From: Betaproteobacteria bacterium SCN1 | Lineage (GTDB): Bacteria > Pseudomonadota > Gammaproteobacteria > Burkholderiales > Thiobacillaceae | Assembly (NCBI GenBank): GCA_008923315.1 | Contig: WBSF01000008.1 | Span: 372,001-436,000, forward strand | Direction of reading: 5' to 3' | Length of the DNA stretch: 64,000 nt | Part shown: positions 1-64,000 of the stretch, piece after piece | Numbering within the stretch: the first letter of the stretch is position 1 | Layout: the number at the start of each line of letters is the position of its first letter | Notes under the pieces: model-generated | Databases searched by the model: none | Told to the model about the DNA's origin: nothing | What the model saw: only the letters and a program-made list of their open reading frames with translations | Made by a program: the position numbers and the translations under genes

Positions 1-365
1 TTGCCCGAGTAGCCTGCCATCTGCATCAGCTCGCGTGCAATGACTTCGCCCTCGCGATCCGCGTCGGTCGCGATCACGACTTCCGATGCCTGCTTCAGAA
101 GCTTCAACACGACCTTGTACTGGCTCATTGTCTTGACCTTGGGCTGCAACGCCCAGGCCTGCGGCACGACCGGCAGCAGGGACAGATTCCACGATGTCAG
201 CGCCGGCTCATAGTGTTCTGGCTTCGCCAGCTCAACCAGGTGCCCGATCGCCCACGTTACAGTCACGTCGTTAGCAGTAATGCATCCGTCGCCTTTCTTG
301 AAGGCGCCGACATGACGCGCAATCTCGCGGGCCTGGGAGGGCTTTTCGCAGAGAAACAACTTCAA
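1..365 (-). CDS. topB: DNA topoisomerase III (TopB), N-terminal part, cut by window edge
   Basis: About 121 codons of a type IA topoisomerase, running off the left end. A TTG at 363-365 starts the frame KLFLCEKPSQAREIARH, the Toprim N-terminus whose Glu (in EKP) is catalytic. Further on, TDADREGE is the acidic metal-binding Toprim motif. ICEs of this family carry their own TopB, thought to decatenate or relax the element during replication and transfer. The TTG start overlaps the stop of the upstream 103-residue gene, so the two are probably translationally coupled. The active-site Tyr region lies outside the window. Confidence 0.9.
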   Translation of the reverse strand, partial: MKLFLCEKPSQAREIARHVGAFKKGDGCITANDVTVTWAIGHLVELAKPEHYEPALTSWNLSLLPVVPQAWALQPKVKTMSQYKVVLKLLKQASEVVIATDADREGEVIARELMQMAGYSG

Positions 366-673
366 TCGTTATCTCCGGAATAGGCAATCCAAGTGTTCCA
401 TAGTGTCCATCTTTCATCGACATTGCGCAGCCAATACCAGCCAGCATGTCTTACGAACATCCCGCAATAGACCGTCCTTCTGGTTGGAGCCCAAGCAAAT
501 CTATATCGAATTTTGTTCAGCCCACACTCTTTAGCTCTGAGCTGTTTCGGTTGCACAAATGAAGCAGCGGCCCAAAGACAGAACCCGACAGAAATTGAAG
601 GCATGAAGATGTAGAGGATGAATTTTGTTGTCCCCTCCATTGCTCCACCTAGAAACATCAACAACTCATTCAT
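362..673 (-). CDS. Small ICE protein with one membrane segment, unknown function
   Basis: 103 residues. The N-terminus (about residues 13-40) is hydrophobic and could be a signal anchor or single membrane helix. The remainder is rich in Trp, Arg and Tyr and carries two Cys. The ATG at 671-673 overlaps the stop of the upstream 95-residue gene (ATGA), and its own stop overlaps the topB start, so the gene is bracketed by coupled neighbours. That is the main reason to accept it. I do not recognise a family; its position suggests an accessory role in the ICE replication operon. Confidence 0.6.
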   Translation of the reverse strand: MNELLMFLGGAMEGTTKFILYIFMPSISVGFCLWAAASFVQPKQLRAKECGLNKIRYRFAWAPTRRTVYCGMFVRHAGWYWLRNVDERWTLWNTWIAYSGDND

Positions 674-957
674 GCTTTATTACTGCCATTCAAGAACCAC
701 AGCATCATGGCCAGATTGGCGATATCGGCTTCCTGTCCCTGAGCCAGCGGTATCGCAGCACCCTGGGCAAGCATTGCGTTCCAGAGCTTCACCTTCGAGG
801 CAGGCTGATCCCAGCCTGTCCAGCCTTCCTTCACCTTCTGCTCCAGTTTGAGTTTCATCTCGACAGAAAATGCATCAACCACGGCATTCAGCCTCGCGAT
901 CTCCTGCAGCACCCATTCAGGATCGGGCGTCTTACCTTGCCAGTTCTTGTCGATCAT
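670..957 (-). CDS. Conserved ICE hypothetical protein, 95 aa
   Basis: A soluble, helix-rich 95-residue protein. The start at 957 is chosen because an AAGGAG-type ribosome binding site lies about 10 bases upstream; longer versions have no comparable signal. It sits 49 bp after the HU-like gene and its stop overlaps the next start by ATGA. No catalytic motif or membrane segment is visible. Small proteins of this kind accompany topB and ssb in related ICEs, but I cannot assign a function. Confidence 0.6.
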   Translation of the reverse strand: MIDKNWQGKTPDPEWVLQEIARLNAVVDAFSVEMKLKLEQKVKEGWTGWDQPASKVKLWNAMLAQGAAIPLAQGQEADIANLAMMLWFLNGSNKA

Positions 958-1006
958 GATCTGCCGCTCCTTCCGGATAGGGGTACGTCGATCTGACGAT
1001 CGCCCA

Positions 1007-1303
1007 TCAAGACGCAACGCTCTCTGAAGGCTGCGAGACTTTGAGCTTGAAATCCTTGCCCGCTGTGAACTTCGGCTTTCGTGCTGCCGGAATGACGATG
1101 GGCTCACCCGTTCCCGGGCTTCTCCCTTCTCGTTCCTGTCGTTCGGCCCTGCTGAATTTTCCGAACCCAATGAGTACGACCTCGCCCCCGGCGGCGACTT
1201 CCGTCATCACCGTATCCATGAACATGCCGAGAACCCTTCCGGCCACTTCCTTGCTGACATCGGCTTTCGCGGCCATGGCAGCGATCAATTCGTTACGTGT
1301 CAT
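1007..1303 (-). CDS. HU/IHF-family DNA-binding protein
   Basis: 98 residues with the HU layout: an N-terminal helical dimerisation region beginning TRNELIAAMAAKADVSK, the central GFGKF turn, and the DNA-embracing arm with GEPIVIPAARKPKFTAGKDFK (about residues 65-87). HU/IHF dimers bend DNA and help assemble replication and recombination complexes. A strong AAAGGAGC ribosome binding site precedes the ATG at 1303. Because it is encoded inside the ICE, it probably serves element replication, transfer or silencing, although it could also mix with host HU. The short extra C-terminal tail (SQPSESVAS) is not typical of host HU. Confidence 0.9.
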   Translation of the reverse strand: MTRNELIAAMAAKADVSKEVAGRVLGMFMDTVMTEVAAGGEVVLIGFGKFSRAERQEREGRSPGTGEPIVIPAARKPKFTAGKDFKLKVSQPSESVAS

Positions 1304-1323
1304 TTTTCAAAGCTCCTTTGTCG

Positions 1324-1566
1324 CTAATGCTTCGGAATCCTTGGGACATAGAGAACGCTGCTGCACACCACCTCGTTACCCTGCTTCATGACTACCCGAA
1401 TCCGATAGCGATCGGATGGATGCGTTCGGTGCGGTGCCAGTCGTGTTGCACGGAATTCGTACCCGTGAAATGCAGCAGACCCGACTCCGACCCGTGTCGC
1501 TTCGTCAGCGACGCCAGCCAGTACCGCTACAAGCATGGCCTCCTCGGATTGAGTCGGGTATCGCAT
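1324..1566 (-). CDS. Small ICE hypothetical protein, 80 aa
   Basis: 80 residues starting 9 bp after the ssb stop, with an AAGG-type ribosome binding site before the ATG. The sequence is basic in the middle (Arg/His-rich around residues 38-57) and has no clear domain. Adjacency to ssb and strand consistency support it as coding. I do not recognise a family and infer no function beyond membership of the ICE replication operon. Confidence 0.5.
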   Translation of the reverse strand: MRYPTQSEEAMLVAVLAGVADEATRVGVGSAAFHGYEFRATRLAPHRTHPSDRYRIRVVMKQGNEVVCSSVLYVPRIPKH

Positions 1567-1575
1567 ACGCCTACC

Positions 1576-1962
1576 TTACTCGGCCGCCTCAGGCGCCTTC
1601 GGTTTGAACTTGATTTCCTCTACCCGAGCAAGCGACAGATAAACCTCATCTGCAGTGATCTGCATGGATTTCCTTGCTTCACCCGTTTCCCGATCGGTCC
1701 ACTCCTGCTCCACGAGCCGTCCTTCCACTCGAACTCGCGCGCCTTTTCGCAGATGCTGTGCAGCCTGCTCTGCACGCCTGTCCCATACCGAAGCGGTCAA
1801 CCAGAATCCGCCGGATTGCTCAAAACCACCCTCGCCGTCAGGCTTGTACTCGTCAAAGAAGATCCGCAACTCGGTAACCGTCCGATCCTCACCCTTCACC
1901 AGCACGTGTTTCATCGAAGGGTTGTCCCCCAGGTTTCCAGTACCGCGAAATTCATTGCTCAT
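1576..1962 (-). CDS. ssb: Single-stranded DNA-binding protein of the ICE
   Basis: 128 residues with an OB-fold SSB layout: N-terminal NEFRGTGNLGDNP, a central GGFWLTASVWDRRAE strand and KGARVRVEGRLVEQEW, close to SSB/PriB-type folds. It would coat single-stranded DNA during element replication or conjugation. The C-terminus is basic and ends in APEAAE; I do not see the acidic DDDIPF tip that host SSB uses to recruit partner enzymes, so it may be a coating protein only. A 115-bp gap without obvious motifs separates it from the upstream gene. Confidence 0.85.
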   Translation of the reverse strand: MSNEFRGTGNLGDNPSMKHVLVKGEDRTVTELRIFFDEYKPDGEGGFEQSGGFWLTASVWDRRAEQAAQHLRKGARVRVEGRLVEQEWTDRETGEARKSMQITADEVYLSLARVEEIKFKPKAPEAAE

Positions 1963-2077
1963 ATCGTTCCCCTATGAAAACGCCCACTTGGGCCAAACAA
2001 GCGGAAAATGCCGCTCACCAAAACGGTTACTTGTAACTACTCATCATGTCGAATCAGTGTGTGTGCTTTCACAGCTT

Positions 2078-2476
2078 TCAATCCTCGTCACCCTCCAGTA
2101 ATCCGTTCGCGAGGTTGAGCGCAGTGCGCGCCGCCTTCTCCTTCGCATTCAGGAGCCGTGCCTTTTCGTTCGTCTCCACGTACCAATTGCGTTGATCCGG
2201 TGTCATGCGCTGAAGTACGCCCTGCATCTGTTCCCACCGCAAATGGACGTGGTTGAGGCCATAGCTTCGCCACATGAGGAAACGCTGCCCCGTGTCTCGA
2301 CGGTAATGCAGGTACAGATACCAGGGGCTACCCGAGACCCGACGCGATTCCTCAGCAAGGATTTCCATATCGAACAGCACCCGCTCCAGTGCTTTCCGAC
2401 TTCGAGATAGCCACTCGACGGCCCCCTTACCCTTAAAGGGCCTTTTGTCGAACGCATTCGTTGACAAACGGCTCAT
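2078..2476 (-). CDS. DUF3158-like ICE protein
   Basis: 132 residues, soluble and basic, beginning with a Lys/Arg-rich segment (FDKRPFKGKGAVEWLSRSRK) and rich in Arg and aromatic residues (WYLYLHYRRDTGQRFLMWRS). The size and its place directly after the TIGR03761 gene match DUF3158-family proteins of PFGI-1-like ICEs. The ATG overlaps the TIGR03761 stop by ATGA, so the pair is probably produced together. No biochemical activity is established that I know of. The family assignment is from context and general sequence character, not a search. Confidence 0.65.
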   Translation of the reverse strand: MSRLSTNAFDKRPFKGKGAVEWLSRSRKALERVLFDMEILAEESRRVSGSPWYLYLHYRRDTGQRFLMWRSYGLNHVHLRWEQMQGVLQRMTPDQRNWYVETNEKARLLNAKEKAARTALNLANGLLEGDED

Positions 2477-3519
2477 AGCAGGGTGTTCTCCTGCTTCAGC
2501 TCACTTCCATCCTCATCGGCTTTGCCCTGCGCCACTTCCATCAACAGTCGCATCTCGGCCTCGCTGACATCCGCCCGGCGGCGGCTGTGGCGCGGCCGCA
2601 CTTCCCCGGTGAAGATCGCCTGTGGCACTTCCCCGAAGATTCCAACTGCTGCCTCAACCCGCTTGCGTGCATCGTCATTCGCCCCAGGCAGGAAATCGCT
2701 CCGGGAAAGCTGGCGCAGCTCCTCACGCAAGAGGTACTTCTGGTAGGGCAAGGTCGATTCGAACAGTGCCCGAATGCGCTTGGTCATCTGGTACAGGTCC
2801 TCCTTCCCTTCCTGATCGCCCAGGCGATCACGCTGCACCATCGTTTTGACGACGCGGGCATACCAGTCGTAGTCCAGGATCAGATCCACGATCATGTAGC
2901 CGTATGGAGAACGGAAGCCGAGCTCGACTTCCACTGGCGCACGACTCTTCAGTACGGACACTCGCAACCCGCGAGACTGCATCTTCTCGAGTTCAGCCTG
3001 AAACAAATTCCCGGCCTGCTCGATCTGCTGGCGCAGTTCACTGATCCTGTCCGTCACCTGCACCAGAATCCAGTCGGCGTAGGGGTTGTCGTTCGCGGAC
3101 AGGTTCCAGATGGACCTGAGCACTGCCGCAACCTTCTTCCCACTGGTGATGCCATAACCTCGGGGAGATTCATCGCGAGTCCGACCGATGAAGAGCCGGT
3201 AGGCCTCTTTCGTATGAATCTCCATCATGTCGGTCTCGTCCGCCACGAGACTACCGATCTGCTTCAAAGCGCGCGCCTCGTGATCGGGCACAATCGGATC
3301 CGCATACTGTCGCTGCTGCCGGTTCGTCTGATCACGCCTCAATTTCTCTTCGCGATCCATCAATTCCACGTAGCGCGGCCACCGTAAATCTTTCTCGTCA
3401 GGCTCGTCTGCCTCGATCAGATCCTTCAGCGCATCTCGCTCCCCAGCGATGTCGTACTTGTCATCGAATGGCGAGTCGTCCGAGGTCGGAAACCATCCCG
3501 TCGTTCTAGGTATTGCCAT
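2473..3519 (-). CDS. TIGR03761 (PFL_4669) / AcaB-like ICE protein
   Basis: 348 residues. Features fitting TIGR03761/PF08900 proteins are an acidic N-terminal third, the segment LFIGRTRDESPRGYGITSGKK (about 110-131), and a central helical region with NPYADWILVQVTDRI. Members related to AcaB act as transcriptional regulators of conjugative elements; here that is a family-level inference. The ATG at 3519 is preferred to the GTG at 3522 because GGAG lies 7 bases upstream. A 226-nt structured element ends 41 bp upstream of this start and could act in its leader. Confidence 0.75.
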   Translation of the reverse strand: MAIPRTTGWFPTSDDSPFDDKYDIAGERDALKDLIEADEPDEKDLRWPRYVELMDREEKLRRDQTNRQQRQYADPIVPDHEARALKQIGSLVADETDMMEIHTKEAYRLFIGRTRDESPRGYGITSGKKVAAVLRSIWNLSANDNPYADWILVQVTDRISELRQQIEQAGNLFQAELEKMQSRGLRVSVLKSRAPVEVELGFRSPYGYMIVDLILDYDWYARVVKTMVQRDRLGDQEGKEDLYQMTKRIRALFESTLPYQKYLLREELRQLSRSDFLPGANDDARKRVEAAVGIFGEVPQAIFTGEVRPRHSRRRADVSEAEMRLLMEVAQGKADEDGSELKQENTLL

Positions 3520-3560
3520 CACAAAGCTCCAGATTCGTCATTTGATAAACTCTCTCCCAA

Positions 3561-3786
3561 GTGCTACTCGGTGGGCTGTCGGGTTCACGGGATGACCTGC
3601 ACACGGTTACCAACCAGGTCATCGCAATGCTGCTGCGGTAACGCCCTTTACCTTGCCCGGTATGCAGCCAGACAAGGCTTCTGTCTCGACTGCCGCATCG
3701 AGACGCCTCCTGCCCTTGCGGGCAGGCTTGCCGTTGAGTTTCAACGGACAGCATTGCGCTACTGCCGACAGCCCGCCGAGTAGCAC
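3561..3786 (-). ncRNA. Structured 226-nt element: long closing stem with nested hairpins (candidate ncRNA or insertion)
   Basis: The ends 3561-3582 and 3765-3786 are reverse complements over 22 bp with one mismatch. Inside are 3591-3599/3615-3623 (9 bp), 3623-3632/3749-3758 (10 bp), 3632-3636/3664-3668 enclosing 3637-3641/3648-3652, 3675-3678 + 3683-3689 / 3698-3708 (7+4 bp), 3709-3715/3720-3726 (7 bp) and 3731-3737/3741-3747 (7 bp). All nest without conflict except the single base at 3623. On the minus strand the 3709-3726 hairpin has a GCAA (GNRA) tetraloop. The element abuts the stop of the Rmf/CrpP-like gene and lies 41 bp before the TIGR03761 start. It may be a structured RNA, a leader regulator, a HEARO-like insertion (ATGA precedes it) or a MITE. 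Confidence 0.5.
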
Positions 3787-4122
3787 TCATTCAGCCACTT
3801 CCTGCTGCGCCACCTTCCGGCCGGTCGCAGCGTTGGCACTACCAACGCCAGCCACTTCCTGCTGCGCCACCTTCCGGCCGGTCGCAGCGTTGGCACTACA
3901 ATCGGTTTTCATCTCCCCGAACAGATCGAGTTGCGAAACCTTTCGGTGTCCCTCAAGCCAGGCGTTCCTGAACGCCCTGGACCAGGACAGGCGCCCGGAA
4001 TCAGTCCTCTTGTCCCGGTAGGGACAGGTCTGCACCGGCAGCCCCGATCTGGCGGCCTCGGCACCTTTAAGGCGCGCGCCGTCCAGCGCCGACCGTTTCG
4101 TAACAAGCTCAACCTGGCTCAT
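3787..4122 (-). CDS. Rmf/CrpP-like small protein with duplicated C-terminal tail
   Basis: 111 residues from the ATG at 4122, which overlaps the upstream stop (ATGA). Residues about 10-60 carry a layout like ribosome modulation factor and CrpP: GAEAARSG, then CPY, then W-x(5)-W-x-EG. Rmf binds and silences ribosomes; CrpP proteins are small plasmid/ICE relatives. The C-terminus consists of a 19-residue unit (core SANAATGRKVAQQEVA) present twice because of a 57-bp tandem duplication, so the tail is probably dispensable or recently altered. Function here is inferred from fold resemblance only. Confidence 0.6.
   Translation of the reverse strand: MSQVELVTKRSALDGARLKGAEAARSGLPVQTCPYRDKRTDSGRLSWSRAFRNAWLEGHRKVSQLDLFGEMKTDCSANAATGRKVAQQEVAGVGSANAATGRKVAQQEVAE
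3792..3899. repeat. 57-bp tandem duplication in the Rmf/CrpP-like gene
   Basis: Positions 3792-3842 and 3849-3899 are identical over 51 bases with a 57-bp period. The period is a multiple of three, so the reading frame is kept and the tail gains one 19-residue copy. The lack of divergence suggests a recent slippage or unequal-recombination event, directly beside the 226-nt structured element. Confidence 0.95.
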
Positions 4123-5582
4123 GTCTTTCCCCACAGGCGCTGGCGCAGTGCCGCGACATGCCGACGCGCCTCGTCGGGCGGCGTCCGGGTGTCAGGAGCC
4201 TGCGACAGGCCTTCGCGCTGTTTCAAAAGCTCGGCTTTCCGCTGCCGAGCAGCCGCGACCTTGTAGGCACACTCGGGCTGGAAGGCCCCGGATAGTTGCT
4301 TCTGGCGTAATGCCCTGAGGTAACCCAAGGCCTTCGTGACGTGACCGTCTACCATTTGGCCGGCAAGTTCATCGAGCAACAGTTGAGGGTCATGGCTACC
4401 GGCCAGGATGGTGATCGCCGCCTGTTTTTCCTGGGGCAATAACCCCTCCGGGAAGATCAGGGTTGCCGGATTACTGGAACAGTCGGGCTTTTCCTTGCCC
4501 TGAAAGGCGACCATCTCCCCCTCCACCCGCTTATGGGGGGGTAGGTATGGAGTATTTATTTCCTTATAAGAAAAAGTTGCCGATACCGCAGAACTTGTTT
4601 CGCGGAAAGGGAAACTCTTGTTCCGCGCTTCAGGCAACTCTTGATTCGCGGAACCGGCAACTCTTGATTCGCGGTTCGGGCAACTCTTGTTACGCGTTTT
4701 GAGCAACTCTTGTTTGCAGGATCCTGCAAACAAGTTTGTAGGATCCTGCAAACTGTGGAATTCATTGGCCTGCGGGCCGATTTTCCGCCTCAGACTTGTC
4801 AACATCTCCGTCAGATTCAGGCGGGTCAGGAGGGTGGATTGCATCCTGTTTTCCCGGATTTCATCCACCATGCCTGAGTCGACCAGCTTGGCTCGCGAAT
4901 TCGTGAGCATCCTCCGACCGTACTGCAGGTTGTTTAGGCCATCGAACACCGGACTGCTGAACCAGCCACCTTTGTCGACCTCGCCACGGCCAAGCGCCTG
5001 ACGCAGTTTCCTGACCAGCAACGAGGCATAGAGCCCAGCCAGCGCGCTGTCGGCGATCCAGGCCAAAGGAGCGTAGAACATGACCGGCTTGCCGAGCAGG
5101 GTTTTCAGGACTCGGTCATCCCACGACCATGGGCGATAGGCTGTATTCGCCATCTCACAGAGCCCCTTGGCCAGCTCGTCCAGATTCACCCTGAACCAGA
5201 GTTTTGCGGGCATGCCACGGCGCTCCTCGGAAAGAACCCCAGCTGTCACCAGCGTGCGGCGCGCGGTTTCCAGCTCGCGCACAGTCAGGCCGGTGGCTTG
5301 CTTCCATTCAGCCGACGTCTTCCAGAACCAGCCGGCACGCACAGGCTGCTTTTCCATGACTACTCGGGTCATGTACATGGCGTGCCCGAGCATCAAGGCG
5401 GCTTTGGGAGACCCCGTCACGCTGGCAAGCGTCGGGTAATACGCGACATACCTGCTCCCCAGAATTGCCAGGAGATCCTTGATCTCTTGTGCCAATGTCT
5501 CGTCGACCCTGGTCTCTTCCGTCCGGAGGTAAGCGTGGGCGTATCGCATGACAGGGCCGGTCAGAACCGGATATGCCCCCAT
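4119..5582 (-). CDS. ICE replication protein, winged-helix type, with iteron-like repeats in its gene
   Basis: 487 residues from the ATG at 5582, preceded by an AGGCGG-type site; an alternative ATG is at 5549. Residues about 40-150 (VTGSPKAALMLGHAMYMTR, GWFWKTSAEWKQATGLTVRE, MPAKLWFRVNLDEL) match the upstream 132-residue protein and look like a helix-turn-helix replication module as in phage O-like initiators. Residues about 260-320 are compositionally odd (Asn, Arg, Ser, Cys rich) because they are encoded by six 23-bp DNA repeats. The C-terminal third is basic and helical. I infer an initiator role from fold resemblance, ICE context and embedded repeats; no catalytic motif is visible. Confidence 0.6.
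   Translation of the reverse strand: MGAYPVLTGPVMRYAHAYLRTEETRVDETLAQEIKDLLAILGSRYVAYYPTLASVTGSPKAALMLGHAMYMTRVVMEKQPVRAGWFWKTSAEWKQATGLTVRELETARRTLVTAGVLSEERRGMPAKLWFRVNLDELAKGLCEMANTAYRPWSWDDRVLKTLLGKPVMFYAPLAWIADSALAGLYASLLVRKLRQALGRGEVDKGGWFSSPVFDGLNNLQYGRRMLTNSRAKLVDSGMVDEIRENRMQSTLLTRLNLTEMLTSLRRKIGPQANEFHSLQDPTNLFAGSCKQELLKTRNKSCPNRESRVAGSANQELPEARNKSFPFRETSSAVSATFSYKEINTPYLPPHKRVEGEMVAFQGKEKPDCSSNPATLIFPEGLLPQEKQAAITILAGSHDPQLLLDELAGQMVDGHVTKALGYLRALRQKQLSGAFQPECAYKVAAARQRKAELLKQREGLSQAPDTRTPPDEARRHVAALRQRLWGKT
4587..4724. repeat. Six iteron-like repeats, exact 23-bp period (candidate replication origin)
   Basis: Six consecutive 23-bp units begin at 4587, 4610, 4633, 4656, 4679 and 4702. 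Units three to five share GGCAACTCTTG at the start and units three and four also share ATTCGCGG. The first and last are more diverged but keep CTTG in register. The period is not a multiple of three, so conservation cannot come from a repeated peptide and points to selection on DNA. An AT-rich stretch (about 4548-4577) flanks one side and two palindromic units the other. Tandem repeats plus an AT-rich segment inside an initiator gene is the arrangement of the phage lambda origin. Confidence 0.75.
4709..4753. repeat. Perfect 26-bp palindrome and a near-copy beside the iteron array
   Basis: Positions 4709-4734 are a perfect 26-bp palindrome centred on GGATCC. A 20-bp core (4712-4731) recurs 22 bp away at 4734-4753 with one change, itself nearly palindromic. 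Its first half overlaps the last iteron. In origin regions such sites often bind a dimeric initiator or regulator, or extrude as cruciforms; that role is inferred. Confidence 0.9.
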
Positions 5583-5959
5583 CGAGCGTCCGCCTGTGCC
5601 GACAGCAGTTCCAGTACCCGGTCGAGGCGGACCTTGAAGTAAAGCTCGGCCGGCAGACCGTACTTCCGTTCGATCAGAATATTCAGGTCGCGCAGGATCT
5701 TGCGGGCGGCCTGCTGCTCGAAACGAGTCAGGCCCGTTTCGGCCTTCCATTCTTCGCCGGTCTTCTTGAACCAGCCCTCGGCCTCGGCCGGCAGGCGTTC
5801 GGACGTGTATACCGCATAGGAAAGGAACAGTGCTGCCACAGCACTGCCCGTCAGTCCGACATAAGCGCGCTGGAAGACGATCGGTTCGTCGAATATATCC
5901 AGCAGCAGCGCCGGCGTGATCGTGCTGCTGACCTGCTCATCGGCCTTACTTTTTGCCAT
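5561..5959 (-). CDS. Short winged-helix-like protein, paralogue of the downstream replication protein
   Basis: 132 residues. The start at 5959 has an AGGAAA ribosome binding site; earlier in-frame codons overlap the previous gene. Its core (LTGSAVAALFLSYAVYTSE, GWFKKTGEEWKAETGLTR, GLPAELYFKVRLDRVLELL) aligns segment by segment with residues about 40-150 of the 487-residue protein that follows and overlaps it by 22 bp. It therefore looks like a stand-alone copy of that DNA-binding module, possibly a competitor or loading partner at the same repeats. No other domain is present. Confidence 0.65.
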   Translation of the reverse strand: MAKSKADEQVSSTITPALLLDIFDEPIVFQRAYVGLTGSAVAALFLSYAVYTSERLPAEAEGWFKKTGEEWKAETGLTRFEQQAARKILRDLNILIERKYGLPAELYFKVRLDRVLELLSAQADARWGHIRF

Positions 5960-6545
5960 GGGATTTCCTCTTTTCCTTGGCCTCGGCCGCTTTGAACTCG
6001 TTGACCGTCGCGTAGAGGACATCCAGGGGGTAATCGCTAAAAAAGCCATGTAGCAGAATCAGACGTTCACGGAGGCTTTTCATGTCGGGGTATTCCTCCG
6101 GCATGCCATGCCAGCATTTGTGGATCAGATCCCGAACAGCCTCGTCAGGCAGAGCGATACGCCCATTCCTCCGGTCTAGCTTGATGAGCTTCCGGTATGA
6201 CTGGATCACGCGGGGATCCATCTGCGGAAAGGATTCGTTCAGCATCGAAGCAGTTGCCCCGTTCTGCATGAAATAGATAAGGTGCTCGGACTCCTCTCGA
6301 CGCCGATCAAGGCTGGCAATACCCAGCTCGAAGCCGTCTTCGTTGATCGAGAAATGGATGTCTGGATGACCAGACGAGGCGAGCTGCAGCAGATCGCTGA
6401 TGCCCATGCCGCGCAGGCGGTCAATCAGCCTGGGGCAGGTACCCTTTTCGAGCAGCACCGCCAGGTCGCCGCGTTCGAGCTGCTCGATCAGGTGTATGAG
6501 TAACTGCGCACGCAGCGTGTCATTCATTACACGAACCAGCATCAT
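5946..6545 (-). CDS. DUF2857-like ICE replication-region protein
   Basis: 199 residues, starting at the ATG at 6545 that overlaps the parB stop (ATGA) and ending 14 bp inside the next gene. It is soluble with a helical N-terminus (LRAQLLIHLIEQLERGDL), a region DLLQLASSGHPDIHFSIN, and a basic C-terminal tail (AAEAKEKRKSHGKK). Size and place after parB match DUF2857 proteins (STY4526/YPO1902-type) of pathogenicity islands and ICEs. The segment around residues 85-125 (ATASMLNESFPQMDPRVIQS) resembles a DNA-binding helix-turn-helix. Family call by context and general features. Confidence 0.6.
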   Translation of the reverse strand: MMLVRVMNDTLRAQLLIHLIEQLERGDLAVLLEKGTCPRLIDRLRGMGISDLLQLASSGHPDIHFSINEDGFELGIASLDRRREESEHLIYFMQNGATASMLNESFPQMDPRVIQSYRKLIKLDRRNGRIALPDEAVRDLIHKCWHGMPEEYPDMKSLRERLILLHGFFSDYPLDVLYATVNEFKAAEAKEKRKSHGKK

Positions 6546-8185
6546 GGCCTGGCCCCCCTCAGCTTCAACAGCAGTGCCAGGCAGGCATCCGCGATGGGGC
6601 TCTCCCGGTTCAGCAGCCAGGGGATCGCCAGGAACTCGCCTTGTCCGCCGATGTTGTGCTGAATGGCCAGTTCGAGGCCACCCAAAGTCTCGGCTGTGTC
6701 CTCCAGAATCAGGGATCGCCACTCGTTTGATTCGTCGAGGCCTGCGCGGCAAGCCTCGGGGTCGAATTGGCCGCTGGCCATGGCAAGGACCCACCAGGCA
6801 GCCTGCCGGTTCTGGGCGTGTTCCTTGAGGTCCAGCGGGCCATCTTTCGGGAAACCCATGATGAACCCCAATGGCATGCCAGGCGCTTGCTCATAGCATG
6901 TTCCAATTTCAGCCTTGACGACCAGGGACCGGATTAGCGTGCGCAAGTCCTCCGGAACGCTTGGGGCTACGGGGTCATCCGGCTCGTGTTGTTCCTGGGA
7001 GTTTGGTGAAACTTCCGTCTCTGGCGGCCTAGCCGGTGACGTCGAGGGCTGCGCATGGGGCGGATTGTTTTGGGGTTTCTGTGGTTCGGCCGATTCGGGC
7101 TGGCTGGCTGGATGGGTCTGCTGAACGCTCAAAGCTGGCGTCGTTGGCGGGGGCGAAGGCCTGCAGAGCTTGCGCAGATCATCCAGTGCCATGTCCGGAA
7201 AGCGCTCAATGGCGGTCGCCATGCGGACGAGATCGCGAGCCTCGATATTCAGCTTGCCACTTATCGCCACTTCAACGCCGCGCAGAAAGACATCAACACT
7301 GAATGCCTGTCCTTCCAGAACGCTTTGAGCGATCGCTCTACAAACCGGCGTCACCAGCTCGTCGTAGAAGCCGGGCTCCTCGATGTCGTGATGGTTGACC
7401 AGCTTCAGGAGCAGATTGAGCCGAGGCTGGATGGTGCGGATCGACAGGCCGGAAAGCCAAGGGCCGAGGTCGGGAAGCTTCTCGACCGCAAAGCGGTACA
7501 TGCTTAGGGTTCGCAGGTCTGTCTGCAGCCCGAATTTCTTGATTTCACTTTCGAACTCACGATACGTGAGGTTGCGCTGCAGCTCTTCTTCCAGTTGGCG
7601 CTTGATTTCCAGGGTGCCGTTGGCACGATCCCAGAAAGTCATGTCGTTGCGCTGCGTGTTTTCAGCCATGTGCGCAAGCAGGACCGCCGACTCGCCTCGC
7701 CATTTCTTGACGATGACTCTCGTCTCCCTGTATTTCAGGTCCCCCGTCTCTTCCCACAGCTGGCGAATGGCCTGCAGCCGGGTGTTCCCGCCTGCAAAGA
7801 GGATGTAGTGGCCGTCCCCAGGCCGTTTCGTTACCGTGAGTGGCTGAAGAATGCCGTTGACTCGAATACTTTCGAGCAGCTCCACATAGGCATCGTTGTT
7901 CGCCTTACGAGGATTGCGCTCGTAGAAATTAATGGCCGTTACAGGTAACGACGCCCATGAGTCGTCAACCTCGGTGTCGTGTTTCAACGCAATTCCACTC
8001 TGAGGAGCGGGCGTATTTAGACTTTCCGTTGCGAGCTGGATCTTGAGTTGCCGACGTGCTTCCCGCCTTTCGTCTTCCGACTTTGGTTCGAACGAACCTG
8101 ACTTGTACCCATGTTTCTGTGCCAGGTCGCTGATCTGAACTGACTGCGGGATACCAAGAAGAGGGGGCTTCCGCTTCGCCATCAT
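6542..8185 (-). CDS. parB: ParB-family partition protein of the ICE
   Basis: 547 residues, start at 8185 (ATGA overlap with parA). Residues about 75-185 hold the ParB/Srx-like nucleotide-binding fold: LPVTAINFYERNPRK, a GILQPLTV strand and FAGGNTRLQAIRQL in the place of the usual GERR-type box. A helical DNA-binding region follows (about 185-330), then a Pro/Gln/Ser-rich linker (about 345-405) and a separate C-terminal domain (about 410-547). The long linker and extra domain fit the PFGI-1 class of ICE ParB proteins rather than chromosomal ParB (about 290 residues). It probably loads at parS-like sites near parA and helps keep the excised element. Confidence 0.85.
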   Translation of the reverse strand: MMAKRKPPLLGIPQSVQISDLAQKHGYKSGSFEPKSEDERREARRQLKIQLATESLNTPAPQSGIALKHDTEVDDSWASLPVTAINFYERNPRKANNDAYVELLESIRVNGILQPLTVTKRPGDGHYILFAGGNTRLQAIRQLWEETGDLKYRETRVIVKKWRGESAVLLAHMAENTQRNDMTFWDRANGTLEIKRQLEEELQRNLTYREFESEIKKFGLQTDLRTLSMYRFAVEKLPDLGPWLSGLSIRTIQPRLNLLLKLVNHHDIEEPGFYDELVTPVCRAIAQSVLEGQAFSVDVFLRGVEVAISGKLNIEARDLVRMATAIERFPDMALDDLRKLCRPSPPPTTPALSVQQTHPASQPESAEPQKPQNNPPHAQPSTSPARPPETEVSPNSQEQHEPDDPVAPSVPEDLRTLIRSLVVKAEIGTCYEQAPGMPLGFIMGFPKDGPLDLKEHAQNRQAAWWVLAMASGQFDPEACRAGLDESNEWRSLILEDTAETLGGLELAIQHNIGGQGEFLAIPWLLNRESPIADACLALLLKLRGARP

Positions 8186-9036
8186 TCACCCACCTTGCCC
8201 GGGTTCTCTACGAAGCTTGTCCCTGCATAGTGTCCTGCCAGGCTAGGTACTAGCTCCCACAGGAGTGCGTGCATGGTCTCATAGGCCGATGGCATGGCTC
8301 CTTTGCGCGAAGGCTCGTGTCGATGCGCAGGCAGGCAGAGGGTCGCCGACTCCTTGTAGGATTTGGCATCCGGAACCACCGTCTCCAGTACCGTTACGCG
8401 ACCGCCAAGCTTCAGAAAATCCTGACGGATCGACTCCGCGATGATGCGAGCATCTGCGGTACGGTCCTGCATGGAAATCACGGCTTTTACAGGGCCAACC
8501 CTGTTTTTCGTGTTGGGACTGGGCTCCAATCGTGCGAGCAGTTCCATCGTGCCCGTCTTGAACTCTCGTGCGGACAGAATCTCGGGTTTGATGGGGGAGA
8601 TGATCTGCGTTGCGGCGAGAGCCGCAGTGTCTTGCAAAGGCCCGACCGTCCCCTGAGTGTCGATTAGGACGCAATCGTAGAAGTCATCGGTGACAGCTGG
8701 CGAATTGAGTGCATTCCCCAAACGTTCACCACGGTCGATCCGGTGCAGGAGCCAGGTTTGGAGACTGCCATCCGGATCGTCTGACCGGATAACGTCCAAT
8801 CCTTCAATTTCAGTCTGGCTGATGCAGTCTTCGGAGACAAAGCCAGTGGTAATGACCTTGGTCAGGCCGTATGGAGCTGGCCGGCGAACACGAAAGTATT
8901 TCGACAGCGCAGGCTGTACGTCCGCATCGACCAGCAGGACACGGAGCCCCATGTCCGCCATCAATGCACCAAGATTGGCCGCAAGCGTGGTCTTGCCCAC
9001 CCCGCCCTTGGTGCTGAGTACTGTGAATTTGATCAT
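8182..9036 (-). CDS. parA: ParA-family partition ATPase of the ICE
   Basis: 284 residues. The start at 9036 is set by the strong GGGGAGGAAG site just upstream. The N-terminus TVLSTKGGVGKTTLAANLG is a deviant Walker A with the signature Lys at residue 10, VLLVDADVQPALSKYF is the A' motif, and VLIDTQG the Walker B region. ParA dimers bind DNA non-specifically and move ParB-parS cargo. It heads the leftward operon, and two inverted repeats upstream are candidate operators. ParA (Soj) homologues lie near one end of related ICEs. Confidence 0.9.
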   Translation of the reverse strand: MIKFTVLSTKGGVGKTTLAANLGALMADMGLRVLLVDADVQPALSKYFRVRRPAPYGLTKVITTGFVSEDCISQTEIEGLDVIRSDDPDGSLQTWLLHRIDRGERLGNALNSPAVTDDFYDCVLIDTQGTVGPLQDTAALAATQIISPIKPEILSAREFKTGTMELLARLEPSPNTKNRVGPVKAVISMQDRTADARIIAESIRQDFLKLGGRVTVLETVVPDAKSYKESATLCLPAHRHEPSRKGAMPSAYETMHALLWELVPSLAGHYAGTSFVENPGKVGE

Positions 9037-9090
9037 CTTCCTCCCCAGGTTTGACATGGGAAGTAGAGACAATCATGCTGTTATGTTCAT

Positions 9091-9146
9091 GCATTTAGAG
9101 TTTAACTAGCCCCTAAATGCTAGCAATGGCGATTCCTCCGGAATCG
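9091..9146. promoter_or_regulatory. Two inverted repeats upstream of parA (candidate operator or parS)
   Basis: GCATTTAG at 9091-9098 and CTAAATGC at 9113-9120 form perfect 8-bp arms around 14 bases. CGATTCC at 9130-9136 and GGAATCG at 9140-9146 form 7-bp arms around TCC. They lie 55-110 bp before the parA start in an AT-richer stretch. Partition operons are often autoregulated, and ParB sites are palindromic, so either role is plausible; neither is shown. Confidence 0.4.
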
Positions 9147-9176
9147 TGAAATATACATTATGCGAAGTAATAATCG

Positions 9177-9192
9177 CGGGGACAACGCCCCG
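9177..9192 (-). terminator. Possible intrinsic terminator of the 9222-9662 regulator
   Basis: On the minus strand CGGGG (9192-9188) pairs with CCCCG (9181-9177) around a 6-base loop, followed by a short AT-rich run with several T. It sits about 30 bases after the regulator's stop. The stem is only 5 bp, so the call is tentative. Confidence 0.3.
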
Positions 9193-9221
9193 AAAACCTC
9201 CCGGCACGCATTGCCAACCGC

Positions 9222-9662
9222 TCAATCGGCCTGGGTTTGCTCCAGTTGGGCCTTGACTGCGCGTTTGCCCATTTTCCGGACTGCTGCGATGCCGGCCAGC
9301 TGTTCCGCTCTGGGCCGCGATTTACCCGTTTCCCAGTTGTAGATGGTCTGCATGGAAACCCCGACGAGCCGGCTCATTTCCTGGGCGGACAACCCGAGCC
9401 GGGTGCGTTGCGCGCGAATGCCCTCGGGCTTGAATCTCAGCTTCGGGCCAGCCGTTTCCTCGACCTCGGGTGCGGCCTTTTTCCGCGCCCGCTTTTCCAG
9501 CCCGGCTATCTGTTTTTCAAGCACGTCGATCCGCCGTTTCAACGCGGCGATGTCGGCACGGTAGCGACTCGATGCCTTCTTGAGGCTTTCTGTCTCGCCG
9601 CGGAGCTGCCGGCGTATCAGCCGGGCGATTTCTTCCTTGAACACGGTTGCGATATTCGACAA
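9222..9662 (-). CDS. XRE-family HTH regulator with N-terminal coiled coil
   Basis: 146 residues from a TTG at 9662 with GGGGA upstream. Residues about 10-65 form a charged heptad-like helix (ALKRRIDVLEKQIAGLEKRARKK), suggesting a coiled-coil oligomeriser. Residues about 80-130 are an XRE helix-turn-helix (IRAQRTRLGLSAQEMSRLVG, SMQTIYNWETGKSRP). The tail is Lys/Arg rich. Proteins of this layout are common as chromosomal genes in betaproteobacteria, so it may be host DNA next to the ICE end rather than cargo. Targets unknown. Confidence 0.75.
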   Translation of the reverse strand: MSNIATVFKEEIARLIRRQLRGETESLKKASSRYRADIAALKRRIDVLEKQIAGLEKRARKKAAPEVEETAGPKLRFKPEGIRAQRTRLGLSAQEMSRLVGVSMQTIYNWETGKSRPRAEQLAGIAAVRKMGKRAVKAQLEQTQAD

Positions 9663-9983
9663 TTGGAGTTCCCCTTGTTATGTATGGCGTGACAATGGTA
9701 CAGGGATCGGCTCGATCAAGCGCCTGCACACACGCACCGGACCGCAATAGCACGCAAAAAGTTGCTTTGCCGCCCTCCCGGAATCCGGACGCGGCTTTTG
9801 ATTGTTCGCTGCAGGTATTTTCGCAAGCGCACAGACTGGCGCCCGCTACGCTACGAGCGACTGGCTGTGGCCCCTGGCCCGGATAGCGATGCAGCAGCGG
9901 GAGCCGCCTGCTTCCCTGGACGACGACCGGCCGCGCACGGCAGAAGCCGGACGCGGCACCGCAGGTTCGCTATCCGCCTTGTC
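9663..9983. other. 321-bp intergenic stretch between the regulator and tRNA-Sec
   Basis: No convincing gene is seen in this stretch. It may hold the promoter of the leftward regulator. I looked for a copy of the tRNA-Sec 3' end, which would mark an attachment repeat, and did not find one here. The sequence next to the tRNA (CCGCC-AGACAA-GGCGG reading leftward) could form a small hairpin at the end of the selA-selB-tRNA transcript, but no T run follows. Confidence 0.4.
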
Positions 9984-10079
9984 TGGCGGAAGGGAGCGGG
10001 AGTCGAACCCACCCGGGAGCGGCTGACGCCCCCAACCGGATTTGAAATCCGGCCGTGCCACCAGGCACGATTCCCTTCC
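9984..10079 (-). tRNA. selC: tRNA-Sec (anticodon UCA)
   Basis: 96 nt including an encoded CCA. It has the long 8-bp acceptor stem (GGAAGGGA with TCCCTTCC) specific to bacterial tRNA-Sec, an anticodon arm CCGGA-TTTCAAA-TCCGG with anticodon TCA at 10045-10043, a long variable arm and a TTCGACTCCC T-loop region. It is charged by SerRS and converted to Sec-tRNA by SelA, then delivered by SelB. The 5' end is only 6 bp after the selB stop, so it is probably processed from the selA-selB transcript. Its 3' end points at the ICE side. Confidence 0.96.
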
Positions 10080-10085
10080 GTTGCT

Positions 10086-11993
10086 TCACTCATGAGACGC
10101 GCCCGTGTGAACGAACATGTCCGCATTGCGCAGTCTGTGCACGTCTCGCACGCGGCGCGTATAACCGACCCGGTCGAAAAACTCGAGTATCTGGATCGCA
10201 CGCTTGCGCCCGAGACCGCTGCGATCCCGGAACGCGGCCGCGCCGGTTTCGCCGCCGTCCCGCTCCAGTTCGCGCACGAATGCGGCCAGCCGGACGACGT
10301 TGTCAGGCAGGTAGAACAGATCGCGCACCACCTGATACAGCGTGCCCTGGCGCGCGAGTTTCTGGAGCAGCCGCCGTATATCGGCCTCGCCGCGGCCGGA
10401 GCGTTTGGCAAGCTCGCGCACCCAGGGTGGATCGAACGGCGATTCGTTCAGCCAGGGACGAATGCGCTCGAACAGCGCGGTCTCCTCCCCGGTCAGTGCG
10501 ACGCTGTGCGCATCCAGATGCAGCCAGGGGCCACTGCGCCGGATGTCGCCTGCCTCCAGCAGCGACTCGACGAGCGCGGCGAATGCCGCCGCCGGCAACC
10601 CCGGCAGGAACATGCGCCGGGCCCGCGCGGCATCCGGCCCGAGTTCGTCGGGGAAGCGGACGTGAAAATCGGCGAGATCGGTACGTAGCTTTTCCTGCAG
10701 GCTCTGCCAGTGCGGCGCGGAAAAGGCCCAGATTTCCGCGCCTGTCCGCGCCTGCGCGCTGTCCGGCGGCAGGTATTCGGGCAAGCCGGGGCAGTTCCAC
10801 TGCTGCGCCAGCCGATGAAGCTCGACGCCGCGCAAGGCGAGCACGCGCGCCAGGCGCGTTTTCACGTCGGAGGTTTCCAGCGCGGCAAGCTCGGCCAGAC
10901 GCGCGGGCGTCTTGCGCTTGCGGGGCGGCGCAGCCGGGTCGAGCACGATGCCGCCACCCAGCGTCGTGCGCGCATCGGCGTCGCGCACGATGAAACGGTC
11001 GCCATGCCAGGCGCCGATCGGCTGATCCAGGACAAACTGCGCCAGCATCGATGCGCCCGGCATCAGGCGCTCGCCCTCCAGCAGGGCGACGCGCGCCATC
11101 GCATGCGCGGCGCCGAGATGCAGATGGACGGGCGCCCAGTGCGCGAGCGCGGCCGGCGCCTGCGGCGACAATGTCAGACGGACGTCGAAACGCGCGGTGG
11201 ACGCATGCAGGACGGGCGACACGATCCAGTCGCCGCGCGCGATCGCCTCCTTGCCGATTCCGCCCAGGTTCAGGGCGCAGCGCTGCCCCACCCTGCCCTG
11301 GTGCGCCGGCTGGTTCATCGCGTGCAGGCCGCGCAGGCGGACCGCGATTCCGGACGGTGCAACCACGAGCGCGTCGCCGAGTTCGACGCGGCCGGAAAAC
11401 ACGGTCCCGGTGACGACGGTGCCCGTCCCCTTGAGCGTGAAACTGCGATCCACCGCCAGCCTGAATCCGCCGTCGTCCCTACGGGGCGGCAGCGCCTGGG
11501 CGGCCGCATGCAGGTACGCGCGCAGCGCTTCGATGCCCTGGCCGGTCACGGCCGAGACGGGAAACACCGGCGCACCGGCCAGCGTCGTCGGCGCCAGCAG
11601 GGCTTCGAGTTCGCGCGCGACTTCGGCCACGCGCGCCGGCTCGACGCGATCGATCTTGGTCAGCGCCACCGCGCCTTGCGCAATGCCCAGCAGCGCGAGG
11701 ATGTGCAGGTGCTCGCGCGTCTGCGGCATCACGCCGTCGTCCGCCGCCACCACCAGCAGCGCGAAGTCGATGCCGGCCGCACCGGCCAGCATGGTGTGGA
11801 TGAAGCGTTCGTGGCCGGGCACGTCGACGAACCCGAGCACCCGGCCGTCGGCGAGCGGCTGGTAGGCGTAACCCAGCTCGATGGAAATGCCGCGCCGCTT
11901 TTCCTCGGCCAGGCGGTCGGTGTCCACACCCGTCAGCGCGCCGACCAGGGCCGTCTTGCCGTGGTCGATATGGCCCGCGGTGCCAACGATCAT
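10086..11993 (-). CDS. selB: Selenocysteine-specific elongation factor SelB
   Basis: 635 residues. The ATG at 11993 overlaps the selA stop (ATGA), and the protein then begins with the G1 motif [18 protein letters not shown]3 is DVPGHE near residue 55. Three EF-Tu-like beta-barrel domains follow (to about 375), then the C-terminal winged-helix repeats (about 380-635) that bind the mRNA SECIS hairpin. SelB brings Sec-tRNA to the ribosome at UGA codons such as the one in fdnG of this locus. The full-length size is normal for the family. Confidence 0.96.
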
Positions 11994-13393
11994 GCCGGAC
12001 GCAACCCCGCCAGCTGGCCGGCGAACGCGGCTTCGTCGCCGGGATCGAGGCAACGCAGGTCGAGCCGCAGCGCGCCGTCCGCGATACGTCCGATCACCGG
12101 CACCGGCAGGCCGCGCAGCGCGGCTTCCAGTTCATGCAGCACGCCGCCGCGCCGGCCTGTCGGCCGTATCGTCAGCGCCCAGCTTTCCAGCCGGTCGACC
12201 GGCAACGAGCCGCTGCCGATCTGCGACAGCGCCGCTTCCTGCTCCACCCGCACCGGCCACGCGGCGCAGGCCGTTTGCAGCGCGGGCAGCAGCCGCGCCG
12301 CCTGCGCCCGGATGTCGTCGCGCGGGCGGGTCAGCAGGTGCAGCGTGGTCAGCCGCGCGGCCAGCCGGTCGGGGTCGCGATACAGGCGCAGCACCGCCTC
12401 CAGCGCCGCCAGCGTGAGCTTGCCGACGCGCAGCGCGCGCTTGAGCGGATTTTTCTTGATGCGCCGGATGAGTTCGCGCCGTCCCGCCAGAATGCCGGCC
12501 TGCGGACCGCCCAGGAGCTTGTCGCCGCTGAAGCTGACGAGATCGGCGCCGGCGGCCAGCGCCTCCTGCGGCGTCGGTTCGTGCGGCAGGCCGAAACGCG
12601 ACAGGTCGGTCAGCGTGCCGCTGCCCAGGTCGATCACGAAGGGCAGATCGTGCGCGTGGGCCAGCCGGGCCAGATCGGCTTCCGGCACGCTGGCGGTGAA
12701 ACCCTGGATGGCGTAATTGCTGGCGTGCACCTTCATCAGCATGGCCGTGCGCGGGCCGATGGCCGCTTCGAAATCGCGCAGGTGGGTGCGGTTGGTGGTG
12801 CCGACCTCGACCAGCCTGGCGCAGGCGCGGTTCATGATGTCCGGCACGCGGAAAGCGCCGCCGATCTCGACCAGTTCGCCGCGCGAGACGACGACCTGCC
12901 TGCGCATCGCCAGGGTGTTCAATTGCAGGAACACTGCGGCCGCATTGTTGTTGACCACGGTGGCGGCTTCCGCGCCGGTCAGTTCGCACAGCAGGCTTTC
13001 CACCACGTCGTCGCGGTCGCCACGGCCACCGGTTTCGAGATCGTATTCCAGCGCGCATGGGTGGCGCGCAGCCGTCAGCAGGGCCTGCATGGCCTCTTCC
13101 GGCAGAACGGCGCGGCCCAGATTGGTATGGAGCACGGTACCGGTGAGATTGAAGACCCGCCTCAAGCGGGATGCCATGCGCCGTTCCAGATGCAAGGCAA
13201 GACGCGCGGCCACGGCCGCTTCCGCAAAATCCACGACACTTCCCGTGCGCGCGGCCTCGCGGCCCGATTCGAGCACGCTGCGCACGCCTTCGCGCACCGG
13301 TTCGCGGCCATACTCGAGAATCATCGGGGCAACCGCGGCCCAGTTGAGCACACGGTCGATCGAAGGCGGACGGGATGACGGGACGCTATGCAC
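11990..13393 (-). CDS. selA: L-seryl-tRNA(Sec) selenium transferase SelA
   Basis: 467 residues, normal SelA length. This PLP enzyme converts Ser-tRNA(Sec) to Sec-tRNA(Sec) using selenophosphate. Visible landmarks are the N-terminal tRNA-binding helical region, [15 protein letters not shown] (about 84-98), [11 protein letters not shown], and [14 protein letters not shown], whose Lys is the expected PLP Schiff-base residue. It follows fdhE and is translationally coupled to selB. Selenophosphate must come from a selD gene elsewhere, since none is in this window. Confidence 0.96.
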
Positions 13394-13442
13394 GATAGAC
13401 TTTCCCTCGGCGATTGATGCGGATGGTCCGGGGTTTGCTCTG

Positions 13443-14357
13443 TTATAGACGGCCCTGCACCAGATACCAGTTGATGCCGCTTTTCGCGTGGCCCGCCTCG
13501 TCCATCAAAAGATCCAGCGCCAGAGTGGCGAGATCGTCGGCGACGGGATCGGCCAGCGGGTCCTTGTCCTGCCGCACGAGCTTCAGGTAGCTGTCGCATT
13601 CCGGGCAATGTTCCGCCTGGATCGCTCCGTCGCCACCTTCGATGTGATAGCAGGCAATGCCGCGGGTGTTGTCGCAGTTGCTGCACTTGGCGCGCACCAC
13701 GTGCCACTCGGATGCGCACAGCGCGCAATGCAGGTAGCGCAGGCCTTCCGCCGTGCCGCCGATGCGCACGACCGAACTGACCGGATGCGCACCGCACACC
13801 GGGCACAGTGTGGGATGTGCCGGCCGCGCCACCTGGCCGGGTTCGAGCGCGCGCGCCCGCCGGCTCCAGTGCACCTGTAGCGCCGCACCGACCACGGGGG
13901 CTGCCGCGGCATCGACCGGATCGCCGCCTTCGAGCAGGCGAACGGCCACTTCGTCGAGCTGCGCATCCGTCATTGCGGTCACGCGCTGCAGCGCCGTCCG
14001 GCCCGATTCGGGCAATGCATCCACCGCACCGCGCGCCAGCTCGCGCACGGTCTCCTGCCAGCCCGCCGGGGGTGGCAGCCCGCCGGGCGCAAGCGGCGGC
14101 ATGGCATGGGCTCTGCACTGGTCGAGGCATTCCGCATCGGGCAGCGCCGGCGCGGACAATGCGTCGGCGCACGCCTGCTGGACACGGGCCAGACGGGCAA
14201 CGAAACGCAGGTAATCGCCCAGCCCGAGCATGCGATCGGCCAGCTGTTCCAGCCGGCGGGCACGCGTCAGAAACAGGTCGGCAGGCGGCAGGCGCAGTTC
14301 CGGGATAGTGCCGGCAGCCGCCTCGATCTGGCCGGGTTGCAGAAGTTTGGAAGTCAT
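13443..14357 (-). CDS. fdhE: Formate dehydrogenase accessory protein FdhE
   Basis: About 304 residues. The start at 14357 ([15 protein letters not shown]) matches the usual FdhE N-terminus; an ATG at 14381 would add eight residues. FdhE is a cytoplasmic iron-binding rubredoxin-like protein needed to mature respiratory formate dehydrogenase before Tat export. Four CxxC pairs (CPVC, CALC, CSNC and CPEC) between about residues 185 and 270 are the metal-binding knuckles. The N-terminal helical half is more variable. Its place between fdnI and selA ties FDH maturation to Sec insertion. Confidence 0.93.
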
Positions 14358-14384
14358 GGGCGATGCGGTTTCCTCATGCAAGGA

Positions 14385-15002
14385 TCATTTGCCGGTCGTC
14401 TCGCGGTACCAGGCGCGGTGGTGATGCCTGGCCCAGGCCTCGGTCACCGTGCCGCGCGTCATCGCGCGCACCGTGCCCTTGACCCAGATCGCGGCATAGA
14501 CATGCACGATGATGCCGAGAATCAGGATCCAGGCCGACAACGCATGGATCACGACCGCCACGCGCATCAGCCAGACCGGGACATAGGGCGCAAACCAGGG
14601 TTGCCAGATCGCGATGCCGGTCAGCAGCAGCAGCGGCATGGTCACCACCATGGTCCAGAACAGTATCTTCTGTCCCGCGTTGTATTTGCCGAGTTCGGGC
14701 AGGTTCTCGTCACGGTTGCACAGCACGTCCTTGATGCGTCCCATCCACTGTCGGTCGGCCGGCGTGATGTGGTTGAGACGCCAGAACCGCATCGCCATCG
14801 CGATGAAGAACAGGCTCATCAGCACGCCGATGAAAGGATGCAGGATGCGCGTCCAGGGCCCGCCACCGAACAGGTGGGTCAGGAAGAAGAAGGCGGGATG
14901 AAACAGCGCCAGGCCGGACAGCGCGGCCAGTACGAAGGCAATGGCGACGACCCAGTGCGTGTTGCGCTCCCCGGTCGTGTAACGTTGGATCAGACGGCTC
15001 AT
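14385..15002 (-). CDS. fdnI: Formate dehydrogenase cytochrome b556 (gamma) subunit
   Basis: 205 residues with four hydrophobic segments (about 17-37, 53-72, 113-134, 148-172). It carries conserved His residues typical of the di-haem FdnI/FdoI cytochrome: HWVVA in helix I, HP at about 56, and IHALSAW and HVY in helix IV. It anchors the periplasmic complex and passes electrons to quinone. The ATG at 15002 overlaps the beta-subunit stop. Length and order alpha-beta-gamma are standard for FDH-N/O operons. Confidence 0.93.
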
Positions 15003-15874
15003 GATGACTTCTCCTCGTCGTGCGCGTCGACCTCCTTGGGACCGGCCGTGACGTAGTGGAAGAAGCCGGCAAACACCGCAAGGCCGATACCCAGACTCAT
15101 CAGCGGCTTGGTCACGCCCTTCCACAACCCGACCAGCGGACTGATGTGCGGATCCTTCGGCAGCCCGGCATAGAGTTCGGGCTGGTCGCCGTGCTGCAGC
15201 ACATACATCACGTGGGTGCCGCCCACGCCCGGCGGATCGTAGAGCGCCGCGTTGCCGTAGCCGCGCTCTTTCAGGTCCTCGATGCGTCCCTCGGCGTGAT
15301 GGATCATGTCCTCCTTGGAGCCGAACACGATGGCGCCGGTCGGGCAGGTCTTCACGCAGGCCGGCTCCATGCCGACCGCGACCCGGTCGGAGCACAGGGT
15401 GCACTTGTAGGCCTTGTGGTCCTTCTTGGAAATGCGCGGAATGTTGAACGGGCAGCCGGTGATGCAGTAGCCGCACCCGATGCAGTTTTCCTCATGGAAG
15501 TCCACGATGCCGTTCGCGTACTGCACGATCGCGCCCGGCGAAGGACAGGCCTTGAGGCAGCCCGGCTCGGCGCAGTGCATGCAGCCGTCCTTGCGGATCA
15601 GCCATTCCAGCCGGCCCTGCTCAACCTCCACTTCGGAAAAGCGCATCACGGTCCACGACTGGTCGGTCAGGTCGCGCGGGTTGTCGTACACGCCATGGTT
15701 GTGTCCTACCTCGTCGCGCAGGTCGTTCCATTCCATGCAGGCCGTCTGGCAGGCCTTGCAGCCGATGCACTTGGAAATGTCGATCAGCTTGGCGACCTGG
15801 AGCGTGCCGCGCACACTGGGCGACGGCGTCGTCGTGGCGGAACGGGCGGTGATATCGAGCGATTGCAGTGCCAT
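14999..15874 (-). CDS. fdnH: Formate dehydrogenase iron-sulfur (beta) subunit
   Basis: 291 residues. Four ferredoxin-like Cys clusters are visible: [40 protein letters not shown], and CTLCSDR with CVKTCP. Together they ligate four [4Fe-4S] clusters that wire the catalytic subunit to the cytochrome. A C-terminal hydrophobic helix (about 255-275) anchors it in the membrane, as in FdnH/FdoH. It starts 9 bp after the alpha-subunit stop and overlaps fdnI by ATGA. Confidence 0.95.
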
Positions 15875-15883
15875 GGCCGCCTC

Positions 15884-18800
15884 CTATACCTTTTCGAGGT
15901 CCACAAGGAAGGACTTGAATTCCGGCGTCTGGGTGTTGCCGTCGCCGACGAAGGGCGTCAGGGTGTTGGTGATGTAGCCGTTCCTCGCCAGCCCCAGGAA
16001 GCCCCAGTGGATCGGCACCCCCACGGTGTGCACCTTCTTGCCCGCGATCTCGAGCGCGCGCAGGCGCTTGGTCACCACCGCCACCGCGACGATGAAGCCG
16101 CGGTTGGATTTCACCCGCACGTGGTCGCCGGCCTTGATGCCCTTCTGCTGCGCCAGTTCTTCGTCGATCTCCACGAACTGCTCCGGCTGCACGATGGCAT
16201 TCAGGCGCACGTGCTTGGTCCAGAAGTGGAAATGCTCGGTCAGGCGGTAGGTCGTGCAGACGTAGGGGAACTTGTCGGGCTTGCCGAACGTGCTCCAGTC
16301 CTCCTTGAACACACGCGCAGCCGGGTTGGCGCGCGCCGCGGCGTTCGCCGGATGCAGCGGGTTGGTTGCGAGCGGCGATTCGAACGGCTCGTAATGTTCG
16401 GGGAAAGGACCCTCCGCCATCTTGTCGACCGCGAAGAAGCGCGCCACGCCCTCGGGATTCATGATGAAGGGGCTCATTCCGTCCTCCGGCGGCGAATCCG
16501 CCTTGAAGTCCGGAATGTCCGACCCGCTCCACTTGCCGCTCGCCGCATCCCAGGCGATCAGCTTGCGCGCGGGATCGTAGGGCTTGCCGTTCGGGTCGCA
16601 GGATGCGCGGTTGTAGAGCACGCGCCGGTTGGCCGGCCAGGAAAAGGCCCAGTTGAGCGTCTGGCCGATGCCGAACGGATCGCTGTTGTCGCGCCGCGCC
16701 ATCATGTTGCCCTTTTCCGTCCACGCGCCGGAGAACAGCCAGCAGCCGCAGATCGTGCTGCCGTCGTCGCGCAGTTCGGCAAAGCCGTTCAGCTGCTCGC
16801 CCGCCTTGACCAGAACCCGGGTCGGATCCTTCGGGTCGGTCACGTCCTTCAGGGCCTTGCCGGAAAACTCCCGCGCCAGCTCCTCGGGCGAGGGCGCATC
16901 CGGCTGCCTGTGCTTCCAGGTCAGGTTCAGGATGGGCTCGGGGAAGGCGCCGCCGTCCTTCTTGTACATCGCCTTCAGCCTGAGGAAGATGCCGGCCATG
17001 ATTTCCTGGTCGCCCTTGGCATCGCCCGGCGGCTCGGCCGCCTTCCAGTGCCACTGCAGCCAGCGCCCGGAATTCACCAGCGAACCGTCCTCCTCCGCGA
17101 AACAGGTGGACGGCAGACGGAACACCTCGGTCTGGATCTTGGCCGGATCGACGTCGTTGTATTCGCCGTGGTTCTGCCAGAATTCCGAGGTCTCCGTCGC
17201 CAGCGGATCGATGATGACCAGATACTTCAGTTTCGACAGCCCGGTGGACACCTTGATCTTGCAGGGGGCCGAAGCCAGCGGGTTGAAGCCCTGGCAGATG
17301 TAACCGTTCATCTTGCCCTGGTTCATGTTCTCGAACACCTGCAGGATGTCGTAGCCCTTGTCGAGCTTGGGCAGCCAGTCGTAGCACCAGTTGTTCCCGG
17401 CGCTGGCCGAATCGCCGTACCAGGCCTTCATCGTGCTGACGAAGAACTTGCCGTAATTCGACCAGTAGGACAGCTGCCCCGGCCGCAGCGGCTTGAAGGC
17501 ACGCTTGTCGATGTAGGCCTTGTAGTCCTGCTCGGCGTCGCCGGGCAGCGTCATGTAGCCCGGCAGCAGGTTGGACAGGAGGCCCAGGTCGGTGAGTCCC
17601 TGGATATTGGAGTGGCCGCGCAGCGCGTTCATGCCGCCGCCCGCCGCGCCGATGTTGCCCAGCAGCAGCTGCACCATGGCGCCGGTACGGATGATCTGCG
17701 AGCCTTGCGAGTGCTGGGTCCAGCCGAGCGCATACATGACGGTCATGGTCTTGTCGGGCGCAGCGGTCGTCGCAATCATCTCGCACACCTTGAGGAAGGC
17801 CTCCTTGGGCGTGCCGCAGATGGTGAACACCATGTCCGGCGTGTAGCGCGCATAGTGCGCCTTCATGAGCTGGTACACGCAGCGCGGGTTTTCCAGGCTC
17901 GGATCGGTGACGACGTAGCCGTCCGGCCCGATCTGGTAGCCCCAGCTCGATTTGTCGTATTTGCGCGCTTCCGGGTTATAGCCGGAATAGATGCCGTTCT
18001 CGAACGCGAACTCGTCCTTCACCAGGAAACTGAAGTCCGTGTAGTTCTTCACGTATTCGTGGTGAATCCTGTCGTGGCTCAGAAGGTAGTTGATGACCCC
18101 GCCCAGGAAGGCGATGTCGGTCCCCGCCCTGATCGGCGCGTAATAGTCCGATACCGCGGCCGAGCGCGTGAAGCGCGGATCGACCACGATCAGCTTCGCC
18201 TTGCGGTGCGCTTTTGCCTCCGTCACCCACTTGAATCCGCACGGGTGGGCTTCGGCGGCGTTGCCGCCCATGATCAGGACCAGGTCGGTATTCTTGATAT
18301 CGACCCAGTGGTTGGTCATCGCGCCGCGGCCAAACGTCGGGGCCAGACTGGCCACCGTCGGACCGTGTCAGACACGCGCCTGATTGTCGAATGCGAGCAT
18401 CCCCAGGCTACGCGCGATCTTCTGCGTCAGATAGCCGGTTTCGTTGCTGGACGCGGAAGCGGCGAGCATGCCGGTGGATATCCAGCGATTCACCGTTTCG
18501 CCCTTGTCGTTCTTCGCGATGAAGTTCTTGTCGCGGTCTTCCTTCATCAGGCGGGCGATGCGGGTAAACGCCTCGTCCCAGGAAATGGGCTGCCATGCCT
18601 TGCTGCCCGGGGCGCGATATTCCGGCCGCTTCAGCCGGTTGGGACTTCGGACGAAATCGAGCAGGGCGGCCCCTTTGGGGCAGAGCGTGCCGCGGTTCAC
18701 CGGATGGTCGGGGTCGCCCTCGATATGCATTACCTCGCCATGGGCATTCTTCGAGCGGTCGCCCAGGCTGTAGATGAGGACACCGCATCCGACCGAGCAG

Positions 18801-18955
18801 TACGGACAGGTGTTGCGGGTTTCAGCGGCACGGGCGAGCTTGAACGCCCGCACTTCCGCCAGGGCTTCGCCGGGTGCGAAACCGAGCGCGGCCAGGCTGG
18901 AACTGCCAACCCCTGCCGCACATATCCTGAAGAACTGCCTGCGCGTCACTTGCAT
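15884..18955 (-). CDS. fdnG: Selenocysteine-containing formate dehydrogenase catalytic (alpha) subunit
   Basis: 1,023 residues when the in-frame TGA at 18370-18368 is read as Sec (residue 196). The flanking frame ARV-U-HGPTVASLAPTFG is the Mo/W active-site segment of FDH-N/O alpha subunits, and a SECIS-like hairpin lies just downstream. N-terminal RRQFFR followed by a hydrophobic stretch is a twin-arginine (Tat) signal. CPYC-x3-C near residues 50-57 begins the [4Fe-4S] site. The enzyme oxidises formate to CO2 in the periplasm with a molybdopterin-guanine cofactor. Standard gene callers would split this into a 195-residue and an 823-residue piece. Confidence 0.97.
18338..18357 (-). promoter_or_regulatory. 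SECIS-like hairpin downstream of the fdnG UGA
   Basis: Starting 10 nt after the TGA on the minus strand: CGG, bulged T, GGCCA, loop GTC, TGGCC, CCG. This gives a stem of 3+5 bp with a bulged U and a GU in the apical loop, about 20 nt from the UGA. That fits the bacterial SECIS geometry recognised by the SelB winged helices. It lies in coding sequence, so its bases also encode conserved residues after Sec. Confidence 0.75.
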
Positions 18956-19116
18956 GTCAGCCTCCTCGTCGTTGTCCTTGCCATGGAAAAACTATAGGAA
19001 CAAACCGGGACGATACAAGCCGGATGCGCAGGTTTTTCTCCCGGCTTCCGAACAGGTGCGCCTGCCCCTGTCGGGCGCGCCCCGTGCATAGATCAAACCT
19101 ATCGACAGGCCTGAAA
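18956..19116. other. Upstream region of the formate dehydrogenase operon
   Basis: 161 bp between fdnG and the thioesterase gene, both leftward. It must contain the fdn promoter if the operon is independent. I see no clear -10/-35 pair and no convincing FNR-type site; a Shine-Dalgarno-like GAGG lies just before the fdnG ATG. Confidence 0.4.
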
Positions 19117-19476
19117 CTAGCCGGGCGGCAAAGGTTGTTTGCCTCCCTTGTCGTCCAGACAGACAAAACTCACGTGGGTGGAAAAAATCGCCTCCTCCAC
19201 CCCGGTTTCGATATCGTCGCGGTAGACCGTGGCGATGTAGCGAACCGAGCTGTTGCCGGCCTGGTCGCGCTGCACGCTGAAACGGAGAATCGCGCCCGCC
19301 CGGACCGGGCGGCGGAATTCGACGCGGTCCATGCCGATGGTGACGAACTTGCAGCCGGGGTAATCGCGGCTCGCCGCGATCCAGGCGATTTCATCCACCC
19401 ATTTCAGCAGGTTGCCGCCGAACAGGTAGCCGTAATGATTCATATGTTCCGGGAGAACGAGCTTGAAGTTTTCCAT
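19117..19476 (-). CDS. Acyl-CoA thioesterase, hot-dog fold (YciA/BFIT-like)
   Basis: 119 residues from the ATG at 19476 (MENFKLVLPEHMNHYGYLFGG). Landmarks of hexameric acyl-CoA thioesterases are N-H-YGYLFGGNLLKWVDEIA, where the Asn/Asp pair is catalytic, then EFRRPVRAGAILRF and a C-terminal FVCLD strand. It hydrolyses acyl-CoA to free acid and CoA in the cytoplasm; the preferred chain length cannot be read from sequence. It stands alone, and no link to the fdn operon is evident. Confidence 0.88.
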   Translation of the reverse strand: MENFKLVLPEHMNHYGYLFGGNLLKWVDEIAWIAASRDYPGCKFVTIGMDRVEFRRPVRAGAILRFSVQRDQAGNSSVRYIATVYRDDIETGVEEAIFSTHVSFVCLDDKGGKQPLPPG

Positions 19477-19702
19477 GGCAAGAGATGCGCTCCAGACAGC
19501 GCCGCAAACACAGGCCGGCCGATCATATACCCGCGCCGGCTTGACACGCATCATGCGTTGACCTACTGTCCCCGCCCATGGTCGCCTTCGATGCCTTTGC
19601 CTGCACGCTCGTCGTCCGCCAGCTCCTGATGGCGGGCATGCATGCGCGCGCGCTCAAGCGAACGAGCGTCATGGGCACCTGCCCGCCGGACGCAGATACC
19701 TG

Positions 19703-19753
19703 AGCCCGGCGACATCCCCATACTCGATTAGCGCAAACACCTGTCGCCGGGCT
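19703..19753. repeat. 12-bp inverted repeat in a 511-bp intergenic region
   Basis: Positions 19703-19714 and 19742-19753 are perfect 12-bp reverse complements separated by 27 bases. They lie between the leftward thioesterase gene and the rightward solenoid gene cluster (gap 19477-19987). No T run follows on either side. It could be a regulator site, part of an untranslated leader or a degenerate repeat. The rest of the gap shows no other strong feature except the small frame at 19818. Confidence 0.6.
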
Positions 19754-19817
19754 TAAGCCAGGCGCGACAGCGGCCGTCTCCCTTGCAGGAGCCGGGCTGC
19801 GCTTTCGGGATTCCCCC

Positions 19818-19991
19818 ATGCACCGCTTCATACGCGTTCCGCCCTTGCCGGACGCACCGAGTTTTATCCGTTTTTCCTGGCTGAACGGCGATCCGCCGCC
19901 ATCCGGGTTTCCCCGGCAACCCCGTCCCTCCGGACTGAATCGTCGGCTGCGGCAGTTCATTGCCATGCTTGCACGCAGACCGCGGCCATGA
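19818..19991 (+). CDS. Possible small protein, 57 aa, coupled to the solenoid gene
   Basis: An open frame of 57 codons beginning MHRFIRVPPLPDAP, Pro/Arg rich, with a helical basic C-terminus (NRRLRQFIAMLARRPRP). Its stop overlaps the ATG of the next gene (ATGA), the pattern seen for real gene pairs throughout this window. No good ribosome binding site or known family is evident, so it could be a leader frame that couples translation, or chance. Confidence 0.35.
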   Translation: MHRFIRVPPLPDAPSFIRFSWLNGDPPPSGFPRQPRPSGLNRRLRQFIAMLARRPRP

Positions 19992-20863
19992 CGGACCTGA
20001 CCCGCAATTTCGTCAAGGCAAAACGGCCGTGCGCCGAAGGTTTCCGCTGGTTTCTCCGCACACACCAGTCGGGCGGCGACTACCAGCCGGTACTCGATGC
20101 GCTGGTCGGGGACGGCCGGGTGGACGACGCCTGCTGGCTGCTGGACCAGTTCGGTCCGACCGATGCCGTCCTGTGCGTCGACGCGATCGATGCGGAAGCC
20201 ATCGTATTCGCCGGCAGCCTTAATGTGCGGGGGCCGATCGAGGTCGGATCGATCGTGCGCGCAGGCCGCGCCATCCGTGCAGGCGGCGGCATCCGTGCGG
20301 GCCGCGCCATCGTGGCCGGCGAGGATCTGCATGCGGACGGCGCCGTCCGTTCGGCCGGCACACTCGACGTGGGCGGCGACATCCGAACCGCATGCGGCAT
20401 CGAGACCGGCGGCGCACTCCACTGCGGCGGCAAGACCCGTGTCGAATGGGACCTGGTATGCGGCGGTGCGCTCACGCTGACGGGCGACGCCCACATCGGC
20501 GGCACGCTCGAGGCGCACGCCAGAATCCAGTGCGGCATGAGCCTGCACGTGGGTGAACGCATCGAAAGTGCCGGCGACATTCATGCGGTCCACGGCATCG
20601 AAGCCGGCGATGCGATCCGCGGCGAAGCGCATCTGGAAGCGGGCTGGGGCATTCGCGCGCTCGGGCCCATCGAAGCCGGCGGCGCCATCCGGGCCGGCGA
20701 AAGCCTGCTGGCCGCAGGCGAAATCCGGGCCGGTACGGGCTATGGCATCTACGCCGGCCTCGTCGTGCGCTGCGAAGACTGGGCAACCAGCGCCCGGGTA
20801 TGCGCCCGCACCCGGCCCGACCGCCTGATGAGCGGCTGGTGGGCGGGCGACGGCCCTCTCTGA
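19988..20863 (+). CDS. Beta-solenoid repeat protein of unknown function
   Basis: 291 residues. The N-terminus (about 1-60) contains CAEGFRWFLRTHQSGGDYQP and GRVDDACWLLDQFGPTD, a compact helical head. From about 65 to 260 the chain is a run of six-residue units of the form G-x-I-x-A-G, often with Ile/Leu facing inward (GPIEVGSIVRAGRAIRAGG), which predicts a left-handed or bactofilin-like beta-helix. No signal peptide or membrane segment is present, so it is probably cytoplasmic. It is followed after 5 bp by an acetyltransferase gene. I know no characterised homologue. Confidence 0.7.
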   Translation: MTDLTRNFVKAKRPCAEGFRWFLRTHQSGGDYQPVLDALVGDGRVDDACWLLDQFGPTDAVLCVDAIDAEAIVFAGSLNVRGPIEVGSIVRAGRAIRAGGGIRAGRAIVAGEDLHADGAVRSAGTLDVGGDIRTACGIETGGALHCGGKTRVEWDLVCGGALTLTGDAHIGGTLEAHARIQCGMSLHVGERIESAGDIHAVHGIEAGDAIRGEAHLEAGWGIRALGPIEAGGAIRAGESLLAAGEIRAGTGYGIYAGLVVRCEDWATSARVCARTRPDRLMSGWWAGDGPL

Positions 20864-20868
20864 GGCCG

Positions 20869-21558
20869 ATGCCATCCATGGATACCTGTCTGCCCTCCTT
20901 CCCCGTTCCGCCGTGGCGATGGCTGTCGAGCGAACTCAGGATCGACGTCGTGCACCGGCCGGCCGATATAGAGCGCCAGCTCGCCCGCCTGCATTCCCGT
21001 CTGGTCAGCCCCGGCGATGCACTCCACGGGCTGCCTGCACTCTGCATCCACTTCCCCGGTCTCGTGCTGCGCTACCGCGAAGCCGACGGCGAGCATTACC
21101 TCTATGTCGAAGACAAGGCCCGCGGCTGCCTGGCAGGTTATGCCGTATTCAACCGTCTGGTCGAACTGAACCGCCAAGCCGACCCGCACCTGCGCGCGCC
21201 CCACATCAAGATCGCGCCGGCCTATCAGCGGCGCGGCATCGCGACCGCCATTTATCGATGGTGGCTGGACAGCGGCAACGTATTCATCAGCGGCGCGCGC
21301 CAGTCCATCGGCGCACACGCCCTGTGGCGCGCACTCGGCAAGCGTTACGCACTTTTCTACGTCGAGCTGCGCGACAAACGCCTGCACGATCTAGGCGACC
21401 GCGTCGACACGCGAACCCGCGAAGACCTGCATACCCGCATGATCCTGCTGGGCAAGGGATGGGACCGGGCGCGCTTCGCCGCATGCACCGGGATGGCGGA
21501 GCCCGCCTGTCCGGACGCGGATGCCGCGGGAGGGCGTTCGCTGTTCCGCCAGTACTGA
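20869..21558 (+). CDS. GNAT-family acetyltransferase-like protein
   Basis: 229 residues; an alternative ATG is at 20878. The central segment HIKIAPAYQRRGIATAIYRWW (about 125-145) is the acetyl-CoA binding Q/R-x-x-G-x-A loop of GNAT enzymes. Around it are the strands YLYVEDKARGCLAGYAVF and YALFYVEL. Residues about 145-215 (NVFISGARQSIGAHALWRAL ... LHTRMILLGKGW) form a conserved-looking C-terminal part. The substrate is unknown; the 5-bp gap to the solenoid gene suggests the two act together. Confidence 0.7.
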   Translation: MPSMDTCLPSFPVPPWRWLSSELRIDVVHRPADIERQLARLHSRLVSPGDALHGLPALCIHFPGLVLRYREADGEHYLYVEDKARGCLAGYAVFNRLVELNRQADPHLRAPHIKIAPAYQRRGIATAIYRWWLDSGNVFISGARQSIGAHALWRALGKRYALFYVELRDKRLHDLGDRVDTRTREDLHTRMILLGKGWDRARFAACTGMAEPACPDADAAGGRSLFRQY

Positions 21559-21651
21559 GGTCGCCATGCCCACCCGATCTTGAAACAGGATTCTGCTGTC
21601 CTAATATTGAAGCCCCCCAATGCCCCGGCATCGACACGAGGAATCACCAGC

Positions 21652-22050
21652 ATGTCAGATCTGACCGCAGTCCAGCTTGAAGAATTGACCGCGTGCCTGG
21701 ACAGCCAGTACCACGACATCCGGAACGCAGTACGCACCGAATTCGAGGATACGGGCGAGCAGCACCGCATCGATCTCCTGAATCGCGAGCCGGGCGACAG
21801 CGGCGACCAGTCGCTCGCCAGCGCGCTCGCAGATTTCAACGTAGCGCGCTTCGACCGTTACATCCAGGCCTTGCGCGACGTCGAAGCGGCCCGGCAACGA
21901 ATGGAGAGCGGCGAATACGGTACTTGCACGGATTGCGGGCTGTCCATCGCCTTTGCGCGCCTGCGCGTCGCTCCCACCGCCAAACGCTGTATCGAATGCC
22001 AGCAGAAATACGAACGGGAATACGCGCAGGCCGGCCAACCCAGCCTCTGA
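21652..22050 (+). CDS. DksA/TraR-family zinc-finger protein
   Basis: 132 residues: an N-terminal helical hairpin (about 1-90) and a C4 zinc finger C-TDC-x17-C-IEC near residues 97-120 with the flanking YGTCTDCG. DksA-like proteins insert their coiled coil into the RNA polymerase secondary channel. The tip here (QSLASALADFNVARFD) lacks the DxxDxA signature of DksA, so an unmodified stringent-response role is uncertain. The ATG at 21652 is chosen as the natural N-terminus; it is followed after 7 bp by the kinase gene. Confidence 0.8.
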   Translation: MSDLTAVQLEELTACLDSQYHDIRNAVRTEFEDTGEQHRIDLLNREPGDSGDQSLASALADFNVARFDRYIQALRDVEAARQRMESGEYGTCTDCGLSIAFARLRVAPTAKRCIECQQKYEREYAQAGQPSL

Positions 22051-22057
22051 CGCCCGC

Positions 22058-23575
22058 ATGGCTGCCCGTTCGCGGCCTTCCGGCAGCCCGGTATGGATCG
22101 AACGGCTGGCCGCCTCCCTGCCCGGTCAGCCGGTGCGCATCCTGGAAACGCACATCTCCTGGGTGCTGCTGTCCGGCGATTTCGCTTACAAGATCAAGAA
22201 GCCACTGACCCTGGGCTTCCTGGATTTCGGCACGCTCGGCAAACGCCACCAGGCCTGCGAGGACGAAGTGCGCCTGAACCGGCGGCTCGCACCGGACATT
22301 TATCTGGGCGTATCGACCGTCACCGGCCCCGCCGACTCGCCCTGCCTGGAAGGTGCGGGCGAAACCATCGAATACGCGGTGAAGATGCGGCGGTTCGACC
22401 CGGAGGCCACGTTCGACCGGCTGCAGGCCGAGGGCCGGCTCGAGGCCGTGCAAGTCGAAGCCGTGGCCACCCGCCTCGCCCGCTTTCACCGGGATGATTG
22501 CGCCCGCGCCCAGGCGGGCGATGCCTGGGGCCATCCGGGCACGATCTGGCAGCCTGTCGCCCAGAATCTCGACCAGATCGAACCGCATCTCGACATGCCG
22601 GCCGACCGCGCAACGCTGGCCGCACTGCGGGTATGGAGCGGCCGCAGCCATGCCGAACTGACACCGCTGATGCGGGCACGCAAACGCGACGGCTACGTGC
22701 GCGAATGCCACGGCGATCTGCATCTGGGCAATATGGCCTGGGTTGACGGCGCCCCGCTCATTTTCGACTGCCTCGAATTCGACGCCGGGCTGCGCTGGAT
22801 CGACATCCAGTCCGAAATCGCCTTTGTCTTCATGGATTTGATGCGGCGCGGCCATGCCGGCCTGGCCTGGCTCTTCCTCAACGTCTGGCTGGAACACAGC
22901 GGCGATTACGCGGGGCTCGCACTGCTGCGGTATTACGCCGTATACCGTGCGCTGGTCCGCAGCAAGGTCGCGCTGCTGCGCGCGGCCCAGAACGACGCGT
23001 CCGCACGGACCGACGCCCGGGCGCATCTCGAACTGGCAGCTGCGCTGACCCGGCCGTCGCCGTGCTGGCTGCACATCACGCACGGTTTCTCGGGTTCCGG
23101 CAAAACCACTGCCACGCACGAACGCATGCAGTCGCCCGGCGCCATCCGCCTGCGCTCGGACATCGAACGCAAACGCCTGGCTGGCCTGGATGCGCTGGCA
23201 CGCAGCGGCTCGGCCCCCTGCGGGGGCCTCTATGCCGCCCACGCCACGCGCCGAACCTACGGGCAACTGGCCGGGCTTGCCAGCCGCGTCCTGGCCGCCG
23301 GATGGCCCGTGATCGTCGACGCCACCTTCACTGCGCGCTGGCAGCGCGCCTTGCTGCGCGAAATTGCCCGGAAGCACGGGCAGCCTTTCCGTATCCTGGA
23401 TTTCGCCGCACCGCTCGACACACTGCGCCAGCGTATCGTGCAACGCGCCCGGGCGGGAACGGATGCCTCCGAGGCCAGCCTCGCCGTATTGGCGCACCAG
23501 ATCCGGAATGCCGACGCGCTGGATGCGGAAGAATTGAAGGAAGCGCTATCGCCGCAAGACTTTGCACAAAACTAA
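22058..23575 (+). CDS. Fused APH-like kinase and P-loop ATPase/kinase
   Basis: 505 residues with two parts. Residues about 15-335 resemble the aminoglycoside-phosphotransferase fold of COG2187: catalytic loop RECHGDLHLGNMAW and metal loop IFDCLEFD. Residues about 345-505 are a P-loop domain of the COG0645 type with HGFSGSGKTTATHER as Walker A. Such fusions are widespread and uncharacterised; the substrate is unknown and drug resistance should not be assumed. Both active-site motifs are intact. Confidence 0.85.
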   Translation: MAARSRPSGSPVWIERLAASLPGQPVRILETHISWVLLSGDFAYKIKKPLTLGFLDFGTLGKRHQACEDEVRLNRRLAPDIYLGVSTVTGPADSPCLEGAGETIEYAVKMRRFDPEATFDRLQAEGRLEAVQVEAVATRLARFHRDDCARAQAGDAWGHPGTIWQPVAQNLDQIEPHLDMPADRATLAALRVWSGRSHAELTPLMRARKRDGYVRECHGDLHLGNMAWVDGAPLIFDCLEFDAGLRWIDIQSEIAFVFMDLMRRGHAGLAWLFLNVWLEHSGDYAGLALLRYYAVYRALVRSKVALLRAAQNDASARTDARAHLELAAALTRPSPCWLHITHGFSGSGKTTATHERMQSPGAIRLRSDIERKRLAGLDALARSGSAPCGGLYAAHATRRTYGQLAGLASRVLAAGWPVIVDATFTARWQRALLREIARKHGQPFRILDFAAPLDTLRQRIVQRARAGTDASEASLAVLAHQIRNADALDAEELKEALSPQDFAQN

Positions 23576-23864
23576 CGAAATCGGCATTTAGTAACAATTT
23601 TTCAATAAACAACCGAGTATTTTCTACTTGCGATTATGAACAATTCGATCTAGCTCTTTAAAGAAAGGGGGTTTACATACAGCAACCAATCGATGCCATC
23701 GGTTCGGCCTGTCTGTTCAAACCATACATAACCTCCCGGCAAGGGTCCCCCTCAGGAAGCGGAGATACGATCTTCACGCGGCTTGCTCAGGCTATCTGTG
23801 GAAGGGAGAGGCATATGCGCCTTTCGGGCGTGCCTCCCGAACGATTGAAGACCGGATCAGACCG
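23576..23864. promoter_or_regulatory. Upstream region of the sensor-kinase operon
   Basis: 289 bp without a gene. The first third is AT-rich (around 23585-23660) compared with its surroundings, suggesting a promoter for the rightward signalling operon. I cannot assign exact -35/-10 boxes. GAGAGGTGAGG around 23869-23879 falls just after the kinase ATG, so the ribosome binding site of that start is not strong. Confidence 0.4.
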
Positions 23865-26432
23865 ATGGTGAGAGGTGAGGATTTCTTCAGTGCGAATGTC
23901 GGACAGCGGCGTTTATCGTTCTTCAAGCGCTTCCTGCTGATCTGGCTGCTTGCCATGCTGGCCGTATCGGCCGTCATCTGGGGCTTCTACGCCGTGCAGC
24001 TGCGCAGCGCGCTGGCGCTGACCCGCGCCACCGAGCGGAGCGCCGTCCAGATGTCGATTCAGGCCAGCCTCATCGAATTCGCGAACGTCCGTTCCGACCT
24101 GCTCTACCTTTCCGACCAGTACACGCTTCGGGACGATGGCAGCAGCCTCATTCCTCCTGCCCATCCGCCACTGGCCGCGCGCTACCTCGCTTTTGCCGCG
24201 CGCAAAGGCCTGTACGACCAGATACGTTTCATCGACACGAACGGCCACGAGGTCGTCCGCATCAACTGGAACAACGGCCAGCCCGAAAGCGTCGCGGCCG
24301 GCGATTTGCAGAACAAGGGGGGCCGCTACTATGTACGGGCCTCGCTCCTGCTCCAGCGGGGCGAAGTCTATGCCTCGCCGCTGGACCTCAACATCGAGCA
24401 TGGTCAGGTCGAACGCCCCCTGAAACCCACCATCCGGTTCGGTACGCCGGTCTTCGATCAGAAAGGCCGCAAGCGGGGAGTCATCATCCTGAATTATCTG
24501 GGCGCGCCCTTCCTCGAACGGCTGCGCAGCGTACATCCGAGTTCCGATTCCGCACCCAGCCAGATCTGGCTGCTGGACCCGCAGGGCTACTGGATGCTGG
24601 GGCCGCGTGCCGAAGACGAATGGGGATTCGTGTTCCCCGACCGCAAGGACCGGCGGCTCGATATGCGTGACCCCGAAGCGTGGCGCCATATCAACGCAGT
24701 CAGAAAGGAAGGCCAGTTCCTGACGGAACAGGGACTCTATTCCTACTCGCATATCGATCCGTTTGCCGATTCGCGGGAACCACGCGACACCCCGCACTGG
24801 ACGCTGGTCGCCTACAAGTCGGCCGGCGCGCTGGCCGAGCAGGAGAATGCGCTTGCCCATCGCCTCTGGGTCACATACGGCATTCTCGCGCTGCTCTTCG
24901 CCGCCGCCGCCTGGGCCATCACGTTCTACAGCATGCGGCGGCGCTGGGCCGAAGCAACCATGCGCGCTTCCGAAGCGCGGTTCCGCGACCTGCTCGAATC
25001 GGCGCCGGACGCCATCATCATCGTCAACCGTGAAGGGCACATCGTGCTGATCAACGCCCAGACGGAAAAATACTTCGGCTACGCGCGCGAGGAGCTTCTG
25101 GGCAGGCCGGTCGAAATGCTCGTACCGGAAAACAGCCGCGACCGCCACGTGGCGCACCGTGCCGATTACGCCGCGGATCCCTACACACGCCCCATGGGCG
25201 AAGGCATGGAACTGTTCGGCCGCCGCAAAGACGGCAGCACTTTCCCGATCGAAATCAGCCTGAGTCCGCTTGAAATGCCGCAGGGTTCGGTAGTGACGGC
25301 GATCATCCGCGATATCACCGTGCGCAAGCAGGCCGAACGCCAGCGCCAGGAAGTCCAGGCCCGCTACCGCGAGCTGGTGGACAATCTGCCGGTCGGGGTC
25401 TATCGCCGATCGGCCACGCCCGACGGCACGTTCGTGGAGGTCAATCCGGCCCTGGTCAACATGCTGGAAGCGGATTCGACGTCCGATCTGCTGACGCAGC
25501 CGCTTACCGCCCTCAGGACGGTTGCCGGCACCCCCCTGTTCACCGCGGGTGATGGCCCGAGCGACACGATCGTCAGCGAAGAGGTCGAAATCTTCACCCT
25601 GAAAGGCCGGCCGTTCTGCGGCGCGATCACGGCCCGCCTGAAACGCGAGCCCGGCGGCCAGGCCTATTACGACGGCATCATCGAGGACGTCACCCGGCGC
25701 AAGGAAATCGAACGCCAGCTGCAGCACCGCACCGCCGAGCTGGAAACGATCAACCAGGAACTCGAAGCGTTCAGCTATTCGGTCTCCCACGACCTGCGCA
25801 CGCCGCTCCGGGCCATCGACGGATTCAGCCGCATCATTCTCGACGATTACGCGGACAAGCTGGACGATACCGGACGAGACCGGCTCGGCCGGGTGCGTCG
25901 CGCCGCGCAGCACATGAGCACCCTGATCGACGACCTGCTCAAGCTGTCGCGCGTCACCCGGACCGAACTCCGTCGCGAAACGGTCGATCTGGCGGCACTT
26001 GCCGGCGATATCGCCGAAGAACTGCAACGGCAATCGCCCGGGCGCAAGGCACGTTTCGACATCGCGCCCAATCTCATGGTCGAGGGGGACAAGGGGCTGC
26101 TGCGCATCGTGCTCGACAACCTGCTGGGCAACGCATGGAAATTCACGTCGAAGCGCGAGGAAGCCCATATCGCGCTTTCCGCCGAGGTACGGGACAACCA
26201 TACCGTCTATGTCGTGGCCGACAACGGTGCGGGCTTCGACATGGCCTATGCGGACAAACTGTTCGGCGTATTCCAGCGCCTGCACGACACCAGCGAATTC
26301 CCGGGCACCGGCATCGGCCTGGCCACCGTCCAGCGGATCCTCCACAAGCACGGCGGCCGCATCTGGGCCGAGAGCGAGGCCGGCGCGGGAACGCGCTTCT
26401 ATTTCACCCTGGAACCGGAGACAACACCGTGA
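23865..26432 (+). CDS. Membrane sensor histidine kinase (Cache-like, PAS, PAS, HisKA, HATPase)
   Basis: 855 residues. A first membrane helix (about 24-46) is followed by a large periplasmic region with the Cache-like run [21 protein letters not shown], and a second helix at about 340-365. PAS1 (about 370-490) and PAS2 (about 500-620) follow. HisKA contains [17 protein letters not shown] with the phospho-acceptor His at residue 642, and the HATPase domain has [17 protein letters not shown] and GTGIGL. The HisKA/HATPase style is that of phytochrome-like kinases, which usually pair with a Rcp1-type receiver, exactly what follows (GTGA overlap). The ligand is unknown. Confidence 0.9.
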
Positions 26433-26872
26433 GCGACAAGAGCATCCTGCTGGTCGAAGACAATCCCGACGACGCCGACCTGACGGTCCATGCCCTGGAA
26501 ACCAACAAGATCGGCAATACGCTGGTGGTCGCCCGGGACGGGGTGGAAGCGCTGGACTATCTGTTCGGGACAGGCAGCTACTCGGGGCGCGACCCCGGCA
26601 ATCTGCCCGCGGTGGTGCTGCTCGATCTCAAACTGCCCCGGATTGACGGACTGGAGGTCCTGCGCCGCATTCGGTCCGACGAGCGGACACACCTGCTGCC
26701 GGTCGTGATCCTGACTTCCTCGAACGAAGAAGAAGACCGGATCCGGGGCTACACCCTCGGCGCCAACAGCTACGTGCGCAAACCGGTCGATTTCGACGAT
26801 TTCATCCGCGCGGCCGGCCAGCTCGGGCTGTACTGGCTGCTGCTGAACCAGACGCCACCCGTAGCCGGCTGA
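26429..26872 (+). CDS. Rcp1-like single-domain response regulator
   Basis: 147 residues from a GTG at 26429 overlapping the kinase stop. Receiver landmarks: [13 protein letters not shown] acidic pair, phospho-acceptor Asp in [11 protein letters not shown], the Thr/Ser in ILTSSN and the Lys in YVRKPVDF. The insertion before the phospho-acceptor ([18 protein letters not shown]) is typical of Rcp1-type receivers paired with phytochrome-like kinases. There is no output domain, so it probably relays phosphate or a protein contact, possibly to the next gene product. Confidence 0.92.
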
Positions 26873-26906
26873 ACGCAGTGAATGAAATGAACCGCCAGGA
26901 AACCCC

Positions 26907-29369
26907 ATGAGCGATGCGACGAGCCCTCCCAAGCTCCGCGCCCTGATCGTCGAGGACTGCGAGAACGACGCCCTGCTGCTGATCGAATATCTGCAGCGCG
27001 TGCCTTTTGAACTCACCTGGCAGCGGCTGGATACCGAGCCGGCCCTTCGCGATGCGCTCCGACAGGAATGGGACATCGTGTTCTCCGATTACGCCATGCC
27101 TTACTTCAACGGCGCACGCGCCCTGGAAGTCATTCGCGACCACAACCCCGACCTGCCTTTCATTTTCGTTTCGGGCACCATCGGAGAAGATACGGCCGTG
27201 GCCGGCATGCGTGCCGGCGCACAGGATTACGTGATGAAGGGCAATCTCACCCGTCTCGGCCCCGCTGTCCACCGCGAACTGGCGGACGCCAAGGCCCGCC
27301 GCGAACGGCGGGCGGCCGAACGGGCCATACGGCGCCTGTCGCAGGTGGTGGAACAGGCGACGGACAGCGTCTTCATCACCAATCCGCGGGGGACGATCCA
27401 GTACGTCAACCCGGCGTTCGAGCGGCTCACCGGCTATTCGGCGGCCGAGGCCGTCGGCGCGACCCCCGCACTGATCCAGTCCGGCCTGCACGACGACGCA
27501 TTCTTCCGCGACATGTGGAGCACCATTCTGACCGGGCAGGCTTTCCAGAAGACGCTGATCAACCGCCGCAAGGATGGCGCGCTGTTCTACGAGGAAATGA
27601 CCATTTCGCCCCTGATCAACGACGAACAGCGCATCACCAATTTCGTCTCCACGGGACGCGATATCACCGACCGCATCCTCGCCGACCGGGTGCGTACCCA
27701 GCTGCTGGACATCATCGAGGCGACGACGGACTTCGTGGCCATCCTGGAAAGCGATGGAAGCCTGCGCTACCTCAATCGGGCGGGCCGCGCCCTGCTTGGC
27801 CTGTCGCAGCAGGCCGATATCGCTTCCCGGCATATCGCGGACCATCTTCCGGAATGGGCGGCACACCGGCTTCTGATGGAAGCCTTTCCTGCGGCCCTGC
27901 GCGACGGCGTATGGCACGGCGAATCCGCAACCATGCGGGCGGACGGACGGGAAATACCCGTTTCCCAGGTTGTGCTGGCCCACAAGCCGACATCCGATAC
28001 ACCGGCCTTTTACTCGACCATCGCCCGCGACATCACCGAGCGCAAGCACTTCGAACAGGAACTCAAGCGGCAGGCCACGCACGATGCGTTGACCGGTCTG
28101 GCCAACCGGGTGCTGTTCGAAGACCGCCTGGAAACGATGCTGGCGCGCATGGAACGCAGCCAGGCACTGGCTGCGGTGCTGTTCCTGGATGTCGACAACT
28201 TCAAACGCATCAACGACAGTCTCGGCCACGCTGCGGGCGACAGCATGCTGCTGCAAGTCGCGCAACGGCTGCACGACTGCGTCAGGCCAAGCGGCATCGT
28301 GGCCCGTCATGGCGGGGACGAATTCACGATCGCGACAGGCGATCTCCATCATCCCGACAACATCCTGACCATCCTTCACAAGTTGCGGGATGCATTCGAG
28401 ACACCGATCCCGATTGCGGGACAGGACGTGTACGTAAGATGCAGCATGGGGATATCCATCTACCCGCACGACGGCCGCGATCCGGAGACACTGCTCAAGA
28501 ACGCCGATACGGCGATGAATCAGGCCAAGGCACATGGCCGCAACCAGTATCAGTTCTATGCGCCCGAAATGAATGCGCGCGGCCAGGAACTGCTGTCGCT
28601 GGAAACCGACCTGCGGCGCGCGCAGGAACGGGAAGAATTGCGCCTGCACTACCAGCCGCAGCTCGATCTCCGCAACGGCCGCATTGCCGGCGTGGAGGCC
28701 CTGCTGCGCTGGGAACATCCGGTACACGGGCTGATCTCGCCCGCCGACTTCGTCCCGCTGCTGGAAGACACCGGCCTGATCGTGCCCGTGGGCGAATGGG
28801 TGCTGCGTACCGCATGCGCACAGTACCGCCGTTATCGCGAGTCGAATTTCATCGCACTGCGGTTCTCGGTCAACGTTTCGGCCCGGCAGTTCAGCGACGG
28901 TGCATTGCTGGACCAGGTGCGCCGGGCGCTGGCCGAGGAAAGAGTCCCTGCCGACCATCTCGAGATCGAAATCACCGAAAGCACGGTCATGCGCGATGTT
29001 CAGGCAACCGGGGAAATCCTGGCCGCGTTCGATGCTCTGGGCGTGCGACTCGCCATCGACGATTTCGGAACGGGCTACTCATCGCTTGCCTATCTCAAGC
29101 GCTTTCCGCTCGATGTACTGAAAATCGACCGCGCCTTCATCCAGGATGTCCCCAGCGACAGCAACGATTCGGCCATTGCCGAAGCCAGCATCACGCTCGG
29201 GCACAAACTGGGTCTGGAGGTCGTGGCCGAAGGGGTCGAGACGGCGCAGCAACTGTCCTTCCTGCGCGCGCACGAATGCGATCTGATCCAGGGGTATTAC
29301 CTCAGCCGGGCCCGTCCGGTGCATGAGCTGACCCCCTACCTGCTGGCGCAGACCAAACCGCACGACTGA
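26907..29369 (+). CDS. Receiver-PAS-PAS-GGDEF-EAL cyclic-di-GMP protein
   Basis: 820 residues: receiver (about 10-125, phospho-acceptor in FSDYAMPYFNG), PAS (about 140-260), PAS (about 265-385), GGDEF (about 395-555, intact RHGGDEF near 470) and EAL (about 565-815, intact EALLRW near 597 and DDFGTGYSS). Both catalytic motifs look intact, so either synthesis or hydrolysis of c-di-GMP is possible. Being third in the operon after the kinase and Rcp1-like receiver, it is the probable output of the pathway. Confidence 0.93.
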   Translation: MSDATSPPKLRALIVEDCENDALLLIEYLQRVPFELTWQRLDTEPALRDALRQEWDIVFSDYAMPYFNGARALEVIRDHNPDLPFIFVSGTIGEDTAVAGMRAGAQDYVMKGNLTRLGPAVHRELADAKARRERRAAERAIRRLSQVVEQATDSVFITNPRGTIQYVNPAFERLTGYSAAEAVGATPALIQSGLHDDAFFRDMWSTILTGQAFQKTLINRRKDGALFYEEMTISPLINDEQRITNFVSTGRDITDRILADRVRTQLLDIIEATTDFVAILESDGSLRYLNRAGRALLGLSQQADIASRHIADHLPEWAAHRLLMEAFPAALRDGVWHGESATMRADGREIPVSQVVLAHKPTSDTPAFYSTIARDITERKHFEQELKRQATHDALTGLANRVLFEDRLETMLARMERSQALAAVLFLDVDNFKRINDSLGHAAGDSMLLQVAQRLHDCVRPSGIVARHGGDEFTIATGDLHHPDNILTILHKLRDAFETPIPIAGQDVYVRCSMGISIYPHDGRDPETLLKNADTAMNQAKAHGRNQYQFYAPEMNARGQELLSLETDLRRAQEREELRLHYQPQLDLRNGRIAGVEALLRWEHPVHGLISPADFVPLLEDTGLIVPVGEWVLRTACAQYRRYRESNFIALRFSVNVSARQFSDGALLDQVRRALAEERVPADHLEIEITESTVMRDVQATGEILAAFDALGVRLAIDDFGTGYSSLAYLKRFPLDVLKIDRAFIQDVPSDSNDSAIAEASITLGHKLGLEVVAEGVETAQQLSFLRAHECDLIQGYYLSRARPVHELTPYLLAQTKPHD

Positions 29370-29376
29370 CCCTGCC

Positions 29377-29439
29377 CCGGTACAAAGCGGTGCGCGGCGG
29401 CCCCTGCGGCGCAAGCGCTGCACGATTTGCCTGTACCGG
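29377..29439. terminator. Possible bidirectional terminator between convergent genes
   Basis: CCGGTACA at 29377-29384 and TGTACCGG at 29432-29439 are perfect 8-bp arms around G+C-rich sequence, in the 76-bp gap between the convergent GGDEF-EAL and leuA genes. No T run is visible, so a factor-dependent or weak terminator is the most that can be claimed. Confidence 0.3.
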
Positions 29440-29445
29440 CACCTT

Positions 29446-31143
29446 TCAGGCTGCCCGGAAGGTCGCCACGGTTCCGTCGCGGGCCCCGGAGCGCGCAACG
29501 GCGCTGACCAGCGCCTTGATCGAGGCGGTGACGATGTTGGCGTCGATCCCCACCCCGAAGCGCTCCGCACGGCTGCCGTTGCGGGCCACTTCGACGAAGG
29601 CGCAGGCCCGCGCGTTGCCGCCGTCCACGCTGCTGCCCATCGAGCGTTCTTCATAGCCACGTACCTGGAGGTCGACGCCTGCACCGCGCAAGGCATGTAC
29701 CGCGGCATCGATAGGTCCGTTGCCTTCGCCGCTCAGCAGATGGGCGACACCGTCGATCTCGACGCTGAGGCGGATACCCTGCGCACCGTCATGCTCATAC
29801 AGATGATGCTCGATGTAGCGCACGGGATACGCCGGATCGAGATAGGTCCGCCCGAAAAGCTCCCAGAGCTCGGACGCACGCATCTCGCCGCCATGGGTAT
29901 CGGTATGGCGCTGCACTTCGGCCGAGAATTCGATCTGCAGGCGGCGCGGCAGTACCACGCCGTAGCCGGTTTCGAGCAGATAGGCGATGCCGCCCTTGCC
30001 CGACTGGCTGTTGACCCGGATCACCGAGCCGTAGCTGCGGCCGAGATCGGCCGGGTCGATGGGCAAATAGGGCACATTCCACAACGCCTCCGCCTGCTGC
30101 GCGGCCAAACCTTTCCGGATCGCGTCCTGATGCGATCCGGAAAACGCGGTGAAGACGAGGTCGCCGACGTAAGGGTGGCGCGGATGGACGGGCAGCTGTG
30201 TGCAGTCTTCCGCCGTGCGCGCCACTGCATTGATATCGGAAAAATCGAGCCCCGGTGCGATGCCCTGGGTGTAGAGGTTGAGCGCGAGCGTGACGAGGTC
30301 GACGTTGCCTGTACGCTCGCCGTTGCCGAACAGGCAACCCTCGACCCGTTCGGCGCCGGCCAGCATCGCCAGCTCGGCGGCGGCCACCGCCGTACCCCGG
30401 TCGTTGTGCGGGTGCACGCTGAGAATCACGCTGTCGCGCCGGGCGAGATGACGGTGCATCCACTCGATCTGGTCGGCATAGACATTGGGCGTGGCCACCT
30501 CCACCGTACTCGGCAGATTGAGGATGACCTTGTTCGCGGGCGTCGCCCCCCATTCGGCAGTGACGGCGTCGCAGATCTCCCGGGCGAAGTCGAGCTCGGT
30601 GGCGGTAAAGGTCTCCGGGCTGTATTCGAGCACCCATTCCGTCTCCGGCTGGGCATCGGCGAGTTCGCGGATCAACCGTACCGAGGACACGGCCATGTCG
30701 ACCACCTGCGCCCGGCTCATGCCGAACACGATATCGCGGAACGGCTGCGAGGTGGCGTTGTAGACGTGGACGATGGCGCGGCGCGCACCGCGCAGCGATT
30801 CCATCGTGCGACGGATCAGATGCTCGCGTGCCTGGGTCAGCACTTCGATGGTCACGTCGTCCGGAATGTGGCCGCCTTCGATGAGCGTGCGCACGAAATC
30901 GAAATCGGTCTGCGAGGCTGAGGGGAAAGCCACCTCGATCTCCTTGAAACCGATATCGCACAACATGCGGAACATCCGCATCTTGCGTGCACCGTCCATC
31001 GGCTCGAACAGCGCCTGGTTGCCGTCGCGCAAATCGGTGCTCATCCAGATGGGCGGGGCGGTATGGACCCGGTTCGGCCACTGGCGGGCGGCGAGGCCAA
31101 CGGGCGGAAACGGACGGTACTTGGTGCGGGGGGCGTTCAACAT
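29446..31143 (-). CDS. leuA: 2-isopropylmalate synthase (long LeuA2 type)
   Basis: 565 residues from the ATG at 31143. The TIM-barrel catalytic domain has [16 protein letters not shown] near residue 35, with metal- and acetyl-CoA-binding residues, and [12 protein letters not shown] with the metal-binding His pair. The C-terminal part (about 430-565) is the LeuA dimer/leucine-binding regulatory domain, with [17 protein letters not shown]. It makes 2-isopropylmalate from 2-oxoisovalerate and acetyl-CoA, the first step of leucine synthesis. It is divergent from an Lrp/AsnC regulator, which suggests leucine-responsive control. Confidence 0.95.
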
Positions 31144-31309
31144 GGCCGGGCGTCCTCGAATAACGATGCAGATGCGAAACATGGTAGCCGGGACCGCAGG
31201 GCGAATGATTGCGTATTAATCTTTGAAATACGATAAATTTGAAATTTAATTCCTTTTTATTCGAAAAATATTATATTAATCACCAATAAATATCGATATA
31301 CAGCAAATC
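31144..31309. promoter_or_regulatory. Divergent leuA / Lrp-type control region, AT-rich
   Basis: 166 bp between divergent genes. Roughly 31215-31305 is strikingly AT-rich for this genome, including runs such as ATAAATTTGAAATTTAATTCC. Lrp-family octamers bind degenerate AT-rich sites, so this is a plausible site for autoregulation of the regulator and control of leuA. Exact promoters are not assigned. Confidence 0.6.
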
Positions 31310-31771
31310 ATGCAACTCGACCGCTACGACGTGCAGATCCTCCGTCACCTCCAGGCCGACGGCCGCCTGACCAACCAGGAGCTTGCCGACCGCATCGGCC
31401 TGTCGCCCTCGCCCTGCCTGCGCCGGGTACGCGCGCTGGAGGAAGCAGGCGTCATTCGGGGCTACCGCGCGCTGGCCGATGCCCGCGCGCTCGGCCTCAA
31501 TCTGATGGCGCTGATCCACATCTCGATGGACCAGCACACGCCGGAACGCTTCGAGCATTTCGAAGCCGCCATCAACGCCATACCACAGGTGCTCGAATGC
31601 CTGCTCATCACCGGCCAGTCGGCCGACTACCAGCTCAAGGTCGTCGTCCCCGACATGGATGCTTACCAGGACCTGCTACTGAACCGCATCACCCGCATTC
31701 CCGGGGTAACCGGCGTGCATTCCAGCTTCGTGCTGCGCCGCGTCGTCGACAAGACCACTCTGCCCCTCTGA
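31310..31771 (+). CDS. Lrp/AsnC-family transcriptional regulator
   Basis: 153 residues: N-terminal winged helix (LDRYDVQILRHLQADGRLTNQELADRIGLSPSPCLRRVRALEEAGVI, about 3-50) and C-terminal RAM effector domain (about 65-145) with the GQSADYQLKVVV ligand-loop segment. It is close to Lrp in layout. Location divergent from leuA suggests an amino acid, probably leucine, as effector, but this is inference. It could also be a global Lrp. Confidence 0.93.
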   Translation: MQLDRYDVQILRHLQADGRLTNQELADRIGLSPSPCLRRVRALEEAGVIRGYRALADARALGLNLMALIHISMDQHTPERFEHFEAAINAIPQVLECLLITGQSADYQLKVVVPDMDAYQDLLLNRITRIPGVTGVHSSFVLRRVVDKTTLPL

Positions 31772-32045
31772 GTCCGCTTGTATACATGCCGATTTCACAT
31801 GCCCCGCTTCGGTGCGAACCCGAACAAAACATTTGAAAACAATCCAATAATGAATTGAAAATAAAAGCTTTATTTCATAAATCAATCCACCGGGCGGGAC
31901 TCAAATTCAAAACATCATGAATATCCAATAAACAATTGTTTTATATGAAAAATATTTTCTGATAATGGCGATTCGCACGATGTATCCAAGCTTGTTTCCA
32001 TTCCCGGCAATGGAACCACCGCTTGTCTTTGCTATCATTCCCGCC
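31772..32045. promoter_or_regulatory. AT-rich region upstream of the czc operon
   Basis: 274 bp. About 31825-31965 is AT-rich, unlike the flanking genes, and includes a 12-bp palindrome (AAACAATTGTTT, 31930-31941). It probably holds the promoter and operator of the metal-efflux operon. No regulator of the MerR, ArsR or CzcRS type lies beside it, so the controlling protein is not evident. An in-frame upstream ATG at 31965 exists, but the CzcI homology starts at 32046. Confidence 0.5.
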
Positions 32046-32396
32046 ATGCGCCGATGGCTCCTTACCTGTCTGCTGGTCTTCCTGCCCTTCCAGTTCAGCT
32101 GGGCAGTGGTCGCCAGCTATTGCCAGCACGAAACCACCCCCGCACAGACGCAGCATTTCGGCCATCACGATCACGCCCATACCCCCCACCCTGCCGACCT
32201 GCCCGATGAGCATTCGCTGCCCGGGACCGACAAGGATTGCACCGCCTGCCTCGCCGGCAGTGCCGTTGCACTGACCGGCGTACTCGCCCTGGAACAGGGC
32301 GTGCCGCTTCCCATCGCGCCCGCCGCACGGATGCTTTTCCCGGCCTCCCTGTTCGTCGATCTGCCCGAACGCCCCGACTGGTCCCGCCTCGCCTGA
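32046..32396 (+). CDS. czcI: CzcI-like periplasmic metal-resistance protein
   Basis: 116 residues: signal peptide MRRWLLTCLLVFLPFQFSWA, then SYCQHE and a His/Asp-rich stretch (HFGHHDHAHTPHP), a C-x-x-C pair in DCTACLAG, and a C-terminal PERPDW motif. This is the usual look of CzcI, a small periplasmic protein at the head of czcCBA operons with a proposed metal-sensing or buffering role. First gene of the efflux operon, 119 bp before czcC. Confidence 0.8.
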   Translation: MRRWLLTCLLVFLPFQFSWAVVASYCQHETTPAQTQHFGHHDHAHTPHPADLPDEHSLPGTDKDCTACLAGSAVALTGVLALEQGVPLPIAPAARMLFPASLFVDLPERPDWSRLA

Positions 32397-32515
32397 TCGG
32401 CGGGGCTCCTTCCTGATTGATCTTTTCCCGCACGCGGCCGGCTGGCCGTGGCGGCGATCCGTGCAGCGTCGCGTCCCGCCGATTCCCGTACTTCCTGCCC
32501 CCTACGGAGAATCGC

Positions 32516-33748
32516 ATGCCCCCCTTCCTTGCCCTGCAGACGGCATTGGCCGTCTGTCTGCTGACCGCCGCCCCTGAGCCTGTCCGGGCGGATGGCCCGA
32601 CTACCCTGCAACAGGTCTTCGACGCAGCCTGGGCACGCCAGCCCGAAGCACGAAGCCTTGACAGCCAGCTGACGGCGGCCGCCGCGCGGCAACGGATCGC
32701 AGGCCGCTGGATTGCTGGCCCGCCCGCACTGGAACTGTCGGCCAGGACCGACCATGGGTTCGACAATGGCGGCACACGCGAATACGAAGCCGCATTGGCC
32801 CTGCCCTTGTGGTTGCCGGATGAACGCGCACGTGCCGGCGCGCTGGCCGAGGCCGAGACGCGCACCCTCGCCAGCCGTGCCGGGCATGCACGGCTGCGTA
32901 TCGCCGCCACGGTACGCGAAGCCTGGTGGAGCTGGCACCGTGCCCGCCATGCCCATCAGCTGGCCCGGGCACGACTCGACCACACCCGCCTGCTGGCACA
33001 TGACGTCGCCCGCCGTTATGCAGCCGGCGAGCTCGCCCGGGCGGATCACTTTCAAGCCGAAGGCGCCGTCGCCGCCGCCGAGGCCGCACTGGCCGGCGCC
33101 GATGCCGAACGCATCCGCACGGGATGGCAACTGGCCGCACTGACTGGCGGCCACCCCGCCGACGCGGCGACGGCCACGCCTGAACCGGTGCCCCCTTCAG
33201 CCCGTGCCGCAGCGTCCGTCCATCCTGCCGTCGCCGAACTGCAGGACAGACTCCATGCCGCGCGGCAGGCCGAAGCGCTCGCCGCCGTCCAGACGCGCGA
33301 TGCGCCGGAACTGCGTCTGGCCACCACCCGCGAGCGCGACGTCTACGACGCGGCCTACCAGCAAAGTCTCACCCTGGGCCTGCGCCTGCCGTTCGCGGCC
33401 GGTGAACGCGGTCGGGCCCGGCTCGCACAGGCACATGCCGACGCGATCGAGCTTGAAAGCCGGCTCCGGATCGAACGCGCGCGCCTCGATGCCGCTGTCG
33501 AAACCGCCACGGCGCAGCTGAACGCTGCACGTGCCCGACTGGCCGCGAGCGAGCGCCGGGCGCAGCTCGCGCGCGACACGCGCGGCTTTTTCGACAAGGC
33601 CTTTCGCCTGGGCGAGACCGATCTACCCACCCGATTGCGCATCGAATTCGAAGCCGGCGAGGCCGAGCGCCAGGCCGGCGAGGCCCGTATCGGCCTGGCC
33701 GAAGCCCTGTCCGCCCAGCGCCAGGCGCTCGGCCTGCTACCCGAATGA
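32516..33748 (+). CDS. czcC: TolC-family outer-membrane efflux protein (CzcC-like)
   Basis: 410 residues from the ATG at 32516, with a signal peptide ending around PVRADG. The rest is a duplicated long alpha-helical pattern rich in Ala, Arg and Glu, with heptads (about 105-225 and 270-400), typical of TolC/CzcC trimers that span the periplasm and outer membrane. It forms the exit duct of the CzcCBA pump. The stop is followed 11 bp later by the accessory gene. Confidence 0.88.
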   Translation: MPPFLALQTALAVCLLTAAPEPVRADGPTTLQQVFDAAWARQPEARSLDSQLTAAAARQRIAGRWIAGPPALELSARTDHGFDNGGTREYEAALALPLWLPDERARAGALAEAETRTLASRAGHARLRIAATVREAWWSWHRARHAHQLARARLDHTRLLAHDVARRYAAGELARADHFQAEGAVAAAEAALAGADAERIRTGWQLAALTGGHPADAATATPEPVPPSARAAASVHPAVAELQDRLHAARQAEALAAVQTRDAPELRLATTRERDVYDAAYQQSLTLGLRLPFAAGERGRARLAQAHADAIELESRLRIERARLDAAVETATAQLNAARARLAASERRAQLARDTRGFFDKAFRLGETDLPTRLRIEFEAGEAERQAGEARIGLAEALSAQRQALGLLPE

Positions 33749-33759
33749 CGGAGACAACC

Positions 33760-34293
33760 ATGACCCTCATCCGAATTTTTTTCGTACTGGCCTGCGCGGT
33801 TTCGCCGGCCCAGGCCGGCGACGGCCACGACCACGATGCCGCGCCCACCGCAGCGGCCGTGTTTTCCGCGCCGCGCTTCGCCGCTGCCTCCGCACACTTC
33901 GAACTGGTCGGGGTGGCCGCCGGCTCCCGGTTGACGCTCTATCTCGACCGCTTCGACGACAACGGACCGGTCGCAGCGGAGACCATCGAACTGACGCTGA
34001 ACGGCAGGACGCTGCCCCTCGACAGCCCTGCACCAGGCACGTATGCCGCGACGCTGCCGGCGCCGCTCGGCCCCGGCCATCACCCGGTTGCAGTCCGGTT
34101 TTCCGCCGCCGGCATCGCCGAGACGCTCACGGGCACGCTCGAACTGACGCCTGCCCCCGCTGCCGTGCAACACAGCCATGCGCATGACTGGCGCGCCTAT
34201 GCGCCGTGGGCTGGCCTGGTGCTGACAGGCGCGTTGCTGGCCGTTTTGCGCGTCTACCGGTTGCGCACCCGGCATACCGGAGATACCGCATGA
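33760..34293 (+). CDS. Membrane-anchored periplasmic accessory protein of the metal-efflux operon
   Basis: 177 residues. The start at 33760 has GGAG upstream; an ATG at 33745 overlaps the czcC stop. A signal peptide ends near AQAG, directly followed by DGHDHD, a metal-ligand-rich start. The middle (about 45-130) is an immunoglobulin-like beta domain (LTLYLDRFDDNGPV, GTYAATLP). A C-terminal helix (about 145-170) may anchor it. A similar segment is sometimes fused to the N-terminus of CzcB-type adaptors; here it is separate. Inferred role: handing metal to the pump. Confidence 0.65.
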   Translation: MTLIRIFFVLACAVSPAQAGDGHDHDAAPTAAAVFSAPRFAAASAHFELVGVAAGSRLTLYLDRFDDNGPVAAETIELTLNGRTLPLDSPAPGTYAATLPAPLGPGHHPVAVRFSAAGIAETLTGTLELTPAPAAVQHSHAHDWRAYAPWAGLVLTGALLAVLRVYRLRTRHTGDTA

Positions 34294-35309
34294 ACATCCT
34301 TTTCGCTTTCCCGCTCGCGTTTCTGTTCGGCCTCACGGGCGCACCCGGCGCATATGCGGCCCCCGGCCACGATCATGACTCCGCCCCGTTCGCGGCGGCC
34401 GACAGCCCGCGCCGCCTGCCCGACGGCAGCGTGTTCCTGCCCAAACCGACACAGCGCCAGATCGGCGTGCGCACGCAGCCTGTCGCGCGCGCCGATCTGT
34501 CGATCACGGTCGAGCTCGCCGGCCGGATCGTCATGGACCCGAATGCCGGCGGCACGGTGCAGGCGCTCGTTGGCGGGCGCCTCGCGCCGGGGCCGAAAGG
34601 TCTGCCCTACCCCGGCCAAACCGTGAAAAAAGGCGAACTGCTCGCCTACGTCCGCCCCGAAGCCGGTGGCGACGGACGATCGCTCGCAGCAAGCCGGCTG
34701 GAGCGCTTGCGTGCACTGGCGGACACAGTGCCGCGCAAGACGATCGAAGCGGCCGAGGCGGCCGTGGCCAGCGAGCGGCTGACGGCGCCGGTCGGCGGGG
34801 CGATCGCCTCGACCCGGGCCGTGTCTGGCCAGGTCGTCGCGCCGGGCGAAACACTGTTCGAGGTGGTCGATCCGCACCGCGTGCTGGTGGAGGCGCTGGC
34901 CTACGACCTCACGCTGGCGGGCGATGTGGGGGCCGCCTTCCTGGCGATAGGCGACGCGCGGCTGCCGCTTAAGCCCCTGGGCGCCGCGCACAGCCTGCGC
35001 GACCAGGCCCTGCCGCTCGTCTTCCGCGGCAAAGGCGCGCAGTTTGCCGCGCTCGCCGTTGGCCAGCCGGTCCGCGTATTCGCGCAGCGGCGCGCCCGCA
35101 TATCCGGGCTGCAGGTGCCGGCCGCTGCGCTGGCGCGCGATCCGGCCAACCAGACCGTGGTCTGGATCAAGCTCGAACCCGAGCGGTTCGCACCGCGTCC
35201 GGTCAGCATCGAGCCGCTCGACGGCGTTTCGGTCGCCGTCGTCGCCGGCCTGCAACCCGGCGACCGGGTGGTCGTCCGGGGCGTGCCCCTGATCAACGCA
35301 ATCCGTTGA
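34290..35309 (+). CDS. czcB: RND periplasmic adaptor (CzcB-like)
   Basis: 339 residues; the start overlaps the previous stop. Signal peptide to about residue 24, then APGHDHD, again His/Asp rich. The membrane-fusion-protein parts are a lipoyl-like halves segment (ADLSITVELAGRIV, YPGQTVKKGELLAYV), a short helical hairpin (SRLERLRALADTVPRKTIEAAEAAVAS) and beta-barrel/membrane-proximal domains with LQPGDRVVVRGV. The hairpin is short compared with other MFPs. It links the RND pump CzcA to CzcC. Confidence 0.9.
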   Translation: MNILFAFPLAFLFGLTGAPGAYAAPGHDHDSAPFAAADSPRRLPDGSVFLPKPTQRQIGVRTQPVARADLSITVELAGRIVMDPNAGGTVQALVGGRLAPGPKGLPYPGQTVKKGELLAYVRPEAGGDGRSLAASRLERLRALADTVPRKTIEAAEAAVASERLTAPVGGAIASTRAVSGQVVAPGETLFEVVDPHRVLVEALAYDLTLAGDVGAAFLAIGDARLPLKPLGAAHSLRDQALPLVFRGKGAQFAALAVGQPVRVFAQRRARISGLQVPAAALARDPANQTVVWIKLEPERFAPRPVSIEPLDGVSVAVVAGLQPGDRVVVRGVPLINAIR

Positions 35310-35319
35310 GGAGACCCGC

Positions 35320-38300
35320 ATGTTCAAGTGGCTGCTCGACACCAGTCTTGCCAACCGGCTGCTCGTCATCGTCATCGGTCTTGCGCTGACGGCCTATGGG
35401 GCCTACACGCTGAAACACACGCCGGTCGATGTGTTTCCGGATCTCGATCGCCCGACCGTGACCGTGATGGTCGAAGCCGGCGGCATGGCGGCCGAGGAAG
35501 CCGAGCAGCTGATCGCCCTCCCGCTGGAGACCGCGATGAACGGCTTACCCGGTGTGGAAAACGTCCGTTCGGTCTCCAGCGCCGGGCTCGTTTTCGTCTA
35601 TGCCGTCTTCGACTGGTCGACCGATCTCTACCGCGCGCGCCAGATGGTGGCCGAACGGCTAAGCGCGATGGAAGACGGCCTGCCACCGGGCATCGTGCCG
35701 CGCTTGGGGCCGGTCAGCTCCATCATGGGCGAGATCATGCAGATCGCGATCCCGATCGACCCGGCCCGGATCGACCCCATGCAGGTGCGCGAATACGCCG
35801 ACTGGGTGCTGCGTCCCCGCCTGATGGCGATTCCCGGCGTGGCGCAGGCGATCCCCATCGGCGGTGCGGTGCGGCAGTTCCAGGTGCATCCCGACAGCGC
35901 GCGCATGGCGGCCCTGGGCATCACGCGCACGCAGCTGATCGAAGCCTTGCGGGGCTATGCCGCCAACACCACGGGCGGATTTCTCGAACGCAACGGACGC
36001 GAATACCTGATCCGCCACCTCGGCCGCACGGCGCGGCTCGATGATCTGGAAAATCTCGCCCTGACCGCGCGCGAAGGACGCCCCATCCTGCTGCGGCAGA
36101 TCGCCGACGTCGCCTTCGCGCCCGCGGTGAAACGCGGCGACGCCGGCTTCGCGGGCAAACCCGCGGTCATCCTCGGCATCCAGAAACAGCCGGCCGCGGA
36201 TACGCTCGCCCTGACGCACGCCATCGAGGCCGCACTGGCCGATCTGGCCCGCACCCTGCCCGCCGGCATGGATGCACCGCGCGTCACTTTCCGCCAGGCC
36301 AGCTTCATCGAGGCTTCGATCGGCACGCTGGAGGGCAAGCTCGTCGCCGCCGCGTTGTTCGTCGCCGTGATCCTGTTCCTGTTTCTCGGCACCCTGCGGC
36401 CCACACTGATCGCGCTGACCGCGATTCCGGTGTCGATTTTCGTTACCGTGCTGGTGTTCCGCCTGTTCGGCCAGTCGGTCAACACCATGACGCTGGGCGG
36501 GCTGGCCATCGCCATCGGCGGCCTGGTCGACGACGCGGTGGTGGGCGTGGAAAACGTACTGCGCCGGTTCCGCGAAGACCGCGCCTGTCCGCTCGGGGAA
36601 CGGCCTTCCGTGCGGGCACGGGTGGCCGCGGCCACGATGGAGGTGCGTTCGGCCATCCTCTACGCCACGGTGATCATCGTGCTGGTATTCCTGCCGCTGT
36701 TTGCCCTGCCGGGCATGGAAGGCCGCCTGTTCGTTCCCCTGGGCATCGCCTTCATCGTGTCGACGCTGGCCTCGCTGATCGTATCGGTAACCCTGACGCC
36801 GGTACTCGCCGCCTGGCTGCTGCCGGGCATGCGCACATCCGAACACGACGACACCCGCCTGCTGGCCATGCTGAAGCAAGCCTACCGCCGCAGCCTGCAC
36901 ACGGTGCTCGACCGCCCCCGCGCCGCCGTTGCCGCCGGCGTGCTGGCAGCCTGCGCGGCAGCGGCGACCGTGCCCCTCTTTCCGCGCACCTTTCTGCCGC
37001 CGTTCAACGAGGGCACGCTGCTGATCGGCCTGCGCCTCGCGCCCGGCGTCACGCTGGCGGAATCCGCTGCGCTGGCGCAGCAGGCCGAGAGGCTGGTCGC
37101 CGCCGTGCCGGACGTGACCTATGTGGGCCGTCGCAGTGGCCGGGCCGAACTGGACGAACACGCCGAGGGCGTGCACGTCAGCGAACTGGACGTCGGCCTG
37201 AAACCGGCCGCCGAACTGAGCCGGCCGATGGCGGACATCGTCGCCGATCTCCGCGCCCGGCTGGCCGTGCTGCCGGCCGCGGTCGCCATCGGCCAGCCGA
37301 TCTCGCACCGCATCGACCACATGCTGTCGGGGGTGCGCGCGCCGATCGCGATCAGGCTGTTCGGCGAGGACCTGGACACGCTGCGCGTGCAAGCCGAAGC
37401 CCTGCGCACACGGCTGGCCGGCATCCCGGGCATCGCCGATCTGGAAATCGAAAAACAGGTGCTGACCCCGCAGATCAAGGTACGCGTCGATTACGCAGCG
37501 GCCGCACAGTATGGCGTACCGGCCCCGCAACTCCTTGCCGCGCTGCAAAGCCTGGTCGGCGGAGAAAAGGTGGCACAGGTTGCCGCAGGCAACCGGCGCT
37601 TCGATCTCGTCGTGCGCCTGCCGGACGCGGCGCGCGCGCCGGAGAGGCTGGGGAGCCTCCTGCTCGACACGCCCGCCGGACCGGTGCCGCTTGCACGTCT
37701 GGCCTCGATCGAGGACGGCGACGGCCCCAACCAGATCAGTCGCGACGACGGCCGGCGGCGTATCGTGCTGTCGGCCAACACCCAGGGACGGCCGCTGTCC
37801 GGCGTGGCGTCCGACATCCGCGCGGCGCTAGCCGAAGCCCCCCTTCCCTCGGGCTATTTCGCCATCCTGGGCGGGCAGTTCCAGGCGCAGGAGGACGCCA
37901 CCCGTCGGGTCGCCCTGCTCGCGCTCGTCTCGGCCGTGCTGGCGTTCGCCGTGCTCTACAGCCGCTACCGCTCGCCGGTGCTGGCCGCACTCGTCATGGC
38001 CAACATCCCGCTGGCGCTGGTCGGCGCGGTGGCCGGTCTGTGGCTGTCCGGGCAACCGCTGTCGGTGGCAGCACTGATCGGCTTCATCGCACTGGCCGGA
38101 ATCTCGGTACGCAACGGCATCCTCAAGATCAGCCATTACCTCAACCTGATGCGCAGCGAAGGCGAGGCTTTCGACCGCGCGATGATCCTGCGCGGCTCGC
38201 TGGAACGGCTGTCCCCGGTGCTGATGACGGCGCTGGTCACCGCTTTCGCGCTGGCGCCTCTGCTGTTCGAGGCCGAGCGGCCGGGTACGGAGATCCTGTA

Positions 38301-38439
38301 TCCGGTAGCGGTGGTGATCTTCTCCGGCCTGATCGGTTCGACCCTGCTGGACGCCTATCTGACGCCCGCGCTGTTCTGGCTGTTCGGGCGGCGCGATGCG
38401 ACCCGGCTGGCGGCCGCGCGCGACGGCGACAAGCTGTAG
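35320..38439 (+). CDS. czcA: Heavy-metal efflux RND transporter (CzcA-like)
   Basis: 1,039 residues with the RND layout of 12 membrane helices and two large periplasmic loops. N-terminal VDVFPDLDRPTVTVMVEAGGMAAEEAE is HME-RND like. In helix IV, where CzcA has DFG-x(3)-DGA-x(4)-EN, this protein reads AIGGLVDDAVVGVEN, so it belongs to a different HME branch and zinc/cobalt/cadmium specificity should not be assumed. The pump uses proton flow to export periplasmic or cytoplasmic metal through CzcC. It ends the operon and is convergent with the kinase gene 6 bp away. Confidence 0.9.
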   Translation: MFKWLLDTSLANRLLVIVIGLALTAYGAYTLKHTPVDVFPDLDRPTVTVMVEAGGMAAEEAEQLIALPLETAMNGLPGVENVRSVSSAGLVFVYAVFDWSTDLYRARQMVAERLSAMEDGLPPGIVPRLGPVSSIMGEIMQIAIPIDPARIDPMQVREYADWVLRPRLMAIPGVAQAIPIGGAVRQFQVHPDSARMAALGITRTQLIEALRGYAANTTGGFLERNGREYLIRHLGRTARLDDLENLALTAREGRPILLRQIADVAFAPAVKRGDAGFAGKPAVILGIQKQPAADTLALTHAIEAALADLARTLPAGMDAPRVTFRQASFIEASIGTLEGKLVAAALFVAVILFLFLGTLRPTLIALTAIPVSIFVTVLVFRLFGQSVNTMTLGGLAIAIGGLVDDAVVGVENVLRRFREDRACPLGERPSVRARVAAATMEVRSAILYATVIIVLVFLPLFALPGMEGRLFVPLGIAFIVSTLASLIVSVTLTPVLAAWLLPGMRTSEHDDTRLLAMLKQAYRRSLHTVLDRPRAAVAAGVLAACAAAATVPLFPRTFLPPFNEGTLLIGLRLAPGVTLAESAALAQQAERLVAAVPDVTYVGRRSGRAELDEHAEGVHVSELDVGLKPAAELSRPMADIVADLRARLAVLPAAVAIGQPISHRIDHMLSGVRAPIAIRLFGEDLDTLRVQAEALRTRLAGIPGIADLEIEKQVLTPQIKVRVDYAAAAQYGVPAPQLLAALQSLVGGEKVAQVAAGNRRFDLVVRLPDAARAPERLGSLLLDTPAGPVPLARLASIEDGDGPNQISRDDGRRRIVLSANTQGRPLSGVASDIRAALAEAPLPSGYFAILGGQFQAQEDATRRVALLALVSAVLAFAVLYSRYRSPVLAALVMANIPLALVGAVAGLWLSGQPLSVAALIGFIALAGISVRNGILKISHYLNLMRSEGEAFDRAMILRGSLERLSPVLMTALVTAFALAPLLFEAERPGTEILYPVAVVIFSGLIGSTLLDAYLTPALFWLFGRRDATRLAAARDGDKL

Positions 38440-38445
38440 CGGTCG

Positions 38446-39108
38446 TCAGGGCAGGCGCAGCCGGAAAACCGCGCCGGATTCGTTAGCCAGTTCCAGCGTG
38501 CCGGCGCGGCCGCGGTTTTCGTGCAACTGCGCGATGAGCCGCGCAAACTGCAGGCCGAGGCCGGTGCCGTGCGCCCGGTAGGCGCGGCCGGCCGCCATGC
38601 TGTCGAGGACATGATCGGGATAGCCGTCCGAATCGTCGCGTACCGTCAGCACAAGCCAGCCGTCCTGCGCATCGGCCTCGAGCGCAATGCGCCGGTGCGC
38701 GTAGGCGAGCGAATTCTGGATTGCATTCATCATCGCCATCTCGACCAGTTCACGATCGAGAAAGACCACCGCCGGCAGGACCTCGGACAGCCGGGTTTCG
38801 ACCGAGAACCGGTCGCGCGCCAGCGCACGCGTGCGGGCAGCCAGCTCGGCGATCAGATCGTGCGGCGAATAGGCGTCGACGTTCGGCGAGCGCACGCCCT
38901 TGTCGGACTTGTAGAGCCACAGGGCCTGACGCAGACGATCGGTCACATCCTCGCACAGCAGACGCGCGGCATCGAGCGGTTCGTCGTGATCCGGGTCGCC
39001 GCACCGCGGGATGCGGTCGAGCGTCATGCCCAGCAGGCCGAGGTGATTCTTCAGTTCGTGTACCAGCGCGGCCTGGAAATCGGCGTTGTCGAAGCTGTTC
39101 GCACTCAT
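38446..39108 (-). CDS. Minimal cytoplasmic histidine kinase
   Basis: 220 residues, no membrane segment. The dimerisation helix has VHELKNHLGLLGMTLDRI with a likely phospho-acceptor His at residue 17. The ATPase domain has MNAIQNSLAYA (N box), VRDDSDGYP (G1-like) and GTGLGLQFA (G2). It is much smaller than usual kinases and has no sensor domain, so it probably senses through a partner protein. Its ATG overlaps the stop of the receiver-TPR gene, marking a cognate pair. Confidence 0.8.
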   Translation of the reverse strand: MSANSFDNADFQAALVHELKNHLGLLGMTLDRIPRCGDPDHDEPLDAARLLCEDVTDRLRQALWLYKSDKGVRSPNVDAYSPHDLIAELAARTRALARDRFSVETRLSEVLPAVVFLDRELVEMAMMNAIQNSLAYAHRRIALEADAQDGWLVLTVRDDSDGYPDHVLDSMAAGRAYRAHGTGLGLQFARLIAQLHENRGRAGTLELANESGAVFRLRLP

Positions 39109-40757
39109 GCGCTCTGCCTCCGGATACCGTAGCGCTGCTCGATCTCCTTCAGCGACCGCCGCAGGCCGGCCAGACGCGGATGGCCCGGCGCCTGGCGCTC
39201 GGCCGCCGTCAGATACTGGTGGGCGGATTCGATCATCGGCTCGTCCATGCCGCTCTTGTCGATATGCTTGAGGATGACCCAGACCGCGTTCATCGCGATG
39301 CGCGGGTTGTAGGGCGCGGCTTCGCAGGCGACCAGCAGCTTCTCGGCCGCTGTCCGGAAATCGCCCTTCTGCGCCAGCACCACGCCTTCGTTGTTCAGCC
39401 GGCGCACGTCTGCCGTAGCGGACGACAGGACCGAAGCGCCGGCGTCGGCGCGGCCGGCCTCCTCGTAGAGTTTGCGCGCCTTGGCCAGCAGGGATTCGCT
39501 GTCGTGCGCGTTGCGCGCCACATCCGCGACGATGCTGTCGGCTTCGTCGTTGCGGCCGCCGGCCATGCAGGCGCCGGCCAGATCGAGCATCAGGCGCGGG
39601 TCGCCGCGCGCGCCTTCGGCACGCAGGGTCGCGGCTTCGTCGATAGCGCGCGCGGCTTCGCTCTGCCGTCCCGCCTGGGTATGCATGATGCTCTGGGTGA
39701 CGGCGGCCACCAGCCGGCCTTCCGGACTCGACTGAAGCACGTTGCGGTTCTGCTTCAGGGTGTCGGTCACAGCCTTGAAGTCGCCCTGCTCGGCCTGGAC
39801 ACGGCACAGATTGCCGTAATCGTCGGGCGTCACGAAGATCGAATGGCGCCCTTTGTCGATGGCGGCGGCATAGGCCGTCCGTGCCGTCCCCAGGTCGCCG
39901 TTGGCATAGGCCAGCTCGCCCAGTTTCTGCTGCCGGCGCACGGTGCGCGACGAGATGGCGACCCCGCGCTGCAGGGCGTCCTGCGCACCGGCAGTGTCCT
40001 TTTTCGCCACGCAGACATCGGACAGCAGGTCGTAGGCCGAGACCATTTCCGGCGCACGCTCCAGTACGTCGCGCAGTTCCGTCTCCGCCGCATCGTCCTT
40101 CTGCTGCATGTGCAGCGCACGGGCCAGTCCCAGACGCGCCCAGGGAATCGCGCGCATCTCGATCACCTGCTTGTACAGTGCCTCGGCCTCCTCGAAGCGT
40201 CCCAGCGTGACCAGCAGTTCGCCCTTGAAACGCAGGGCGTCGACCACGTATTTCGGATGGGCCTTAATCAGGGCATCGCAAGCCTCGATGGCGGCTTCGA
40301 GATTCTGCGCGGCGAAGTGCCGATAGGCCTCGCCAAAGGCCCGCTTGCGCAGCAGGATGCTTTCCAGCCGGCTGCGCAGCAGCTCGGCGCTGAAGGGTTT
40401 GATCAGATAGTCGTCCGGCGCCAGTTCCGCCGTGGCGACGACCTTTTCGTAGAACGATTCCGCCGTCACCATCATGAAGACGCTTTCCAGCGGAATCAGG
40501 TGGCCGTGCCGAAGTTCCTCGAGCAGCTGCTGCCCGTCCCGGCCCTCGCCCAGATTGAAATCGCAGAGGATGAAATCGTAGGATTTGTTGCGTATCTGGA
40601 ACAGGGCTTCCGCCGCATTGGCTACCGCCTGCACCTTGACGATGCCGAAATTCGACAGCGTCAGCCGCAGGGCATTGCGCATGCCCTGGTAATCGTCGAC
40701 GACCAGCGCGCGCAAGGCGCTGTAATCGATGGGTAGACTGGCGGGATCGGCTGGCAT
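39105..40757 (-). CDS. Response regulator with TPR output region
   Basis: 550 residues. Receiver at about 14-135: LRALVVDDYQGMRN acidic residues, phospho-acceptor Asp in FILCDFNLGEGRDG, MVTAESF and the Lys in LIKPFSAE. From about 150 to 545 a run of helical pairs fits tetratricopeptide repeats (for example ALRFKGELLVTLGRFEEAEALYKQV). TPRs bind proteins, so the phosphorylated receiver probably changes a protein partnership rather than transcription. Similar receiver-TPR proteins occur in pseudomonads and betaproteobacteria. Coupled to the minimal kinase downstream. Confidence 0.87.
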   Translation of the reverse strand: MPADPASLPIDYSALRALVVDDYQGMRNALRLTLSNFGIVKVQAVANAAEALFQIRNKSYDFILCDFNLGEGRDGQQLLEELRHGHLIPLESVFMMVTAESFYEKVVATAELAPDDYLIKPFSAELLRSRLESILLRKRAFGEAYRHFAAQNLEAAIEACDALIKAHPKYVVDALRFKGELLVTLGRFEEAEALYKQVIEMRAIPWARLGLARALHMQQKDDAAETELRDVLERAPEMVSAYDLLSDVCVAKKDTAGAQDALQRGVAISSRTVRRQQKLGELAYANGDLGTARTAYAAAIDKGRHSIFVTPDDYGNLCRVQAEQGDFKAVTDTLKQNRNVLQSSPEGRLVAAVTQSIMHTQAGRQSEAARAIDEAATLRAEGARGDPRLMLDLAGACMAGGRNDEADSIVADVARNAHDSESLLAKARKLYEEAGRADAGASVLSSATADVRRLNNEGVVLAQKGDFRTAAEKLLVACEAAPYNPRIAMNAVWVILKHIDKSGMDEPMIESAHQYLTAAERQAPGHPRLAGLRRSLKEIEQRYGIRRQSA

Positions 40758-40877
40758 CAGTTCGGCAGGCCGACGCGAACCGCAGTATCGAACGGCATGG
40801 CGGCGTCTCCGTATTTTTATCGGTTGCCTGAAATAACGGCAACGCCGGACCGAACTGAACCTGGGGGTATGAACGTC
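40758..40877. other. 120-bp gap between sucB end and the receiver-TPR gene
   Basis: Contains the promoter region of the receiver-TPR operon and the 3' end of the sucAB transcript. GTTGCC and GGCAAC arms at roughly 40823-40843 could form a 6-bp hairpin, but no T run follows in the sucB direction, so I do not call a terminator. Confidence 0.3.
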
Positions 40878-41954
40878 TCAGTCCGGCAAGGCGGCCTGCG
40901 TCTCCAGCGCCGCCTTCACCGCCACCAGGAACTGCACCGCGTCGCGGCCGTCGATCAGCCGGTGATCGTAGGTCAGCGCGATATACATCATCGGCCGCAC
41001 GACCACCTGCCCGTGTTCGGCAACCGGCCGGTCCTGGATGGCGTGCATGCCGAGAATGGCCGACTGCGGCGGATTGAGAATGGGTGTGGACAGCAGCGAG
41101 CCGAACACGCCGCCGTTGGTGATCGAGAAAGTGCCGCCGGCCAGTTCCTCCAGCGCGAGGCGTCCTTCCTTCGCGCGCGCGGCGAAATCGGCGATGGCGG
41201 CTTCGATCTTCGCCGCCCCGAGCGTCTGCGCCCGCCGCAGGATGGGCACCACCAGCCCGCGCGGCGTGGAAATGGCAATGCCGATGTCGGCGTCCGCACG
41301 CCAGACGATGTCGTCGCCGTCGATGGCGGCGTTGACGACCGGAAACTGTTCCAGCGCCTGGCATACCGCCCGCACGAAAAAGGACATGTAACCCAGCTTG
41401 ACGCCGTGTTTGACCTCGAACTCGGCTTTCATGCGCTGGCGCAGTTCGTTGACCGGCTGCATGTTCACCTCGTTGAAGGTGGTGAGCATGGCGGCGGTGT
41501 GCTGCGCCGCGACCAGACGTTCTGCGACGCGGCGGCGCAGACGCGACATGGGCTCGCGGCGATCCGCGCCCGGTTCGGGCGCGGCGGCCGGCGGCGCGGA
41601 AGGCAAGGGCAAAACCGGCGCGGCGGCGGCAGGTGCGCGCACCGGTTCGGGCGCCGGCCCGGGCGCGGCGGCAATCGGCGCAGGCGGCGGCGTTTCGGTA
41701 CGCGGGGCAATGGTCTCGCCGGATTCGATCACCGCGACCACTGTGTCGGCCTTGACCTCCATCCCTTCGGGCTGGCGGATTTCGACCAGCGTGCCCGAAG
41801 CCGGGGCGGGGATTTCGAGGATGATCTTGTCGGTTTCCAGATCGACCAGGGTTTCGTCGCGCGCAACGGTTTCGCCCGGCTGTTTGCGCCAAGCGAGCAA
41901 TGTGCCGCTGGCCACCGAGTCGGACAGCGTGGGCACGCGAACGTCAATCTTCAT
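40878..41954 (-). CDS. sucB: Dihydrolipoamide succinyltransferase (E2o) without a visible subunit-binding domain
   Basis: 358 residues, start at 41954, overlapping sucA by 11 bp. Lipoyl domain at about 1-78 with the lipoylated Lys43 in [10 protein letters not shown] Pro/Ala linker covers about 84-130, then the catalytic domain begins directly at [15 protein letters not shown] and ends with the active-site [16 protein letters not shown]. The roughly 35-residue E3/E1-binding domain that bacterial SucB (about 405 residues) carries between linker and catalytic core is not seen. No lpd gene follows. Catalytic residues appear intact. Confidence 0.9.
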
Positions 41955-44640
41955 GCGGTTTCTCCAGCGCCTCGTCCAGCAGGGCATCGAGCTCGGCGCG
42001 GTGGCGCGTGGGGTAGCCGGACGCGGGGGCCGCGGCGGCCGGCCGGCCCGCGTAGCAGAAGCGCCGCCCGGCGGGCGCGCAATGGTTCAGGTGGTGCAGC
42101 GTCTGGTACCAGGCGCCCTGATTCATCGGCTCCTCCTGCGCCCAGACCAGGGTTTGCGCCTGCGGATAGGCAGCGAGCGTCTCGCGGAACAAGGCTTCGG
42201 GAAAGGGGTACAGCTGCTCGACGCGCACGAGCGCGACGTCGTCCAGTCCGCGCGCGATGCGCGCGGCTTCGAGGTCGAACCAGACGCGCCCGCTGCACGC
42301 GACCACGCGCGTGGCGCAGCGCGGCGCGCGCGGATCGTCGATCACCGGGCGGAACCCGCCTTCCGACAGATCCGCCCGGGTGGAAACGGATTCGGGGTGG
42401 CGCAGCAGGCTCTTGGGCGTGAACAGCACCAGCGGCTTGCGGCGCGGCCGCACGATCTGCCGCCGCAGCAAATGGAAGACCTGGGCCGGCAGCGTCGGCA
42501 CGCAGATCTGGATATTGTCCTGCGCGCACAGCTGCAGCCAGCGTTCCAGCCGGGCCGAGGAATGTTCGGGCCCTTGTCCTTCCAGGCCATGCGGCAGCAT
42601 CAGGGTCAGGCCGCACAGGCGGTTCCACTTCGCTTCGCCGCTGGTGATGAACTGGTCGATCACCACCTGCGCGCCGTTGGCGAAATCGCCGAACTGCGCT
42701 TCCCACACGACCAGCGTGTCGGGATCGGCCGTGGCATAGCCATATTCGAAGGCGAGCACGGCCTCCTCGGACAACAGCGAATCGATGACGGTGAAGTCGC
42801 CCTGCCGGTCGTGCAGATGCTCCAGCGGCACGTAGACGCCGCTCTGCCGCCGTTCCCGTTTCTGGTCGTGCCACACGGCGTGGCGGTGGAAGAAGGTGCC
42901 GCGCGCCGAATCCTGGCCGGACACGCGCACGTTGACGCCGGTATCCAGCAGGCTGGCGTAGGCCAGGGTCTCGCAATAGCCCCAGTCGAGCGGTACCTCG
43001 CCCGCGCGCATGCGACGGCGATCGTCGAGTACTTTCTGTACGCGCGGATGCAGTTCGATGTCGACTGCCGGCGTGGTGATGCGACCGGCCAGGAAATCGA
43101 GACGGCCGGCGGAGACGCGGGTATCCGTTTCCGCCACGGGAACCCTGAAACGGCCCCAGTCGACGCTGTAGATTTCCTTGAAACTCGACAGCGCCGGCGG
43201 CGACAGCGATGCGCCGGCATCGAGCCGGGCCCGGCAGGCATCGACCAGATCGTCGGCCTCGGCCTGGCTCACCACGCCCTCGTCCACCAGTTTCTGTGCG
43301 TACAGCGTGCGCGTGGTGGGATGCGCCTGGATGCGGCGATACATCATCGGCTGGGTGGCCAGCGGCTCGTCCTGTTCGTTGTGGCCGTGGCGGCGGTAGC
43401 ACACCAGATCGATGAACACGTTCTTGCGGAAGGTGTAGCGGAAATCGACCGCGGTGCGCACGGCGAAGGCCACCGCCTCCGGATCGTCGCCGTTGACGTG
43501 AAACACGGGCGCCTCGACCATCTTGGCGACGTCGGTGCAGTACAGCGTCGAACGCACGTCGCGCGGATCGGAGGTGGTGAAGCCGATCTGGTTGTTGATC
43601 ACCACATGGATCGCGCCGCCGTTGCGGAAGCCACGCGTCTGCGACATGTTGAGCGACTCCATCACCACGCCCTGTCCCGACAGTGCCGCGTCGCCGTGCA
43701 ACACCACGGGAATCACCTCGCGTCCCAGCACGTCGCCGCGCCGGTCCTGGCGCGCGCGCACCGAACCGCGCACTACCGGATGCACGATCTCCAGATGCGA
43801 GGGGTTGAAGGCCAGCGCCAGATGCACCGGGCCATTGGGCAGCAGCACGTCGGTCGAGAACCCCTGGTGGTATTTCACATCGCCCGACAGCGGCGAATGC
43901 ACATCACCCGTCGGCGGCTCCTCGTACAGGCTTTCGAGCGGGCGGCCCATGATGTTGGCGAGCACGTTGATGCGGCCGCGGTGCGCCATGCCGATGACGA
44001 TCTCCTTCGCGCCGTGGCGGGCGCAGCGCGAAATCACCAGATCGAGCAGCGGAATCAGGCTTTCCCCGCCCTCGAGCGAGAAACGCTTCTGTCCGACGTG
44101 CCGGGTATGGAGGAATTTTTCCAGCGTCTCGGCATCGGTCAGACGCTTCAGCAACTGCTTCTTCAGTTCCGGCGAGGCACCGTACAGGCCGCGCGCGGAT
44201 TCGATGCGTTCCTGCAGCCAGCGCTTGCGCGCCACATCGGTAAGATGCATGTACTCGAAACCGACGCGCCCGCAATAGGCACCCTGCACGCGTTTCAGGA
44301 TGTCGGCAAGCGAGGCGCGCGCCACGCCGAACAGCGAGCCGGAATCGAAGCGCCGTTCGAGATCGGCCTCGGTGAGGCCGTAATGGCCCGGGTCCAGCTC
44401 GGGTGTAGGTGGCGGTTCGAAACGGCGCAGCGGATCGAGATCGGCGCGGCGCACGCCCAGGTAACGGTAGGCGTTGATGAGCCGCAGCACCGCGATCTGC
44501 GCCGCATCGCCCGCGCCGTCGACGGTCTGTGGCAGCGCCTCGGTCAGCCAGGGCGCGAGCGCGTCGTCGCCGAACTGTTCCAGATAGGCGGCATTGCCGG
44601 CATACAGCGGTGAAGTCGGCAACCAGTCGGACGCGCGCAT
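41944..44640 (-). CDS. sucA: 2-oxoglutarate dehydrogenase E1 component
   Basis: 898 residues, near normal E1o length. ThDP-binding motif region [22 protein letters not shown] and [16 protein letters not shown], with [11 protein letters not shown] nearby, are characteristic. The N-terminal [14 protein letters not shown] helix resembles the E2-docking region of SucA proteins. It decarboxylates 2-oxoglutarate and hands the succinyl group to SucB lipoyl. It starts 15 bp after the gltA stop and belongs to the sdh-gltA-suc operon. Confidence 0.96.
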
Positions 44641-44655
44641 GGCAGACAGGGCGCG

Positions 44656-45947
<1,292 letters not shown>

Positions 45948-45951
<4 letters not shown>

Positions 45952-46217
45952 GGATGATCCTGAAAATACTGGGCCCGGCAGGCACGCAGACGTTGTACAA
46001 GCGCTTCAAGGGCGGGGTCGCCCCCGGGCGCCCTCCCTTGCAGGCGATCCGCAATCTCCATGTCCGTCAGGCTCAGGAGCCGCTCGAACGCGGCTGTCTC
46101 GTCATGCCGAAGTGTAGCGCGCTGCGCGGCCCAAAAGCCACCCAGCCAGAGGTCCAGTTCCAGCAGCCCGCGCCGGCAGCGCCAGGCGATCCGGCGGTCG
46201 CGTCCGGCATCAGACAC
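45948..46217 (-). CDS. sdhE: FAD assembly factor SdhE
   Basis: 89 residues. The signature [13 protein letters not shown] (the RGxxE motif of the SdhE/CptB family) sits near residues 16-28 in a small five-helix fold. SdhE promotes covalent flavinylation of SdhA. It overlaps sdhB by 8 bp and gltA by 4 bp, in the classic betaproteobacterial order sdhCDAB-sdhE-gltA. Confidence 0.93.
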
Positions 46218-46905
46218 GCCGTTTCACCAGCAGCGCCTTGATCCGGCCGATCGCTTCGGTCGGGTTCAGGCCTTTCGGGCAGGCGTCCACGCAGTTCATG
46301 ATGCCCCGGCAGCGATAGAGCCGGTACGGGTCTTCGAGATTGTCCAGCCGCGCGGCGGTCGCCTCGTCGCGCGAATCCGCGATGAAACGGTACGCCTGCA
46401 GCAGCCCGGCCGGGCCGACGAAGGTGTCCGGATGCCACCAGAACGACGGGCACGACGTGGTGCAGCAGGCGCACAGGATGCACTCGTAGGCGCCGTCGAG
46501 CAGCGCACGGTCCGCAGGACTCTGCAGACGCTCGACCTCGGGCTCCGGCTCGTCGTTGACGAGCCAGGGCCGGATTGAACGGTATTGCCTGTAGAACGGC
46601 TCCATGTCCACGACCAGATCGCGGATCACCGGCAATCCGGGCAGCGGACGGACTTCGACCGGCTCCTTCAGCGTCGACAGCGGCGTGATGCACGCGAGGC
46701 AATTGCGCCCGTTCACGTTCACCGCATCCGACCCGCATACGCCCTCGCGGCAGGAACGCCGCAACGACAGGGTCTCGTCCTGCGCCTTGATCGCGATCAA
46801 GGCGTCGAGCAGCATCCTGCCGGCCGGGTCGATGTCGAGCTCGACGTCCTGCATGCGGGGCTGGACGCCGGATTCCGGGTTGTAGCGGTAAAGGCGGAAT
46901 TTCAT
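46210..46905 (-). CDS. sdhB: Succinate dehydrogenase iron-sulfur subunit
   Basis: 231 residues. The [2Fe-2S] loop SCREGVCGSDAVNVNGRNCLAC (split here across about 50-75) is followed by two further Cys groups, CILCACCTTSCPSFWW and CRGIMNCVDACPKGLNP, for the [4Fe-4S] and [3Fe-4S] clusters. It carries electrons from SdhA FAD to quinone at the membrane anchor. The gap to sdhA is 2 bp. Confidence 0.96.
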   Translation of the reverse strand: MKFRLYRYNPESGVQPRMQDVELDIDPAGRMLLDALIAIKAQDETLSLRRSCREGVCGSDAVNVNGRNCLACITPLSTLKEPVEVRPLPGLPVIRDLVVDMEPFYRQYRSIRPWLVNDEPEPEVERLQSPADRALLDGAYECILCACCTTSCPSFWWHPDTFVGPAGLLQAYRFIADSRDEATAARLDNLEDPYRLYRCRGIMNCVDACPKGLNPTEAIGRIKALLVKRRV

Positions 46906-46907
46906 GT

Positions 46908-48662
46908 TCAGTACACCCTCGCCTTCGGCTTCACCGACTCCACCGTCAGCGGTTTCAGCCGCACGGGTTTGGTGTCGACCTGGTCTTCCGCACGCGCGTA
47001 CAGCGTGTGCCTGAGCCAGCGTTCGTCGTCGCGTTCGGGAAAGTCCTCCCGGGTGTGCGCGCCGCGGCTTTCGGTGCGATGGATGGCCGAAACCAGCGTC
47101 GCGCGGGCGACGCCGACGAGGTTATCCAGTTCCAGCGCCTCGATGCGGGCGGTGTTGAAGACGCGACTGGTGTCGCGAAGGCCGGCATGCGCCAGACGGG
47201 CTTCGAGCGCATCGAGCTGCGCAAGCCCCTGGCGCAGGGAAACGTCGGTGCGGAACACGCTGCAGTGCGCCTGCATGGTGCGCCGGAGATCGTCGGAGAT
47301 CGCGGCGACGCGTTCGCTGCCCGGCCGCTCCCAGCGCGCCAGCCGGGCCGCACTGGCATCTGCCGCATCGTCCGGCATGGAACGCGGATACGGGTTGTCG
47401 CGCAGGTAGTCGAGCATGTGCCGGCCGGCGGCGCGGCCGAACACGACCAGATCGAGCAGGGAATTGCCGCCCAGCCGGTTGGCGCCATGCACCGAGACGC
47501 AGGCGCATTCGCCGACGGCATACAGGCCCGGCACCGGTTCCTCCGGGCCAAAGCGCGCCGGCGCGACGACCTGCCCGTGCAGATTGGTCGGAATGCCGCC
47601 CATCATGTAATGCGCGGTCGGTGCGACGGGGATCGGCGCATGCGCCGGATCGACGCCGGCGAAGCGGATCGACAGGTCGCGGATGCCCGGCAATTTCGCG
47701 GCGATGGCGGCTTCCCCCAGGTGATCGAGCTTGAGGTCGATGTAATCGCCGCGCGGCCCGCACCCGCGTCCTTCGGCGATCTCGATGGCAATGGCCCGCG
47801 CGACCACGTCGCGGCCGGCCAGGTCGCGGGCATGTGGCGCGTAGCGGTCCATGAAGCGCTCGCCCTGTTTGTTGAGCAGATAGCCCCCTTCCCCGCGCAC
47901 GCCTTCGGTGATGAGACAGCCGACGCCGGCGATGCCGGTGGGATGAAACTGCCAGAATTCCATGTCCTGTAGCGGCAGGCCGGCCCGCAGCACCATGCCG
48001 AGGCCGTCGCCGGTGTTGATCAGCGCATTGCTGCTGTTGCCGAACGCGCGCCCGCCGCCGCCGGTGGCCAGCAGGGTTGCCCGTGCCTCGATCAGCAGCG
48101 GCTCGCCGGTTTCGATGGACAGCGCCGTCACGCCGAGGCAGTAGCCCTCGGCGTCGCGCACGAGGTCGAGCGCGAAATATTCGTCGAAGAACTGCGTGCG
48201 GGCGGCCAGGTTCTGCTGGTACAGCGTATGCAGCAACGCGTGGCCGGTGCGGTCGGCGGCGGCACAGGTGCGCGTCGCCTGTTCGCCGCCGAAATTCTTC
48301 GACTGTCCGCCGAACGGGCGCTGGTAGATCCTGCCGTTGTCCAGACGGGAAAACGGCAGGCCCATGTGCTCGAGTTCGTAGACCGCGCTCGGCGCCTCGC
48401 GGCACATGAATTCGATCGCATCCTGGTCGCCGAGCCAGTCGCCCCCCTTCACCGTGTCGTAGAAATGCCATTCCCAGCGATCGTCGTCGACGTTGCCGAG
48501 CGCCGCGGTGATGCCGCCCTGCGCCGATACCGTATGCGAGCGCGTCGGGAAGACCTTGGATACCACCGCCACCTTGTAATCGGAACGTGCGAGCTGCAGC
48601 GCCGCGCGCAGACCCGCGCCGCCGCCGCCGACGATCAGGGCGTCGAAACGGCGCACGTTCAT
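46908..48662 (-). CDS. sdhA: Succinate dehydrogenase flavoprotein subunit
   Basis: 584 residues, start overlapping sdhD (ATGA at 48662). FAD-binding [14 protein letters not shown] at the N-terminus, the covalent-FAD His in SHTVSAQGG, and catalytic [21 protein letters not shown] with an active-site Arg region ([12 protein letters not shown]). It oxidises succinate to fumarate. Intact throughout. Confidence 0.96.
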
Positions 48663-49003
48663 CCCAGCCTCCAGAGCGCCGCCAGCAGCCAGGCGGCGCT
48701 GCCTGCCAGCACGGCGATCACCGCGAAATACAGCACGAGGCGCAGCGCAACCGGTTTCACGTAATCCATGAGGATGTCGCGCAGGCCGATCCAGGCATGC
48801 AGGGTCAGCACAGCCGCCGTCAGCAGCAGCGCGACACGCACCCAGACCGGTGCGAACAGCGCGCGCCAGCCGTCGTAGTCGACCGGCAGAGCCGCGAACA
48901 CCCGCGCCAGCAACAGCGGCAGCAACAGGGCCAGCGCCACGGCCGTGGCGCGCTGCGCCAGCCAGGCGCCGGTCCCCAGGTGCGCGCCCGCGCCGCGTCT
49001 CAT
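48659..49003 (-). CDS. sdhD: Succinate dehydrogenase membrane anchor subunit D
   Basis: 114 residues with three hydrophobic helices (about 17-37, 54-73, 87-111). [14 protein letters not shown] in the second helix holds the haem/quinone-site His and Asp-Tyr pattern of SdhD. Overlaps sdhC and sdhA by ATGA. Confidence 0.93.
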
Positions 49004-49380
49004 GCCAGCAGCCAGACCGCGAAGGCGAGCGTGACTGCGGTCGAGGCAACGATTACCGCCAGGCCGCTGCGGCGCGCAGCACGCAGGCCGGCGCCCCAGT
49101 GCGCATCCAGCGCAAGGTGTCGCATGCCCGCAAAAAGATGGAAGGCGAATGCCCAGAACAACGCCAAAGCCAGCAGCCGGGCGGCCGGATGGCGCGAATG
49201 TTCGATCAGCGCCCAGAACCCCGCCGCCTCCGACAGGGAGTGCGCGAGCAGACCGACGCTCAGGGGTACGGCCAGAAACAGCAGCGCGCCCGAGAGCCGG
49301 TGCAGGATCGATACCCAGCCCGGCAGGGGCAGGCGGATGCGCAACAGATCGAGGTGAATCGGGCGCGTCCGGGTTTCCAT
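49000..49380 (-). CDS. sdhC: Succinate dehydrogenase cytochrome b556 subunit C
   Basis: 126 residues with three membrane helices. [16 protein letters not shown] (conserved HR-SG of helix I) and [13 protein letters not shown] (haem-ligand His region) are the SdhC signatures. First gene of the sdh block, 7 bp after the malic enzyme stop, so transcription from the malic enzyme gene probably reads into it. Confidence 0.94.
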
Positions 49381-49387
49381 GTCCTGA

Positions 49388-50614
49388 TCAGCGTGCGCGA
49401 CGCCGCGCCGGGGTTCTGGCCGCCTTCGCGACCGCCTTCGGCACGCGCTCGCGCAGGCGTGGGTCGAAGGGTTTGGGCAGGATGTAGTCGGGGCCGAATT
49501 TCAGCTTCTTCAGCTTGTAGGCCTTCAGCACCGACGCGGGGACCGGTTCGCGCGCCAGTTCGGCGAGCGCATGCACCGCTGCGATCAGCATGGCCTGGGT
49601 GATTTCCCTGGCACGCGCGTCGAGCGCACCGCGGAAGATGAAAGGAAAACCCAGCACGTTGTTGACCTGGTTCGGATAGTCGGAACGGCCGGTCGCCATC
49701 ACCAGATCGCCGCGCGCGGCCATCGCTTTTTCCGGCAGGATTTCGGGCGTGGGATTGGCAAGTGCGAAGATGACGGGGTTTTCCGCCATCGACTTCACCA
49801 TCGCCGGGCTCACCAGATTGGCGCCCGACACGCCGACGAACACATCGGCCCCGTTCATCGCCTCATCCAGCGCACGCAGTTTCGTCTGGCGCGCATAGCT
49901 CTTCTTGAAGCCATTGAGATCGGCTCGGCCCTTGTGCACCACGCCTTTCGAATCGACGAGCAGGATATTGGATTTTTTCGCGCCCATCGCCACCAGCAGG
50001 TTCAGCGAGGCGATGCCCGCCGCCCCCGCGCCGAGGCAGACGATCTTCGCCGTTTCCAGCGTCTTGCCCTGCACATGGAGCGCGTTCAGCAGACCGGCGC
50101 AGATGATGACGGCCGTGCCATGCTGGTCATCGTGGAAGACGGGAATGTCGAGCTTCTTCTTCAGCGCCTTTTCGATTTCGAAACAATGCGGCGCGGCGAT
50201 GTCCTCGAGGTTGATGCCACCGAAAGTCGGCGCGATGGCCTCGACCACCTTGATGAAATCCTGGGGCGTCTTCGCGTTGACTTCGATGTCGTAGACGTCG
50301 ATATCGGCGAACTGCTTGAAAAGTACCCCCTTGCCTTCCATCACCGGCTTGGCGGCGAGCGGACCGCGATCGCCCAGACCGAGGATCGCCGTGCCGTCCG
50401 TGATGACGGCGACGAGGTTGCCCTTGTTGGTGTAGTCGTAGGCCCGGGCCGGGTTTTTCGCGATTTCCAGCACCGGCTGTGCAACGCCCGGCGTATAGGC
50501 CAGCGAGAGATCGGCCTGCGTGGCGCAGGGCTTGGAGGAAACGACTTCGAGCTTGCCGGGTTTCGGCAGGCGGTGGTATGCGAGAGCTTTGTGCTTGAGA
50601 TCGGTCTTGGACAT
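49388..50614 (-). CDS. NAD(P)-dependent malic enzyme, short form
   Basis: 408 residues. It corresponds to the N-terminal malic enzyme part of MaeB and lacks the phosphotransacetylase-like C-terminal half (MaeB about 760 residues). [13 protein letters not shown], the catalytic Lys region in [19 protein letters not shown], the metal-binding [19 protein letters not shown] and the Rossmann [13 protein letters not shown] are visible. It converts malate to pyruvate and CO2. The tail is Arg/Lys rich. It lies between fliA (70 bp upstream) and sdhC (7 bp downstream). Confidence 0.93.
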
Positions 50615-50684
50615 GGCGGACGCGCCTGTGTGAAACAGCCGGCATTATCGCGGATTTATCCGCATTGCGCCTCGCCTGCCGGCG

Positions 50685-51395
50685 TCAGTCCTTCCAGATC
50701 TTGAGCTGCGCGCGCAGGCGGGCCACCGCCTGCGAGTGCAGTTGGCAGACGCGCGACTCGGACACCCCGAGCACGGCACCGATTTCCTTCAGGTTCATGT
50801 CCTGTTCGTAGTACATGCCCATCATGCTGCGTTCGCGTTCCGGCAGATGATGAATCGCTGCGATCAGGCTGTCGCGGAATCCCTCGTCCTCCAGTACCGC
50901 AAGCGGATCATTGCTGCCGTCGACCAGGTAGCGTTCGAGAAAGCTCGCGCTGTCCTCATCCGAGAAATCCTCGTAATACAGCAACTGCGAACATTTCACG
51001 TCGCCCAGCATGGATTGGTACTGGTCGAGCGCCAGACCGAGCTCGGCGGAGATTTCCTGCTCGCTCGGCGCGCGCCCGTTGCGCTGTTCGAGCTTGTGGA
51101 TGGCCGTTTCGATCTGTCGGGATTTCTGGCGCACGTGACGGGGCAGCCAGTCGGCCTCGCGCAGTTCGTCGAGCATCGCGCCGCGGATGCGCTGCGTGGC
51201 ATAAGACTCGAATTGCGCACCCTGGCTGCCGTCGAACCGTGCGACCGCGTCCATCAGACCAATGAGACCGACCTGGATCAGATCATCGACTTCGACACTG
51301 GCCGGCAGGCGCGCCATCATGTGATAGGCGATGCGTTTGACCAGTGGCGCGTATTTGGTGATTTGCTCGTCTTGCGACGATTTTTTTCCAGCCAT
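50685..51395 (-). CDS. fliA: Flagellar sigma factor sigma-28 (FliA)
   Basis: 236 residues, normal for FliA. Region 2 (YAPLVKRIAYHMMARLPASVEVDDLIQVGLIGLMDAV), region 3 (about 100-150) and region 4 with helix-turn-helix NLKEIGAVLGVSESRVCQLHSQA. It directs late flagellar gene transcription and is normally restrained by FlgM, which is not in this window. It starts 6 bp after the FlhG-like gene, at the end of the flhBAF cluster. Confidence 0.96.
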   Translation of the reverse strand: MAGKKSSQDEQITKYAPLVKRIAYHMMARLPASVEVDDLIQVGLIGLMDAVARFDGSQGAQFESYATQRIRGAMLDELREADWLPRHVRQKSRQIETAIHKLEQRNGRAPSEQEISAELGLALDQYQSMLGDVKCSQLLYYEDFSDEDSASFLERYLVDGSNDPLAVLEDEGFRDSLIAAIHHLPERERSMMGMYYEQDMNLKEIGAVLGVSESRVCQLHSQAVARLRAQLKIWKD

Positions 51396-51401
51396 TCGTT
51401 T

Positions 51402-52055
51402 TCAGGTATTCCCTGGTTTTATGTATTCAGGGGGCAGCCCCCACTCCTCGCCCGTCATTCTAGCCGCAAGCGCGGCGATTGCATCATCTTCGTCGGGAAT
51501 GCTGGCGACCGCGCCGGCCGGCGTCGCGCCGAGATAACGTGCACAGGCAGCCTTCACGCGCGCGCAGGCAGTCGAATCGCCAGACAGAATGGCATCGAAC
51601 GGCCCTGCGGCGGCATGCGTCTTCAGCAGCGCATAGATTTCGTGCAGGGTGTCCGGGCGAACCGCCAGCCACAGGATCTGCCGCGCGCCGGGCAGCCGCG
51701 CGGCGGCGGCGTGCGGACTGCTGTCGAAAATCAGCGTGTCGTAAGCCCGCACCGCATCGGACAGGCCCGGCGCGTCGGCTCGCACGCCCGGGGCCAGCCA
51801 GCCGGTTGCGGCGTCGAGCGGCAGGGTAAGCAGCCGACCCTGCCCGATCTGGCGCGGCCAGTCGAACAGGGTGCGCGGCGCATCGCCGGCGAACAGCCGG
51901 CCGCATGTGTCGACGACGAGCGGCGAACGACCGCCGCGGTGGCAGGCGCGTGCAACCCGCAACAGGCCGTCTGCGGTATCGCCGACGCACTGGATGCACA
52001 GCGGTGCCAGCCCACGGCGACGGCGCCGCAGCCCGGCAGCCTGATCAGCCGGCAT
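51402..52055 (-). CDS. FlhG-like protein without a Walker A motif
   Basis: 217 residues, start at 52055, overlapping flhF by 11 bp. The N-terminus PADQAAGLRR matches the DQAxxLR motif by which FlhG activates the FlhF GTPase. The remainder has a degraded MinD-like pattern (YDTLIFDSSPHAAA where MinD has a Walker B segment) but the expected KGG-x-GKT Walker A loop is absent; residues 10-35 read RRRRRGLAPLCIQCVGDTAD. It is therefore probably an FlhF-activating protein that no longer cycles as an ATPase. Place between flhF and fliA is that of flhG. Confidence 0.65.
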   Translation of the reverse strand: MPADQAAGLRRRRRGLAPLCIQCVGDTADGLLRVARACHRGGRSPLVVDTCGRLFAGDAPRTLFDWPRQIGQGRLLTLPLDAATGWLAPGVRADAPGLSDAVRAYDTLIFDSSPHAAAARLPGARQILWLAVRPDTLHEIYALLKTHAAAGPFDAILSGDSTACARVKAACARYLGATPAGAVASIPDEDDAIAALAARMTGEEWGLPPEYIKPGNT

Positions 52056-53187
52056 TGCGGCGCACAGGCGATCCCGTGGCGGCCGGGTCTGCCCGCTCGG
52101 CCTCGACGCCGGCGGCCAGTGGCCAGTCCTCGGGCGACAGGGTGAACGGGGTGGCGATCTGCCCGCCCTTGAGCGCGCGGTCGACCAGATAGACCGCGTT
52201 GGGCCGGTGCAGATCTTCGGGCACACGCTGGCCGCCGGTAATGTAGGCCAGCGGCAGGCGGTGACGGATCAGTCCATCGAGCGCAGGCCCCGGCTGGGGC
52301 GCTTCGTCGAGCTTGGTCAGGATGCAGCCGGCCGCCCCCTGTCCAAAACGGACGAGCGCCTGCTCGATGGCGGCGCCCTGCTGGCTCGCCGAAACCACGA
52401 GCAGTCTGCGTATGCCGAGCGCATCGAATCCCTGCATTGCCGGCACGCGCGGATCGGCCGGTGCGAAACCGGCCGTATCGATCAGCACGAGCCGATGATG
52501 CGCGAGGCGCGGCATCAGCCGTGCAAGGTCATTGGCGTCGGCAGCGGCATGCACGGCCACACCGAGGAGGTCGGCGTAGACGCGCAATTGCGCTTCCGCG
52601 CCAATGCGATAGGCGTCGGCTGCGACCAGCGCAACCCCATCCGCTCCGTGCAGATCGACACCGCGTGCCGCGAGTTTGGCCAGCGTGGTCGTCTTGCCGG
52701 AACCGGTCGAGCCGACCAGTGCAAATGCGCCCCCTTGCCGTACTGGATCGCCTTCGGCTGGCAGCAGGGGCAGATTTCGAATGAGCACCTGGCGCAACCA
52801 GTGGCGGGCGGATTCCCCTGTGCGGCTGCGCGGCAGACGGGCAGCCAGAGTACGCGCCAGCGCCCCGCCGAAACCGGCCGCGAAAAGCGTCTGCATCACG
52901 CCGACCCGGGCGGGATCGCGGCGGCGGCCCGCACTCCAAGCAAAACCCGCGAGCTGGTTCTGCAACAGGCCGCGCAGCCGGCCGAGTTCCGCCAGGATGC
53001 GCGAGCCCGACGCGGCATCCGGCGCCTGCTCCACCGGCGCTGCCAGCTCGCCGTAGGCGCTGGCGAGCAATTCCACGCCCTGCGGATGCGGGCGCGTAGA
53101 GAGCACGACCGCATCGTCTCCGAGTTCGGCCCGGATGCGTGCCAGCCCTTCGCGCGCGGTGGGCGCGACGAATGTGCGAACGCTCAT
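52045..53187 (-). CDS. flhF: Flagellar SRP-like GTPase FlhF
   Basis: 380 residues: basic/proline-poor N-terminal B region (about 1-90), then NG domain with P-loop GSTGSGKTTTLAKLAARG, VALVAADAYRIGAEAQLRVYADLLGV, LIDTAGFAPADPRV and TKLDEAPQPGPALD (G4/G5 region). FlhF sets polar flagellum number and placement together with FlhG. Start overlaps flhA (ATGA). The presence of FlhF suggests polar flagellation. Confidence 0.95.
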   Translation of the reverse strand: MSVRTFVAPTAREGLARIRAELGDDAVVLSTRPHPQGVELLASAYGELAAPVEQAPDAASGSRILAELGRLRGLLQNQLAGFAWSAGRRRDPARVGVMQTLFAAGFGGALARTLAARLPRSRTGESARHWLRQVLIRNLPLLPAEGDPVRQGGAFALVGSTGSGKTTTLAKLAARGVDLHGADGVALVAADAYRIGAEAQLRVYADLLGVAVHAAADANDLARLMPRLAHHRLVLIDTAGFAPADPRVPAMQGFDALGIRRLLVVSASQQGAAIEQALVRFGQGAAGCILTKLDEAPQPGPALDGLIRHRLPLAYITGGQRVPEDLHRPNAVYLVDRALKGGQIATPFTLSPEDWPLAAGVEAERADPAATGSPVRRNAG

Positions 53188-55259
53188 TGCGGCGCGCCCT
53201 CGATATCCAGTTCAGTACGCATGCGCACCATTTTATCGGCCGGCACCTCGGCATAGGCAAGCACCGACAGATTCGGCAGCGTGCGCCGCAGCAATCTGGA
53301 CAGGATGGGACGCAGTGCCGGCGAGGTCAGCAGGACAGGCGGATAGCCGGTCTGCATTTGCTCGGCAGCCGCCCGTTCGGCCGCCTCGTTCAAGGCATCC
53401 AGCGTCGACGGCGCCAGCAGCGCTTCGCCTTCGTCGCCCATCTCGGCCAGCAGGCGTGTCTCGGTGACGGCGGCCAGGCCGATTACGTTCAGCGTGTCGC
53501 CCCCCTCGAACAGCCGGTCGACAATGCTGCGGCCGAGTGCGGCACGTACGCTTTCCACCAGCTCGTCGACGGCCTGTGTCTTGGGCGCGCGCGCGGCCAG
53601 CGTTTCAAACAGCGTGCGGCTGTCCCGGATCGACACATGTTCGGCAATGAGCTGTTGCAGCACGGCCTGCACGGTCGTCAACGGCAAATGGCGCGGCGTC
53701 ACGTCCTCGATCAGCCCGGGATGGCTGCGCGCCAGCGCATTGAGCAGCTGCTGCACTTCGGTGCGGCCCAGCAGTTCCGGCGCGTGCTGGCGGAAGACTG
53801 CTTCGACCTGGCGCGCGATCAGCTCCGCTGGCTGGAATACGACGAAACCGCGCAGATCGGCCTCGTCTTCGCGGCCGTTCTCGATCCACACACCCGGCAG
53901 ACCGGTCAATGGATCGGCACCGGTCATGCCGTCGAGCCGTCCGAGCACGTCGCCCATGTCCACGGCAAGCGCATGGCCGCTCGGCATTTCGCCGTGCGCC
54001 ACTTCGACGCCCTTCAGGGTGATGCGGTAGACGTTGGGTTTCAGGTCGAGGTTGTCGCGCACCCGGATGAGGGGCACCACCAGCCCCATGTCGGTCGCAA
54101 AACGGCGACGCGCCTCGGTGATGCGCGCCAGCGCGGCACCGTCCTGATTGCGGTCCACCAGCGGGATCAGGCGATAGCCGACTTCCAGCGCCAGCACGTC
54201 GACCGGCGGGATGTCTTCCCAGGTCACGTCGAGCGGCGCAGGCAGCGCTTCTTCCACGTCGAGAGGTTCGATGACCGGCACGGCGCGGCGGCGGCCAAGC
54301 CACAGCCCCAGCGCCCCCAGAACGGCGGAAATGGTCAGGAAGGCCACGTGCGGCGTGCCGGGAATCAGGCCCAGCACGCCCAGTACGGCGGACGCGACGA
54401 ACAGCGTCTGCGGCCGGCCGAAAATCTGGCTGGAAAACTCCCGCGACAGATCCTGTTCAGACGATGTACGGCTGACCACGATGCCGGCGGCGGTGGAAAT
54501 GATCAGCGCGGGGATCTGCGTGACCAGTCCGTCGCCGACGGTCAGGAGCGCATAGCGGCCCAGCGCCTCGGACATGCCCAGATCGTGCTGCAACAGCCCG
54601 ATCGCGATCCCCCCCACCAGATTCACGGCCAGAATGATCATGCCGGCCACGGCATCGCCGCGCACGAACTTCGAGGCACCGTCCATCGCACCGTAGAAAT
54701 CGGACTCGCGGCCGATATCCGCACGACGCGTGCGTGCCTCGGTCTCGTCGATGAAGCCGGCATTGAGATCGGCATCCACCGCGAGCTGTTTGCCTGGCAT
54801 GGAATCCAGCGTGAAGCGCGCCGCGACTTCGGCAATGCGACCCGCCCCCTTGGTGATGACGACGAAGTTGATGACGACCAGAATGACGAACACCACGAAA
54901 CCGACCGCGATGTTGCCGCCGACGAGAAAATTGCCGAAGGACTCGATCACCTTGCCGGCCGCGTCCGGGCCGGTGTGCCCCTGCATCAGGATGATGCGGG
55001 TGGAGGCCACGTTGAGCGAAAGGCGCAGCAGCGTAGTCAGCAGCAGCACGGTGGGAAAGACCGAGAAATCGAGCGGGCGGCGCGCGTTCAGGCTCACCAG
55101 CAGCACGATCATCGCCAGCGCGATGTTGAGCGTGAACAACACGTCGAGCATGAAGGTGGGCAGCGGCAGCACCATCATGGCGAGGATCAGCAGGACCAGC
55201 GTGGGGACCGCCAGCCGGTTCATCGGCATGCCGAGCAGCATCGCGCCCTGCGCGCTCAT
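53184..55259 (-). CDS. flhA: Flagellar export gate protein FlhA
   Basis: 691 residues: about eight N-terminal membrane helices (to about 330) and a C-terminal cytoplasmic domain that forms the nonameric ring. The FHIPEP signature region VITKGAGRIAEVAARFTLDS with MPGKQLAVDADLNAG is intact. It couples proton flow to export of flagellar subunits. It overlaps flhB by 4 bp and flhF by 4 bp. Confidence 0.97.
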   Translation of the reverse strand: MSAQGAMLLGMPMNRLAVPTLVLLILAMMVLPLPTFMLDVLFTLNIALAMIVLLVSLNARRPLDFSVFPTVLLLTTLLRLSLNVASTRIILMQGHTGPDAAGKVIESFGNFLVGGNIAVGFVVFVILVVINFVVITKGAGRIAEVAARFTLDSMPGKQLAVDADLNAGFIDETEARTRRADIGRESDFYGAMDGASKFVRGDAVAGMIILAVNLVGGIAIGLLQHDLGMSEALGRYALLTVGDGLVTQIPALIISTAAGIVVSRTSSEQDLSREFSSQIFGRPQTLFVASAVLGVLGLIPGTPHVAFLTISAVLGALGLWLGRRRAVPVIEPLDVEEALPAPLDVTWEDIPPVDVLALEVGYRLIPLVDRNQDGAALARITEARRRFATDMGLVVPLIRVRDNLDLKPNVYRITLKGVEVAHGEMPSGHALAVDMGDVLGRLDGMTGADPLTGLPGVWIENGREDEADLRGFVVFQPAELIARQVEAVFRQHAPELLGRTEVQQLLNALARSHPGLIEDVTPRHLPLTTVQAVLQQLIAEHVSIRDSRTLFETLAARAPKTQAVDELVESVRAALGRSIVDRLFEGGDTLNVIGLAAVTETRLLAEMGDEGEALLAPSTLDALNEAAERAAAEQMQTGYPPVLLTSPALRPILSRLLRRTLPNLSVLAYAEVPADKMVRMRTELDIEGAPQ

Positions 55260-56053
55260 CCGATCACCTCGTCGATGCCATGCCCGGCCGTGGCCTCACG
55301 CCGTCCAGCCTGCTGCTGACGCGCGCGGATGCGCGCGCGCAGTTCAGGGCTGACTTCGGATTCCCGGGCCTCGGCGAGCACCTCCTGCCAGGTCATGGCA
55401 TGCCGCCGCAGATAGCGCCACCAGCGCCAGCCGGCATCGAGCACGGCCGCCAGGGCCAGCGCGCCCGCCAGCGCAAAGAGGCCACGGCCCAGCCAGGCAA
55501 TGGCCTGCCCCCAGGCTTCGAGTGGAGCTGCCGGCACGGGCATCCCGCCGTTTCGCCAGCCGTCTACGAGCGCCCAGGACACGGCGCCCGCGAGCAGGGC
55601 CAGTTTCAGCACAGTCAAGCCGCCGCCGAACAGGGCATCGGATGAAAACAGACGCGCAATCGCCCGCCAGGGATGGGCGCGGGAAAAGTCGACCTCGGCG
55701 GCCTGCGGCGCATAGACCCAGCCCGAGAGCGCCATGGGCGCCAGCAATACGGCCATAAAAACCAGCGCGAGCACGGGCAGGACAGCCCACAAGGTTGCCG
55801 CCAGGGCATCGGACAGGGGTATGGAAAGACCGGTCGGCGCCGGCCGGGCCACCGTTTCGAACGCGGCCTGCATGAGATTCCGCAGGCTGTCGAACAGATG
55901 CGGGCCAAGCCAGTTCAACGTGCCCAGCGCCGCCAGAATCACGAGCCAGCCCGCCAGTTCCGCCGAACGCGGGACATCGCCCGCGCGCCGCGCTGCTTGC
56001 AGGCGCTGGGCACTCGGCGCTTCGGTGCGGGAAAGATCGGTCTCCTCAGCCAT
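55256..56053 (-). CDS. flhB: FlhB membrane domain only; NPTH autocleavage domain absent
   Basis: 265 residues instead of about 380. The N-terminal (DLSRTEAPSAQRLQAARRAGDVPRSAEL) and four membrane helices (about 32-52, 88-110, 143-163, 190-212) are complete, followed by the linker MTWQEVLAEARESEVSPELRARIR. The chain then ends in GIDEVIG, at the point where full FlhB continues with V-I-T-NPTH. The stop overlaps the flhA start, so there is no remnant of the cytoplasmic domain downstream in any frame. Either the domain is encoded elsewhere (FlhX-like) or the switch is lost. Confidence 0.85.
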   Translation of the reverse strand: MAEETDLSRTEAPSAQRLQAARRAGDVPRSAELAGWLVILAALGTLNWLGPHLFDSLRNLMQAAFETVARPAPTGLSIPLSDALAATLWAVLPVLALVFMAVLLAPMALSGWVYAPQAAEVDFSRAHPWRAIARLFSSDALFGGGLTVLKLALLAGAVSWALVDGWRNGGMPVPAAPLEAWGQAIAWLGRGLFALAGALALAAVLDAGWRWWRYLRRHAMTWQEVLAEARESEVSPELRARIRARQQQAGRREATAGHGIDEVIG

Positions 56054-56141
56054 GCCTGCCTCACGTTTTCGGGCAGTCTAGCACGAGCCGGCGCGGCGTT
56101 TCGGGCGTCCGTACGGCAGCCAGCCGCCTGCTCCGGCTTCG
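56054..56141. other. 88-bp gap between flhB and trpS
   Basis: Upstream region of the flhB-flhA-flhF-flhG-fliA cluster. I see no clear sigma-54 GG-N10-GC pattern or other promoter. No gene is present. Confidence 0.3.
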
Positions 56142-57344
56142 TCAGCCGAAGGTCAGCCCCATTGCCTCGCGCACGTCGCGCAGCGTATCCCGCGCCAGTT
56201 CCTGCGCCTTCTCGCAGCCGTCGGCGAGAATGTTGCGCACCTGATCCGGATTGTCCTCGTAATGCCGGGCGCGTTCGCGGATGGGCGCCAGTTCGGCGAG
56301 CACGGCATCGATCACCGGCTGTTTGCACTCGATGCAGCCGATGCCCGCGCTGGTGCAACCGGCGGTGACCCACTGCCGCACGCCGTCGTCGGAATACACC
56401 TGGTGGAATTGCCACACCGGGCAGTTGGCCGGATTGCCCGGATCGGTGCGGCGCACCCGCGCCGGGTCGGTCGGCATGGTGCGGATTTTCCTGGTCACCG
56501 TCTCCGCGTCCTCGCGCAGGGCAATGGTGTTGCCATAGGACTTGGACATCTTCTGGCCATCCAGGCCCGGCATTTTCGAGGCCTCGGTCAGCAGCGCCTC
56601 GGGTTCGACGAGGATCATCTTGCCCGAACCCTCCAGATAGCCGAACAGGCGCTCGCGGTCGTTCATCGACAGATTCTGCGCATCGTTCAGCAGCGCACGG
56701 GCGGATTCGAGCGCCTCCTCGTCGCCTTTTTCCTGGTAGGCGGTCCGGCATTCCTCGTACAGACGCGCCTTTTTCGAGCCAAGCTTCTTCACCGCCGCGC
56801 GGGCCTTGTCCTCGAAACCGGGCTCACGGCCGTACATGTGGTTGAAGCGGCGCGCCAGTTCGCGCGTGAATTCGATGTGCGGGATCTGATCCTCGCCGAC
56901 CGGCACGCGGTTCGCACGGTAGATCAGGATGTCCGAGCTCATCAGGAGCGGATAACCAAGAAAGCCGTAGGTCGACAGATCCTTGCTGGAGAGTTTCTCC
57001 TGCTGGTCCTTGTAGGTCGGCACACGTTCCAGCCAGCCCAGCGGCGTCATCATCGACAGCAGCAGATGCAGCTCGGCATGTTCGATCACGCGCGACTGCA
57101 CGAAAAGCGTGGCCTGTGCGGGATCGACGCCGGCCGCGAGCCAGTCGATCACCATGTCGCGCGCGTTGGCCTCGATCGCCTCGGGCGCGTCGTAGTGCGT
57201 GGTCAGCGCGTGCCAGTCGGCGACGAAGAACAGGCACTGGTATTCATTCTGCAGATGCAGCCAGTTCTTCAGTACGCCGTGGTAGTGGCCAAGGTGGAGC
57301 AGCCCGGTCGGGCGCATGCCGGAAAGTACACGGTCGGAATACAT
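56142..57344 (-). CDS. trpS: Tryptophanyl-tRNA synthetase
   Basis: 400 residues, the longer betaproteobacterial form with an inserted helical segment (about 185-255). HLGHYHG is the HIGH-like motif and GQKMSKSYGN the KMSKS loop; both are intact. It attaches tryptophan to tRNA-Trp. The neighbourhood with the M50 protease, Sua5/YciO and PHP phosphatase is typical of the class. Confidence 0.97.
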   Translation of the reverse strand: MYSDRVLSGMRPTGLLHLGHYHGVLKNWLHLQNEYQCLFFVADWHALTTHYDAPEAIEANARDMVIDWLAAGVDPAQATLFVQSRVIEHAELHLLLSMMTPLGWLERVPTYKDQQEKLSSKDLSTYGFLGYPLLMSSDILIYRANRVPVGEDQIPHIEFTRELARRFNHMYGREPGFEDKARAAVKKLGSKKARLYEECRTAYQEKGDEEALESARALLNDAQNLSMNDRERLFGYLEGSGKMILVEPEALLTEASKMPGLDGQKMSKSYGNTIALREDAETVTRKIRTMPTDPARVRRTDPGNPANCPVWQFHQVYSDDGVRQWVTAGCTSAGIGCIECKQPVIDAVLAELAPIRERARHYEDNPDQVRNILADGCEKAQELARDTLRDVREAMGLTFG

Positions 57345-57377
57345 GTTGATGGGCAGTGAACGGAAAGGAGTAAGCGG

Positions 57378-58082
57378 TCAGGCAAGCACAAGTTGGATCA
57401 GGCCGACGAGCTGCGCGGGTTCCATTCCGGTAACCAGCGCGGTCAGGCCGATGCCGAGCTCGATGAGCGGCCACATCACAACACCCAGCGCGCCGGTGAA
57501 CAGCAGGATCAGCAGGATGATGAAACCGTAGGGTTCGATGCGCGAAAACTGGATGGCCTGTCGCATCGGCAGCAGGCTGACGGCGATGCGGCCACCGTCC
57601 AACGGCGGCAACGGGATCAGATTGAGCACCATCAGGATGACGTTGAAGAACACGCCGGCCGCGCCCATGAGCATCAGTGGCGCGGTAGCAAAGCTGTTGC
57701 CCAGCGCGTGGCCGAGCTGGATCATCAGCGCCCAGAACACGGCCATGGCGAGGTTCATGCCCGGCCCGGCTGCGGCCACCCACAGCATGTCCTGCTTGGG
57801 CCGCCGCAGATTGGCGAAATTGACCGGAACGGGCTTGGCCCAGCCGAAGAGAATCGCGCCCCCGCCCAGCAGCTTGCTCGTCAGCAGAATCGCCAGCGGC
57901 ACGAGTATGGTGCCGACCGGGTCGATGTGTTTGATCGGGTTCGCGGTGATGCGCCCCAGGGCAGCGGCCGTCGTGTCGCCGAAATAGCGCGCGACGTAGC
58001 CGTGCGCGGCCTCGTGCAGGGTGATCGCGAAGATCACCGGCAGTGCGAAGACGGCGATCTTCTGGATCAGGGTCAACTCCAT
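57378..58082 (-). CDS. Site-2 protease family membrane metalloprotease (M50)
   Basis: 234 residues with six hydrophobic segments. The zinc-binding ITLHEAAHGYVA (HExxH) lies in the first and NLIPLPPLDGGRI (LDG) in a later helix, as in compact S2P proteases. No PDZ domain is present, unlike RseP. It cleaves membrane-embedded substrates; the substrate here is unknown. One base separates its start from the Sua5 stop. Confidence 0.92.
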   Translation of the reverse strand: MELTLIQKIAVFALPVIFAITLHEAAHGYVARYFGDTTAAALGRITANPIKHIDPVGTILVPLAILLTSKLLGGGAILFGWAKPVPVNFANLRRPKQDMLWVAAAGPGMNLAMAVFWALMIQLGHALGNSFATAPLMLMGAAGVFFNVILMVLNLIPLPPLDGGRIAVSLLPMRQAIQFSRIEPYGFIILLILLFTGALGVVMWPLIELGIGLTALVTGMEPAQLVGLIQLVLA

Positions 58083-58083
58083 C

Positions 58084-58707
58084 TCAGTCCTCGAAGGAAG
58101 AGGCGTCGCCCTTGCCGTAGCGCAGGACCACAGGCGTATCGGTCGTCAGATCCACGACAGTGGTCGGCGTCAGACCGCAGGCCCCGCCGTCGATGACGAG
58201 GTCGACCTGGTGTTCCAGTCGCTCGCGGATTTCCCAGGGCTCGGTCAGGGGCACATCGTCGCCATAAAGCAGCAGTGTGGACGACAGGATGGGCTCGCCC
58301 AGCTCGGCCAGGATCGCCTGCACCACCGGATGGTCGGGCACGCGCAGGCCGATGGTGTCATGCTTCTTGTGCAGCAGCCGTTTCGGCACTTCGCGCGTCC
58401 CGCGCAGGATGAAGGTGTACGGGCCCGGCGTATGCGTCTTGAGGTGGCGGAACTGGGTATTGCCCACCTGCGCGTAGCGGCCAAGCTCCGAAAGGTCGCG
58501 GCAGATCAGCGTCAGGTCGTGGCCGGAGTCCAGGCCGCGCACCGACAGCAGACGCATCGCCGCCTCCTTGTCGCCGATATGGCAGCCCAGCGCATAGCAG
58601 GAATCGGTGGGATAGACGATCACGCCGCCGCGCTTGAGGATGTCGACGGTCTGCTGCACGAGCCGCAGCTGCGGGTTGTCGGTATGGATATGGAAAAATT
58701 GCGCCAT
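58084..58707 (-). CDS. Sua5/YciO/YrdC-family protein (threonylcarbamoyladenylate synthase-like)
   Basis: 207 residues from the ATG at 58707. KRGGVIVYPTDSCYALGC, the binding loop RGLDSGHDLTL, and PGPYTFIL followed by LRVPDHP are the YrdC-fold landmarks. In place of the KR-x(3)-KP pattern of true TsaC it has VRGLDSGHD, close to YciO, so a role in t6A synthesis is uncertain. It is next to the PHP phosphatase gene, the yciO-yciV pairing also seen in enterics. Confidence 0.9.
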   Translation of the reverse strand: MAQFFHIHTDNPQLRLVQQTVDILKRGGVIVYPTDSCYALGCHIGDKEAAMRLLSVRGLDSGHDLTLICRDLSELGRYAQVGNTQFRHLKTHTPGPYTFILRGTREVPKRLLHKKHDTIGLRVPDHPVVQAILAELGEPILSSTLLLYGDDVPLTEPWEIRERLEHQVDLVIDGGACGLTPTTVVDLTTDTPVVLRYGKGDASSFED

Positions 58708-58712
58708 AAGGG

Positions 58713-59576
58713 TCAGGCCACGTTCTGGGAAAAACAGGAATCGAGCTCGGGCCAGCCCTGCCACACCGGCTGGCAGTAATGCGGCAACGCCGGCAGGCGG
58801 CCGATGTCGATGCCTTCGCCCGGTGCATGGAAATCGGCCCCGCGCGAGGCCTTGAGGCCGAACGCGCGCGCGAGGTCGGCCCATTTGCCGTATTCGGACG
58901 GATGATGGCTGCCGGTGACGACTTCGACCCCCTCGCCGCCCAGCGCGCGGAAAGCGTCGAGCAGCAGGTGCTGCTGGCGGGCGTCGAAGGCGTAGCGGCC
59001 CGGATGCGCGATCACCGCCATGCCGCCGCTGGCACGGATCCAGCCGACGGCATTCTCCAGCGTCGTCCATTCGTGTTCGACGTAGCCGGGATGACCGCGC
59101 GTGAGATAACGCCGGAAGGCGCTTCGGACGTCGGCCACGTGGCCCTGGGCCACCAGCCAGCGCGCAAAGTGCGTGCGCCCCACCATCTGCTTGTTGGCTG
59201 CATAGTCGCAAGCGCCCTCGTAGGCCCCGACGATGCCGGACCGTGCCAGATCCTCGCCCATGCGCCGCGCGCGCGTCATGCGGCCATTGCGGATCGACTG
59301 CAGTCCGGCAGCCAGATCCGGGTGCGACGGATCGATGCGCAGGCCGACGATATGGACCGTCTGTCCGCTCCAGGTCACCGAAATCTCGACGCCCGGAACA
59401 AAGGCGATGCCGGCATCCGCCGCCGCGACGGCCGCCTCGGCCAGACCGCCGACGTCGTCGTGGTCGGTCAGCGCCAGCACATGCACGCCGTTGGCGGTTG
59501 CGCGTGCCACCACCTCCGCCGGTGGCAGCATCCCGTCCGAGACATTGGAATGGCAATGCAGGTCGATATTGAGCAT
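58713..59576 (-). CDS. PHP-domain phosphatase (RNase AM / YciV family)
   Basis: 287 residues. Metal-binding motifs of the PHP fold: DLHCHSNVSDG at the start, LTDHDDVGG, PGVEIS, AHPGRYAFD and GADFHAPG. Members hydrolyse 3',5'-nucleoside bisphosphates and trim RNA 5' ends. Five bp separate it from the Sua5/YciO gene. All predicted metal ligands look intact. Confidence 0.92.
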   Translation of the reverse strand: MLNIDLHCHSNVSDGMLPPAEVVARATANGVHVLALTDHDDVGGLAEAAVAAADAGIAFVPGVEISVTWSGQTVHIVGLRIDPSHPDLAAGLQSIRNGRMTRARRMGEDLARSGIVGAYEGACDYAANKQMVGRTHFARWLVAQGHVADVRSAFRRYLTRGHPGYVEHEWTTLENAVGWIRASGGMAVIAHPGRYAFDARQQHLLLDAFRALGGEGVEVVTGSHHPSEYGKWADLARAFGLKASRGADFHAPGEGIDIGRLPALPHYCQPVWQGWPELDSCFSQNVA

Positions 59577-59677
59577 CTAGATCGGAACGGGGCACCAGGC
59601 GCCCTCATCCCCTGAATGGATGGGGGCATCATAACAAAACCGCCGCTTGACGCCGTTTCCGGACAACGGACGCGGTT

Positions 59678-60970
59678 TCAGGCCGAAGCCGGCGGCAGCA
59701 CCTCGTCCAGCAATTCGATCCAGTGTTTCACCGGCACGGGCGAAGCCGCTGCCAGATGCGTCAGGCAGCCGATATTGGCCGTGGCGATTTCGGCAGGGTG
59801 CCGTTCCAGCAGGGTTTCCAGCTTGCGTTCGCGCAGCGCCTCCGACATTTCGCGTTGCAGCAATGAATACGCGCCCGCCGCACCGCAGCACATGAAGGGG
59901 TAGGTCACCTGCACAAGACGAAAGCCGGCGCGGCGTAGCAGCTTCTCGACCACGCCGTTCAGCTTCTCGCCATGCTGGAGGCTGCACGAGGACTGGAAGG
60001 CAATGCGGCGCACGGACTGCAGGGGCGGCACCTCGCCCGGCGCCGCCTTCCATTCGTCGAGCACGATCTCGGCGATGTCGCGCGTCAGTTCGGACACCCG
60101 CCGCGCCTTGTCGCGATAGGCCGGATCATCGTCCAGCAGCGCGCCGTAATCACGGAAATGCATGCCGCAGCCGCTGGCAGTCAGCACCAGGGCCTCGATG
60201 CCGTTCTCGATGTGCGGCCAGAGCGCGTCGATGGTCTGGCGCATGCGGCGGCGCGCCTCGCCGGCTTCGGCCATATGGTGGCTCAACACGCCGCAGCAGC
60301 CGTCGGCAGCCGGGTCGAGACGGATACCGAAGCGGTCGAGCACGCGCGCGGCGGCAGCGTTGATGTCCGGCGCCAGTGCAGGCTGCACGCATCCCTGCCA
60401 GGCCAGCATGCGCCGTGCGTGCGTACGTTGCGGCCACGTACCGGCCGCACGCCGTTCGGGTACGCGCGCGCGCCAGACCTCGGGCAACAGACGGCGCACG
60501 GTCTGCCCCGCCCGCAGCAGTGCGGAGAACCGGTGCGGGTGCGTCACGATGCCGCGCACCGCACGACGGACCAGACGTTCCTTCAGCGGGCGCGGCGCCG
60601 ACCGTTCGACGAGTTCGCGCCCGATATCGAGCAGACGTCCATAATGCACACCCTGCGGGCAGCTGGTTTCGCAGGAGCGGCAACTCAGGCAGCGATCCAG
60701 GTGCAACTGGAGATTGGCGGCCAGCGAGCGGCCTTCCAGCATTTTGTAGGACAGGGCGGGTGGCAGCGAGGTCGCGTCCGCGTCCTTGCCTTCCAGAAAC
60801 AGCTTGGTAAGGTAAATGCGGCCGCGCGGTCCGTCCCAGCCCTCGTCCAGCAGGCGAAACGTCGGGCAGACCGGCTCGCATTGGCCGCAGATCACACAGG
60901 CGCGGATCAGGGTTTCCGCTTCGCGCCCGAGAGGCGTATCGCGGTACTGTTCGGCAAGATCAACCTTCAT
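59678..60970 (-). CDS. glcF: Glycolate oxidase iron-sulfur subunit GlcF
   Basis: 430 residues: two [4Fe-4S] ferredoxin-like motifs (CVICGQCEPVCPTF near 25-38 and CLSCRSCETSCPQG near 93-106), then two CCG-type domains (GCCGVLSHHMAE, MCCGAAGAYSLLQ), the GlcF/heterodisulfide-reductase layout. It carries electrons from the flavin subunits GlcD/GlcE. No glcD or glcE is adjacent within the window; the gene upstream is the divergent yciB. Confidence 0.93.
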   Translation of the reverse strand: MKVDLAEQYRDTPLGREAETLIRACVICGQCEPVCPTFRLLDEGWDGPRGRIYLTKLFLEGKDADATSLPPALSYKMLEGRSLAANLQLHLDRCLSCRSCETSCPQGVHYGRLLDIGRELVERSAPRPLKERLVRRAVRGIVTHPHRFSALLRAGQTVRRLLPEVWRARVPERRAAGTWPQRTHARRMLAWQGCVQPALAPDINAAAARVLDRFGIRLDPAADGCCGVLSHHMAEAGEARRRMRQTIDALWPHIENGIEALVLTASGCGMHFRDYGALLDDDPAYRDKARRVSELTRDIAEIVLDEWKAAPGEVPPLQSVRRIAFQSSCSLQHGEKLNGVVEKLLRRAGFRLVQVTYPFMCCGAAGAYSLLQREMSEALRERKLETLLERHPAEIATANIGCLTHLAAASPVPVKHWIELLDEVLPPASA

Positions 60971-61156
60971 TCCGGGTTCCCCTTATATTTTTTCGCGTGC
61001 GCCCCTCGGGGTGCCCGCGCAGAAACCGGGGCGATCAATGTCGACGAATACCGCTTCTCGCACGGGAACCCAATGCCGGACGCTTGGTCAGCACGGGGAA
61101 TCATAGCAAAATAGCGCACTGCCGAATTCCGGCTGCCGAGCCCGCAAAGAACCAGA
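60971..61156. promoter_or_regulatory. Divergent glcF / yciB promoter region
   Basis: 186 bp between divergent genes, so it should contain two promoters. No operator-like palindrome or strong -10/-35 pair was recognised. Confidence 0.35.
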
Positions 61157-61774
61157 ATGAAAAAGCTGCTGTTCGACCTCTTCCCCGTGATCATTTTCTT
61201 CGTCGCCTACAAGCTCGGCGACGCCAACGCGGAAGCCACGCGGACGTTCATGGCGAGCCTGGGCCTGCCACAACCGGCCGGCGCCGGCGACAAGCCGGGC
61301 ATCTACCTCGCCACCCTGGTCGCCATTGTTGCCAGTTTCGGCCAGATCGCTTGGGTGAAACTGCGCGGACACAAGGTGGAGACCATGTTGTGGGTCAGCC
61401 TCGGGATCATCGTCCTGTTCGGCGGCGCCACCCTGTGGCTGCACGACGAAAGCTTCATCAAGTGGAAACCGACCGTGCTGTACTGGGTTTTCGCTGCGAT
61501 CATCTTCGGTGCCGCTCTGTTCGGCCGCAATATCATCCGCAGCCTGATGGGCACCCAGATGGAACTTCCCGAGGCTGCCTGGAGTCGCTTGAATGCCAGT
61601 TGGGGCGGTTTTTTTGCGTTCATGGGGGTTGCAAATCTCCTGGTCGCCTTCAATTTCTCCACCGACGCCTGGGTCAACTTCAAGCTGTTCGGCAGCCTGG
61701 GGCTGATGCTGGTGTTCGTGATCGGGCAAAGCCTGATGCTTGCCAAATATCTCGATAAGGAAGAAAAGCAATAA
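61157..61774 (+). CDS. yciB: Inner-membrane septation protein YciB (IspZ-like)
   Basis: 205 residues with five to six hydrophobic segments. [20 protein letters not shown] at the start and [18 protein letters not shown] then [20 protein letters not shown] are hallmarks of YciB/septation protein A. It is linked to envelope integrity and intracellular septation. Its TAA overlaps the yciI ATG by one base. Confidence 0.95.
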
Positions 61775-62076
61775 TGTTGTACGCCATCGTCGGGCAGGAC
61801 GTGCCCGACAGCCTTGAGCGGCGTCTGGCCGCTCGTCCCGCCCACCTGGAGCGCCTGCAGGCGCTGCAGCAGACCGGCCGGTTGCTGCTGGCCGGACCGT
61901 TTCCCGTCATCGACAGCAACGACCCCGGCCCTGCGGGCTTCAGCGGCAGTCTCATCGTGGCCGAATTCGATTCCCTCGATGCCGCCCGGGCCTGGGCCGA
62001 TGCCGATCCCTACGTGGCCGCCGGCGTGTATGCCGGCGTCAGCGTGAAGCCCTTCAAGAAAGTATTGCCTGCATGA
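61774..62076 (+). CDS. yciI: YciI-family protein
   Basis: 100 residues of the ferredoxin-like YciI fold. [24 protein letters not shown] carries the conserved His of the proposed active site, and [20 protein letters not shown] is typical. Function is unresolved in the family. Coupled to yciB by a TAATG overlap and to the BolA gene by ATGA. Confidence 0.92.
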
Positions 62077-62336
62077 ATACGGCCGACCATATCCGCGAAC
62101 GCCTCCTCGCCCTCGGACCCGAAAGCCTCGCGCTGGAAGACGAAAGCGCCCAGCACAGGGGACACGCTGGCGCAGCAGCCGGCGGCGGCCATTACCGGCT
62201 CACGATCGTGTCACCGAAATTTCGTAATCTTTCCACTCTGGCCCGGCACCGGCTGGTATATGAAACCCTGGGCGAACTGATGCAGCGCGAGATTCATGCG
62301 CTGTCGATCTCGGCCCTGACTCCCGAAGAACTCTGA
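62073..62336 (+). CDS. BolA-family protein
   Basis: 87 residues with the BolA KH-like fold: N-terminal helix ([20 protein letters not shown]), [30 protein letters not shown] with the invariant FxG/RH-x-(V/L)Y segment, and a C-terminal [12 protein letters not shown]. BolA proteins work with monothiol glutaredoxins in iron-sulfur trafficking. Between yciI and the PPIase gene, a common betaproteobacterial arrangement. Confidence 0.93.
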
Positions 62337-62350
62337 AAGGACCCCCTGGA

Positions 62351-63163
62351 ATGCGTCTTGCCCTCCTCCCCGCCCTGATCATGCTGGCACTCGCGCCGCA
62401 GGTTCAGGCCCAGACACCGGCGCCCGCAACGGCTGCCGCCGACACGCCGGCCAAACCGCTTGCCGTCGTCAACGGCAAGGAAATCCCCGCGCTCTACGGC
62501 GATATCGTCAAACGCGATCTGGCCCAGAATCAGCCGGATTCACCCCAGCTCGACATCCGCGTACGGGAATCTCTGGTCAATCTCGAACTGCTCTCGCGCC
62601 TCGCGCTCGACAAGGGGCTGGACAAGGAACCTCACCTTGCCGCCGCGATGGATATCCGCCGCAAGGACATGCTGGCCAAGGCCTATCTGGACGATTACGT
62701 GAAGACGCATCCGGTCGCCGAGGAGGAAATCGTCGCCTTCTACGACAAGGCCAAGGCCGATCCTGCGCCGCCCGAGTATCGCGCGCGCCACATCCTGGTG
62801 AAGACCGAGGCCGAAGCCAAGAAGGTCATCGCCGAACTCAACAAGAAGGCGAAATTCGACACGCTGGCCAAGAAGTATTCCCAGGATGCCGGTTCGGCCA
62901 AGAACGGGGGACTGCTCGACTGGGCCGCCGGCGACGCTTACGTGAAGGAATTTTCCGATGCCCTCGCCGGCCTGAAAAAAGGCGAGACAACCAAGACGCC
63001 GGTAAAAACGCAGTTCGGCTGGCACGTGATCCGCCTGGAAGACACGCGCCAGGCGGAATTGCCTCCGCTCGACGCCGTTCGCGGCGAAATCGTCCGCCAG
63101 ATTCAGCAGCAGCGCATCCGCGACGCCATCACGCACGCGCGCGCCGGTGCAAAAATCGAATAA
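62351..63163 (+). CDS. Periplasmic parvulin-type peptidyl-prolyl isomerase
   Basis: 270 residues: signal peptide ending near VQAQ, an N-terminal SurA/PrsA-like helical chaperone region (about 30-125) and a rotamase domain (about 135-235) with RARHILVKTEAEAKK, KYSQDAGSAKNGGLLDW and FGWHVIRLED. It assists folding of exported proteins. The last gene of the yciB-yciI-bolA run; hfq follows after 57 bp. Confidence 0.95.
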   Translation: MRLALLPALIMLALAPQVQAQTPAPATAAADTPAKPLAVVNGKEIPALYGDIVKRDLAQNQPDSPQLDIRVRESLVNLELLSRLALDKGLDKEPHLAAAMDIRRKDMLAKAYLDDYVKTHPVAEEEIVAFYDKAKADPAPPEYRARHILVKTEAEAKKVIAELNKKAKFDTLAKKYSQDAGSAKNGGLLDWAAGDAYVKEFSDALAGLKKGETTKTPVKTQFGWHVIRLEDTRQAELPPLDAVRGEIVRQIQQQRIRDAITHARAGAKIE

Positions 63164-63220
63164 ACGGCTAATAATTCACTTGGGGCGCGCTTCGCCCCTC
63201 AACATTGACAGGGAGCCATC

Positions 63221-63466
63221 ATGGCGAGCAAAGAATACAACCACCTGCAAGATGTTTTTCTCAATACCCTGCGCAAGGAGCGCATCCCGGTATCGGTCTT
63301 CCTGGTCAACGGCATCAAGCTGATGGGCCGGATCGAGTCGTTCGACCAGTTCGTGGTGCTGCTGAAGGGTCAGGATCAGGCCGCGCAGATGATTTTCAAG
63401 CACGCAATCTCGACCATCTCGCCCTCGCGCGAAGTGGTCCTGCCGCCGCGCGACGCAGAGGCCTGA
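63221..63466 (+). CDS. hfq: Hfq-family RNA chaperone, atypical (probable second Hfq)
   Basis: 81 residues. Sm1 and Sm2 motifs are clear: [27 protein letters not shown] and [11 protein letters not shown]. Gln8/Asp9-type residues, the proximal Lys of GIKL and the KHAIS motif are kept. Differences from the usual Hfq are Phe for the distal-face Tyr (SVFL), FKH for YKH, and a segment KGQDQAAQM that is two residues longer than KNTVSQM. The usual der/hfq/hflX neighbourhood is absent, so this is probably a paralogue. The C-terminal tail is short. Confidence 0.92.
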
Positions 63467-63488
63467 CAGCCTCTTGCCGTACCCGGTG

Positions 63489-63508
63489 CGCGGGGCATTC
63501 GCCCCGCG
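63489..63508. terminator. Hairpin between convergent hfq and membrane-protein genes
   Basis: CGCGGGGC at 63489-63496 and GCCCCGCG at 63501-63508 form a perfect 8-bp stem with a 4-base loop, 23 bp after the hfq stop and 7 bp from the end of the opposite gene. No T run follows on either strand, but the position suits a bidirectional terminator. Confidence 0.5.
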
Positions 63509-63514
63509 TCCGGT

Positions 63515-64000
63515 TCACTCCCGGTGGAGGGCGAGCAGACCCGCCGCCGTCCGGCTGTCGACCAGCACCACTGCCCCGCCGCGGTAGACCTGCTTGAAAC
63601 GTGCCTCGACCGATTGCATGTCTTTCGGATCGTCCAGATACACCACCGCGAAATCGTCCGGATGCGCCGCCAGCCAGGGCGCGATCTCGGGACCGCGTAT
63701 CTCCGCAAGCGGCTTTTCCAGCCTGCCCAGGAACTGATACTGGGCATGGTAGGTTGCGGTATTTGCCACGGTGCGCCCCGAATCCTGCACCTGACGAATC
63801 GCATTCGCCATCGGCCTGATGTCATACAGCGGCTCGATCGAACGCGATGCCGCCAGTTGCAGGAAAACCAGCGCACACCCCCCCAGCAGGGCCAGTGTCG
63901 CAACGCCGGGCACGCCCCGCCGGCCGGCAAGCCAGAGCGCGCCCGCAATCAAAACCAGCAGCATGCCCGGCCAGAGCGGCGGCAAAACCGCTACCTGCCG
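63515..64000 (-). CDS. C-terminal part of a membrane glycosyltransferase-like protein (GT39/ArnT-like), cut by window edge
   Basis: About 161 codons, open to the right edge, so the N-terminus is outside. Two hydrophobic helices (WPGMLLVLIAGALWLAG and VATLALLGGCALVFLQLAA) are followed by a soluble segment with SIEPLYDIRPMANAIRQVQDSG and FAVVYLDDPKDMQSV. This resembles the end of ArnT/PMT-type dolichyl-phosphate-mannose or lipid-sugar transferases, whose catalytic part would lie upstream. The family assignment is tentative. Confidence 0.55.
   Translation of the reverse strand, partial: RQVAVLPPLWPGMLLVLIAGALWLAGRRGVPGVATLALLGGCALVFLQLAASRSIEPLYDIRPMANAIRQVQDSGRTVANTATYHAQYQFLGRLEKPLAEIRGPEIAPWLAAHPDDFAVVYLDDPKDMQSVEARFKQVYRGGAVVLVDSRTAAGLLALHRE

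Follow-up and report, generated by a model that had tools for sequence, protein, structure and literature searches.

A structured non-coding element ahead of an inrR-like gene in two related ICEs, possibly a leader RNA

The window analysed here, a 64,000-nt stretch of Betaproteobacteria bacterium SCN1 DNA, carries a non-coding structured element of 226 nt at positions 3561-3786, on the minus strand and read towards an inrR-like gene. Its inverted repeat and stems are real and not a product of chance. Comparison with a second copy indicates that the fold is probably kept through matching pairs of mutations, and that the element is probably a functional RNA or a single-stranded DNA structure. 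From its structure, conservation and position we propose that it may belong to the leader of the inrR-ssb region as a structured RNA, conserved in one Thiobacillus ICE lineage, with a closing stem cut by RNase III; we give this reading an even chance of being right.

The outermost feature is the inverted repeat that an earlier note on this DNA had described as 22 bp with one mismatch. It is found as claimed, with 3561-3582 pairing with 3765-3786, and a repeat search extends it to 23 nt (96% complementary). When inverted pairs no shorter than 16 nt and no more than 500 nt apart are ranked across the 64-kb window, it comes first (best 25 of 27 pairs). The nested stems that the note had also listed all appear when the minus strand is folded at minimum energy: the 10-bp stem, the 7-bp hairpins, of which one has a GNRA loop, and the 9-bp arm. 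In the direction of the inrR-like gene, the parts are as follows.

3765-3786, minus strand: closing stem, 5' arm, pairing with 3561-3582
3748-3757, minus strand: inner 10-bp stem, 5' arm, pairing with 3624-3633; one paired change
3731-3747, minus strand: 7-bp hairpin, identical in both copies
3709-3726, minus strand: 7-bp GNRA hairpin, loop GCAA, in the homologue GTAA
3683-3704, minus strand: 7-bp hairpin, stem invariant, loop variable
3650-3678, minus strand: long imperfect hairpin, in which two T-A pairs of the window are T.T in the homologue
3624-3633, minus strand: inner 10-bp stem, 3' arm, pairing with 3748-3757; one paired change
3591-3623, minus strand: 9-bp arm, stem invariant, loop changed with small shifts
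3561-3582, minus strand: closing stem, 3' arm, pairing with 3765-3786
3520-3560, minus strand: 41-nt spacer containing CTGGAG (Shine-Dalgarno-like)

The minus-strand RNA folds at -132.0 kcal/mol, against -86.2 +/- 5.0 for shuffles (z -9.1), and the plus-strand RNA at -121.3 kcal/mol (z -7.8); for each strand, 0 of 200 shuffles folded as well. When 160 stretches of equal length (226 nt) were sampled from the 64 kb, none had as low a GC-corrected fold residual. The inrR-like ATG (3519) lies 41 nt past the edge of the element, the distance given earlier, and the TTGGGAGA..TATCAAATGA of the spacer is largely common to the window and the homologue. The reported contact with a stop codon is only partly borne out: the TGA of ORF 3787-4134 does end at the edge of the element, but this is not conserved in the homologue, where the counterpart of the ORF (L121 738-962) stops about 330 nt earlier, ahead of the repeats, and a second, purely mechanical ORF across the repeats stops 4 nt inside the element. 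A coding origin, already thought unlikely, was rejected: the reading frames across the element are not the same in the two copies, and length differences in the loops shift the frame.

By its gene set, the minus-strand neighbourhood belongs to an ICE of the ICEclc/PFGI-1 kind. The genes around the element encode an HTH protein, ParA, a ParB-like protein, a DUF2857 protein, an Rmf/CrpP-like protein, the inrR-like product, an SSB and an HU-like protein. The element itself sits between a 57-bp repeat array and inrR.

2473-3522, minus strand: inrR-like gene (PF08900 AcaB; TIGR03761 PFL_4669 family)
3792-3904, minus strand: tandem-repeat array of two units at 57-bp spacing, bisS-like
5946-6794, minus strand: DUF2857 protein, candidate BisC by position only
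6542-8185, minus strand: ParB-like protein, candidate BisD (TIGR03764, 134.1 bits, below the cut-off of 143.75)

The ParB-like protein is a candidate BisD by family and position. For ICEclc, one report gives the order parA-shi-bisD-bisC-orf96323-orf95213-inrR, with a promoter, PinR, that responds to BisDC (PMC7423338). A second report describes BisD as a ParB-like clamp whose sliding begins at bisS boxes and which coactivates promoters (PMC13393423). The region studied here resembles the PinR/bisS region in gene order (PMC7423338) and in the palindromes that precede inrR in relatives; a difference is the structured insert that separates the boxes from the gene, which was found in only two ICEs.

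The array at 3792-3904 contains the palindrome CGTTGGTAGTGCCAACG, intact in one unit, together with a GGTGGCGCAGCAGGAAGTG box. In 25 of 48 loci, the 250 nt before the InrR match contain a palindrome whose arms are 8 or longer, versus 1 of 48 genic controls; palindromes in mononucleotide shuffles averaged about 5, and the best of 20 shuffles reached 8-10 in some loci. The 48 loci, from a total of 80, are those in which the InrR match starts within the first 18 residues with at least 200 nt upstream; L037, with a short upstream region, and L059 were left out. Across L031-L109 these palindromes vary in sequence by lineage and stay symmetric (GTGTTCGCAGTGCGAACAC, CTGTTACCCCGGGTAACAG, CGTTAGCAGTGCTAACG and others), and several lineages have a TGGCGCA-type box nearby. 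They are probably bisS-like sites, an identity assigned by analogy. At the other end of the region, a tRNA-Sec gene (9984-10080) adjoins the ICE genes and is followed by ORFs that we take to be selB and selA; the ICE seems to be inserted at selC.

A single full-length homologue was found, in Thiobacillus sp. 0-1251 (G720, MKWL01000018.1), a genome of the same genus, where it surfaced in a terminal-repeat pattern search over the 117 genomes of the family. It is 85% identical (196 of 230 aligned positions) and occupies the same site, between the repeat array and inrR. Two related ICE loci share its contig: L133, which has the element and is cut off by the contig end, and L031, which lacks it; a 1.0-kb stretch of this G720 contig is identical letter for letter in L031. 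For five upstream genes of the two element-bearing ICEs, protein identity is 66-91% and identity at fourfold sites is 0.35, 0.27, 0.41, 0.54 and 0.53, with neighbouring ORFs overlapping slightly in this comparison. The element, at 85%, thus appears far more conserved than the fourfold sites of its neighbours, unless the segment was exchanged later. Such an exchange between ICEs could be an alternative cause of the 85% identity. The ICEs are mosaic, since the InrR of the window is nearer to element-free relatives (84-85% identity) than to the ICE of the homologue (78% over 104 residues).

The earlier note had proposed looking for compensatory changes in the stems, and the comparison of the two copies reveals them. 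When the structure derived from the window is imposed on the homologue, 77 of 81 pairs are kept, with 8 changed on both sides and 4 on one side, and 4 are broken; permuted substitutions break 16.1 pairs on average, and in 0 of 20,000 permutations were 4 or fewer broken. The reciprocal test, with the sense structure derived from the homologue, is weaker: among 84 pairs, 4 are changed on both sides (P 0.006), 5 on one side, 7 are broken (P 5e-5) and 1 is gapped. In a consensus fold, every one of the 76 pairs is standard in each copy, and nine are kept so by a two-sided change, values reached by 1 of 500 shuffles; controls with slid pairing had 29-43% of cells paired and 0-2 double changes. We discounted four of the nine two-sided changes, three in helix 10 (a shifted stretch) and one (22-29) in a 2-bp stem. 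The five solid ones are at columns 4-225, 7-222 and 19-210 of the closing stem, 37-158 of the inner stem and 66-73 of the GNRA hairpin, where, besides the pair altered on both sides, one C-G has become U-G. The one C.A mismatch in the closing stem of the window is a T-A pair in the homologue. This covariation comes from two sequences, that is, a single comparison.

The tests single out neither a strand nor RNA over DNA: both strands of both copies fold well, the antisense folds pass the same tests, and the homologue has the better z on its antisense strand (-10.0, versus -8.6 in sense). The antisense fold from the window passed the permutation test with 6 paired changes and 4 broken of 77 pairs, and that from the homologue with 7 paired changes, 7 broken and 1 gap of 85. 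In both copies the sense strand folds at lower energy than the antisense. The mRNA-sense consensus has 8 G-U cells (one in helix 10) versus 1 A-C cell, a count biased to the sense strand in that the consensus was folded in that sense. Taken together, the G-U count, the lower energies and the GNRA loop (GCAA/GTAA) lean towards the mRNA sense.

The earlier note had also suggested comparing ICEs for empty sites, and eight related loci without the element were found (L031-L037 and L059; InrR identity 69-85%), in seven genomes, L036 and L059 coming from one MAG. In these loci, the last repeat lies 19-23 nt from the inrR ATG. Two further loci, L038 (a Pseudomonadota MAG) and L039 (a Gallionellaceae MAG), carry, in the roughly 130 nt that precede the inrR-like match, a sequence bounded by GGTTGG..CCAACC, which may be another kind of structured insert in the same place.

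The element is single-copy in its own genome, in which, besides the two arms, there is one arm-like match with 3 mismatches. A covariance model run over the inrR loci (best 80 of 89 relatives) found no copy outside the window and L133; elsewhere, scores reached at most 17.4 bits. DNA searches matched only the element's own genome among 369 genomes of the class (E<=0.001), only its own and G720 among the 117 family genomes and, with the homologue as query, only its own among 398 genomes of the phylum (E<=1e-4). At E<=1, 249 of 300 genomes of the order matched; the listed matches outside the element's own genome are pieces of about 17-60 nt (best E 1.5e-4). The covariance model found only its own genome among 399 of the order (E<=0.001); in the 117 family genomes (E<=0.1) it found its own, G720 and three weak matches (0.015-0.084). 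Through 40 of the 80 inrR loci, 40 genomes were searched as well (E<=0.01), and three had matches: that of L031, which is the G720 contig again; G1225, with two short hairpins (L147 and L149); and G1234. The last (L148) was rejected as a copy, spanning the terminator region of what we take to be rpoA-rplQ. No copy was found in the plasmids and phages searched. In viral contigs, the terminal-repeat pattern, a 26-mer and the inrR protein all had no match, and a 17-mer had four places, none with a model match above 10.2 bits. The genome groups overlap, so that these counts are not additive, and few candidates were scored per genome, so that diverged copies can be missed. Against the rest of the window, a search for antisense or trans targets gave only one 13-base match.

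A covariance search of the window against Rfam 15, another check put forward earlier, matched no family to the element at gathering score; the only matches were the tRNA-Sec and SECIS_3. The latter (84 bits, 18315-18373, minus strand) overlaps the 5' end of the minus-strand ORF 15884-18355, which is probably a selenoprotein gene read through TGA. Six matches at E<=10 in 3400-3950 were taken as chance; the best of them, mir-878, scored 20 bits, and its gathering score is 80. A retron ncRNA was also considered, and no RT family was found among the proteins scanned.

The suggestion of a HEARO-like RNA is not supported: RF02033 matched neither the element (3400-3950, E<=10) nor anything in its own genome. 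PF14239 (IscB/IsrB-like) likewise had no match in this genome, in a search whose control matched in no genome. HEARO insertions lie next to ATGA or GTGA; here AATGA precedes the window copy and GTGTGAA the homologue, in which ATGA is not kept. Like HEARO/omega-RNA, a multi-stem RNA of about 200 nt or more for which one source describes standalone copies (PMC9581776), the element is a multi-stem structure. Omega-RNA, as we read that source (PMC9581776), has a separate 5' stem, whereas the closing stem of the element joins both of its ends.

A broader version of this idea, that the element is a functionless remnant of a mobile element (a MITE, or an ORF-less IS- or HEARO-like insertion), would account for the 22-23-bp terminal inverted repeat and for the eight related loci and the second ICE locus of the homologue's genome that are without it. 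In the window, AATGA flanks, on either side, the element together with 18 adjoining nt, and four Y1-transposase matches (PF01797) in the same genome mean that an IS200/605-type enzyme could act in trans. We nevertheless think it unlikely. The earlier note had held that identical scattered copies with target duplications would point to a simple MITE, and the genome has one copy. The AATGA repeat, which lies 18 nt past the right-hand inverted repeat, unlike in a plain MITE, is absent from the homologue; RF02033 has no match; and a functionless insert is not expected to keep its pairs through double changes. MITEs are short non-coding units with terminal inverted repeats and empty sister loci, features that the element shares in its 22-bp repeat and length of about 0.2 kb. 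It differs from them in its single copy, its paired changes and the lack of a target duplication common to both copies, so that a plain MITE is a poor fit. We would class the element as an orphan among the structured elements of ICEs, with two copies known.

A single-stranded DNA site, used for priming (ssi/PAS-like) or as an Frpo-like promoter during ICE replication or transfer, would suit the ssDNA folds, which with ssDNA parameters lie far below shuffles on both strands (z -7.0 for the minus strand and -7.9 for the plus strand). One report places Frpo elements ahead of ssb genes (PMC11541004), and an SSB gene lies downstream of the element; a folded stretch upstream of ssb in a conjugative element is what the two share. 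About 0.8 kb upstream of the element, moreover, there is an iteron-like array with an AT-rich flank (4551-4753, inside ORF 4119-5750): six AACAAGAGTTGC-like units at exact 23-bp spacing, adjoining the AT-rich stretch and a pair of 20-bp palindromes (GTTTGCAGGATCCTGCAAAC), one of which has a mismatch. This looks like an ICE replication origin embedded in a gene, and it keeps alive the earlier note's suggestion of a single-stranded DNA origin. The array is also in G720, but it is present as well in six scanned element-free relatives, where fewer units match and the palindrome is a different, largely symmetric one, and is thus independent of the element. No linear -35/-10-like (sigma-70-like) site was found in 3400-4200 on either strand, and the fold is multibranched, in both respects unlike Frpo/ssi promoters. 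An Frpo-type promoter uses the template strand, whereas the G-U bias and the GNRA loop lean to the mRNA sense. We regard a single-stranded DNA site as improbable. We consider it very unlikely that the element is instead part of a promoter or operator at the level of duplex DNA, as a spacer or barrier for a sliding BisD clamp, or with its palindrome as a protein-binding site or cruciform. Its place directly between the palindromic array and inrR would fit the BisD clamp as described, with sliding from bisS boxes and coactivation of promoters (PMC13393423). A duplex-DNA site, however, needs no nested hairpins with paired changes, and array and gene are kept in element-free relatives.

Under the leader-RNA proposal, transcription towards inrR would start in or upstream of the bisS-like array and pass through the element. 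The insert is expected to be co-transcribed with inrR because the 19-23 nt of the element-free loci leave no room for a promoter between array and gene. The RNA would fold as a single closed domain, in which the 22-bp stem encloses a multiloop with the 10-bp stem and its hairpins and the 9-bp arm, and the Shine-Dalgarno-like site of inrR would stay free about 30 nt downstream of the fold. RNase III would cut the closing helix of about two turns, a step drawn from general knowledge of that enzyme; the cut would release a discrete RNA of about 0.2 kb and define where the inrR mRNA begins. RNase III is known to process structured 5' leaders, and what the element has in common with these is a long helix upstream of a gene and a ribosome-binding site outside the fold. 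Besides the single comparison, the antisense results, the weaker reciprocal test and a possible later exchange, several points count against the proposal: two pairs of the long hairpin break (T.T), 3400-4200 shows no promoter-like site, and related ICEs do without the element. In the earlier suggestion of a structured regulatory RNA, then, the structure has held up, with stems kept by paired changes beside genes whose fourfold sites have diverged; transcription, RNA over DNA, RNase III cutting and an effect on InrR are what we infer.

The element is real and conserved and is unexplained by the families searched; its function is read from its form and setting. On the strength of the Rfam search and a thin literature search, it would appear to be new. 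A bolder form of the proposal, which is possible but which we hold doubtful, is that it represents a new RNA class of ICEs of the ICEclc/PFGI-1 kind, lying between the loading sites of a ParB-like activator and inrR, in which a stable RNA of about 0.2 kb would set the output of transfer competence.

The palindromes before inrR offer a data set for the co-evolution of a ParB-like protein and its site, and MKWL01000018.1, with loci with and without the element, is a natural paired comparison for expression. If the element were a single-stranded DNA site, it would hint at the way in which these ICEs are replicated or regain their double strands. The protein side of the switch that decides on ICE transfer has been worked out in ICEclc; if one of the output genes does have a conserved leader RNA with such a fold, it would add an extra layer to that switch, testable from the two-copy comparison.
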